NCBI RefSeq assembly: GCF_000003815.2
Contig: NC_049985.1
Location: 23,655,496-23,719,495, forward strand
Reading direction: 5' to 3'
Source of the DNA: Branchiostoma floridae
Lineage: Eukaryota; Chordata; Leptocardii; Amphioxiformes; Branchiostomatidae
Length of the DNA: 64,000 nucleotides
Both the position numbers and the translations under genes were made by a program. This document shows, in pieces, positions 1 through 64,000 of this stretch. A model generated the notes under the pieces. The model saw only the letters and a program-made list of their open reading frames with translations, searched no databases and was not told the DNA's origin. How positions within the stretch are numbered: position 1 is the stretch's first letter; every line of letters starts with the position of its first letter.

Positions 1-1069
1 GAGGCACGCAAAGTTTACCGATCCCTACAACACGCACGCACGGGACACCCGCCGCCTAACACACGCCGGCCCTCGAACCAGCTGGCCCCTACTATTAAAC
101 ACGAGCCTCTTTCGAGAAGCGAGCGATGTTGGGGACCGGCGTAAGTGGGGCCAGCTGGTAGTGGGGTGGGTGCATAGAGGCGGGAGGGCGCTCGTTAGAC
201 AGGGGATCGGTAACTCTTATTTGCGAAGCTTCTCGAGCAGGTTTCCCAGGGTAGTGCGTGGATGAATACATGCATGTAAAGAAGACCAATCTGCACATGT
301 TCGTACACGTGAAGATAGTCGTGTCACAAACAACGTGGGGTCGTACGTGCGTTGCGTAACTGCAAACCCATGTTTTTGCTCGCGTCTTTCTGCCCTTGGC
401 CTTAGCGCGTGGATGAATACATGCATGCACAGGAGACCAATATGCACATGAGCGCACACGTGAAGATACACGCTTGTGACAAACAGCGCGGGTTCGTCTG
501 ATGTAACTACAGGGTGTTTGACCCATGTTTTTGCTCGTGATTTTACTTTGTTCTTAGCGCGTGCGTGGATGAATACATGCATATACAGAAGACACATCTG
601 CACACGTCATGTTCGTACACGTGGGGACACACGCGTGAGACGAACAACGTGGGGTCGTGTACGTTGCGTAACTGCAAACCCATGTTTTTGATCGCGCTTT
701 TCTGCCCTTGGCCTTAGCGCGTGCGTGTATGAATACATGCATGTACAGAAGACCAACCTGCACATGTTCGTACACGTGAAGATAGTCGTGTCACAAACAA
801 CGTGGGGTCGTGTACGTTGCGTAACTGCAAACCCATGTTTTTGATCGCGTTTTTCTGCCCTTGGCCTTAGCGCGTGCGTGATTGAATACATGCATGTACA
901 GGAGACCAATAAGCACATGTTCGCACACGTGAAGATACACGCTTGTGACAAACAACGCGGGGTCGTCTGATGTAACTACAAGGTGTTTGACCCAGAACAC
1001 AGAGGTCCTCTTGCGCGGATCGCCCCCGCTTGTGTACTTGGGAAAGGCACTTTGCACGACTATCCTCAC
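1..1069. repeat. Minisatellite, ~151-160 bp unit, five copies
   Basis: The motif gatgaatacatgcatg recurs near 261, 412, 568, 728 and 881, giving a period of 151-160 bp. Each unit also contains a stretch reading like tgcaaacccatgtttttg and ends near ccttggccttagcgcgt. The units are long enough and GC-rich enough to leave several spurious open frames on the minus strand, none of which resembles a protein. The array runs into a decayed SINE-like segment at about 974. Confidence 0.85.
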
Positions 1070-1400
1070 TTCACTTCAATAGTACGAACTGCTAGCTTAG
1101 AACCCATATTTACGAAAGAATTCGTCATATATGTGTAAATATATTCAAAACATATCACACGTACGTAAATACCGTCTTTCCACTATGACGGCGCTCTCAG
1201 CTATTTAGGTCGCAGTGAGAGCGCAGCGCGATCGCCGTCTAGTGGAAAGGTGGCCTAAATGAGTACCTAGCTTCGGTTAGTGCCGTATTTCTGGTAGGAC
1301 GATAAATGGAGCTCGAGGTCCCGTGTTTGAGAGACATACCTCGAGCACGCTAAAGAACCATCCGCAAATGAGATATAGGTGACCTTCTTGGTGTGAGTGG
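974..1400 (+). repeat. Decayed tRNA-SINE-like copy split by a small insertion
   Basis: The words cttgggaaaggcacttt (about 1038) and gagtacctagcttcggttag (about 1260) are the same tail motifs seen in the better SINE copies at 8313 and 60591, in the same order. Between them, about 1085-1250 is an unrelated insert bounded by a short inverted repeat: accgtctttccactatgacgg on the left and cgccgtctagtggaaagg on the right. The tRNA-like head is not clear here. Confidence 0.55.
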
Positions 1401-2645
1401 ATCAAATCTCTCCAGGTTGACATCTTCAAAAGGTGATAGTCACTTGTTATTTTTTTCAATTCTTCCACTAACGTGGTCAATCTCAATAAATAGATAAATA
1501 GATAAACGAACACAACATATAATATTATTAAGAAACAAAGAGCGATAGAGCGAATTGAAAGTTTACTAGCGGTCAAATTCCACCCAATGTAAAGCGCACG
1601 TCATCTGCTGATTTATTCATCAACTGATCTACCAACGGTTTCCAAGCTCAACTCATGATTAAAACCGAAAATGACCACTCGTTTGAAAATTGCTGTAAAT
1701 GTCCACTTCAGTTCGTGAGAGGGTTAGCAGTCGGTTGGGTATCAGGAGATATTTGGACATGGTTGGGAGATGTTTAGGAGATGTTTGGCGTATGTTCGGC
1801 ACCAAAGATAAACCACCATAAGATTGGCCTAAAACTGGCCAGACTGCTCCCGAACAACTGCCAACCTGAGTCGGCTAATGGTCGGCTGGTGTTCGGGAGC
1901 TAAATTCGGCTATGTGTAGGAACACTACTGTGTAGGAATAGCCCAAGAAGCGTTGGATGGATCCTAATGATATTTGGTTGGTGGGCATGAGTCGAGAAAA
2001 CGAAGGTCATGATGTAGCCTCCTGGGGTCTTTTATGGTGCTTCAGCGGACCGTCTGGTTTTGATATCTCATGTTCGGAACATGCTGCTGTTGTGATTTTT
2101 GGTTGGTAGATAGCTCTTGTTGTCACTAATAGACCAATATCATAATTAGTATGCATACAGTCAGAATACGGGCAACTTTAACTTTAACAGTCAGAATAAA
2201 AAAAATCAGCATACAATAAACGATGATAACGGTAATGATGATACACAATAATGTAGTAATGATAAATATGATAGCCAAAATGAATCATGATACTAAGAAA
2301 ACTATGCTCATGTGTTGAAATGAAACGACGGATTGTGTGCAAGAAAATGAAAATTTAATATTCTCTCTATGTGTGTGCGCAAGGGTGGGGTGGGGAGCTT
2401 AACTGAAAAGATTGGTCCCGTCTATGTTATTATCATTCAAGTATGGCGTAAATGTGGATCTAATAAGTCGAACAAGTCTTCAACAATAATTGGATAGCAT
2501 TGCAAGACAGATAGACCGCGCAACCAACACACGTGAATTGGAGTGTGCACGGTCAAATGAGAAACCGCTGCAAGGTCAATTTAGTTCTCGCCATAGGGCA
2601 CGTACCAGTGCCAAGTCTCCATCGCAAAAACTAATCTGCATTTAA
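1401..2645. other. Non-coding stretch with a small fold-back and a dispersed-repeat fragment
   Basis: No gene is visible. About 1845-1901 forms an inverted repeat (gctcccgaacaac against gttgttcgggagc-like sequence). About 1961-2060 belongs to a dispersed family marked by ggatggatcctaatgatatt; related pieces are at about 2840-2960, 41540-41640 and around the Tc1-like insertion at 57.5 kb. Confidence 0.5.
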
Positions 2646-2729
2646 TCACATTTCTACCCTCGGGATACGCAGACATGTATAGCATATGTGCACAAAAGGT
2701 GAGTCAGGGACAAGGAGGATGTAAGTTGT

Positions 2730-2965
2730 TGCTGTTTTCACCTCCATGAAGAACGGAGGTATCGTTTTTTGGGGGTGTCTGTCTATGTGTGTGTCTGTCT
2801 GCCTGTTTGTGTTAGTCTGGGTTAGTGTAATATTGAAACCTCTGGATGGATTGTAATGGTATGTAGGTAGGTGTTGGAAAGACAAAGGTCAGGGTCGATC
2901 TTGGGCCCCCGGTGTCTGATCTTGGTACTGCAGCAAGACTTCGATTTTTCGTATATTTTCAATAA
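2730..2965. repeat. Dispersed repeat marked by a cacctccatgaa...ggaggtat hairpin
   Basis: The segment starts with a short palindrome (cacctccatgaagaacggaggta), followed by a TG-rich stretch and then a block reading like ggaaagacaaaggtcaggg and gtactgcagcaag. The same order of motifs is present at 57489-57540 plus 58812-58930 inside an IK intron, where a Tc1-like element has landed in the middle of it. I do not know the family. Confidence 0.6.
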
Positions 2966-3764
2966 GAAAAAAAAAAGCAATAGGCGAGACCGTATGAAAG
3001 TACGTATTTGTAACATTATGCACTTGCCTGCGAATTTTACCACTCTAGTTACTTGAAGATGGTCAACTAGCAATAGTAGAAAATGAATTGGATTTAGAGG
3101 GGTTATAACTCACTAATTCACATAAATAGAGAAATCAATAAAATCCCAGTAAAATGCGGTCTACTAGGTATAAACTAATTAAAGTTCGGCCTACTAATGA
3201 GAAAGTTAGATAGATGGGTCATCTCATCAATTCACTAGTAGAATAGACTCTTTTTAAAGTAACTAAGCAAAAAAAATTATCACAACTTTTCCAAATCAAA
3301 TTTTCTTGAACTTCTTTTCAGAACTTAATAAATTCGACAAATTATCAAGTCAAGTTACTTCTGTGGTGCATGAATGTGGACTGAATGTGTAGAGTAGACT
3401 ATTATAAAAAAGAAAAAAAAAACTAAGTAAAAACAAGTTATCAAACTTTTACAAATATCACGTTTTTGTCTTGAAATTCTTTTCAGAACTGAATAAATGT
3501 GATTAATAATCAAGTCTAGTTACTTTTATGTTGCATGGATGTGGATTGAATATGTTAACCAGTCAGTCTTCAACCTTCCAAACAACTCTGGATAGAAAGA
3601 CAGCGTATTACCAAACCTCTGGAGTGTGCATGATAGATGGACGCTGTACATTGTATGGCTCAGGGTCAGATGAGAAACGTCTAACAGGTCAAGTATTTCT
3701 CGCCTCGGGGCAGGTTCAAAGTCTTCACTAGTCACGAAACGTTTGTGACCTTTGCTGTATACAG
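2966..3764. other. AT-rich sequence without a recognised gene
   Basis: Low-complexity AT-rich DNA with two loosely similar segments (about 3290-3400 and 3440-3545) that each contain aaattcttttcagaact-like and gcatg(a/g)atgtggattgaat-like words, suggesting an old duplication. No reading frame resembles a protein. Confidence 0.5.
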
Positions 3765-3902
3765 CATAAGAGGCAGGCCAGGAAGGAACGAGCAGCCAAC
3801 CCCCCCTCGAGCATCACTTTACTTCCCTGCCCGCACTGCAACAGACACTTCAGAGCGAAGATAGGGCTGTACAGCCACCTGCGAACTCATTTGACTACTT
3901 GA
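3765..3902 (+). pseudogene. 3' end of a non-LTR retrotransposon ORF with C2H2 finger
   Basis: A 45-codon in-frame stretch ends at a TGA and reads as a basic segment (HKRQARKERAAN) followed by a single C2H2-type finger, CPHCNRHFRAKIGLYSHLRTH in spacing C-x2-C-x12-H-x4-H. A lone finger of this kind with an IGL-x-SH-x-RTH signature just before the stop is known at the C-terminus of some invertebrate non-LTR retrotransposon reverse transcriptases. Nothing upstream continues the frame convincingly, so this is a 5'-truncated copy, as expected for LINE insertions. The exact clade cannot be told. Confidence 0.6.
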
Positions 3903-3959
3903 ATGGACAAGATGATGACGAAAGCGGTCCTCGTCGACTCGACGGACGAACAACACACA

Positions 3960-4700
3960 CACACACATACAGCATATGGTGGAAATGTGAATGTGAAATG
4001 GGGGGGGGGGGGCAAGTACGGATGGTCTCTATCAATGCTGTGTGTTATATAAAACACCTGGAGGAGATCTAAAAACTTCTGCAGGCGCATACTATAGATT
4101 CTGCATAGATTCTGCACTCAGGGGATAACGTACAATCAAATGTCAGTTTGAAATGGGGGAGGGCAAGTGTGAATGATCTTAGCACTATCTATATTGTGTG
4201 TTGTATAAAACACCTGGAGGAGATCTAAAAGCTTTGTAAAGGCGCACAGTATTCTGGCAATGCCTGGGATATGGCAAAGTGGTTTTGAGGTTATGGCTGT
4301 TGGGTTGGTATCCAATATGTCTAGGTTCTAATTGTTAGTGGGCCATACATGCTGTGCCCTTTGTCTTCACTTAGTCACGAAATGTTTGTGACCTTTGCTG
4401 TACAACATAAGGTGGAAAATATAAAAATGCATTCGGGGATAACGTACAATCAAATGTCAGTGTAAAATAGGGAAGGGCAAGTACGAATGATCTGGGATTT
4501 ATGCTGCCTGTTATATAAAACACCTGGAAGAGATCTAGAAGTTTTGTGGAGGCGCATATTCTGCACTCAGGGAAAAACGTACACCCATATGTCAGTGTGG
4601 AATGGGGAAGGGCAAGTACGAATGATCTGGGTATATCTGTGTCGTGTGTAATATAAAACACCTGGAGGAGATCTAGAAGTTTTGTCGAGGCGCATATTCT
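3960..4700. repeat. Interrupted array of ~130-bp repeats, four copies
   Basis: The block tatataaaacacctgga(g/a)gagatct appears near 4045, 4205, 4513 and 4652. Upstream of it each copy has an ataacgtacaatcaaatgtcagt-like word (clear at about 4124 and 4440, mutated at about 4576) and a gggcaagt(a/g)cgaatgatct-like word. A SINE-like piece with agcataa and tgtttgtgacctttgctgta separates the second and third copies. The whole block appears to be a segmental array of mixed repeats. Confidence 0.7.
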
Positions 4701-4711
4701 GGTAATGCCTG

Positions 4712-4990
4712 GGATATGGTAAGGTCGTTTTGAGGTTATGGCTGTTAGGTTGGGATCCAATAGTTCTAGGTTCGAGTTACTAGCAGACCGTAATGTTGTG
4801 TCCTTGGGAAAAGCACTTAAAGCCTGTTCTTTTTTCATTCTACTCACGTGGACTGAATGAGTTCCTAGCTTCGGTTACGGATGGGACGTTATGCGGAGGT
4901 CCCGTGTTTGAGGAGAGCCACATCACCTAGAGTACGTTAAAGATTACCAAAAAGAGCAGGGGTCCTTCCCGGTGTGAGTGGATCAAACCT
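4712..4990 (+). repeat. tRNA-SINE-like copy
   Basis: Shares the order of motifs of the copy at 60591-60891: ttcgag B-box-like word, cttgggaaaagcactt, gagttcctagcttcgg, ggacgttat...ggaggtcccgtg, gagagcca, acgttaaag. The tRNA-like head is degraded. Confidence 0.6.
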
Positions 4991-7900
4991 TACAGTCTTG
5001 TAATGTACCTACTGAACGCAGCTTGTACCTACTCTACAAAATTGGTGTGTTACACCAAGAGGCGGTTGATCGGTTATTCCAACAAACTCCTACCGAATAC
5101 AAAGAGAAAGGCTCAAGAGGGAGAAGACTAGAGCTCATACATACAAGTAATATACGAAAGATATCATCATATAGATAAAGATGTGGATTATTAAAATACG
5201 CAATAATCGTCATTGTCATTAAATATGACTATAATACATCTAGATGCTTTTTGCTACGGTATTTTAAAAATGTCGCAATTTGAAACCAGCGTCGGTCGAT
5301 ATAATATTCTTAAATACCCTGTTTTTTAATACAACAACGAATATAGGTTACTCTGTGAATAAAGGTGACCCAGCGTTATATTCCAAACTTCACGCCGAGT
5401 AATCAAGCTTGAAAGCTCTAACCCAAGGTACAACTTTTCTAGAGTATTTTAGTTTTATTCTCAATATCCTGTAAAACTTTCATACATCTTCACGACAGTT
5501 ACAATGATGTAGGTCCAAGACTCTTATGGTCCGCCCACGCCGAGCTTTCTCAAAGGAGTCCTCAAGGAGAAGACATCGTAAAATGGATGTCTACAAAGTT
5601 TCTTCTCACCCAGGGGTCTATAACTTGGATGAATAAAGACACTGTGGCTGATAGATAAAGCTACTGACGGTTCTTCAAGACTTTGGACATTAAGAATGAC
5701 TACTGGGTGGGATTATGTTGCACTTTATCGGTGGAAACACTAGAGGCCGTATGGAGAAGAGTGGACTAGTGTGTGCCAGAGGTTTACTCAGAACACTTTA
5801 GTTGAGCTTCAACGATTCTTCTATTTCACGTAGATTTCGGGTCATTGTACAATATTCGTATGGTTTGAGTATGCGTAGATCTGTCAACGTTGAGATACAA
5901 TGGAAAAACAAGAGTTCAAAGACCTCACACCTTCGTGAAATAATTGGAGTTTCTTGTTTGATTAAAGTTCGTTACAAATGAGATTACATGTGCCAATTGA
6001 TCACATCCTGCCATGAACGATGGATGTGACTAGCATATGGAGAATATAGTACTACATAACTGCCGACACATAGACTAATAGGCAGACAAAAAACAAAACC
6101 TCCGCGTGAATAAGTAGACTCTTCCATTCAACCTATGGCCATGCCCCCGATACCTCTTGTCACTCCCGAACGTTTAATCTTCCCACTTCCTTCCTTCAAT
6201 GCTTCTGCAGCTGTGTATTGAAATAACTACTCGAGACATGCCAGCATGAAAAACAGACTAATCCTTCGTACATAACAGCTCGTATATATTCAAATGTGTT
6301 GTTTGATAGATCCGTTTTAATCTCTCAGAGTACATGATAATCATACCTAATATTCTGATGCTGTGCAAAATAATTAGCCACAACAATAACCGTAAGTAAT
6401 TAATTTTTGTGATTAGATTTCTCGCGTCCTTGCTTGACATCCCTGCTGACGCATATCGAAAAACATTTATTCATGTTAATGTAATTAATACCTGTTATCT
6501 CATGTCAACTATTGTATTTTTTTAAATATCATTTCACAGCTATTATACCAAAATCTCTCTGGCTCTACAACGTATTTTGTAGTTAATAACGTTTTAGAAA
6601 CAGCAGAATCGTCATGCAAGTAAAATACACGTACGAGCAATGAGATTCGTGACTTGTCACCGAGAACACTTAAAAAGCTATCAAGCATGCGGCGTTGAAA
6701 CCATCTTTCTTTGATACCCTGTGGATTTGATCAATTATACCTAGGAAACAGCCTTTGCGTTTCCCCACTACGGTCCTAAAAATGAGAGTCGGTCGGTAGG
6801 GATTCTCCCTCTCTGTCATATTTACATCAACTGTTCAAAGTTCTATTAATTTTTTGTGAAATGAAATACAGGAAGTCTGCTTGAAATCTCGTCACTCAGA
6901 TGTCAGATTAAAAGCTTTGTCTTCTTTGCCAGTGGCCTGCTACAAAAAATCAAGGGTCGGCAGGTGTTTTAGAGTCGGTCGGTTGAACAAAAACACAGCT
7001 GTGATATCTGTTATCATCACTATGCTAGACGTGTATCAATGATATACAAAAGGCTAAGGTCTGCACAAAAACATTTCCTTCTCACTGCCTTTCTTATTTT
7101 CTGCTCATTTCGCCTGATCTCACCTCCCTATTGAAGCTTTGCATCTGATAGTCGGCATCGTTCATCTTGCGGCACACACTGTTCCTTATCTTGCACCAGG
7201 GAGAAAGCACACTCGGTTTGCTCAAGATGGTGCGCCGCCTTCACGACCTTTTGGAAGACCTTCCTTGCATATTTTCGTCCTAGACATAACAACCTTCACG
7301 GTAAGATAACGTTTTTCGAAAATCGCAGTGTTACCACTGAATGAAAATGATTGAATGTACATTGATTGAGATTCATAAAAAAGAGATTTGCAGCGATCGC
7401 ACATGTTGTCGTAGAGTCACCACCATTTTGCATCTTACTTTTTTAATTTCCAAATTTTAAAAATTTCAAAAAATTTGCTCAAAGTGGCGCCTTGTTGCAA
7501 AAAATTATTCGTAAACAGTACGTAGCCAAAGTACGGCCGACATCCTGACGATTACTATAGGCCTAGGGGTTCGGGCAATTTTTAGCAGATCGCCCGTTGG
7601 GATTTAAACCTCCGTGTGGTGCTATCTGTGCACCAAAACGCAGGAATGACAATACCTTAAACTTTCCGGTATGACACACCAAGCCTAGACAAGATTGTGA
7701 CGGGGTAGATTTTCAGCGAAAAATACTGTCGACGCTCGGACGATTTTCGAATTCCGCGAGCTCCAGGCAACCGAAAAATTTGTCCGGCGTTCCATTGAAC
7801 TGTGAATTTGACCGGACCTCTGCTTGAAGCATACCTGCTTAAGTTATTCTTATCAACCAACAGAAAACTGACACAGTTCACTCACCTCATGAAGCGAGGT

Positions 7901-8312
7901 TCGCACTACGCCTATCACGCGCGATACATTTCTGTAATAACCCTTTTCTAGGCCACGAAGGTGCGACAAGGCACGTCACTCTGACTACTGACCTTGCCTG
8001 TCCCTTTTGACCTGTATAATTCCATTCCACTGGCTTGTCACAAAGCTGACACAAAGCGAAGACAGTTGCCGTACAGTTGTAGACAGGAGGTTACAGGTGC
8101 ACAAACCAGATAGCTAAGCTTGTGTCAAGGGAAGGATGAAGCTAATATAACTGTGGTATCGATTACCTTCCCCTAAAGGAATGTGTCTTTGGTAGCGTCC
8201 GTGTGTCTCCATGTGTGTCCGTGAACACGATAAGACGGGAAAGCCTGGATGGATTATGTTTAGCGTGATGAGACCTCGAAAGGATTTGATTTTAAATAGG
8301 GCACCACGTGAG
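4991..8312. other. Gene-free AT-rich stretch
   Basis: I see no convincing coding exon, RNA gene or intact element. Codon-like open stretches are short and do not resemble known proteins. The missing first exons of the downstream acetylcholine receptor gene were looked for here, as a conserved exon ending just before the DERNQ-type exon, and not found. Confidence 0.5.
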
Positions 8313-8560
8313 ATCACGGGGCGCAGCGGCAGCGTGTTTGGCTCGGGACCTAGATGTCTTGGGTTCGAATCCTGCCATATGACCGATCTTGTGCCCTTGG
8401 GAAAGGCACTTTACACGGTTTTCCTCTCTTAAATCAGGTGTAAATGAGTATCTAGCTTCGGCTAGGGTCGTCCCTAGGATAGAACGTTAAATGGAGCTCC
8501 AATGTTTTGGGAGAGCCATACCCCATGCACGTTAAAGAACCCACCACATGTGCGATGGTG
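8313..8560 (+). repeat. tRNA-derived SINE
   Basis: The head has a B-box word, gggttcgaatcctgcc, preceded about 40 bases earlier by a gcgcagcgg A-box-like word, as in polymerase III promoters of tRNA genes. It is followed by the tail motifs shared with the copies at 974, 4712, 17321 and 60591 (cttgggaaaggcacttt, gtcgtccctaggatagaacgttaaatgg, gagagccatacccc, cacgttaaagaaccca). The body after the head and the absence of a foldable acceptor stem argue for a SINE rather than a tRNA gene. Confidence 0.8.
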
Positions 8561-10452
8561 CGGTGTGCGATGTTGCAAATCCTCCCGTTTAGAGTTGGGG
8601 ATTCTCTACAAATCACCCGAACTCCAGGAAGAATAGTAACATATCAGTCACTAATGGGGATCTGTATCAAACCAAACCTAGCTGCTAATTCCAAGCCTCC
8701 TTCACTGGCGTCTCTTTTATAATCAAATCAACATGGCCTAGTCAGTAATTTGACATTTCAGTTCTTGAGTCAACTTGCGGGCGCAAAACTACCATCCTTA
8801 CCCTTTTCACTTGTTCGTCCGTCACATACCACTGCAGAAATTGCACAATCACAGTTGATGTGCGTTATTCTGCATACAAATTCAACTCCATTTTTCAATA
8901 GCTGCTGGCAGCCAGCAGAGCCGAGTGCTGGTAACTCCTTTGTTAGAGCCAATTTAGTCTACCATCCTTCATATTTCTCGTCAAAGCCGAAGCAGTACAC
9001 TTTGACAACGAATACGTTTTAGTCGCCCGAAAGTGTCTAACGATACCACAACTGTACAACCTTACTATAGATATATTCTAGTTCTACTTTTGGGCGATGA
9101 CCCCAAATATTTAGTCGTAAAAATTTCTGGTGCGAAATATATGTCTCAAATTTACTGTGACAGAAGTGTTTGATATAAAGTTTATAGGTAACGTGGCCTG
9201 AATGTTTGAGAGATAGTAAAAGCAATAGAGTTTGTCTCTGAAGTCTGGTCACGTTGTGATCGCTACAAAGTGCGTGCAAGCTACTGAAGGACAATGCCCT
9301 CAAATCGTTAGTTCGTTCCAACCCTCTGTAGTGTCTAGTGCATGGCACATAGGTCAGCAAGTTTCTTTGCTGTTTCAGTAGCAGAGTATATTTTTCCATG
9401 GAGGGGATGCTAGCAGTTTGCTTTTAATGTGCTCGAAGCATGCGCCTCCTCGAACAACTGCCACAGTTTTACATCGTTTCTTTAAAAGGAGTATAGCCCT
9501 AACCGAAATGCCCTACCCAGTTGTCAACTAATATTTGTACCAAGAACTCAACTGTGGGCCTGTTATGTCAAGTTTTGGATATGGACTGTATCAGCTGTAT
9601 AATGGATGTAGAAAGCTAGCTCAAAATATGTTGATCCCAAGAAGAAAACGGACTATGGACTGAGCTTTATCTCTACTGAATTTTGTACCGTGTATAAGTA
9701 TTGATATATGTTGATCTGTAGTTGTGTTATATTTCATCTGACCCTTAATAAAAAGCGGCCTGCAGTAATCTCCAAGCAGATCCTACGATGGCATAAGATG
9801 TACTAAGTACTAAACTAGCCAAGGAATGTACTCAGGCAATAGGCGTACATTTCTACTGGTGTAGCCAAACACACTCCTAGACCGGCTTCACTCCCCTTGT
9901 AACCAATAGCCCCTACGGCCTTGGAAAAGGCTATGGCAATACATTGACCTTTTTTCACCTTACGTAACACTCACAACAGAAACCTTGACAATCACAGAAC
10001 ATCACAGGGACAGGCCAGACAATTTCAAGTGTGTTTAATATGTACAAGGCATTCACGTTAGAAATACAACAATACGTGTGTCACCGTCAAATATACATGA
10101 CGTTTGGGATGCGAACAAACTGAAAATACTCTAAAAATTACACCACATCAGTAAAACGGTTACCTTGTGATTAGGGTGCTTAAGTAAGAATGTGGAGGTT
10201 CTGATTTCGAATATCCCTGGCTGTTAACGTTTTCGATGTTTGTACTTGAATGGAAAGACACTTAAATCCAATTTCCTCAATGGACGTAGCTGTAAAAAAT
10301 TACCTAGCTTTGCCATACCTCAAGCACTAAGATGTACGCAATGAGGTGCTAAATATGCAAATTAGGACATAATATGCATAATCGATGCGGGAGATCTGTT
10401 TTTCATGATAGGGCTTTCATACATGTAACGTATGTGTCTGTTTCTGTTTCAG
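8561..10452. other. Non-coding DNA upstream of the receptor exons
   Basis: Probably intron of the acetylcholine receptor gene, since the first recognisable exon at 10453 is an internal one. The only structured item noticed is the word taatctccaagcagatcctac at about 9764, one arm of the small fold-back family that is complete at 43199-43301. No exon was recognised. Confidence 0.45.
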
Positions 10453-10497
10453 GACGAGAGGAATCAGATCCTGACTGCGTACCTGTGGCTCCGACAG
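10453..10497 (+). CDS. nAChR exon, 45 bp, start of loop D
   Basis: Encodes [15 protein letters not shown] between ttctgtttcag and a gtcagt donor. Length 45 bp and position are those of exon 3 of most nicotinic receptor genes; phase 0 at both ends. Confidence 0.9.
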
Positions 10498-12987
10498 GTC
10501 AGTTTTGTTTTTGGCGACGCCTCAAGGGCGAGCCAAATTGTATATTATTGTTTTACTTGTCTTGTCAGATCCATCCGTCAAGGCTTCCTGTGCATTCCAT
10601 CATTTCTTCCTAATAACTTTTTCATTCAAACTTTATCATATGATTATCTCTTTCTGGGAAGTTTCTTTTAGCCTTTTCTATCTGTTTCAGAATTGGGTGG
10701 ATGAATATCTACAGTGGGATCCTGATAACTATGACGGACTAGAGTCGCTGAGGGTTCCCTCCCACATGATGTGGACTCCGGACATAGTCCTATATAACAA
10801 GTAAGGTTTGATATTTCGTACATAGTACAATTACAATTAAGCGCATTTCGTCTTATACCATATTTGAGGTACAAAATTGAGTCTCTTTGCCCTGCGGGGT
10901 CTGTATCTGTATTTGTATCTATATAGCCGGTATAACCGACCTTCAGCGTAACGCATCAGCTTCGCAGGCAAGCGGCGCGGCAGCAGCTGGTTGTATTACA
11001 CTGAAGGACCCGTCACACCTAACATTTGCACATCTACCTGCAAGTGTTCTTTGAAACTACCAGAGAAGATGCCCCTACTGTACTTGATGATAACAAATAC
11101 CACTCTATGATAGTTCTGGGAAAATACGAATTTTTGAACACATCAACCCTAGGTTTAAGTAACTCTTGTACCTGAAGTCATGTCCGTTTTGACGCCTTCC
11201 TCCAGCTGTTCCTATCTGCAGTCTGGGCAACTGATTCTTAGTTCAGTGATATGTTTTACACCTGTGTCTTTTATTTAGAATTCTCAGACATTGTACTTAA
11301 TTGTACGTAAACTTACGTACATTGTACGTAGTCTTTTAATACGCTCGGAGTTTGCCAAACTCCGAGCGTGAAGACTACGTACAAAGTTTGTTTGCAGTTG
11401 GATCATTAGGCTATGTGTTAGATAAATAATTGTGTGTTTCTATCATAGCGCCGACGACGACTTCTCCAGCCGTATGGAGACCAACGTGGCGCTAGACTTC
11501 ACCGGACACATCTACTGGGACTCCCCGGCCATCACCAAGAGCTCCTGCGAGGTAGACGTCTCCTTCTTCCCGTTCGACCGACAGAAATGCCGGCTCACGT
11601 TCGGTTCCTGGACGTACAGCGGTAGTCAGATCGACGTTTGGAACGAATCCTTCACGGGAGACCTGACGGACTACGTACGGAACGCCGAGTGGGAACTTGT
11701 GGGCATGCCGTCGAGACGGAACCTCATAGTCTACGGATGTTGTCCGGATCCGTTTCCGGATGTGACTTTTACAATCATGTTGGAACGGAAGTCTCTGTAC
11801 TATATTTTTAACCTGATTCTCCCGTGTATGCTGATATCCATGTTGGCTCCCATGAGCTTCTATCTACCAGCGGATTCTGGTGAAAAGGTGTCTCTGGGTA
11901 TCACAGTGTTGTTGGCGCTGACGGTCTTCCAGCTAGTGGTCGCTGAGGCACTCCCGCCTTCCGAGAACATCCCTCTGATAGGTATGTGTTCTTAAGCGGT
12001 GTACAGAAAGTGCGAAATGGATCGAAATGGGATAATACAGAAAGTGCGAAATGCAACGAAATGGGATATACAGAAAGTGCGAAATGGAACGAAATGGGAT
12101 ATACAGAAAGTGCGAAATGGAACGAAATGGGATATACAGAAAGTGCGAAATGGAACGACCTGGAACCTTTTCTATGGTATTAAAACTAAGTTTAGTTAAT
12201 GATGTTTACCTTAACCAAAGGGAAACCTATTGTGCTTTTGCTCAGTTTCTTCTTTCTGTTCTTCTTCTCCAAACAAATCAAGCTAAATGTAAGAGAAGTA
12301 CTCTTTCCCTTTTCTGCAGGAAAGTACTACATCGCCAGCATGACGTTGATGTCCCTGTCCACGGGGATGTCGTGTTTCGTCATGAACATCCACCACTGCG
12401 GTCCGGAAGCGCGTCCCGTCCCCCGATGGATGCGCTGGCTCATCCTGAAGTGGCTGGCACAGATCATGCTCTTCCGTGACCTTAGCATCACGTGCTGCAA
12501 GAACGAGAAAAAGGTCAAAAGTCGTGGGTCACCGCGCATGGGCAGAAGCGGGAGTCACACTGGGTGCGACGACACCACCAGCTGTGCCCGAGAGCGCGCA
12601 TGCTCACTAGAGGAAACGTTTACCAAGAGATCTGATAACGAAGTGCACTTGCGTTCTTCTCTGCGCATGCGCTCGGAGGACATGCTAAACGGCGGAGCAA
12701 CGACGCCATCTGCACGGAACAACACGAACTGCAGGATGGGAGTCGGATACGAACTTGTTGAGCTGAAGCCGCCTGAAGTGATGGTGGCGAACAAACTGGA
12801 AAAAAGACTGGATAGAATCGAGAAGGAGGTTCGGTACGTCACAGATCGCCTCCGTAAGAAGGACAAAGAGAACTCAGTGGCGGCGGAATGGCAGAGAGTA
12901 GCTAAAGTGGTGGATAGACTGTTCCTGTGGCTCTCGCTGCTCACCGCTATTGCCGTCAGTCTGCTCATACTGGGCTCGTACGTGTGA
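10453..12987 (+). CDS. Nicotinic acetylcholine receptor subunit, alpha9/alpha10-like (5'-incomplete)
   Basis: Four exons, 10453-10497, 10691-10800, 11449-11981 and 12320-12987, join in frame to 451 residues ending at TGA. The product is a Cys-loop cation channel subunit of the plasma membrane, gated by acetylcholine. Visible landmarks, counted from the first visible residue: the conserved loop D and loop A tryptophans ([18 protein letters not shown]); the Cys-loop pair at about 85 and 99 with exactly 13 residues between; a vicinal CC at about 149-150, which marks an alpha-type subunit; M1 at about 170-191; M2 at about 197-218 with Glu before and after the pore helix (cation-selective pattern); M3 at about 232-254; a long cytoplasmic loop; M4 at about 425-447. 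The [22 protein letters not shown] and [11 protein letters not shown] motifs resemble alpha9/alpha10 more than alpha7. The 45- and 110-bp exons match the classic receptor exons 3 and 4. Signal peptide and first exons are missing, so the full gene extends upstream. Confidence 0.93.
10691..10800 (+). CDS. nAChR exon, 110 bp, loops D and A
   Basis: Starts after ctgtttcag and ends at a gtaagg donor. Encodes [16 protein letters not shown] at its start and WTPDIVLYN at its end, including the tryptophan equivalent to alpha7 Trp55 and the WxPD motif at loop A. The last codon is split after two bases. Confidence 0.93.
11324..11382. repeat. Short near-perfect fold-back in nAChR intron
   Basis: gtacgtagtctt and cgctcggagttt on the left are answered by aaactccgagcg and aagactacgtac on the right around a 3-base loop, with 6 versus 2 unpaired bases between the two paired blocks. 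It lies 67 bp before the next exon. Confidence 0.85.
11449..11981 (+). CDS. nAChR exon, Cys-loop through M2
   Basis: 533 bp between tctatcatag and a gtatgt donor. Encodes the Cys-loop ([15 protein letters not shown]), loop B (GSWTYSG), loop C ([12 protein letters not shown]), M1 and M2. One N-glycosylation sequon, NES, lies near visible residue 117. The second loop C aromatic, a tyrosine in alpha7, is phenylalanine here. Confidence 0.95.
12004..12165 (+). repeat. 33-bp minisatellite in nAChR intron, five copies
   Basis: The word cagaaagtgcgaaatg starts at 12004, 12038, 12071, 12104 and 12137 (spacing 34, 33, 33, 33). It fills almost half of the 338-bp intron and begins 23 bp after the splice donor. 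All three plus-strand frames stay open through it because the unit contains no stop and its length is a multiple of three. Confidence 0.92.
12320..12987 (+). CDS. nAChR last coding exon, M3 to M4
   Basis: Begins after ttttctgcag, completing a split glycine codon, and encodes M3, a large cytoplasmic loop rich in charged and Ser/Cys residues, an amphipathic helix before M4 ([13 protein letters not shown]) and M4, ending LGSYV-stop. The cytoplasmic loop is the only part without clear family similarity, as is usual for these subunits. Confidence 0.93.
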
Positions 12988-15332
12988 CAGTGCAATGCAG
13001 TCCATATATGAACCGCTAGATGTCGCGCTTTCACTGTCACTGAGTGGTCGCGAGGAAGAGGGGGCGTCATGTAGCGTCATGTGACACTGGTCCTGAAACT
13101 AGGTGGAGTAGACGTCCACCTTATGTCAGTCACTGAAGCCTTAGCTGCAATATTACAACTTGTACTAAAATACCAAGCAAAATGCCACTTTTGTCAGAGA
13201 GGAAAACATATGTAACATTGAGCTCTAAGCACACAGTGCAGTCTAGGCGTTGATCTCAACTGCATCAACTCAAGCCCGAACTGAGGAAAAGGTTTTGGTG
13301 ACTAGGAATGGTTGCTAGAAAAAGAAGAAGAGTGTTTTAAGTTCCCAACTAATAGATGTAAACTTGCACGGAACTGTTATAAGTGGCCAAATATGTCTGG
13401 AGGTGGTTGGCCGGCCATGTTTGACAGTATGTGGTGGTAAATACGACTTGCTTCTATAACCTTGCTGCTATTGTGAATTCACATTTGCAGACTTTACAAA
13501 TAGCTAGTCTTTGGTCCTGCAGTCGTTCTCTTATGAATTACTCTATAGCTACCATGTTTAATAGAAGATTTGTGCTCTTGTTCCATTGGTATTTGATGTT
13601 CAGTAAATCTCTGTGTCAGAAAAGCAACAACCTTATTTTCTAACTAGATGTGAAAATTGAACATGTACCTGACTATATACACACAATAGAAAAAGTGGGA
13701 ATTTCTCATTTTAAACGAGCAGTGATGATTTATGAAACAAGAATGGAATGGAACCGTCTATTACTACTTCAAGAATGTGACGTCAGTGACAAGTGACTGC
13801 AACAATGGGTTGTGAGTGCCCAATTGTTGAGTGCCACATTGAGCCGAGGCGGGGGGCGACATAGGTTATCTGCTGCAGTCACATGTCTCTGACCTAAAGT
13901 TCTGAAAGAAGCAGCTGAAAATTTGGGTACTAGTTAGTCCTAGTTGGTGGTGTTGGTTAGATAATCTTTTTTCTCTTCTGTCATATTGTCATTATTACCA
14001 ACAGAAATAAATTTTCAAGCTATGGCGTATATGTAATACTCTGAGCTCTATTGTATTTACAGGTGCCTTTTTCTGTTCAAAATATTCAAGAACAATGACA
14101 TCAATATCAAAACTCGTAACAACCACAGACAATACAACTGTTAAAATTAGAAACTTGTTTATTGACATGTAAGAGAATATTTGCATAAGGATAAATGATT
14201 TATGACCATATTTGTACAATTGACAATAACAGAAACAATAAGATATATATACAAAGAAATATACTACACAAAGACACAAGAACATGAGCAATTAATATTA
14301 ACAGTTGTCTCGCATTACGTATTGGATGATGGTTCATTTTGCATTAATATTAATAATAATAATAATATGGGAATAGGGTGAGAATACAATAGATTGTATT
14401 TTATAGCATGAACACACTGCAGTACAGATTAAGTTTCAATTACCCCCTCTAACCTTGAGTGGTCCCTTCCTCCGTCAATTTTAAAGTCTATTTTAAGATC
14501 CCAAATAGAAATGAGAGGGTAAGTCTATTACAGAATCTGGGGGGATAATTGTTCACAATCTTCGTCCATATCATTTGCTCAGTATTGCTTTTGAACACAA
14601 TAAATTTTCGTATTGAAGACTTTTTTTGCAATATTTTTCTAATAAAGAGATTTCAGTCTTCTTCAGCCAAAAAGAAAAATTTAAATCTTTGACCGCACAA
14701 TCATACATCTAAGTGCACTGAACGCACATATACTTCTGGAAGATAAAGAGACGAAATATCTATAACACGTAGAGCTAACTATGACAATGTCATATAACAA
14801 AAACTGAAACATTTTTGTAACAGGTTATGGTCTTCAAATTTCAGTAGACAGCAATAGAACACTATTGATAATACAAGACAAAATTAAAATTTTTCTTGTG
14901 AGACAGGGCATTGCAGAAGATAAAAAAGACATACAAATTGTCACAAACAGAACAGTTCTCAACTTCTTACTCACAACCAAGGATTTGCAAAATGCTAATA
15001 CTTCAAAGACTGTCTGTAACCTTGGTCAGGGCACAAATAATTGGTTCACTTGTACTGCAGCATAGGTGGCACTGCTAACAATGCACTCCCAAATGTATTA
15101 GCTAGAGGTTTATACTATTTATTAAAATAGTAATATCACATAGTAGATATTGCTAATCATTAATTAGAAGTTATGGCAGTTCCAAACATGTTGTCAATAC
15201 TGCATGTCCTCATATTGTTGCTTAACATATCTAACGTTATTTAATTTATGGGACAATACTTTACATTTGGGACTGCATTGTTAGTAGCTCCACCTAGCTG
15301 AAGTACAAAGCATAGCAGTCATTATTGCCCTC
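12988..15332. other. nAChR 3' flank and intergenic DNA
   Basis: Probably contains the 3' untranslated region. The first clear AATAAA on the plus strand is at 14006-14011, about 1 kb after the stop, so it is only a candidate polyadenylation signal. A short (aat)n run lies at about 14346-14370. No gene seen. Confidence 0.4.
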
Positions 15333-16083
15333 GAACATGTTCTCAGTTAAAAACAGAAATTCTATCACACGATGTGTGGAGATTCCACACAATGTGTGGA
15401 GATTCCACACGTCGTGTGGAAACCTGCACACATCGTGTGGAAACTCCACACGTCGTGTGGAAACTCCACACATTGTGTGGAAACTCCACACATTGTGTGG
15501 AAACCTGCACACATCGTGTGGAAACCCCACACATCGTGTGGAAACCCCACACATCGTGTGGAAACTCCACACATCGTGTGGAAACTGCAATCTGTCCTAT
15601 GGCGATTGATGAGCAGCGCGTGACGCTTGTCCATGTAAACAGCCCCCGTAACACACGGCGGCATCACATGTCACGTGTTGCCTCCAGGGTTGGGCGTACG
15701 GCAGACATTGGGCAGTTTGCGGCATCACTGAATGTGCCGATGTCGTAGGCAGCCCACTTTCGCTTTGCAGTAGGTCAGGGGTCATATGCGAATGCCTGAG
15801 ACCTTTCCCACCCTTGATTCAACCCACGCCACACTCGTCTGGTCACCAGGGTTCACGGCTGTGCGCTGCAGTGTGATGTGTTGTGGTGCGCCATGAGAGT
15901 CGCAGTGGGTTTGTGTGAACCGAAAACTATCCTAGGCTACTGTCCTAGGGGAATCATCATATGTCGCGCAAATTCCCTCCTATGAACCGGCCTTAGTGTG
16001 TATGTTCTACCTTTGGTCTTTTGTATGTTCTACATGTAACGTTAGGTATAATCCATCAAAAGAGTGCTGTATTTAACTAAACA
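15333..16083 (+). mobile_element. Palindrome-array element, longer copy
   Basis: This segment is repeated in the opposite orientation at 24829-25353; the match starts at gaacatgttctcag and stops at taactaaac, and flanking sequence differs, so the two are copies of one mobile unit. It starts with an array of eleven palindromic words of the type ccacacatcgtgtgg at 19-21-bp spacing (15365-15590), followed by unique sequence. No terminal inverted repeats and no protein are visible. Compared with the other copy it keeps about 95 bp (around 15619-15713) that the other lacks. Class not established; small non-autonomous rolling-circle elements can carry such arrays, but the diagnostic ends are not seen. 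Confidence 0.75.
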
Positions 16084-17320
16084 TTCAGTAGATCTATAGA
16101 TACATGCCAGGTATCCTGACATTCCTAATAACTCCAATTCTCTTGTCTAGATTTCATCTGCTTCTAACAGGTATTTTAGGTAATACAAAATCTAACACAA
16201 AAGGAGGATAGTCGTGACACCAAGAAATTTGATATTTTTGTGTAGCCTCTTATTCTTGTCTAGGACTGAACTAATCTTTGAACTCTTTCCATGCAATCAC
16301 TAATAACACTCCATTGACACAATACTTTCACAAGGGAAACATCTTTTGACAAATGCAATAAAGTGATTTAAAACCATGTTTCTAAATCCCTCCAAAATTT
16401 AAACTTCTAAGGCAGTCCCAATAAGTGGCTCACGGTTTCTATTTCGTCATTTCAGTTAGCTTAGAAAGTAATCATAGGGGCAGGAGACAAGAAACACTCT
16501 TGTTTTGTGTTCCTTGGTGATCTTTGATATCTTGTTTAGTACTCCTTAGAAAGGATGAATGCAAAGCAAAAAAGATTTGTACAGAAATGTAAGCTGTCCA
16601 TAATGTTACAGCATTGTAAAATAAATGTGAAATACATCATTGCTGCTTTCTTTTCAGAGAATTTGGAGCCCTAAAAGTAAAGATTTTGTTTCCAAGCTGG
16701 TCTACAGGCTAATCTGGCCTCCCATGGAGAAAGAATCAATTGTCCCTGTTAGTGCTGTCATTAGTAATTGGCCATGAAATCAGGCTAATCTCTTAAGTAC
16801 ACAATGTTCTCTGGGGGCTGGATCTAGAAACCTGTCCCTGGGGTAACATCATATATTCCAAGCACCACCAACTGGAACTGTCTGTACTACTCCTATGCCG
16901 GTTTTCAAATTCAAGAGAACACATATGCCTATATACCATAATACCCTCATTGTTTACAAAAGATTGGTAGCAGATGTTCAAGGCAGAGCCAGCCATGACA
17001 TACTGGACATGGTGTATCAGATATCATTGCTATGTATTCAAGATCTAATCTGCAGAATGTTGGTAAAAAAAATTCTGACCAGACAGGTTTCTCTGACATC
17101 CACTACCAGTATACCCCAATTTGGGGTGAAGAGCTGGGCTGCTCATAACATTACAATCTTTCACCCCAAGATCTGCTTGGAGATCTGTTTTAGCTTCTGC
17201 CTTCCGAAGTCTAAGTTTGTATAGAAGCTGATCATAATAATGATAATAATAATGATAATCATCTGGTGTATTTTGCCAGCCAGTAGGTACCCCAAGTATG
17301 AGTAATGAGGCTGTTTAACA
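16084..17320. other. Gene-free intergenic stretch
   Basis: No exon or intact element recognised. An agatctgcttggagatct word at about 17165 matches one arm of the fold-back family at 43199. A short (ataat)n-like run is at 17232-17262. Confidence 0.45.
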
Positions 17321-17520
17321 TGGTCGAGGCACCTCCTTGAGCACGGGACCCCCGTTTTACGTCCCTCCCGGAAGACGATTTCGTGGAAAACTTCGTGAGG
17401 CTACAGCAATCCGGACGTCCTTGGGTGGGGGACTCCCATGCAAGTACTGTCCGGACCGCTCGTTGCTTAACTTCAGAGATCGAGGGATCGGGTGTACCAA
17501 CGCGCCACGTGGCCGTAACT
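17321..17520 (-). repeat. 5S rRNA-derived SINE
   Basis: Read on the minus strand, 17520 down to about 17401 follows the plan of metazoan 5S rRNA over its whole ~120-base length: tacggcca near the start, cccgatc, gatctctgaagttaagca, ggtccgg, agtacttgcatgggag and an ending gctgtag. Many positions are mutated, so it is not a functional gene. Immediately after it comes the tail gtcttccgggagggacgtaa and gggggtcccgtgc, the same tail that follows the tRNA-like heads of the SINEs elsewhere in the window. 5S-headed SINEs are known in some animals. Confidence 0.75.
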
Positions 17521-17902
17521 GAAAGGAGTTGATAAAAACAGGACTAAGGCAGGATTCTATTCCCACAGATAGAATCCAGTTTCCCAAAACTGTATACTAC
17601 CACTACACTATTATGGGACAACTGTACAAAGGAAATCTTCATTCTCTCCCCTCACCCATTTTCTCCATCATGTGTTAGAATCCATGCAAGAGTCAACGTT
17701 TGATTTAATACATCTGCTTATCCTTAAAAGTTTTTTTCCAGACTCTGTGAGACTCCATCAATTACAAAATATAGTTAGTGTGTCTGCACATGTCTAAAAT
17801 GCATTTGACATCATCAAGTTATTGTGACAAAGTAAAGAAGAAATTCTGTACAAGGTACAGTATTCAGTTTCTTCTGTAAACACAGGGAATAGCCATCCTG
17901 GT

Positions 17903-18120
17903 GTACTCTCATGATAGCAGAGGTTAGGCTCCGGTTGTTTTTACATCTTTTTTTAGTCGCTTTTATAGGGCTTTCTATTTTGTATTGTTTCTTGAAGTCC
18001 GCCAGCCAAAGTAAGGTTTTGACAATACAAGATACAATACAAAACAGAAAGCCTGATAAAAACGACTAAAAAAAATGTAAAAAAAACAACCAGAGCCAAA
18101 CCTCTGCTTGGAGAGTAATC
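17903..18120. mobile_element. Fold-back element with ~70-bp inverted arms
   Basis: The left arm from gcagaggttaggct (17918) through agtcgctttta and gggctttctattttgtattg is answered by the right arm ending agagccaaacctctgc (18106). Short extra matches (tactctc) extend it on both sides. There is no coding capacity; it is a MITE-like element. Confidence 0.8.
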
Positions 18121-18732
18121 CTGATGTTCCCAATTAGGAAACCAGCAGGGAATTCTCAGGCCATCCACCAGAGTGGCCAAACCAGGTCAAAGAAAGGTTA
18201 CCATACAGCTGGGTGTATTATGTTTCATACACTATGTCCCTCCAAGCCCTATCACTGTATGTTTATCTTTCATAGAATGTATAAAGGATGTTTTTTATAC
18301 AATACATGTGAATTTATGTGTGAAAAAAAAATTCGAATATGTCCCTTTATTCACTCATGCTGGTTTAACCATTACATGTTTTTGCAATGGAAAGTCTGAA
18401 AACAAATTATGAATGCATAGTTCAACTGGAAGTTTGTTTGTTTGTTCTAGACTGTCACCTCCGTTTTCGTATGGACACTCGGACTCTAGTTTGTTGGTAG
18501 CATGAACGTTTGTTACGGATAGTAGTCTCTTTTTACCTATGTACAATATATGATGATCTTTCAGTAATGACTGGTTACAGAGTAAATAGGGATTTCTAAC
18601 AAGGGAAAAGGGGATACAGTATATGATGGATTTCCTGATAAGTATTTAGATGTGCCCACAAGTGACCTAGTTACAGAGGAAAGACTCAATAGTGGGGAGG
18701 TCCAGGACAGTAGAGGGTTTTGCCCTGTATTA

Positions 18733-19171
18733 GGCCATACCAATTTAATTTCTTGGTTCACGGATTTTCAAAAAAATAGATAGAGAGAGAGCGACAGGGC
18801 GGAAAAAAAAAATTGTAAAATGGTTGGGGTAAAGATAAGGGCAAATCCAAAACATAAGGAATAAAAAGTTTTCAGCTTGAAAAAAGTACAAAAACACCAT
18901 ACTGTACAGTAACAGAACCTGTTCGTTGAAAATTACAAAAGTAGTGTCAGTTTTTATGTTTGTCCCATCTTTCATGAATGAAAAATATAACAGCAATAAC
19001 AATGCCCACATTTTAAGGAGCTTATAATATAAAGGCCAATCTGCTACACCAGAAAGTTGGTGAATGGTCTCTTTAATGGTGAAAATTTGCTGAGTGGTAA
19101 TTTTTATTTTTTATTTTCCAAAAAATAGGAGCGAGCGAATCCGTGAACCAATCATTAAAATTGGTATGGCC
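18733..19171. mobile_element. Harbinger-type MITE, 439 bp, TTA duplication
   Basis: Ends are ggccataccaattt on the left and aaattggtatggcc on the right, flanked on both sides by TTA. GGCC-like termini and a TTA/TAA target duplication are typical of PIF/Harbinger transposons. The inverted match extends through cttggttcacggatt / aatccgtgaaccaa. A second copy lies at 40812-41266. Confidence 0.85.
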
Positions 19172-21000
19172 TTAGTACTAGTAGCTTTTGGGTGGAAACA
19201 CACTTCAAGACTTCAAATCCTGACAGACCTTTGATCACTTTTAGAACTAACTCCATGTAGGGGCTGTTTCCAGAGGTGGTCTGAGTTTCCACATAAAATT
19301 CTCCATGGACAAGGAAACCATGCTAAGGGGAAACAGGCAGACCAGCAGGCACTTGGGCAAACAGAGTGTGAACAGAGCTTCTTTGTGACCTGTTCATGAC
19401 CTTATTTTAGTTTCAGTGTAACTGTTATCCCTACCCAACAAAAGAAGTTCAACTCTACTCTACTCTACTATTAATATTGTATTCACATTTTCAAAACTTT
19501 TCACTTACATTGTAACTGTATATATAAAACATCATTGAGCCTGAGATTTTTTCAGCTGCTTGGGGATCGCTCATTTCATCCGTAGAGGTGGTGGAAGATC
19601 AAGACATCTGAATGGATGTATGCAATTAACAATAGATAGCAGCTTAAACATTGAGACCCAGAAAAGCTTGAACAATCATCCCTTTCCTAAGTGTACATTC
19701 AGTCAAGTATTTCACAAGCCTAGCATGGTCTACCACAGGCCTGATCCACCACAATGAACCTCCCCAGCAGCTAGCTCCACAGTGCTTGGCTCAGTGGGCC
19801 ACAGATTGTATTTCAGGACACCGTGTCATCAACCCCCAGACCACCATGTGACATGTGAAAGTGATGCAATTCCAGACTGCCTCCTGGGCCATGTGGGCCA
19901 TTAGTCTGTGTAACACAAACTCCGCTGTCCAGGGCTATAACTGTTTGGCGGGCTGCTATAAGCGAGATTTAATCAGGCTAGTGGGCCATAGAAAACACTG
20001 GCCAGCTTCCTAGCTCCAGGGACCAGGCAACATGCCCCTTTAGGACAGGCCCTCTCAGTTAGACCCAATCCTCAAATTTCCTTGAGAGCATGTATGTCCT
20101 TGAGTCCAGGAGGTGATGGTCATAATGCTAAATAGCCTGGTATCCAAACCCCAGCCTGATCTCAGGTATCTATGATCTATCGTGCAGGGGTCTGGCAGGA
20201 TTTTTGAGGTTGGGGTATGGTATCCAGGCTATAATGCTAAGGCTCTGGAAGCAGTCTAGCACCCAGGCTAGCCTATTCTGCCCTGGCTTATACTATAGTA
20301 CTGTTATAAGTTATACTTTGTAATGTACAGCTTGAGCAAGAAAGCAGTAATTACACAGTGATAATACTATAACACTCAAAACTGGTAACTCCAGAGAAGC
20401 CATCATTCTATCATCACATAAGGCTGGTTTCAGATATGCAACTGAGCTCAGCTGTGTCCTCCTCTGAAAGGAATTAACATCATTCTGAGAATCTGATCCT
20501 CCCCAAGGAGACTAGTGTCATTCTTGTTCCACTGTCTGCCTCAGGGCTATGAGCCCTTTTTTTCTGACTTCTACAATGTGTATCTGACAAACAATTAGCA
20601 ATTCTTAGATCTGTTTGGTCCCCAAAATTAGTAAGTATATTTGTAGACTTAACATATTGAGTTCAATACTAAGAAATATTATAGATTGTTTCTCTGAGTT
20701 GAGTCAGGTGGGCCAGTCTCACTGTCCGGCATGTAACGTTATACCAGGAACTGGGTGTACATTTATACCTACTAGCTGCTGAGGCTGTTATCTCCAATTG
20801 GACACGCCTTGACCTGTCACTGCTCACTGCTGGAAGTAGTTAATGGTTAACTTTTAAGCAGATGTAAAGATCTGGTTCAGTCTCAGTGTTTTCAGTGCTT
20901 TTAAATGTTTTTGGAAGTTAATACACTTTCTAGGGTTTTGCCTCTTTCAATGTGGTGACTTATAAGTAATTCGTAGTACAATTCTCTAAGATACAGAGGC
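19172..21000. other. Intergenic DNA with a small MITE at about 20137-20232
   Basis: About 20137-20232 begins atagcctggtatccaaaccc and ends gggtatggtatccaggctat, an inverted-repeat unit related to the one at 50067-50156 and to a half copy at about 56620. No gene is visible in the remainder. Confidence 0.6.
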
Positions 21001-21900
21001 GGCGGCAGGAAATTTCGTCTGGGGGGGCGAACTTTTACTGACAGAATTTTGCGGCACACGCTTACGTAGCGCCGAAGGCGCTACCCGTCGCGCCGGAGGC
21101 GCGACCACCCTAAGGGGGTCCGGGGGCATGCTCCCCCGGGAAAATTTGAAATCTAGACCCTCTAAAACGGCATTTCCTGCGTTTCGACGGGCAAATTTCG
21201 CTGCCAGACTAAGCTAAGTTTGATGGCAATTCTGTTAGAAAGACACATGGTTTTAGCGAGGGCGATGCCCCCAAATATTTTCACGATTTCGAGTACCGAA
21301 GGTGCGAGCTGTCGCAAGGTTGGTCTTTGGAAATTTCGAAATCTGCACCCTCTGAAACGACATTTTCTGTATTTTGAGGGACAAATTTTGCTTGCAGACT
21401 CCGCTAAATCTTATGCCATTTTTGTCATAGAAAAATATGTTTGAGGGCGATGACCTAAGCTACCACGCACAAATTTTCACCATGTCGTTGTGACCGCCGG
21501 AGGCGCAAGTCATCGCTAGGGAGGTCCGGAGAAAATTTTAAAATCTTGACCGTCTGAAACGTCATTTCCTGAATTTCAGTGGCACATTCTGCTTGTAAAC
21601 TAAGCTAAGTACGATAGTACAATTTCTATTGGTTTAAAAGATTTTTCAGAGCAACGCTCCCGCAACAAGACGCAGTCGTCACAAGGGAGGTCTGGCGAAA
21701 TTTTGAAATCGGGACTCTCTGAAACGCCATTTCGTGCATTTTCAGGGGTAAACTTTGCTGTTAGACTAGCTTGATTTTATGAAATTTCCATCATCAAAAA
21801 AATACACAACGTTTCAGCTTGATTTTTTGGGGGGGCGACGCCCCCCCCAACATATTTTCCGGGGGGGCAGCCGGGGGGGCAGGGGGGATCAAGATGTCTG
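21001..21900. repeat. G-rich repeat element with internal ~165-204 bp subrepeats
   Basis: A block reading gaaatctagaccctctaaaac...catttcctgc...gggcaaatt recurs near 21149, 21337, 21541 and 21706, i.e. four related units. The first unit is preceded by a G-rich palindrome, ggggtccgggggcatgctcc, which is also present in the elements at 22262 and 44653. Runs of G and of C occur at both ends. No coding capacity seen. Confidence 0.75.
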
Positions 21901-22261
21901 AATGGTTGAACTTAAATATTTGACCCCAAAGTCAGTAACTGTTTTCAGCATGTAGAACACATCTTAATGATGTATGAGTAAATGTGGACATTTATGCAAG
22001 ATTTTTGACACCACAACCTTATCATCCTAGTAGACATTACCTTAAATTTGCTTGGCAATTCAAAACTGAGCATTTAACCATTACCAGAACTTCCAATGCT
22101 TCATTACATCCCAAGGCAGATTTGCAGAAACATTCAATTTTATATCATCTGATATTTTCCTCATTTTGTAGTTGACTACTCAAGTACTTTATAATTGGAA
22201 AATGTAGCGCATACTGTATAAAAGACACACAAGGGGGGAGATGGTAATTCTGGCCTCAACA

Positions 22262-22788
22262 CATGCCCGTAGCCAGGATTTCGGTTGGGGGGGTTCTTTT
22301 TAGTAAATGTGGGACCATCGAGCGCCGCAGGCGCGAGACTCACGCCGAAGGCGTGAGGTATCTAGGGGGGTCCGGGGGCATGCTCCCCCGGAAAAAAATG
22401 AAATTTTGACCCTCTGAAACGCCATTTCTTGCATTTTGACCGTCAAAAATCGCTTGCGAAGTTTAATGGAATTTCTATTAAAGGACAAGGCTTTGAGGCC
22501 AACTCCCTCGACATATTTTCACCATGTCCGACACCAAAGGTGTGAAGCGTCGCAATGGAGGTCCGGGGAAATTTTGAAATCTGGACCCTCTGAAAAGCCA
22601 TTTCCTGCACTTTCTGGGGCAAATTTTGCTGATAGACTCACTATGATTGGCTGAAATGTCTATCAAGGAAAAATGCAAATCAGTCATGCCTTTGAAAAAA
22701 AATCTTGGACATGAAAAAGTGGACCTTCGATCCTGAAAAAGCGGACCTTTTGAGCGAGTGGGGGGGGTTCTTCCGAACTACGGGCATG
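22262..22788. mobile_element. Inverted-repeat element with 5-bp target duplication
   Basis: Ends catgcccgtag / ctacgggcatg, flanked on both sides by caaca, an exact 5-bp target site duplication. Inside are two units of the same gaccctctgaaa / catttcctgca block seen in the element at 21001 and the shared G-rich palindrome at 22365-22391. Non-coding, therefore non-autonomous. Confidence 0.85.
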
Positions 22789-23278
22789 CAACAGGCCAAA
22801 GCTCTAATCTCTCATCGTCTAACACAAAACAGATGTGGCTACTGTAGATCTGCAATGATCCATCTTTTGTGGAACATGGATAGACACATATAATATTGGC
22901 CCTAGATAGACCTGTTTATAAGCCTAGGGAAACTTCTCCTGTGGAATACTATTTAAGCAAATTGGCGAAATGATCACCATCATTAAAATATTCAATCTGA
23001 TCAATCTTAATGATCAATCTTCAAGTTTACTTCTTCCTATGACCAAAGATACTAATGAAAACAATAGATCTCTTGTTTCTCTATGATACAAAGTAACTCT
23101 GTGCATACATATGCTGTTAAATGCAACTTTATAGTAATTGGTGTGAATGAGGACAAAGTGGGTTAGAGGTTAATTCTTTGATAACAATAATTTAGTTTTG
23201 TGATGACTTTTGAGTCTACTAGTACCTCTTTACCATCTGCCTGAAAGTGTTCTGTAGGGTTTTCTCTCTGTCAGAGGC
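22789..23278. other. Intergenic sequence, nothing recognised
   Basis: AT-rich, no repeats or frames of note. Confidence 0.4.
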
Positions 23279-23281
23279 TAA

Positions 23282-24000
23282 GGCCGACTTTAGACAGACA
23301 ACACTTTCATAGTCGTGCGACTGTTGTTGTCGACAACGTCGCCGGCGACGATATTTTTAGGCTGTCTAAAGAGGATCAAAATAGTCGTGCGAGGGTTTTT
23401 ATGGAATCATCGTGCGACCACCTCGGACCCAGTCGCGCGACCCTTCAGCGGGGGGTCCGCGACTATTCCTCACATGTCTAAAGAAAAATCGTCGCCGGCG
23501 ACGGGACTGGATCATATGCTAATAAGCCTGCAGCATGTTTTTTTCTATTTGAAAGGGCATTTTTCTCCGTAAATATACATGCAGTCAGTATGGAAACGTA
23601 TTTTTGTCATCAGAAACTGCCTGTTCCAGCGCAATGCCCCGCCACCAGTGGCTACATCCTTCATGATACTAGTAGTAATCTGTAATACCACCGGCGGCCA
23701 TGAACGCCGGGTTTAATTCCAGATTTTCCCGTCTCTGTGCCATTCTTTGTTGGGGACAATGTTTGTTTGCAAGCAAAAGAATATTAATCTGCTGCATGAC
23801 GAAAATGAAGAATTCTCCCGCCATTTTTAATTTGCAAGCAAGAGGTCACTGTGGGTCACGCACGCACGCACCGCATTGGAATCCTGCGCCGCGGGTGTCC
23901 CGCAATACTCTGAACGCTTGTCTAAAGACAACCGTTGCCCACAACGAATAGTTAATAACAGTCGCACGACTATATAAGTGTTGTCTGTTTGAAGTGGGCC
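23282..24000. mobile_element. Harbinger-type element, 719 bp, TAA duplication
   Basis: Starts ggccgactttagacagacaa and ends with the inverse ttgtctgtttgaagtgggcc, flanked on both sides by TAA. The inverted termini continue through a gtcgtgcgac word. Several palindromic words of this kind (gtcgccggcgac twice, gtcgcgcgac, gtcgtgcgac) lie in the first 250 bp. GGCC termini with TWA duplication indicate PIF/Harbinger; no transposase remains. Confidence 0.8.
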
Positions 24001-24223
24001 TAAGTGAGGTCACATCATCACTCACATGGGACTCTGATACAAATCTATCTGTCACGGCTTGTTATACACTAATGCTTATTAAGTAAATACAAACAGCAGG
24101 GAATAGCTTCTGTTTTAGCCAGGGCAAGACTTCAAGCATGAGTAATAGTGTATATAACTTAATATGATAGCCCTTAGGTATAATTAAGGGGTAATGACCT
24201 GACCCGCACTGTGAAGTGCGAAT

Positions 24224-24344
24224 ATGGTGTCATAAGGCCTGGTCCTTTGTTATAAGCACCAAATAAAACCAACAAATGAGTGAAGCGAACAAGGGGTGGT
24301 TTTATAAGGTGGTAATAGCAAAGGACCAGGCCTTATGACACCAT
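24224..24344. mobile_element. Small MITE with perfect 26-bp inverted ends
   Basis: 24224-24249 and 24319-24344 are exact reverse complements (26 of 26), e.g. atggtgtcataaggcctg on the left. The outermost bases can be read as a TA duplication, so a Tc1/mariner-type origin is possible. Related words appear at about 59330-59395 in an IK intron. Confidence 0.85.
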
Positions 24345-24669
24345 ACACAATGAGAAATAGGTGGGTCATTAACATATTTAGCATATAGCCTACTGAAAAT
24401 GACACATTCAAGTCTTAGAGATACAAATTCCAATAGAACTTGTATCTCTTGAATGTAATAAATACAAACTTTAAAGTTTATCTGTGTTGGTAGAAGTCAT
24501 TATTGAACTAGTTAAATTGTAATTTCCAACACACCCAAATTTTCGACTGAACAGCTCCAGCTGCTGTGACATCACGTTATGCAGATTGAACACGTGACGC
24601 AATACGCAGTGGATCATAGGGTTCAGGTTCCCTGACCACAGACGCCCGAGTTCAACAACCTCAGAACTT

Positions 24670-24828
24670 TCCCAACATATTCACATAGAATCACCAGGTC
24701 ATTCGGTTTCACTGGACAAAGTTAAAATCATGGACATAGAGCCAAACTTTTTTGCTAGAGAGATCAAAGAAGCCATCTACATCAGAGCTTTACAACCATC
24801 CCTGAACAGAGATGGTGGGCGCTATAGT
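24670..24828 (+). pseudogene. GIY-YIG-type C-terminal fragment of a retroelement ORF
   Basis: An open stretch reads ELSQHIHIESPGHSVSLDKV, then KIMDIEPNFFAREIKEAIYI, then RALQPSLNRDGGRY. The pattern H-x(n)-GHS...EPN(F/W)...R..KEAIYIR...PSLNRDGGR is the C-terminal half of GIY-YIG endonuclease domains found at the end of Penelope-like and some other invertebrate reverse-transcriptase ORFs. The frame is cut at 24828, exactly where the palindrome-array element copy begins, so that element appears to have inserted into an older retroelement. Family naming is from memory of the motif. Confidence 0.65.
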
Positions 24829-25353
24829 AGTTTAGTTAAATACTGCACACTTTTGATGGAATATACCTAGAACATACATAAGACCGAAGGTAGAACATAC
24901 TACGACCGGTTCATAGGAGGGAATTTGCGCGACATATGATGATTCCCCTAGGACAGTAGCCTAGGATAGTTTTCGGTTCACACAAACCCACTGCGACTCT
25001 CATGGCGCACCACAACACATCACACTGCAGCGCACAGCCGTGAACCCTGGTGACCAGACGAGTGTGGCGTGGGTTGAATCAAGGGTGGGAAAGGTCTCAG
25101 GCATTTGCATATGACCCCTGACCTACTGCAAAGCGAAAGTGGGCTGCCTACGACATCGGCACATTCAGTGATGCCGCAAACTGCGCTGCTCATCAATCGC
25201 CATAGGACAGATTGCAGTTTCCACACGATGTGTGGAGTTTCCACACGATGTGTGGGGTTTCCACACGATGTGTGGGGTTTCCACACGATGTGCATTGTGT
25301 GGAATCTCCACACATCGTGTGATAGAATTTCTGTTTTTAACTGAGAACATGTT
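24829..25353 (-). mobile_element. Palindrome-array element, shorter copy (inverted)
   Basis: Reverse-complement copy of 15333-16083. It has only about five or six ccacacgatgtgtgg-type palindromes (25218-25325) instead of eleven and lacks about 95 bp of internal sequence near 25192. Its right end reads gaacatgttc, its left end gtttagttaaatac. Confidence 0.75.
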
Positions 25354-28020
25354 CCTGATGGAGGTCAGATGTCATTGAAACATTAACAGGTTGTAATTCC
25401 TTGACAGTGAATTAATAATTTTGTCATTCAGTCAATATGTCAACACGTGAACAGTGAAAAACACTAACAGAGCACCATAAAATATGTAACCATGAAAACT
25501 GCAATGGAAGACCTACATATTTAAGTACAGTACTGAGAATACTGAATATGAACATTTTACTATCAAAATGGTTTACTTGCATAAAGCTTGGCGGATTTAC
25601 ATAAATATTAAATTCTAACTTTTCTCTAATGTTTCTACGTCCAGATATGAGTTACAAGAATCATAGTCGGTAGTAAACAAAGCTGTTTGATATTCTTTTC
25701 TATGTAGAACAAATGCAAGTTTCTCCGTCCAAAACTACATGTACCTGTATGTCAAGTACAACAGATGTGTGGAAGTATGCGCCCTACAAAAAATTTTCCA
25801 TGTTACAATGATCGACTGATGTCCTAACAGTGTAGACTGACAAAAAAGGGTCAAAATTCGCTTACTCTAAAGTAAATATGGATGACACACTGTTCAGTAT
25901 TTTGCTATTTTGCTTTATCTAAACCAACTGTCTGTCAAAAGCTAAGATCTGCCTTCTCAATCTCTGTAAAAATGTACAAAAAAAGGTACTTGATCCGGCA
26001 ATGTACATAGCAAGGACAGCTTTCTTTTCAACATTCTAATTTTATCAAGACAAAAAATTATGAATGTTAAGTACTGTAGCTATACAATAGATTACTTGCT
26101 GTAATTATTTTGTTCTGTTAAATGATTATGTCCATGGTAAATCATTTATCATAAATTTGACACAAAATACAACAATGAAAAGTAACCCCCTGCAAAGTTA
26201 GGTGGATTGCCCCAACCTTCAGCAATGGAGGGTTGTCATGGTAACGTGCGAAGTTTACAGCCTTTTGTGGCAACATTTTCGCAAAAGAATTTTACATTCT
26301 TGTTCTAAGCTCTGCCTGAAGGCCATTTTGTCACCCTCCAAAACCGCTGACCAACTGAAACTTTTAGATTTGAATCAACAACAACGAATTGTTTCAAACA
26401 ATTGTATCTAAGGTCTATCCATGTTTGTGACAACAGGCTCTAAAGAACTGATGTTTTGTACTCAAGTGCTCCATAATGACTGTTCACTGGCTATACAATG
26501 TAACATTATTCTGTATTGATTCATGTAGCTACCCTTGCAAAAATTATGACATTGTGTACTGCAGACGAAATGCTTGAAATTTTGATGCTACTGTAGTGTA
26601 GCATTGGTGTCAACTGCCACGGTAGTTTCAACATAATTGTGGCTATTTGACATAAGTCTACCACTCCCTAAACTGTTAACTCAGCAAAACATTGTATGGA
26701 GGAAATAAGTGCAGCATGAGTGCTGAATTAATGTGGCATTTGTGTGTAAAAAAAAAAAGCCATACGAGTCCAGCACCATACACACCACTTCTGCAAGCTA
26801 ATGTAGCACCCTGTCTGTTATTGTTTCAAATCTAGATTTTGCATTGAATAGTTACATGTACGTGTCAGAACTAGCTAAGACATAATGTGGCCTAACGTTG
26901 CCATGTCAAATTGCTTGAATGTACAAGTTGGCAGTTGTGTTCTTCTTTGACTAATTCTTAACTACATCCTAGCCACTTTGCTAACATAAGTACAGAGAAG
27001 AAGACGTTCATTTTTCTTGCAAGACAATTAAACCATCCTTCCAGGGATGTTCTGTAGTACAAACTGTCATTTTTGAGGCACTTAGACTAATGATAAGTTG
27101 AACAGCGAGCGAACCCTCCATCATAGAAATTAGTGGTCCACTCTTGAACTGTTACCCCCCTCCCGTTCATAACATCCTTTATGTTTACAAAAACAGCAAC
27201 ATATCTAACAATACTGAAATAATCATAATACTTTTTTTATCTAACATTATTTAGCTATGATTTTCTTGGATACGTTTGTAGTGGTATGGTTACTTTTTTT
27301 CCTATACTTTTTTAGTTTGCGTTAGTTTGTAATCTTACTATTTAAGTGACCATAATTTACATATATATATATAGAACAATGTGACCTTCAAAGAAGTTAG
27401 TAGGGGTTTTTCCCTACTTCTCACTGATGAGGCCAATATCTAAAGATTACATTTTACAAAATTGCTTAAGGAAACAACATTTTGTTGTCTGTCTGTGAGG
27501 GTGGATGTGCTGGATTTTGACCCCTTTCCACCAATGGCTGCATCCGCTGAGCGATTTAAAATTTGAAAGACTGCGTAATGATAAACAACGCATCTTTAAG
27601 TTTTACATGCATGTGTCATGTTGTCTTTTGAATCATACATTTTGCATCATATTCCAATTATGAAATCAAAATCAAATTTTGGCCCTTGTACGATGTCTCA
27701 GCACTGTCTAGTGGAAAGCGGGTCTAAATGGGGGTGCCCAGGGTTATATAGTCTGTACTGTAGTGGCCACTGTTATACCGCAAATTACAACTGGTGACCA
27801 CACTTTCACTAAAATGTGATGTCAATATTATCTATATACTTTTTTCAGGCTCTTTCAACAATTTTACATGTCAGCACATCTAGTCCTTGTATAGTATTGT
27901 TGGAGATATCTACAATTGTACATGTACATGTAATGGCATCAGGAGACGATTATTAATAACCATTACAGATGTTAGGCACAAGAACTAGAAATGCTGACAT
28001 TGTACAAGTTTACAACTTCC
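25354..28020. other. Intergenic AT-rich stretch downstream of RBPJ
   Basis: No exon or element recognised; a short (at)n run lies at about 27360. A tctagtggaaag word at about 27705 matches the insert near 1240. Probably includes the RBPJ 3' untranslated region, but no convincing polyadenylation signal was identified. Confidence 0.4.
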
Positions 28021-28031
28021 CTGGTTGGGCC

Positions 28032-28331
28032 ATGTCATTCTCCTAACGCAGAGACATCCAACGGCGCCAGCAAACCGCCTCTTGTCTGTACTCTGCTATC
28101 ACAACCGTCATCATCAGTTCCTGTGGGCGTCGCCGCAAACCAGCTGTCAGCTAATCAGAGAATAGACCTTTCAGTTTTCAAAAAGAATCTCGCATATATA
28201 AGGTGAAGCTCATCAATATTTATAAGCAGGGTGGCCAGGAACTGATGACGATGGTTGAGATAGCAGAGTACAGACAAAAGGTGGTTTGCTAGCGCCGTTG
28301 GATGTCTCTCGAACGAGTCGAAGGAGAATGG
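28032..28331. mobile_element. Fold-back element with promoter-like core, copy A
   Basis: Arms of about 90-95 bp (28032-28123 and 28236-28331) are inverted copies, e.g. gagacatccaacggcgc on the left and gcgccgttggatgtctc on the right. The 112-bp core between them holds gctaatcagag (CCAAT-like, in the other copy an exact gccaatcagag) and, 35 bp on, gcatatataagg (TATA box). Copy B at 33797-34058 has a core of the same 112-bp length. It lies just downstream of the RBPJ stop codon, possibly within the 3' untranslated region. Confidence 0.8.
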
Positions 28332-28478
28332 GCCATGTGATACTTGTACTTCTAGAAGACACAAAGCTGGCCTGACTCAATGTGAATATCCATATATAAT
28401 AATAATATACGTATGTACAACTGATAATAATAATCATGATAAGAGTGGAGGCAGTGTGCTGTGAGTTCCATGCCTGTG

Positions 28479-42567
<14,089 letters not shown>

Positions 42568-43198
42568 CTGGAAAACAAAATGACAGATTTGCATTTACTG
42601 TAAATATTAAAATGTTTCACAGCCATTTTATTTCCAAAATCGTGACACAGCGAATATGCATTCCACGTCACTACACGGTATCGCAGACTTGTTTCTAATG
42701 CGAACTTCAAACACCACAACAATTTTGTTTTGTTTTGTCCTTCAAAAAAATATATGAATTTACAGTATTAGGCACTGGACTGATGAAAACTTGACTCAAC
42801 TTGGGTAATTCAATCAATCAATCAATAAATGGCAGAAGTAAGTGTTGAAGAGACTTATACTAAGTTATAGAGACAAAGTTCTTCACAAAGACTGTCCAGT
42901 ATGGGGTTCCCAACCTACAAATTATCCCGGGAACTCTTCCTGCGAATTAGACAGGAATAAAAGTATAATGGCACGTTGTCAAAGAAGTTACGTAATGTAA
43001 GCTTGGGTCATCTAAATACTTGTTTGTAAAAGTGACCTTTAAAATTGAAGGTCAACACGTGGGTATCTGCGGACAGTTTCAAGGTTGTATGTTCTCATTT
43101 GAAAATGAGATTTTCAAGTTCAAACTTTGCTAGTTCCAGAGAGTGTCCGATTGTTGCTTCCTATACAACGTAAATCTATTCTCATGAGGTTATTCTTG

Positions 43199-43301
43199 AT
43201 CTCCAAGCAGATCTTATGGTGGAATGAAACTCCTCTGCCAGCTAAACTCCTTCCCCAGCTTATGATACTATCTTATGCCACCGCGAGATCTGCTTGGAGA
43301 T
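43199..43301. mobile_element. Small fold-back with perfect 16-bp ends
   Basis: atctccaagcagatct (43199-43214) and agatctgcttggagat (43286-43301) are exact inverses. Isolated arms of the same family are at about 9764 and 17165. Confidence 0.8.
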
Positions 43302-43368
43302 TAGTTATTCTTCCAAAAATGGAGTACGTCGAAAGTACTTGCTAGTGAGATTTCTCATTCAAACAATA

Positions 43369-43582
43369 CTGTAAATGTATTAAAGTTTGCAAGGATTTAA
43401 TTTCTGGGTAGCGGGGAAAAAGGACTGTTTGCGGTGGTTTTAAGTTTGCGGAAGCATCTTATACACTGTAGTCTCTTACTGCCATGAAAAAAAATCTTTG
43501 CGGTGGTTTTAAATTTGCAGTAAATTTGCAATGCAAAAACCGTGAACATAAAACCACTGTGAAAATTTCTGCATTTATAGTA
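43369..43582. mobile_element. tactgtaaatgc-type MITE, copy 1
   Basis: About 215 bp, starting tactgtaaatgtattaaagt and ending ctgcatttatagta. The interior carries ttgcggtggtttta words on one half and their inverse-like caccgtg words on the other. Copies 2-4 lie at 46883, 48317 and 54574. Confidence 0.85.
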
Positions 43583-43815
43583 CTTAAAAGCAAGGATTTA
43601 AATGCATATCGCTCATACCCTCTAAAAAATACATAATGTCCAGAGTTTCGCAACAGGAACCATATCATCACAATAGCCATACTACGAGATAGAGTTCATT
43701 CATAGTCATACACATTTAATAAGACTTTCTGCATATACAATGCAGACGGCCTGAAATTTGACCTCCAAAAACTACACTAGACAACAAAAATAACAAAACA
43801 ACAATTTAAGAACTG

Positions 43816-44305
43816 ACTTACATGCCAATAAGTTCCAAATACAAAAAGTAGTCTGGAAAGGACAGAGCAGTGTACTCTCGGTAGTCAAACATGACATACA
43901 AGTGCATCCCGTACAACTACTAGTACTAGTACTAGTACTGCTACTGTCTGTCATTCAGTACAACAAGTACTCTGTAACCCTTTGTAATGAGTGTTCCCAA
44001 ACATCTAGTTGTACAGGTGTATAAAAATAACAAAACTTAAAAAGTTAAGAACAACGGACTTACATGTCAAGAAGTTCCAAATACAGAAAATAGTCCGGAA
44101 AGGACAGAGCAGTGTACTCTCGGTAGTCAAACATGACATACAAGTGTACCCCGTACAACTACTAGTACTAGTACTACTACTACTACTGTCTGTCATTCAG
44201 TACAACAGGTACTATGTAACCCTTTGTAATGAGTGTTCCCAAACATCTAGTTGTGCAGGTGTATAAAAATAACAAAACTTAAAAAGTTAAGAACAACGGA
44301 CTTAC
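43816..44305 (-). repeat. Two degraded 242-bp duplications of an exon end with its splice donor
   Basis: The junction acttacatg(c/t)caa(t/g)aagttcc occurs at 43816, 44058 and 44300, exactly 242 bp apart each time. On the minus strand each is the end of an exon followed by gtaagt. In the two lower copies the upstream part of the exon is broken by an in-frame TAG and by an expanded (actagt)n / (tac)n tract (43919-43943, 44159-44185), but about the last 75 bp before the donor stay close to the intact copy. Confidence 0.9.
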
Positions 44306-44574
44306 ATGTCAAGAAGTTCCAAATACAAAAGGTAGTCCGGAAAGGACAGAGCAGTGTACTCTCGGTAGTCAAACATGACGAGCAAATGAACCCCGCACAA
44401 CAGGTATTCTGTAACCTTGCGTAATGGGGCGTTCTCAATCATGTAGTTGTACAGGTGTATAGTTAGGCGTTTTGCCCCCCAGGGAGATAGTGTGGGAAAA
44501 TCACGGACAGTAAACAGTGGTGGTATCACTACCAGGATGTCCTGGATGTTTGGCATTGGGTATCCTGTTCTCAT
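44306..44574 (-). CDS. Unrecognised exon, possible first coding exon of the minus-strand gene
   Basis: An open frame of about 89 codons starts at an ATG (MRTGYPMPNIQDILVVIPPL), preceded directly by an in-frame TGA, and runs to a gtaagt donor after YLLYLELLD. It contains WGAKRLTIHLYNYM and VMFDYREYTALSFPDY. I do not recognise the protein. It is well formed for an exon: no stops, balanced composition, consensus donor. The donor leaves two bases of a codon, which is the phase required by the RBPJ exon at 42508-42567, so it could be an alternative RBPJ N-terminus; it could equally belong to another gene or a mobile element. If the donor is not used the frame ends at the TAA inside gtaagt. Confidence 0.45.
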
Positions 44575-44652
44575 GAGTCATGATCTTCTCTTATATCAGA
44601 TAACGGTGGGAATGGCATATACTATAACTAGACCCATGTTTATAGTATAACT

Positions 44653-46427
44653 CAGGGTTGTAGCCAGCCCGAAATCATTTTCCGTCCCCCCACTTTTGAC
44701 TGAAAATCCTATCGAGCGCCGTTCCTAGGGGGGTCCGGGGGCATGCTCCCCCGGAAAATTTTGAAATCTAGACCCTCTGAAACGCTATTTCCAGCATTTT
44801 GAGCTGTGAATACATCTGTTTTGGTAAAAGAAATTACACGAGGGTTTTACGCTGGATTTTATTTAGGAAAGGGGCCGATGCTACCGCCACCGCAGTGATC
44901 GCACACAGACTGCTGGTATGAGGGTAAGATTGTAAGCGTGTTACACAGCTGCACTTCTATATTGTATAGAATTTGCACAGAAAGAGTTGCACGTTTAGTA
45001 CAACAAAAAGTTATTACGTATCTACGTCCTACGAGAAATATACACAAGCACAATAGCACATACAAGGGATAACGGCGCCCTCACATCGGCGAGAATAAAA
45101 CATTTTCAACACCGGCCTTTTGCGTCTTACTTAGTTAAGTCGTATCAAAGTTCACGTCGATTCCTACCGTCGCCGATGAGAGAAACCGTCGATTAACACA
45201 ACACACTCCATCTGTCAGTTCATCTGAACGAGGTAAGTAGCATTTTAACACTTTACAAAGATTGGAAACATAGACGGCGAGTCGGCGAGCACGTACAACG
45301 AATCGCTTGAAAGAATCACCCACGGTTTGATCCGGCGCAGTCCTATTATAGCGGGGTGGGATCCCTCCCCGGAACAGCCAGATTTTCCCGGGAATCTCCT
45401 TATATGGGGAGCGGGGTTGATCACATAGGCTCTTACTATTAGTTGCGTCATTTCTTTTTCAGCGCGGAAAATAAAATCAATTCTCTCTGACACATTTTTA
45501 GAGCAAGGGCGGGTCGCGTCCCCAAATTTCCTGTTCTAAATTTGAAGCTCTTTGGTTCGGCAACGTAAATTACAAACCATCGTAAGTTTGTAATTTTGTA
45601 TGTAAAAACCGGGCATTTCCTTTCGGGGCCGGGGCTTTCGGGGCAAGCCTCATATGGCCCCGCCCACCGTGAGATCGTCGGCTTCCTTGTTGCAAAGGCA
45701 GTGCACCTTTTCGCCGACTTCATCAAAGGCCGCAGCTGTTGGTTAGAGTTTCAAACAGTCGTGTGCCAGTTGACAGCGAACTTCGTATGCTACGTGATTA
45801 TTCCTTGCATTTTCCCACAGCGGTGCTTCTACAAAATATTTATCAGACTGTAACCCACATGTTTTATAGAATAGAATCTGACGCGGAACAATGGTTTCGC
45901 CGGGTATTTTTCTTGAAACATGTCGGTTGGAATATCGTCTGACAGCGAGGCGGCAACTCAGAGATGTAAGACCGTCAACAACAGTCGCACGGCACGGCGG
46001 CTAACGGCGCATCGAAGATACTAGCGCTATAAATAAGCGCTTCAACTTCGGATGGCAAACCGGACAATAGTTAACGTTACTGTTGAGCTGAGTAAAGTTT
46101 GTTGTTTACGAGTTTTTAGTTGACTTTGACGCTTTGACTTGAAATATTCTTATGTCAAACTGGAAAGAAGTTAAGTGACTGCTACTATTATCGTAAATAT
46201 GGCCCTAAAAACCTGATAAAATAAGCCTTCTGAATAGCCTGAAATGCGGACCCTGCCCCGGCGCTGTGAAAAAATCCTTTGAATTTTTGGAGATTTTTCA
46301 AGATTTTTAGTTTTTGTTGTATCTTTACATATCGATTTTCTCCGTCACAGAGGACGGAATGGGCAAAATATTTTTCCGTCCCCAGCTGCAAAATTCCGTC
46401 AAAGGACGGGCGTTGGCTACAACCCTG
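44653..46427. mobile_element. Large CAGGG-ended element or nested block
   Basis: cagggttgtagccagc at the left is answered by gttggctacaaccctg at the right. Near the left end is the G-rich palindrome and the gaccctctgaaacgc block shared with 21001 and 22262. The middle (about 45070-46050) is more GC-rich and unlike the ends; it may be captured host sequence or an unrelated older segment. No transposase was found. The 5-bp duplication is not clean, so the end-to-end unit is a hypothesis. Confidence 0.5.
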
Positions 46428-46442
46428 GTATAAATTATACCA

Positions 46443-46765
46443 GGCAATGTTCTAGACAGCCTTAATTTTTTTCCGTCCCTTGGATTTTGAATGGAAATCC
46501 TGTCAAGTGTGGAAAGCGCAATGATCCTAGGGGGTCAATTTATAAAAATCTAGACCCTCTGAAACACTTTCCTGCATTTTGAGGGGCAAATTTTGCTGGT
46601 AGGGGAGACTCAATTTGATTCAATGGCATCTCATGCTAATTGTTTTTAATATCATTACATGCCGATTTTTGTCTGTCACAGAGAACGGAATGGGCTAAAA
46701 GTTTGTCTGTCCCCAGCTGCAAAAGTCTGTCAAAGGACGGAAGGACAGAAGCTAACTAGAACCCT
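46443..46765. mobile_element. Related small element beside the large one
   Basis: Left part caatgttctagacagcc and right end gctaactagaaccctgg are roughly inverse; inside are the cgtcccttggattttgaatgg and tagaccctctgaaac blocks shared with the element at 44653. Confidence 0.6.
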
Positions 46766-46882
46766 GGTACTAGGATTGGCAAATCTGGATTCACTCAGGA
46801 ATTGGATTTATCAGGATTAGCCGGCATTGCAGTTGGATTTGGACATATAAATACTGTGATGGAGGTGGGGTCATGTGGAATA

Positions 46883-47096
46883 CTGTAAATGCATTTAAGT
46901 TCGCGGGGATTTAATTTTGTGGTAGCGGGAAAAAAGACTTTTCGCGGTGGTTTTAATTTCGCGGTAGCACCATAGACTGCAGTCTAATACCGTAATAGAA
47001 AAATGTTCACCATGGTTTTAAGTTCGCGGTGAAGTTGTCACCGTGAAAACCGCGAACATTAATCCACCGTGAACATTTCTGCATTTACAGTAACTG
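46883..47096. mobile_element. tactgtaaatgc-type MITE, copy 2
   Basis: Starts tactgtaaatgcatttaagt, ends ctgcatttacagta; best preserved copy of the family, with gttcgcgg words in the interior. Same orientation as the copy at 43369. Confidence 0.9.
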
Positions 47097-48316
47097 CAGG
47101 GTGTTTGCTCAGATCCCAGAGGTCTATGGTTTGAATCTTGTCATGTTGTTGATCCTGTCAATGTTGTGACCTTGCAAAAGGTACTTTACTATCCTTACTC
47201 CACCCAGGTGTAAAAATGGATTATATAACTTTGGTTGGGGAGGTAAAGGGCGATGAAAGGAGAGGGATATCGATGGATAACAACCCACTACGCTGTGGTC
47301 TTAAAAAGATTTAAGTACAACCTTTACGGCTTTAGTTGAGAGGTACCTATCTAATTTCTAGTCGTTTGAATATAGCAACTCTTACCATACTTCCTCTTTC
47401 CGATATTTGTCATCAGTTGTTTACTATCATGACAAATCAAAGCCAGTCAGGTATCCGCGTGTGTTTTACACTATTACAGTAAATGTCAGTGTCATTTGTA
47501 TCTATGGAATGGCATTTTCCTGTCTGAAATGATTTGTGACACTCTACCTCAAAAAGCAATCGTCACTATTCCTGAAGTATGTGATTGTGTTAAGGAGGCT
47601 TGCATTTTTCGTAAGATCAAATAAAGATGAGTACATTTCGCATAGTGATTTCTGCATTTTTCACAATAGAATTTGTTCTAAATCTAATGCTTAAGTACAA
47701 TCTCACTGCACTTGCGTCAAGCTTGCATCACTGCGGGGTTCATTTACTGCATCAAGGCTTTGTTATTTTCTCCGATTTTTTAAAATAATTCAGATATTGC
47801 GTAATATGTAAAAATAATGACATAGCAGACGACAAAATACACAAAAAGGAAGAAAATTCATTCATCTCTGAAATTTGTTTCAAGTATATTTCAAACCCCG
47901 CAGTGACGCAAGTGTGGCACAAGTGCAGTGAGAGTGCACCTTTAGGCATCCCTGATAAATGGGGTCTAGGATGATTCCACATGGTCAACTGTCATGGTGT
48001 AGGACAGGTGTTAGCCTTGGCCCACTAAAGTATGGCCCTATTCACACCCCCTCCTGAAGTGAAGCCACCAGCAAAGTAACAACCATTATCACACATTACC
48101 ATCTCAATCAGCTCCACCACTTCCCAACCCCCTGTGATCATATCAAGTACATGCATCAATGAGTCAACAATATCCAAATCAATTATGAGAAACCTAAGCC
48201 CCTAACAAATCCCACATAGCCAATAGTCCCATAGGAGGCTTCTACTGGCCAGGGGGTAGTAATGTACTTGTGGGTCCTATAGGAAAAACAGCTGTTGATT
48301 TCATTGCTGGCAAAAA
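47097..48316. other. Intergenic DNA with SINE tail fragments
   Basis: About 47100-47240 has degraded SINE words (gtgaccttgcaaaaggtactt). The word cactgc(a/g)cttgcgtcaagc near 47705 and its inverse around 47900 form a loose inverted repeat of about 220 bp. No gene. Confidence 0.45.
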
Positions 48317-48520
48317 TACTGTAGATGCAGAAACTTTCACAGTGGTTTCAATAATGTTCATGGTTTTCGTGGTGGCCGCTTCACCACGAACTTCAAAGCA
48401 CCGCAAACATATTTCTATGGTAATAAGAGACAACAGTGCATGTTGCTACCGCTCTGCGAAAAGTCTTTTTTCCCACTACCGCAAAATTAAATCCCTATGA
48501 ATTAAATGCATTTACAGTAT
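48317..48520. mobile_element. tactgtaaatgc-type MITE, copy 3 (opposite orientation)
   Basis: Starts tactgtagatgcagaaactt and ends aaatgcatttacagta; inverse orientation to the copies at 43369 and 46883. Confidence 0.85.
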
Positions 48521-50066
48521 TTCCTTGAAGCACATTGGACTTTGTGAATTTGACAAGAAGTATATGAAAGTTTCCTTACAAAAGTACTGTAGTTATATGA
48601 GAGGGCCTGCATGGGGGTTCCCCACTACAATTTTTTAATGCTGGATTCGGAAAAACCCATCCGTATAATGCGAAAATCAAGAAAAGGCAACTATGGTACG
48701 CAAAATTTGGTCACCCCGCTATAAATTACTTGAATAAGATGACTTTCCCTAAGAATTACGGGAAATCAAAATAGGCTTCCTACGCCTTACGGAAAAGAGT
48801 ATGTATACCCTCATATAACTTATACTTGAGAATTCAGAATGGCATGTTTGGTTAAGCTAGCACTAGCACTATCTAAAAGTAAAACCAGAACAAGTTATGT
48901 TGCAGTACAAGAACAAGCTGCTAGAGGCCAAAAAATCTAATCATTTCAAGGTATTATCAAAACCTACCAATGTACCAAATACAAGTTCAATTATTACAAG
49001 TACCGAGGAGCCTTGCAAGAACCAACATACCAAATATCAAGACAAAACATCCAGGCCTTCTCAAGACAAGTTATGCTGTTCACTGTTCACAGACAGACAC
49101 ATTTTCCGAAAAACACAACCTCTTTATCAAAGGTAATATCACTATCAAAATGTGTAAAGAAGTGCATGTAGAGACAATTGGACAACAACCTACAGTTGGC
49201 ACAATATGTTCGGGTATAAAATTGTGAGAAAATCCTTGATGAGTAAAGTATCATGACAATTAGAAAACACAGTAATGAAAGCAACTGGTGTTTGGAAACT
49301 CTACAAACAGACTACTTAAAGTTTACGAAAAATCTAAACAAAACAGCTCTGGCACGGACTCTCTCTCTCTCTTCAGTTAAGCATAAGTAATACAACAATT
49401 ATCATGCACTGATCCACAATGACAAGTGTAGTCAGGTGAAAGTTTAAGTCCCTGGGGACGTATTTTAACACACTCCATCGGTGGGCGGTCTCTAGGACCT
49501 GTCCCTCCGTCCCCGCACGGAAAAATCTGCTCATTGGTACAGACAAACATTTTACCCCGTCCGTCCCAAAATCCTAACTTGAAAATACATTTTTGCGAGC
49601 TGAAAATGAGAGATTTTACAACAAAAAGTTAACAACACAGACTCCCACTAGTTCAATTTTTGCCTTTTAATTTGCAATGCCGAAGTCATTAATTTCCAAG
49701 GCCTGTGATAATAGTATACTATAAATCCAAAAACGACTGTGTAAATTTTCTGTTTTTTCTTCTCCTTGCCTAAACTCTTGTCTAACTCTAAGCGCCACAT
49801 GTACTTACTACTAGTACATACAAACATTGTACACAGTATTGTTTTGTAAATGGAAGACTCTGTTACTTACAGAGAAGAAGCACAACTTGAACATCAATCC
49901 GATCTTATGCTAGTACATACTTGTTAAGAAGTGCTACGTATCTAGAGGGTAGACACAGTTACATGTAGATCAGTAACACTAACAGTTGATCACACCAGCA
50001 CTGCTGAAAGTGATTGTTCTGTCCATCTGTTGTTCCCTTGCCCAGAATCCCTAGTAGTAGGTCTAG
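48521..50066. other. Intergenic DNA, nothing recognised
   Basis: Only a cgtcc-rich fragment at about 49500-49600 recalls the ends of the elements at 44653 and 63517. No exon seen. Confidence 0.4.
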
Positions 50067-50156
50067 TCTGGATGCCAGACCCCAGCCCGATCTAAAAAAA
50101 AATTCACTATATAGATATTTTTTTAGATCGGGCTAGGGTCTGGTATCCAGGCTATA
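50067..50156. mobile_element. Small hairpin MITE
   Basis: tggatgccagacc...agcccgatctaaaaaaa is answered by tttttttagatcgggctagg and gtctggtatcca. Same family as about 20137-20232. Confidence 0.85.
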
Positions 50157-50519
50157 GTACTAGTAGCTCACTATCACTCAGTACAATATTACCAGTGTTT
50201 CCTTTACTGTACAGTACCGTGAGCATAACTTGCTAAGTACTGCAAACTCAAACCACTGTGAACACACCATTTGCTCCCAACCACAAAAACAAATCCCCGC
50301 ATTTAACATTAGTTCACCTTTATCCGCGGGGTAACATATCTCCTTTTCAAATTGTACTATTTTCAAAATATTGCAGTTTGAAGCTATCATCTGTCGACTT
50401 CAGACTTCGAAGTACAACATATAGATTCTATTCCTGTGATGAAAAATACACCCAAAGAAATTATCCGACAAGTGCATAAACCCATAGACTTTTCATATCA
50501 CAAAATGTGTTGGTTGAGT

Positions 50520-53290
50520 TTTAAACCACACAAGGGGAAAGTCTCCTTATGTAACAGAGCATGCCAGGCTCTGTGAACCCCTGGTCACTTCTTCCACCCC
50601 ACATGGGCTCGTTACAAAATAAATACTGCATGTTTAAACAAAGCACAGAAAACGCAACAGGTCTTCCGACATCACCAACAAAAAACGACCTAAACCAACA
50701 CAACAAAAAAACAAAGTCAGCGAAATCCAACCCCTTCCCGTATAGGACAACCAATGCGTGTATTATTTTCTACCCTTTCCTGTTTTCTTCTTGTGTACAG
50801 ATGTTTCGCAGCACCGCCCCAAATGTAGGACCCATGGATACAGACAAAAGGCAACGGATTCAAGTAACAAAGCCCCGCGAACACCTTGGAATAATCAGCG
50901 ATTTTCCCGATAGAGTCTAGCTGCTGCGCCTAAACAACGAACTACAGAACGCAGACAAAACACCAAAGTCGGTAAAAGTGTAAGTTTAGACCCTCTAAGT
51001 GGTAAAATTCCACCGAAAAGTTGTACAGACAATACCAGGCAGCAGCGAGTTGGGACAAAGCCTGGGTCGCGGTCCCCGTAAATTATAAACAAAGACCACA
51101 TGGTCGTGGGAGAAATATTGGCATTTTTCCCACGGGTTCGGCTCCCCGAAATTGGCACAAATCCCACGCAATTTCATTTTTTGGCTTCCCCTTGTCTTCT
51201 GCGATGCCATTTCTCCCAAGTTCTAGCCGCAAATTTGAACAGAAATGTACAGTTGGTGGCAGAAATGTGAGATTTGGAGAAGCTGTCCCGGGGCCTGTCA
51301 GGGAACTCTGACGAAAGTTGGGACGCAACAGATTTCAGCTCCCGAAAAAATTTTGCACCCTCACGGATTGCGCCACAAAGAACGTACAAACTCTGCAGTC
51401 TTTGAGCTCTGCAAGAGCTCAGACAATTTGTGGAGTCTACATAAGTGTTGAACAATGGGTCCAGCGTCGTTAGACTACTGTAGGATTATTGCAAAAGGCG
51501 AAACAAAAGTCTGCACGGAGCGCAGCTCAGCCGCCTCTCCGGGGAAAGGGGCTGCGAGCAGGTCACGAAGATCGAACAAAAGCACCAACAAAAACGGCAC
51601 CAAAACCCCACTAGATCAACAGGTTTCCAACCAACTACAGTATTTTCCAACTAAACGGAATCTTGCTATTCTACCACAAGAGCGTTACGGCAATCTATGC
51701 ACATATTTACGGTAATTTCGTGAAAAATGTCAACCAAAACAAAGTTGAACTCACTCGCAATCTGTCACAACCGGCGCCATCTTGGCCTGTGGGAAGCAGC
51801 CTCCAACTCTCGCAATCTCCGCCAATCCGCGCGAGAGTCTGCGAGAACGACCTAGAGTTCACTCCAGGTCAAGAAAATTTTCCCACAGTCCGACTGGTCC
51901 CCAATGGCCCATAAATTTGGCCCGGCGTCGATACTTTCTATGATAATGGTCCTGTCTGATATTCCCCAGCATAAAATAGAGACGTTGCAACATACATGAC
52001 CTTTGTGAATGACCTTGAGTTCACTTGGGGTCATTTCAGAATTTTCCCACGGTCTGGAGTGACGTGCACGTATTAAATGCGCAGAGAGGGTTACGTAACG
52101 GTCCAAGTAATGATTACTAGAAAATCGTTGTGATCTTTAGTTCAGCATGTTTTCAAGGTGTTTTTCTTTTTCATAACACTGTCGATAAAGGCCTGGAATT
52201 CACATGTTTATGAAATACTAGTAGATAAAAACAACATGGGGATAAAAAAAAGACAAGTACTACTACTAGTCGTGAATCAGCTGATCAGAGGTGTTCGTAG
52301 TTTGTTGTGGTTTTTACTAGACTGTTATATAACTATAGGGAGAGTAATTTGCAAGGCACCATTTATTTTTTAATGGGATAAATGTTACCCTTCCCGTGAA
52401 CCGATTCTTTTGGTCAATTACTCACTCAAATTCTATCGAAGATAAATAGAATATTTTAAGATGATACAATAGACTTCTTCGTAGACTTCTACGGGCGCCG
52501 TTGCTTATTTTCTTTGGCAGGAGAGTTCATTCGGGATATTCAGCATTGGCCAGATTCTTTCATGCCAGCAGTTTTGCCTTTAATATATATATCAATTTCC
52601 GAGCTGAGGTTGATGGGTATGATATCTTCTTTGTTGGTGCCATCATAGGAAAGAAAAACGGGGCCTTTAAAAAAAAAGAAGTCACGCGTACAGTGTCCTC
52701 CACCAGTTTCTGCTTCGTAGCCAGTTTTATGCAGTCTCTACCACACACTATTATTTGTCACTGGTATGTTTATAGCGCAATAAACTATCATAATTCATCA
52801 TTTATCAATTTTAATCATCATATGATATACGAAGAACGATGTACATGAACATTATGAGTGAGTGCTGGTTGGCACTATGGTGTAGAGAGAATGTTAACTA
52901 CTACTATACTACGGACGAAGTCTTCTTTCCATTCTACTTTTTCCCCACGAAACGAAACTTCGAGTGTTCGGGCTGTCGGTATCCGAGAGTCACTGAGAGG
53001 ACCTCTAGCGGGGAGCTATATCGATGCAAGAGAAACCGTTCCCACGCTTTAGATACCACTTGCAATATTTCTTGCTTACGTAACATAGGCGTCAATTTTA
53101 CACACACTTATTTTCCGTTAACTGATAACGTCAGTCACTATTCAATGTACAGTTTTTGATAATAGAATTTTATATGGCCATAACGTTATACTGATGGTTT
53201 TGATATTTCAAAGAGGCCGTGAGTTTGTGAAAAAAAAAATATTTAAAAGGCGCCATTTTGATGTTTACTAAGTATCTTGTCAAATATTCG
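50520..53290. promoter_or_regulatory. Shared upstream region of RBPJ and IK, with CSL-type sites
   Basis: This is the space between the two diverging genes. It is more GC-rich than its surroundings around 50900-51700. TTCCCACG/A words, i.e. CGTGGGAA or TGTGGGAA on the minus strand, occur at 51127-51134, 51880-51887 and 52045-52052; these fit the YGTGRGAA consensus of CSL proteins. The last two are inside a loose ~165-bp duplication (gttcact...ggtca...attttcccac). A YY1-like gcgccatcttgg is at about 51774. No TSS for RBPJ could be fixed and no coding exon recognised. Confidence 0.4.
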
Positions 53291-53299
53291 AACGTCCTA

Positions 53300-53459
53300 A
53301 TCACCTGGCGGTTCCTTTGAACCTCCCGCCGATGACGTCACCCCAGTCCCACGTGGTGCATCCTGGGAACCAGACACCGCCATCTTGTTTGTGTTGGCGA
53401 AGACAGAAAAAGACAGAGAAAATCTTTTACGACATATTTGCGATCTACCGACAGCCAAG
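53300..53459 (+). promoter_or_regulatory. IK: TATA-less IK promoter and 5' leader
   Basis: Directly before the IK start codon are a CRE-type tgacgtca (53333-53340), an E-box cacgtg (53350-53355) and a YY1-type ccgccatcttg (53377-53387), plus a second cgccattttg at 53251. No TATA box is seen. This combination is typical of housekeeping promoters; the transcription start probably lies near the YY1-type word. Confidence 0.6.
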
Positions 53460-53469
53460 ATGCCGGAAA
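53460..53469 (+). CDS. IK: IK exon 1, start codon
   Basis: ATG CCG GAA A then gtaagt: MPE and the first base of Arg, agreeing with MPER at the start of the human protein. Only ten coding bases; a 4.9-to-5.4-kb-scale spacing to the next exon at 54883 leaves a 1.4-kb intron holding two elements. Confidence 0.85.
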
Positions 53470-56400
53470 GTAAGTGTTTCTTACAGCTATATAGTATAGA
53501 TATTATGCAGATGTAAAGTAAACTTTGATGAGAAAGGTAAAGGCCAAATGTAGACCGAAACTTGACGGGGTAATGCAATGGTTTGTTATAATTTTTGGGG
53601 GAGGGGGGCAATTTATAATTTTTACCATAGGCCCTATGCATTCATGTTACCGTATCTGTGCAGCTTGCATATTATGCAAGGAAATCATGTGTTTTATAAA
53701 GCATAGCAGGGTTCTCCCCAGAGAGTGGAATAAGGGAGGCCCTCCACTATACTCTCAGCCAGCTCCACTATACTATTTTTCAAATTTAGTGTGTTTCTTC
53801 CCTATTTTCTTTGTTAGTTTTGCTAAGATTAATGACAATTCACAGATTTTTGTACCAAGTGGCATCACTTTTCCAGTCAGCATTGTCTGCAAAAACTTGT
53901 GAATGAGCAATGATCAAAACAACAGTAGTTTTGCCACTTCACAACAAAGGAATAACAACAGTATATTATACTTGTAGTATTTGACACCCTCTGTCATTGC
54001 AAAATGAACCCATGTTCATGAAAGTGCAGCGCGTTGGTGCGGGTTATTTTTGCCAGCCCCTCCACTATACTAAAAAATTCTGGGGAGAACCCTGCATAGG
54101 AATGCATGGCAGTATCACCTATCTGACCTTAGTATTGTTTTTAACCGAAACCATGACACAAGTGCAACACACTATCCAATTATGAAAAGTGCCCAAAACA
54201 CTGTGGAATTCACTAAAATTATGCACAAGATTCTTTTGAGTTAAGCTAGAACTTCATGCAAACCGTCAACCAACCATAGAGTTTAGACAAGGCATATTTC
54301 TAAGCGTTTCTACGCGTGATATAATTTTTTTTAATTTTTATTTCTATTTCGAAGCATTGAATGGACTCATAGTAATAGTGAATAGTAATACCATCAGAAG
54401 AATAAAAGGCGTATTGTATTCGATAGCATGTGGGCTACTCTTCTGTTTCTCATAAGATTGCATATTTCAAACAAACGCTCTAGAACCTTACTTCGCTCAT
54501 TAACTGACATTATCACCAAACGGTTTGAATGTGTAAGTCTCCAGACGGATAGCAGAAGCGAACATAGGCGAAATACTGTAAATGCAGAAAATTATGATCG
54601 CGGTGGATTAATTTTTGCTGTTTTTGCCGTGACCACTTCACCGCGACCTTCAAACCATGGCGAACATTTTTCTATTACTTGGTATTAGACTGCAGTCCAT
54701 GGTGTTACCGCGAACTTAAAACCACAGCGAAAAGTCCATTTACGCGCTACCGTGAAATTAAATCCCCGCGAACTTATAACATTTACAGTACTATCCGGAT
54801 GGTACCCGGGCTAAACCAATGCACCTTATAGCAAAAATGAATTCCGAGCAAACACACAAACAAGCATGATTTTGTTCCTCAGGAGAAGGAGAGCTGGCGT
54901 TCTCCAACCCCCTCCCCCCGGAGGCGATGGAGGACGACGGGGACCACGATCACGAGCCGGCGCTGACCAATGAGGACTTCCGACGGCTGCTGATGACCCC
55001 CCGCGATGCTCCGAACTCCGCCCCTCCATCCTCCTCCAGTAGTACTGCTGTCAGACAGGACAGGGAGTAAGTCTTCTTCTACAAGCAGATGTTGGGGGGA
55101 AAGTCAGTGTTTTCTGAACCATACTCTACATTAGATTACCCTAACATTTTGGTAAAGTGCTGCTAGAAAAAAAGTAGATCAGAAAAAATTCAATTTTATA
55201 CCTAACAGTTGTGTTAAGATTGAGTAAGTCTATATTGCAGAGAGTGTGGTTTTAAGGTTAATAAAGGCTTGTACAAATGTATTTTTCTCACTTTTTTACC
55301 ACTGATTTACGTGTACTAGTAGATTACAAATTGGATGGTGGCCTGGGTACATATAGCTTATAGAGGTTTTTGTGTACTTTGAACTAATCCCACTGCATTA
55401 TGCTGATCTACTAACCTGGTGGTGACCCATGGTCAAAATTTAAGTTCTCAACTCCAATTTTGGGTGCACAAAGATGCACATACATCCAGTATTTCCAGCC
55501 CTTTATTCATTGTCGAGTATTGATGACTAGTATTAATGCACATTCTTATCTTTTTTTTTAGCTTGGGTGACCAGTACAATGAGGACATGGATCCCAACGA
55601 GCGGCGTAGGAGGAAGAAGCGTTACTATGCCAACCTGAAGAAACAAGAGGAGGACAAACTGGCCGAACTGGCCCAGAAGTACAGAGACAGGGTAGGGAAA
55701 CCACTTTAGTTACAGTGATATTTGAAAATCTGTATGAATTTTAAACAATATTTTTCTGCATTCTGCAACCATTTGTAAGATTGCTGCAGCAGTGATCTAT
55801 ATAAGATTCTTGATTCCTACAAGATATGAATTCCAGTTAATGGAGGTCAGACATCCAGTTAGAATATTACACAAACCAAAATGAATCAAGAAACTACAGT
55901 GAAACTTCTCTAAGAAAACAACCACGGGAACCAGTGTAAAGTGGTCTTTTTAGACAAGTGGACTTCTTATGCAAAGAATTTCAAAGTAAAAACGATAAGA
56001 TAGGACAGACACAATGATTTCGAAGTTAAGTCTTTAATTCCACAGACCTGTACATTTGCACATGAGAAACAATCACTTTTTAGCTAAACTAAAAGTTCAT
56101 GTCCTTTAATTCATTGACAAGCGTGCAAACATGCAAGGTTTAGATGCATATACATGTATTGCTATGTCAGTTGTAGTTAAATTTTCCAAAGTTTAAGTAA
56201 GACATTTCAGATAATATCCACTACCCTTCATTAGTGACATTCATTATAAACTCAGTCACTGTTGAAAGACAGTGTTACCTGAAATGACACTTTGGAAGGA
56301 AAATTTAACCAGTTTATTGATCTATTTTGGTTTATGTAACATTTTAGAGTTAATGATTCCAACTCTTTTTGCAGGCAAAGGAGCGTAGAGAAGGCACGAA

Positions 56401-59400
56401 CAAAGATTATGAAGAGACAGAGATGGTCAGTACCACCACTAACTATAGGGCAGTGGCTCCCAATGCACAGCCGTAAGTATGCATATACCTTTAACTAGTA
56501 CAGAATAATGTAGATTGTACTACGGTTTGTTGTAGTTGTACTATCAGTAAGCTATGAGAAGATCCGATGATTTTTTTTACCTCATGTTTATACTTGGCAG
56601 ACTTAATCGATGACATAGCCTGGTATCCAGCCGCATTATACTAGCTCCCAAGTCTCTTCTGTCTTCTCTGCAAGTAATAGACAAAAAGTGCATTGTATTC
56701 AAGCTGTATCATTTAGTTTATCTGTTTAACGTAAGAAAAGGTATTGTTGTATCAGGTCCATTTCAAGTTATTTTCTGTCAATGTATCATGAGTCTCAAAA
56801 TGCTCCGAAAATTATGCATCACTGCCATACTACGGAATTGTTTGACCACTTTTATTAGATTTAGAATACAGGAGAAACCTACTTTCTCCTTCAGTGAAAT
56901 TATCTCACAGCAAAAATAGCCGAATTTACAGTACATTTACGTTATTTCACTTATTGCTTACTGTAGGGTTGACACTGCTGAGCGCCGACGTCAGTTGATC
57001 CAGGAGTCTAAGTTCTTGGGAGGAGACATGGAACATACTCACTTGGTGAAGGGGCTGGATTATGCCCTGCTGCAGAAGGTAAGACTAACTCTTGGGAGGT
57101 GACATGGAGCATACTCACTTGGTGAAGGGGCTGGATTATGCCCTGCTGCAGAAGGTAAGACTAACTCTTGGGAGGTGACATGGAGCATACTCACTTGGTG
57201 AAGGGGCTGGATTATGCCCTACTGCAGAAGGTAAGACTAACTCTTGGGAGGTGACATGGAGCATACTCACTTGGTGAAGGGGCTGGATTATGCCCTACTG
57301 CAGAAGGTAAGACTAACTCTTGGGAGGTGACATGGAGCATACTCACTTGGTGAAGGGGCTGGATTATGCCCTACTGCAGAAGGTAAGACTAACTCTTGGG
57401 AGGTGACATGGAGCATACTCACTTGGTGAAGGGGCTGGATTACGCCCTGCTGCAGAAGGTTAGAATAAGATCCAATCACACAGTTATCACCTCCATGAAA
57501 AATGGAGGTATTATTTTTGTTGTGTGTTTGTGTCTGTCTATATACACTCGGCACAAAAAGTTTGGAATATAAACTTTGGTGTATCATATTTCCGTTATTT
57601 ATGCATCAATTTCAACGTATTATATATCAATAGAAAGCTTGTGTGATATTCTTTCCTATGGTATCAAACTTATTATGATTGTAAACACATGAAACGAGCA
57701 CAAGGCGTGCTTACGTGAGTGGATCACGAAAAAAAAGTGCCCAAATTCCCCTACTTCTGTTCAACACTGCATCGTCCTGTTGATATTGGCGCGTGTGTCA
57801 CTGGTCCAGTTAATCCTCTTTTCACCTCACATTTTGTATACGGAACATACAAGGTTTTAGTGCACTTAAGTAGAGTCCATGTGCCCTTTTGATAGTTGGA
57901 TGGCAGAATCTAAGCGTGGATGCAGCAAGGAGAACCGCACGCTGACACGACAAGAGTAACTTTCGGCATTTGGTGGTGGTGGAGACAGCGTCATGGTGTG
58001 GGTGGTATAACCACCATAGGGTAAACAAGACTCGTCATCATTCCAGGCAAATTAATGTGGTGACATATAGGGACACCATCCTCCATCCAGTAGCAATGTT
58101 TTACCTCTTCAATATTGGACCAAATGCCATTCTGCAAGATTACAACACCAGTCCACACAGAGCAAGGACCATTGGATGCTGGAGCACAGTCTTAGGGTGG
58201 AATAGCCTTCCTACGGCTTATGGCTAGCACTCGATTGATCACCTCTTGCCATGGTTCAGATTTTTTGCTTGAATAAAGAGTAATAGTAGCTTTGATTGAC
58301 ATGTCCTGTTTATTCAACTTGCTTTCATTCACAAGTCAATACTGACAAAAATGAGCAGAATGGAGTGATTGACTTTAGTAGGGTAATTTTGGCACTTTAT
58401 CTTTAGGATCCCCTGTACGTAAGCGGGCCTAGTCCTCGTTCCATGAATTTACACTCAGAAAATACTGTACTCAGATATGCTAAAAAGAAACTTGGATGTT
58501 CTGTATACCAAACGTTAGGTGATAAAAGGATTGATGGAATCATTGTCACCCGCGGCCATAACAACGGTTGAACCGGACGATACAGTTTTGAACAGAAACA
58601 GGGGAATTTGGGCACTTTTTTTTCGTGACCCACTCACGTTAGCAGGCCTAGTGTATGTTCAATGAGTTAACAATGATAATGAGTTTGATACGTTTGGAAA
58701 GAAAATTATGCAAGCTTTCTATACATATATAATATATTGAAATTGATGCAGAAACAACATAGATATGATCAACTGAAGTTGATATTCCAAACTTTTTGTG
58801 CCGAGTGTATATCTTCGTGTTTCCAGGTATTTGTGGTCATGATATTTTTTGTGTGTATAGAGATTGGAAAGATGAAAGTCAAGGTTGAATTGGGGCTCCC
58901 TGGTGTGTGACATTGCTACTGCAGCAGAATGTTAATTTTTGTTGTCTTTTGTCCTAAACATACTATGTATTTTGGTGGCAGGCAACTTTTGATGTAAGGA
59001 AGAATTTGTGTAGCTTTGGGCCCCCTAGGAGCTTGTGCTGGAACTGCAGCAGGGGTGTTTTTGTAAAGGTATTTTAAGAAGGATAAAGAAGCCACAACCA
59101 ATGTCCATGGTTGTTAAAAATGTGAATAGGAAAGTCACAAATTTGGTGAAGTATTTCAGGGACTAAGAATATGTGTGTGTTTACCATGTACAGGTTCGCA
59201 GTGAAATAGCAACAAAGGAGCGTGAGGATGATGACTTGGACACTATTGTGATGGAAAAGAAGCAGGAAGAAGAAGAGGAGGAGATGGAGTTCAAGACCAG
59301 GATGGGTAAGAAAATCCATCATCTCATCTTCGCTCACTCGGTGGTTTTATTCTGTGCTTATAACAAAGACTCAGGCATTATGACACCATATACACTTAAG

Positions 59401-62400
59401 GGGATGACCAAACCTGACATTTAAGAAAGTATTGAAGGAAAAGGTAGGTCTAAAGGACTACAACTTGCTAGCCGCCATGCTAGATAGAGATGCATGGTCG
59501 GACATCGTTAATGGCACCTCATATGAGGATGAAATGAACTGAACTGAACACCTCGGGCGGTTCATTCACCCTTAAATGAACAACCTGTCACACAACCTTT
59601 GCACATCTAGCTTCAAGCTTCAGGAGGCCCCTATACTGATAGGTACTTAGTGGCAACAACTTTCACCTTATACAGGCCTCAAAATTAATTTTTTTCCCTA
59701 CTGTCCCAGCATTGTCCCAAAAATAAATGTCAACTGTCCCGAAGTGAGGATGGACTGTCCCAACCCTATTTTCATAAATTATGTATTACAACAACTGTAA
59801 GTCAGAGTACGCACGCCTGACAACCGCGGGCCGTGGGGAGATCGGACATTCTGATGTTGATTCGTTGATTATTTTCCTATATAATATTGTCCCAAAAGTG
59901 TCCCAAAAAGATTTTTCAGTTGTCCCGGCCTAAATTTTAGTGGCCCCGGGACATCGGGACATAGTTAACTTCGAGCCCTGACTTATAAGATGTGTGGTTC
60001 AATATGCAAAGCATTTTCTGGAACAAAGAAGAAGCCCTCCTGATTTTGCAAGATAATACTTTGAGACTTGTACCTTATAACTTGTGAATAGAAATTACAG
60101 TCAGTTAATTCTCCATAAGCAAACAGTTAACGCCTCTGATCAAATATAAATGTAATGACAGATGTAGATGTTGACATGAAGCATGCATGTTTGTAAATGT
60201 TGTTTTCTGTATGTTGTGTCCATGTGTCTAGCACGCAGCGTGTACCGTACCCTGTTCAAGATCAAACCCCCCGAGCGGAATGAGCTGTTCCTGCCGGGAC
60301 GGATGGCGTACGTGATCGACTTAGAAGACGAGTATACGGACACGGACGTGCCGACAACACTTATCCGGAGTAAGGCAGACTGTCCTAGTCTGGAGGTAAG
60401 CTTTTAACTTTTTTTTTTTTACTCAATGGTCACCTCGTAACAAGGCCTGAAGGCCACTCAAGGTTACGGGTTACATGATTGGAACTGTAACAGCAACTCT
60501 TCGCCCTAGGTCAGAAACATCATGATTGAGACCAGCCCAATTGCTTACTATGAGTGAGGACTAACTGACCCAATAGGCGAAGCAGGAGTTACGAGGGCTG
60601 CTCGGGAGATTCCCTACCCCTATTTTGGCCAGAATGGTTTGATCCGCTCGGGTGGATGTTTGCACATGTGGCGGGTTCTTTAACGTGCATAGGGTATGGC
60701 TCTCCCCATACACGGGACCTCCATTTAACGTCCTATCCGAGGGACGACCCATTTTTTCACTTGAGTAAAGTGGGAAAAGTCGTGTAAAGTGCCTTTCCCA
60801 AGGGCACAAGACCGGCAACATGGCAGGCGGATTCGAACCGGCGACCTCTCGGTCACGGGCCGAATACACTACCACTGTGCTACGCGGCCCCACCTGATAT
60901 GTTCTGCAAAAACAGAGATATCGTAACTGCAGTAGATTTGTTTCTTTGTCATTGTATGCATCCACAGTTATGTCAATATCCTTGATGCAGGATATACATG
61001 TAAGGTGGAAGTGGTGTAAAACGATACTTGGAGAATAGGAAGTATGGTTCAGTGTTCATGATTTTTTTCTATTTGTGTTTACAGTCCCAGACCACCCTGA
61101 CGACCAATGACATTGTTATCAACAAGCTGACTCAGATCCTGTCCTACCTCAGACAGGGAGTCAGGGGCAAGAAACTCAAGAAGAAGGACAAAGGTAATAC
61201 CCAACGTGTAGTACTGCAAGTGTTTGCAGAAAATGTCTTAAGGGCAAATAATTATGATTCTTTCGACAAATGGTCTACAATCCAACAAGAAGAAAAAAAT
61301 TTTGTACCAGTACATAGTACCTTTACACACCCCTAGCCCCGCCTATTGTAAGCTCCTCACAATTTAGCCCCTGGCTGTGAACAAAGAGTAGTTGGCCTAC
61401 CCAATAGTAATGAAATAATACTTATAAAATTACTGACCTGATGAAACTATTCTTGATTCCTTCCAAAAATAATTTCATCAGGTTCACGTTTCGGTGTCTG
61501 ATGGACAAAGAAACGTAAGCAAGTAAGTTCAACCTGGTTGTGTAAGAATTCTCCTTTATCCTATATTCTTATTCCCCATCAGGAAAGGGAAGAGAAGAGA
61601 AGCCCCACAGACTGCCTGGTGGTGATGACATCTTCGGTGATGTGGGAGATTATATCCCCCAGGTGCACAAGTCTAAGGACAGGCACTCACACAGCCACTC
61701 TCATGACAAGAAACGCTCCAGCTACTTCGAGAAACCAAGGACAGAGGATGAGGTAAATACAGCAAGTTATCTTTATTGATAATATCAGCGCGTTCTTTAA
61801 TTTTTGCCTGATTAAAAAAAAAAACAAGAAAATTTAAACCTTAAGAGATGGCCAACATGACGAGAAAAGATCAACATGGAAAAATGCGTTGCGTGGTAGT
61901 CTTGCTTGTACTTGTAGAAGTGACATTGAGGTAACCATTACAGGAGAAACCACTTAATTGCACGGCCTATAACAATTTGCCAGTGAATTTCATGCAACTA
62001 TCTGGCTGATGCAATAATGCGAATTTATCTAGATGGACCGCACTGGTTTGGGGTTTTGGATTCCGTGCAGTTAACAGAAGTGTGCGATGAACTGGCTTCT
62101 ACTGTACTGTAAAAACAGCTGCTGCTGAGCAGACTGTAAAACTAACTTAAAAGTAGCTGTAGAAGTAACACTAGTGTGATAGCCTTGTCTACCATACTAG
62201 TGTCAGTTTCTACACTTCTTGAACAAAGAAAATAAGAGCTTCAAGCCTTGTCTCATTCTGTCATAGTGATGCCAAGTATTGCCGCAAAATTTGTGGTATC
62301 TAATTTAAAAGATTAGACATCTAGGGGTCCATCTTGGTTTGAGCAGATAAAATAGATTTGTCTGGCTATGCAGCTTGCAATGTTCAGTACAAACCTGGTG

Positions 62401-63504
62401 TGTTATGCCTTAAGGCAGTTTACCAGGTGTGCAAAACAAATAAACAAAAAGATACTAACTGAATATCCTATTTTCCTTACACAGCCTTCTCTTATGGATG
62501 TCAAGCCTCCATCATCAGCCAAAGAGATGGTCAAAAACATCAATGAGAAGTTCAGAGATAAGGTAAGGAGCTTTAGACTTTCTCAAAAGGGTATCACAAG
62601 CCTTAAAGTAACTGTGTATCTATAGCCTAAAATGTCACACATGAGCTTTAGGAGGAATGCACATAAGAATGCTTGGTCAGCCTTAAAAATTCTTGTAAGA
62701 TACATGTAGGTTTAAGGGAAGGTCCAGCGCTGAAAAGAAAGGGTATGCCACCCCGTATAGTATAAGGGGTGGTATAACTCAAACTGAATGCTGTAATACG
62801 CTGTGCGAATATTACAGTAACATGTACTACAAAATTTGTACTACTACAGTACACTACTGCTACTACTACTGCAAGGTAAAGCCTGGTACTAACCTACTGT
62901 TAACTCAATTAATTCAAAACAAAATTGTCTGTTTAAGACTTGATTGTAGGAGACTTTGCAAATTGCCTTACTCCCCAGCCCCAGTAGTCACAAGTACATT
63001 GAAACTGCTGTGTATCAAAACTACATTGCATAAGAGTACCCAAAATAGCTACTTGTAGTTGATTAACATGTACTTACTAACTTCTGTACCCCATCAGGCT
63101 GATAAGATGGACTGGAGTGAGTCCATGGTCCATGCAGAACAGGAGCACCAGAAACGGGAACGGTCAGTTTACCTCCCTCTTGTTCTGACTATTATTAGAG
63201 TTTGTTTAATATTTTTCATCATGTACATGTACATTGAATAGCAACAACACATCCCAGTGTTATTAGTAAACTGTTGCAGTAATATACACTTTCTAATGTC
63301 TTTAGTGTTACCTTGCATTGCTGTTGACCAGTTATGCGATAAAAAAATTGTTTTCACTACAACTCTTTGGAGTGTAAGATTAGATCTATTAAATAGATAG
63401 TTTATGCCATTCAAATTCATAACATTTTTTTGTATCTTCCTTTTCAGAAAGAAAAAGATGGATATGGCCTTCCAGCCGGACAGTTATGCAGAATGCTATC
63501 CAGG
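53460..63504 (+). CDS. IK: IK / RED, spliceosome component (3'-incomplete)
   Basis: Twelve exons join in frame to 429 residues plus two bases and run off the window. The protein is nuclear; in animals RED acts with SMU1 in spliceosome activation. Landmarks: NEDFRRLLMTPRDAP; a basic YYANLKKQ segment; KERREGTNKDYEE; QESKFLGGDMEHTHLVKGLD; EFKTRM followed by SVYRTLFK; ERNELFLPGRMAYVIDLEDE; PTTLIRSKADCPSLE; TLTTNDIVINKLTQILSYLR; SSYFEKPR; NINEKF; SYAECYPG. All are strong matches to human RED, in the same order. The start MPEREGELAFSNPL has a good context (agccaagATGCC). The Arg-Glu/Asp dipeptide tract that gave RED its name is absent; a short His/Ser-rich stretch stands there instead. The final 130 or so residues expected from the human protein lie to the right of the window. 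Confidence 0.96.
53707..54094. mobile_element. CAGGG-ended element with exact 5-bp duplication CATAG
   Basis: Starts cagggttctccccaga and ends tctggggagaaccctg; both flanks read catag. The words ctccactatact occur near each end. 388 bp, non-coding, in IK intron 1. Confidence 0.9.
54574..54791. mobile_element. tactgtaaatgc-type MITE, copy 4
   Basis: Starts atactgtaaatgcagaaaat, ends acatttacagtact; contains cgcggtgg and accgcgaac words. Located in IK intron 1, ~90 bp before the exon 2 acceptor. Confidence 0.85.
54883..55066 (+). CDS. IK: IK exon 2
   Basis: 184 bp after ttgttcctcag. Encodes REGELAFSNPLPPEAMEDDG, then ALTNEDFRRLLMTPRDAP and a serine-rich end. Donor gtaagt. Confidence 0.92.
55562..55691 (+). 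CDS. IK: IK exon 3
   Basis: 130 bp after a T-run ending in tttag. Encodes LGDQYNEDMDPNERRRRKKR, YYANLKKQEEDKLAELAQKY and RDR; strongly basic. Donor gtaggg. Confidence 0.93.
56375..56472 (+). CDS. IK: IK exon 4
   Basis: 98 bp after ctttttgcag. Encodes AKERREGTNKDYEETEMVST and TNYRAVAPNAQ, ending with two bases of Pro. Donor gtaagt. Confidence 0.94.
56967..57078 (+). CDS. IK: IK exon 5
   Basis: 112 bp after gcttactgtag. Encodes VDTAERRRQLIQESKFLGGD then MEHTHLVKGLDYALLQK; nearly identical to human RED. Donor gtaaga. Its last ~64 bp and the donor are repeated five times directly downstream. Confidence 0.95.
57016..57470 (+). repeat. 76-bp tandem array duplicating the end of IK exon 5 and its splice donor
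   Basis: The exon-intron junction cagaag|gtaagactaact at 57079 is repeated at 57155, 57231, 57307 and 57383, and as cagaag|gttagaataag at 57459: exact 76-bp steps. Each 76-bp unit holds 12 intronic bases (gtaagactaact) and 64 exonic bases from cttgggagg to cagaag. Unit length is not a multiple of three, and reading on from the exon meets a TGA within the first unit. Confidence 0.95.
57545..58807 (+). mobile_element. Decayed Tc1/mariner-type transposon
   Basis: Ends cactcggcacaaaaagtttg and caaactttttgtgccgagtg are perfect inverses, flanked by TA. The interior keeps recognisable transposase pieces on the plus strand: a GGGG-DSVMVW-like stretch near 57970, VTYRDTILHPVAMFYLFNIG and GPNAILQDYNTSPHRAR at about 58056-58165, the latter holding the second catalytic Asp region of Tc1 transposases. 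Stops and frameshifts show it is dead. It sits in IK intron 5, inside an older dispersed repeat. Confidence 0.9.
58808..59193. other. Remainder of IK intron 5
   Basis: Right half of the dispersed repeat interrupted by the Tc1-like element (ggaaagatgaaagtcaagg, gctactgcagcag), then intron sequence to the next acceptor. Confidence 0.6.
59194..59305 (+). CDS. IK: IK exon 6
   Basis: 112 bp after ttaccatgtacag. Encodes VRSEIATKEREDDDLDTIVM, EKKQEEEEEEMEFKTRM and one base; acidic. Donor gtaaga. Confidence 0.94.
59673..59980. mobile_element. CAGG-ended element
   Basis: Left end caggcctcaaaattaat, right end the inverse of cagggctcgaagttaa. Words tgtccca and cccgggacat recur inside. Flanks ccttata and acttata suggest a target duplication, but not an exact 5-bp one. 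Confidence 0.6.
60232..60395 (+). CDS. IK: IK exon 7
   Basis: 164 bp after catgtgtctag. Encodes RSVYRTLFKIKPPERNELFL, PGRMAYVIDLEDEYTDTDVP and TTLIRSKADCPSLE, among the most conserved stretches of RED. Donor gtaagc. Confidence 0.96.
60591..60891 (-). repeat. tRNA-derived SINE, best-preserved copy
   Basis: Read on the minus strand from 60891: A box tagcacagtgg (60872-60882), B box ggttcgaatcc (about 60829-60839), then tcttgtgcccttgggaaagg, gtcgtccctcggataggacg, ttaaatggaggtcccgtg, gagagccataccc and cacgttaaagaacccgcc. The copies at 8313, 4712 and 974 share this body. It lies antisense in an IK intron. Confidence 0.85.
61085..61193 (+). CDS. IK: IK exon 8
   Basis: 109 bp after tgtgtttacag. 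Encodes SQTTLTTNDIVINKLTQILS, YLRQGVRGKKLKKKDK and one base. Donor gtaata. Confidence 0.95.
61583..61752 (+). CDS. IK: IK exon 9, replaces the RED dipeptide tract
   Basis: 170 bp after ttccccatcag. Encodes GKGREEKPHRLPGGDDIFGD, VGDYIPQVHKSKD, RHSHSHSHDKKRSSYFEKPR and TEDE. In human RED the equivalent place between DIGDYVP and SYFEKP holds a long Arg-Glu/Arg-Asp run. Donor gtaaat. Confidence 0.93.
61753..62484 (+). other. IK intron 9
   Basis: AT-rich intron without recognised elements. Confidence 0.6.
62485..62562 (+). CDS. IK: IK exon 10
   Basis: 78 bp after ttccttacacag, phase 0 at both ends. Encodes PSLMDVKPPSSAKEMVKNIN and EKFRDK, matching the KELIKSINEKF region of human RED. Donor gtaagg. 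Confidence 0.92.
63098..63162 (+). CDS. IK: IK exon 11
   Basis: 65 bp after taccccatcag. Encodes ADKMDWSESMVHAEQEHQKR, Glu and two bases of Arg. Donor gtcagt. Confidence 0.88.
63448..63504 (+). CDS. IK: IK exon 12, last in window
   Basis: 57 bp after tccttttcag. Encodes KKKMDMAFQPDSYAECYP and two bases of Gly; SYAECYP is invariant in RED. Donor gtgagt. Later exons are outside the window; none was found in the last 500 bp. Confidence 0.92.
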
Positions 63505-63516
63505 GTGAGTTATATG

Positions 63517-63816
63517 CAGGGCTCTAGCCAGCTCGACATTTTTTTCCGTCAGCCAATTCCCTTTGTCGCGAAAACACTATTCCAGGAGTTAGAGAGACTG
63601 AACTGAGACCTTGAAAAACTGGTTTTAATGAGATTATCGTATGCGAAAGGGTACCGACACACATTGTCAACAATCATAACAATAGCAAAACAAACAGTGT
63701 GTGGCTTTTACGGCCGTGGACGGCATCCCCAAGCAGCCTGTAGCTTCCACCAAGGAGCTTTTATCAGATTTTTGTCCGTCAAGGTTGACGGATTGGTTTT
63801 AAAATTTTTCCGTCAC
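63517..63816. mobile_element. Second, right-truncated copy of the 37968 element
   Basis: Starts cagggctctagccagct and follows 37968-38260 closely, including gtgtgtggcttttacggccg, then stops at ttttccgtcac before the right terminal repeat. It carries an extra agcttttatcag not present in the other copy. It lies 13 bp after the IK exon 12 donor. Confidence 0.8.
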
Positions 63817-64000
63817 ATACAGACAGATTGTATGCTTCTTGTGATCAGGAAAGGCCTTTTTGCATAAAATACTTCTTTGTATGTTTACAGTAAAGTAATT
63901 GAGAAATTTTTACCTCAGACTACGCCAGTGTATGAAAATGGAGGCACATGATTGTATCGCTTTCGTTCGATTTTTACTGATGGCCGGAGTGCAAGGTTGG

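What the first reader, a model, noticed from the sequence alone, without database searches (positions are those of the whole stretch)
57016..57470. IK: end of exon 5 and its 5' splice site tandemly duplicated at exact 76-bp steps
Six donor sites in a row follow the same 64 exonic bases. Comparing the exon with the five copies I see four variable coding positions (GGA/GGT, GAA/GAG, CTG/CTA, TAT/TAC) and all four are synonymous, though the copies should be free to drift as intron. That suggests the array is turned over by unequal exchange, so that any copy may have been the exonic one under selection. The last copy has a weaker donor, gttaga.
Basis: partly seen in the sequence, partly recalled or inferred. 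Interest (0 to 1): 0.8.

Follow-up and report, generated by a model that had tools for sequence, protein, structure and literature searches.

The report
Amphioxus exon-end "mirage" repeat array
In the lancelet gene for the splicing protein RED/IK, the end of one exon and its splice site are repeated six times in a row, a known lancelet oddity called a mirage, and comparison with other such arrays suggests that the intronic copies changed mostly while they, or their parents, were still part of a working exon.

Summary
Window 57014-57469 holds six 76-bp units (65 nt of exon end plus 11 nt of intron) without indels; five donors read GTAAGA, the last GTTAGA. The gene is RED/IK. Each of the five downstream donors would give the same early stop.

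The kind is known: a "mirage", a minisatellite across an exon-intron boundary, reported in amphioxus Adh3, globins, troponin C and PGBD5 (PMC3087553, PMC3902484; passages read). The window's own genome holds arrays that fit the published BflGb9 (157-bp step), BflGb6 and Adh3 ones, so the host is almost surely amphioxus.

Pooling seven array edges in six genes, 20 of 28 changes among intronic copies are synonymous, 8.0 expected, P 4e-7. So the differences mostly arose under exonic selection. Whether by unequal exchange, the exon acting as master, or inter-allelic seeding is unresolved. No transcript or second haplotype was seen.

The parts
56967..57078 (+).
   Evidence: PDB Protein Red residues 139-173, E 2.8e-16; Pfam RED_N E 5.3e-20; frame and splice sites
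57014..57469 (+). tandem array, six units of 76 bp, unit = 65 nt exon end + 11 nt intron start
57079..57089 (+). first (normal) 5' splice site GTAAGACTAAC
   Evidence: U1 duplex -9.5
57090..57165 (+). unit 2, first intronic copy
57166..57393 (+). units 3, 4 and 5, identical to each other
57394..57469 (+). unit 6, last copy: private TAT>TAC and the divergent tail with the weaker donor GTTAGAATAAG
   Evidence: U1 duplex -5.6
57079..59193 (+). intron that holds the five extra units; the next exon starts at 59194 (GTTCGC...)

Best explanation
This is a mirage: a minisatellite that arose by tandem duplication of the end of an exon together with its 5' splice site in the amphioxus RED/IK gene, and whose extra units now lie in the intron. 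The normal first donor is probably still the one used, so that the mRNA is unchanged. The array is young or recently homogenised: units 3-5 are identical and the differences sit in its outer units. The differences among units were mostly acquired while the sequence, or its parent, was exonic, because new units descend from the exonic unit or exchange with it faster than intronic drift accumulates; units that stay in the intron then decay. Shown: the array, the gene, the likeness to published mirages found in the same genome, the synonymous bias among intronic copies in pooled arrays. Inferred: use of the first donor, and unequal exchange or slippage as the motor.
For: Exact 76-bp array over a RED/IK exon edge. 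Published amphioxus mirages have this anatomy (PMC3087553 abstract and passages; PMC3902484 passages), and three arrays that fit the published BflGb9, BflGb6 and Adh3 mirages are in the window's own genome. Published RT-PCR on Adh3 and globin mirages suggests regular splicing (PMC3087553). Synonymous changes among intronic copies 20 of 28, 8.0 expected, P 4e-7; over all units 37 of 49, 13.7 expected, P 1.4e-13. A simpler count without Adh3 gives 19 of 26 (P 4e-7 to 2e-5) and 36 of 47. Copies-only rates per site: BflGb6 synonymous 0.37, non-synonymous 0.04; SORD-like 0.39 and 0.07; IK 0.12 and 0.
Against: IK alone does not prove the exonic-history part (two of two silent among copies, P 0.05-0.10). 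8 of 28 copies-only changes are non-synonymous and three intronic copies carry frame-breaking indels. The pool is small and partly chosen from published cases; changes on one copy's lineage were counted as independent; 22 of the 28 come from two arrays (BflGb6 and SORD-like, 11 each). In the kinase 5' array the two intronic copies do not differ at all in the exonic part, so it says nothing. No transcript was seen, and the host's name comes from array likeness and recall, not from a tool.
Confidence: 0.75

Rival explanations
1. One burst of amplification of an ancestral exon end, then free neutral drift of the intronic copies; in IK two differences are on the exon's own branch and the other two are silent by chance.
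For: The IK data alone allow it: two of two silent among copies has P 0.05-0.10. Intronic copies elsewhere do carry non-synonymous changes and indels.
Against: Pooled copies-only changes are 20 of 28 synonymous against 8.0 expected, P 4e-7. Units 3-5 of IK are identical, which points to later turnover or a later expansion.
Confidence: 0.14
2. The extra donors regulate the gene: downstream donors make transcripts with a premature stop, and RED/IK, itself a spliceosome protein, adjusts its own level by choosing among them.
For: Donors 1-5 are identical (-9.5) and every downstream donor gives the same early stop. That splicing factors often self-regulate through such transcripts is recalled.
Against: Published Adh3 and globin mirages are reported not to disturb splicing, and mirages occur in unrelated genes. 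No transcript data here.
Confidence: 0.03
3. An intron or exon in the making: a unit becomes an exon of its own through cryptic acceptors in the unit, as proposed for globin mirages.
For: The unit contains AG sites, one of them CTGCAG just before the donor; model in PMC3087553.
Against: No transcript evidence; the exon edges on both sides are conserved and the intron position is unchanged.
Confidence: 0.04
4. Assembly artefact: the unit number, or the whole array, was made by the assembler.
For: Units 3-5 are identical.
Against: Units 1, 2 and 6 each differ from the identical middle ones, and arrays that fit published mirages are recovered in the same genome.
Confidence: 0.04

Closest known systems
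Amphioxus mirages: Adh3, globins BflGb6 and BflGb9, troponin C, PGBD5 (PMC3087553 and PMC3902484, passages read; the 2002 Adh paper, PMID 12087171, is not held and was not read)
   Same: Tandem repeats that span an exon-intron boundary with splice signals in the units; edge units differ from homogenised inner ones
   Different: A further gene (RED/IK); here all six units are the same length and all six keep a GT donor
Intron gain by tandem duplication of AGGT-containing exon sequence (e.g. a potato gene, PMC4974935; listing and start of abstract only)
   Same: Tandem duplication of exonic sequence with splice signals in the unit
   Different: Here an existing intron is lengthened; no new intron position is shown
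Ordinary minisatellite turnover by unequal exchange or slippage
   Same: Fixed step, identical inner units, divergent outer units
   Different: The unit is part coding, and its changes are biased to synonymous ones in the pooled arrays

Membership tests
Amphioxus mirage | Tandem repeat unit spans an exon-intron boundary | tested here: met
   65 nt exon + 11 nt intron per unit
Amphioxus mirage | Lies in an amphioxus gene | tested here: met
   Gene is RED/IK; the same genome holds arrays fitting published BflGb9, BflGb6 and Adh3 mirages.
Amphioxus mirage | Homogenised inner units, divergent edge units | tested here: met
   units 3-5 identical; units 1, 2 and 6 differ
Amphioxus mirage | Regular mRNA splicing despite the repeats | not testable with these tools
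   no RNA data; only the consequence of each donor was computed
Amphioxus mirage | Length instability between haplotypes or cells | not testable with these tools
   one assembly, one place in it
Intron gain by tandem duplication | A new intron position | not tested
   No orthologous gene structure from another lineage was compared; nothing here calls for a new intron

The most novel reading that the evidence does not exclude
In amphioxus, ends of exons are not always fixed pieces of DNA but rotating stocks: recurrent exchange within exon-edge arrays keeps passing units through the exonic position, so that purifying selection is felt by the whole array and intronic copies evolve with a coding-like ratio of synonymous to non-synonymous change.
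Probability: 0.4. Interest if true: 0.68.

Novelty: new member of a known kind. Interest (0 to 1): 0.5.

Why it matters
Mirages are natural experiments with several near-identical splice donors in competition, and a proposed source of new introns. If intronic copies keep a coding signature, turnover of the array is faster than mutation and could be measured from single genomes, and the picture of an exon as a single inherited segment needs amending in this lineage. RED/IK adds a clean case, without indels, in a conserved spliceosome gene.

Tried and rejected
Chance was rejected; an assembly artefact is unlikely but not excluded for the exact unit number. A second mirage in the window at 43786-44401 (242-bp units) was considered: on the minus strand it has a donor-like AT|GTAAGT, but the adjoining frame matches no PDB chain or Pfam family at E 0.001, and by eye its copies differ non-synonymously in that frame, so it is not claimed. 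The flanks of eight RED/IK exons were compared with the window; only the exon ending at 57078 has tandem copies (one other exon's flank has a dispersed 38-nt match at 24285). Microhomology at the duplication ends (TAAG in the exon near 57009 and in the tail of unit 6) is too short to interpret.

Frequency: of 76 loci other than IK itself (L004-L079), 5 show near copies that overlap the matched exon: L008, L012, L014, L031, L065. 32 of the 76 came from families chosen because mirages were published in them (globin 9, ADH_N 23), with 4 of the 5; 3 of these 4 fit the published genes. Of the 44 from families not so chosen (30 kinase, 14 Aldedh) 1 does (L065). 26 of the 30 kinase loci have open frames of 300 codons or more and so few exon edges, some loci overlap, the loci are the best 30 of 129 kinase matches, and the scan needs 30 nt or more at 80% identity within 1 kb; so this is not a rate.

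The pooled test used seven array edges in six genes. The Adh3 3' edge was left out because its exonic part is too short to align. BflGb9 has one intronic copy, and the two of the kinase 5' edge are alike, so these two give no copies-only events; the copies-only events are BflGb6 11, SORD-like 11, IK 2, kinase 3' 2, Adh3 2. One gap column in the furthest BflGb6 copy, two inserted bases in the middle SORD-like copy and four deleted bases in the furthest Adh3 copy were left out of the count of changes. The ends of the compared stretches were set by motif. The intronic flank of the first SORD-like unit may reach beyond the array, which would inflate its intronic rate. A search meant to confirm the assembly's size in print gave only a listing, from which nothing was read.

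Full report
What is there. The stretch 57014-57469 is six head-to-tail units of exactly 76 bp without indels. Each unit is 65 nt of exon end plus 11 nt of intron start. The first unit is the real end of a coding exon (56967-57078) whose 37 residues match Protein Red of the PDB (E 2.8e-16) and Pfam RED_N (E 5.3e-20). Joining the exons found in the window gives an open RED/IK frame from 54885 to 61193 (with the exon end at 59305), with GT donors and AG acceptors. The intron runs 57079-59193. It also holds an element with long inverted repeats (arms 57540-57781 and 58571-58812, 84% complementary).

Donors. Donors 1-5 are identical, with a U1 duplex of -9.5 kcal/mol; the last, GTTAGA, has -5.6. 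Any of the five downstream donors gives the same premature stop after VRLTLGR. Which donor is used cannot be tested here. Published RT-PCR on Adh3 and globin arrays of this type suggests regular splicing (PMC3087553, passage read).

What kind of thing. The literature describes 'mirages' in amphioxus: minisatellite-like tandem duplications of exon-intron boundaries in Adh3, globins BflGb6 and BflGb9, troponin C and PGBD5 (PMC3087553, abstract and passages; PMC3902484, passages; the 2002 Adh paper is not held). No tool named the host. The window lies in a genome of 513,431,437 bases in 431 contigs, which from memory fits the B. floridae chromosome assembly. I looked there for the published mirages. 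Of 9 globin loci, L008 has a second copy of an exon's 3' edge at a 157-bp step, and L012 has three copies of an exon's 5' edge at 150-158-bp steps. Of 23 ADH_N loci, L014, whose exon matches class III ADH best, has repeats of about 59 bp on its 5' side and of 33 bp (seen as 66-bp steps) on its 3' side. The published steps are BflGb9 157 bp, BflGb6 150-160 bp and Adh3 10-72 bp. The host is therefore almost surely amphioxus, and the IK array is a mirage in a further gene.

More cases. Two more genes with the same structure appeared: a sorbitol-dehydrogenase-like gene (L031, acceptor side) and an AGC-type kinase (L065, copies of both edges). The searches of the held library that bear on mirages and tandem duplication listed no paper whose title or abstract start names mirages in RED/IK or in these two genes. 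That library lacks most subscription papers, and I read passages of two papers only.

Testing the interpretation on IK. Two of the four (57024, 57033) separate the exon from all copies and may have happened in the exon itself. The other two (57063, 57069) vary among intronic copies, and both being silent has P 0.05-0.10. There is one more hint, found after the fact: the last unit differs from the identical middle ones at 3 of 11 intronic positions but at 2 of 65 exonic ones, P 0.020. The IK data alone are suggestive only.

Pooled test. I pooled seven array edges in six genes (IK, BflGb9, BflGb6, SORD-like, kinase 5' and 3', Adh3 5'). Each change was compared with the chance of being synonymous given its base, its substitution and its CpG class in the same exon. 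Over all units 37 of 49 changes are synonymous (13.7 expected, P 1.4e-13). Among intronic copies only, where the exon's own evolution plays no part, 20 of 28 are synonymous (8.0 expected, P 4e-7). Leaving out any one array gives at most P 1.6e-4, when BflGb6 is left out. A simpler binomial count without Adh3 gave 19 of 26 among copies (P 4e-7 at 25% expected, 2e-5 at 32%) and 36 of 47 over all.

Rates. Among copies, synonymous sites changed about 9 times (BflGb6) and 5 times (SORD-like) as often as non-synonymous ones; in IK no non-synonymous site changed. The intronic parts of the units changed at 0.13 per site in BflGb6 (between the two classes), 0.43 in the SORD-like array and 0.27 in IK (above both). 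In the kinase 5' array the exonic part of the two copies is identical, while 4 of 24 intronic sites before it and 2 of 95 after it differ.

Against this. 8 of 28 copies-only changes are non-synonymous. Frame-breaking indels occur in the furthest BflGb6 and Adh3 copies and in the middle SORD-like copy. 22 of the 28 events come from two arrays. The sample is partly chosen from published cases. Changes on one copy's lineage were counted as independent. The two kinase 3' copies lie about 350 and 480 bp downstream rather than strictly head to tail, and one of them follows an acceptor-like AG, so they might be exons of another form of the gene; without them the count is 18 of 26 (P 1.5e-6).

Reading. 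Most differences among units arose while the units, or their parents, were in the exonic position; once stranded in the intron they drift. Three mechanisms give this: unequal exchange that moves units in and out of the exonic place; the exon acting as master of successive duplications, so that copies are snapshots of its past; or unequal crossing-over between divergent alleles. The identical middle (units 3-5) and different outer units of IK agree with ordinary minisatellite turnover, as reported for BflGb6. I cannot separate the three with one haplotype.

Verdict. The mechanism of turnover and the use of the donors are open.

Noticed in passing
L065 (G000:C19:9613497-9613910), locus 1182-1550 and 1819-2398: A kinase gene (best PDB match ribosomal protein S6 kinase alpha-1) has copies of both edges of one exon: two in tandem before the 5' edge and two about 350 and 480 bp after the 3' edge. 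In the compared stretches all exon-copy differences are synonymous.
   Followed up: partly
L031 (G000:C2:5232121-5232285), minus strand: A sorbitol-dehydrogenase-like exon has three intronic copies of its acceptor edge. At one codon the exon has TTT (Phe) where the copies have TAC or TAT (Tyr) and the neighbouring paralogue L033 has TAC, so the copies seem to keep an older state of the exon.
   Followed up: partly
57540-58812: An element with long inverted repeats (242-nt arms, 84% complementary) sits in the same intron, 71 bp after the array; its kind was not tested.
   Followed up: partly
43786-44401: A 242-bp unit repeated 2.6 times with a donor-like AT|GTAAGT on the minus strand; possible second mirage, but no protein match.
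   Followed up: partly
15366-15589 and 25216-25292: Arrays of the same 20-bp unit (GTGTGGAAACTCCACACATC) in opposite orientation about 10 kb apart, with similar flanking open frames in the ORF list, so perhaps an inverted duplication.
   Followed up: no
11426-12987: A neurotransmitter-gated ion-channel gene (Pfam Neur_chan_LBD and Neur_chan_memb), with a 33-bp tandem array at 12002-12158 just after an exon.
   Followed up: no
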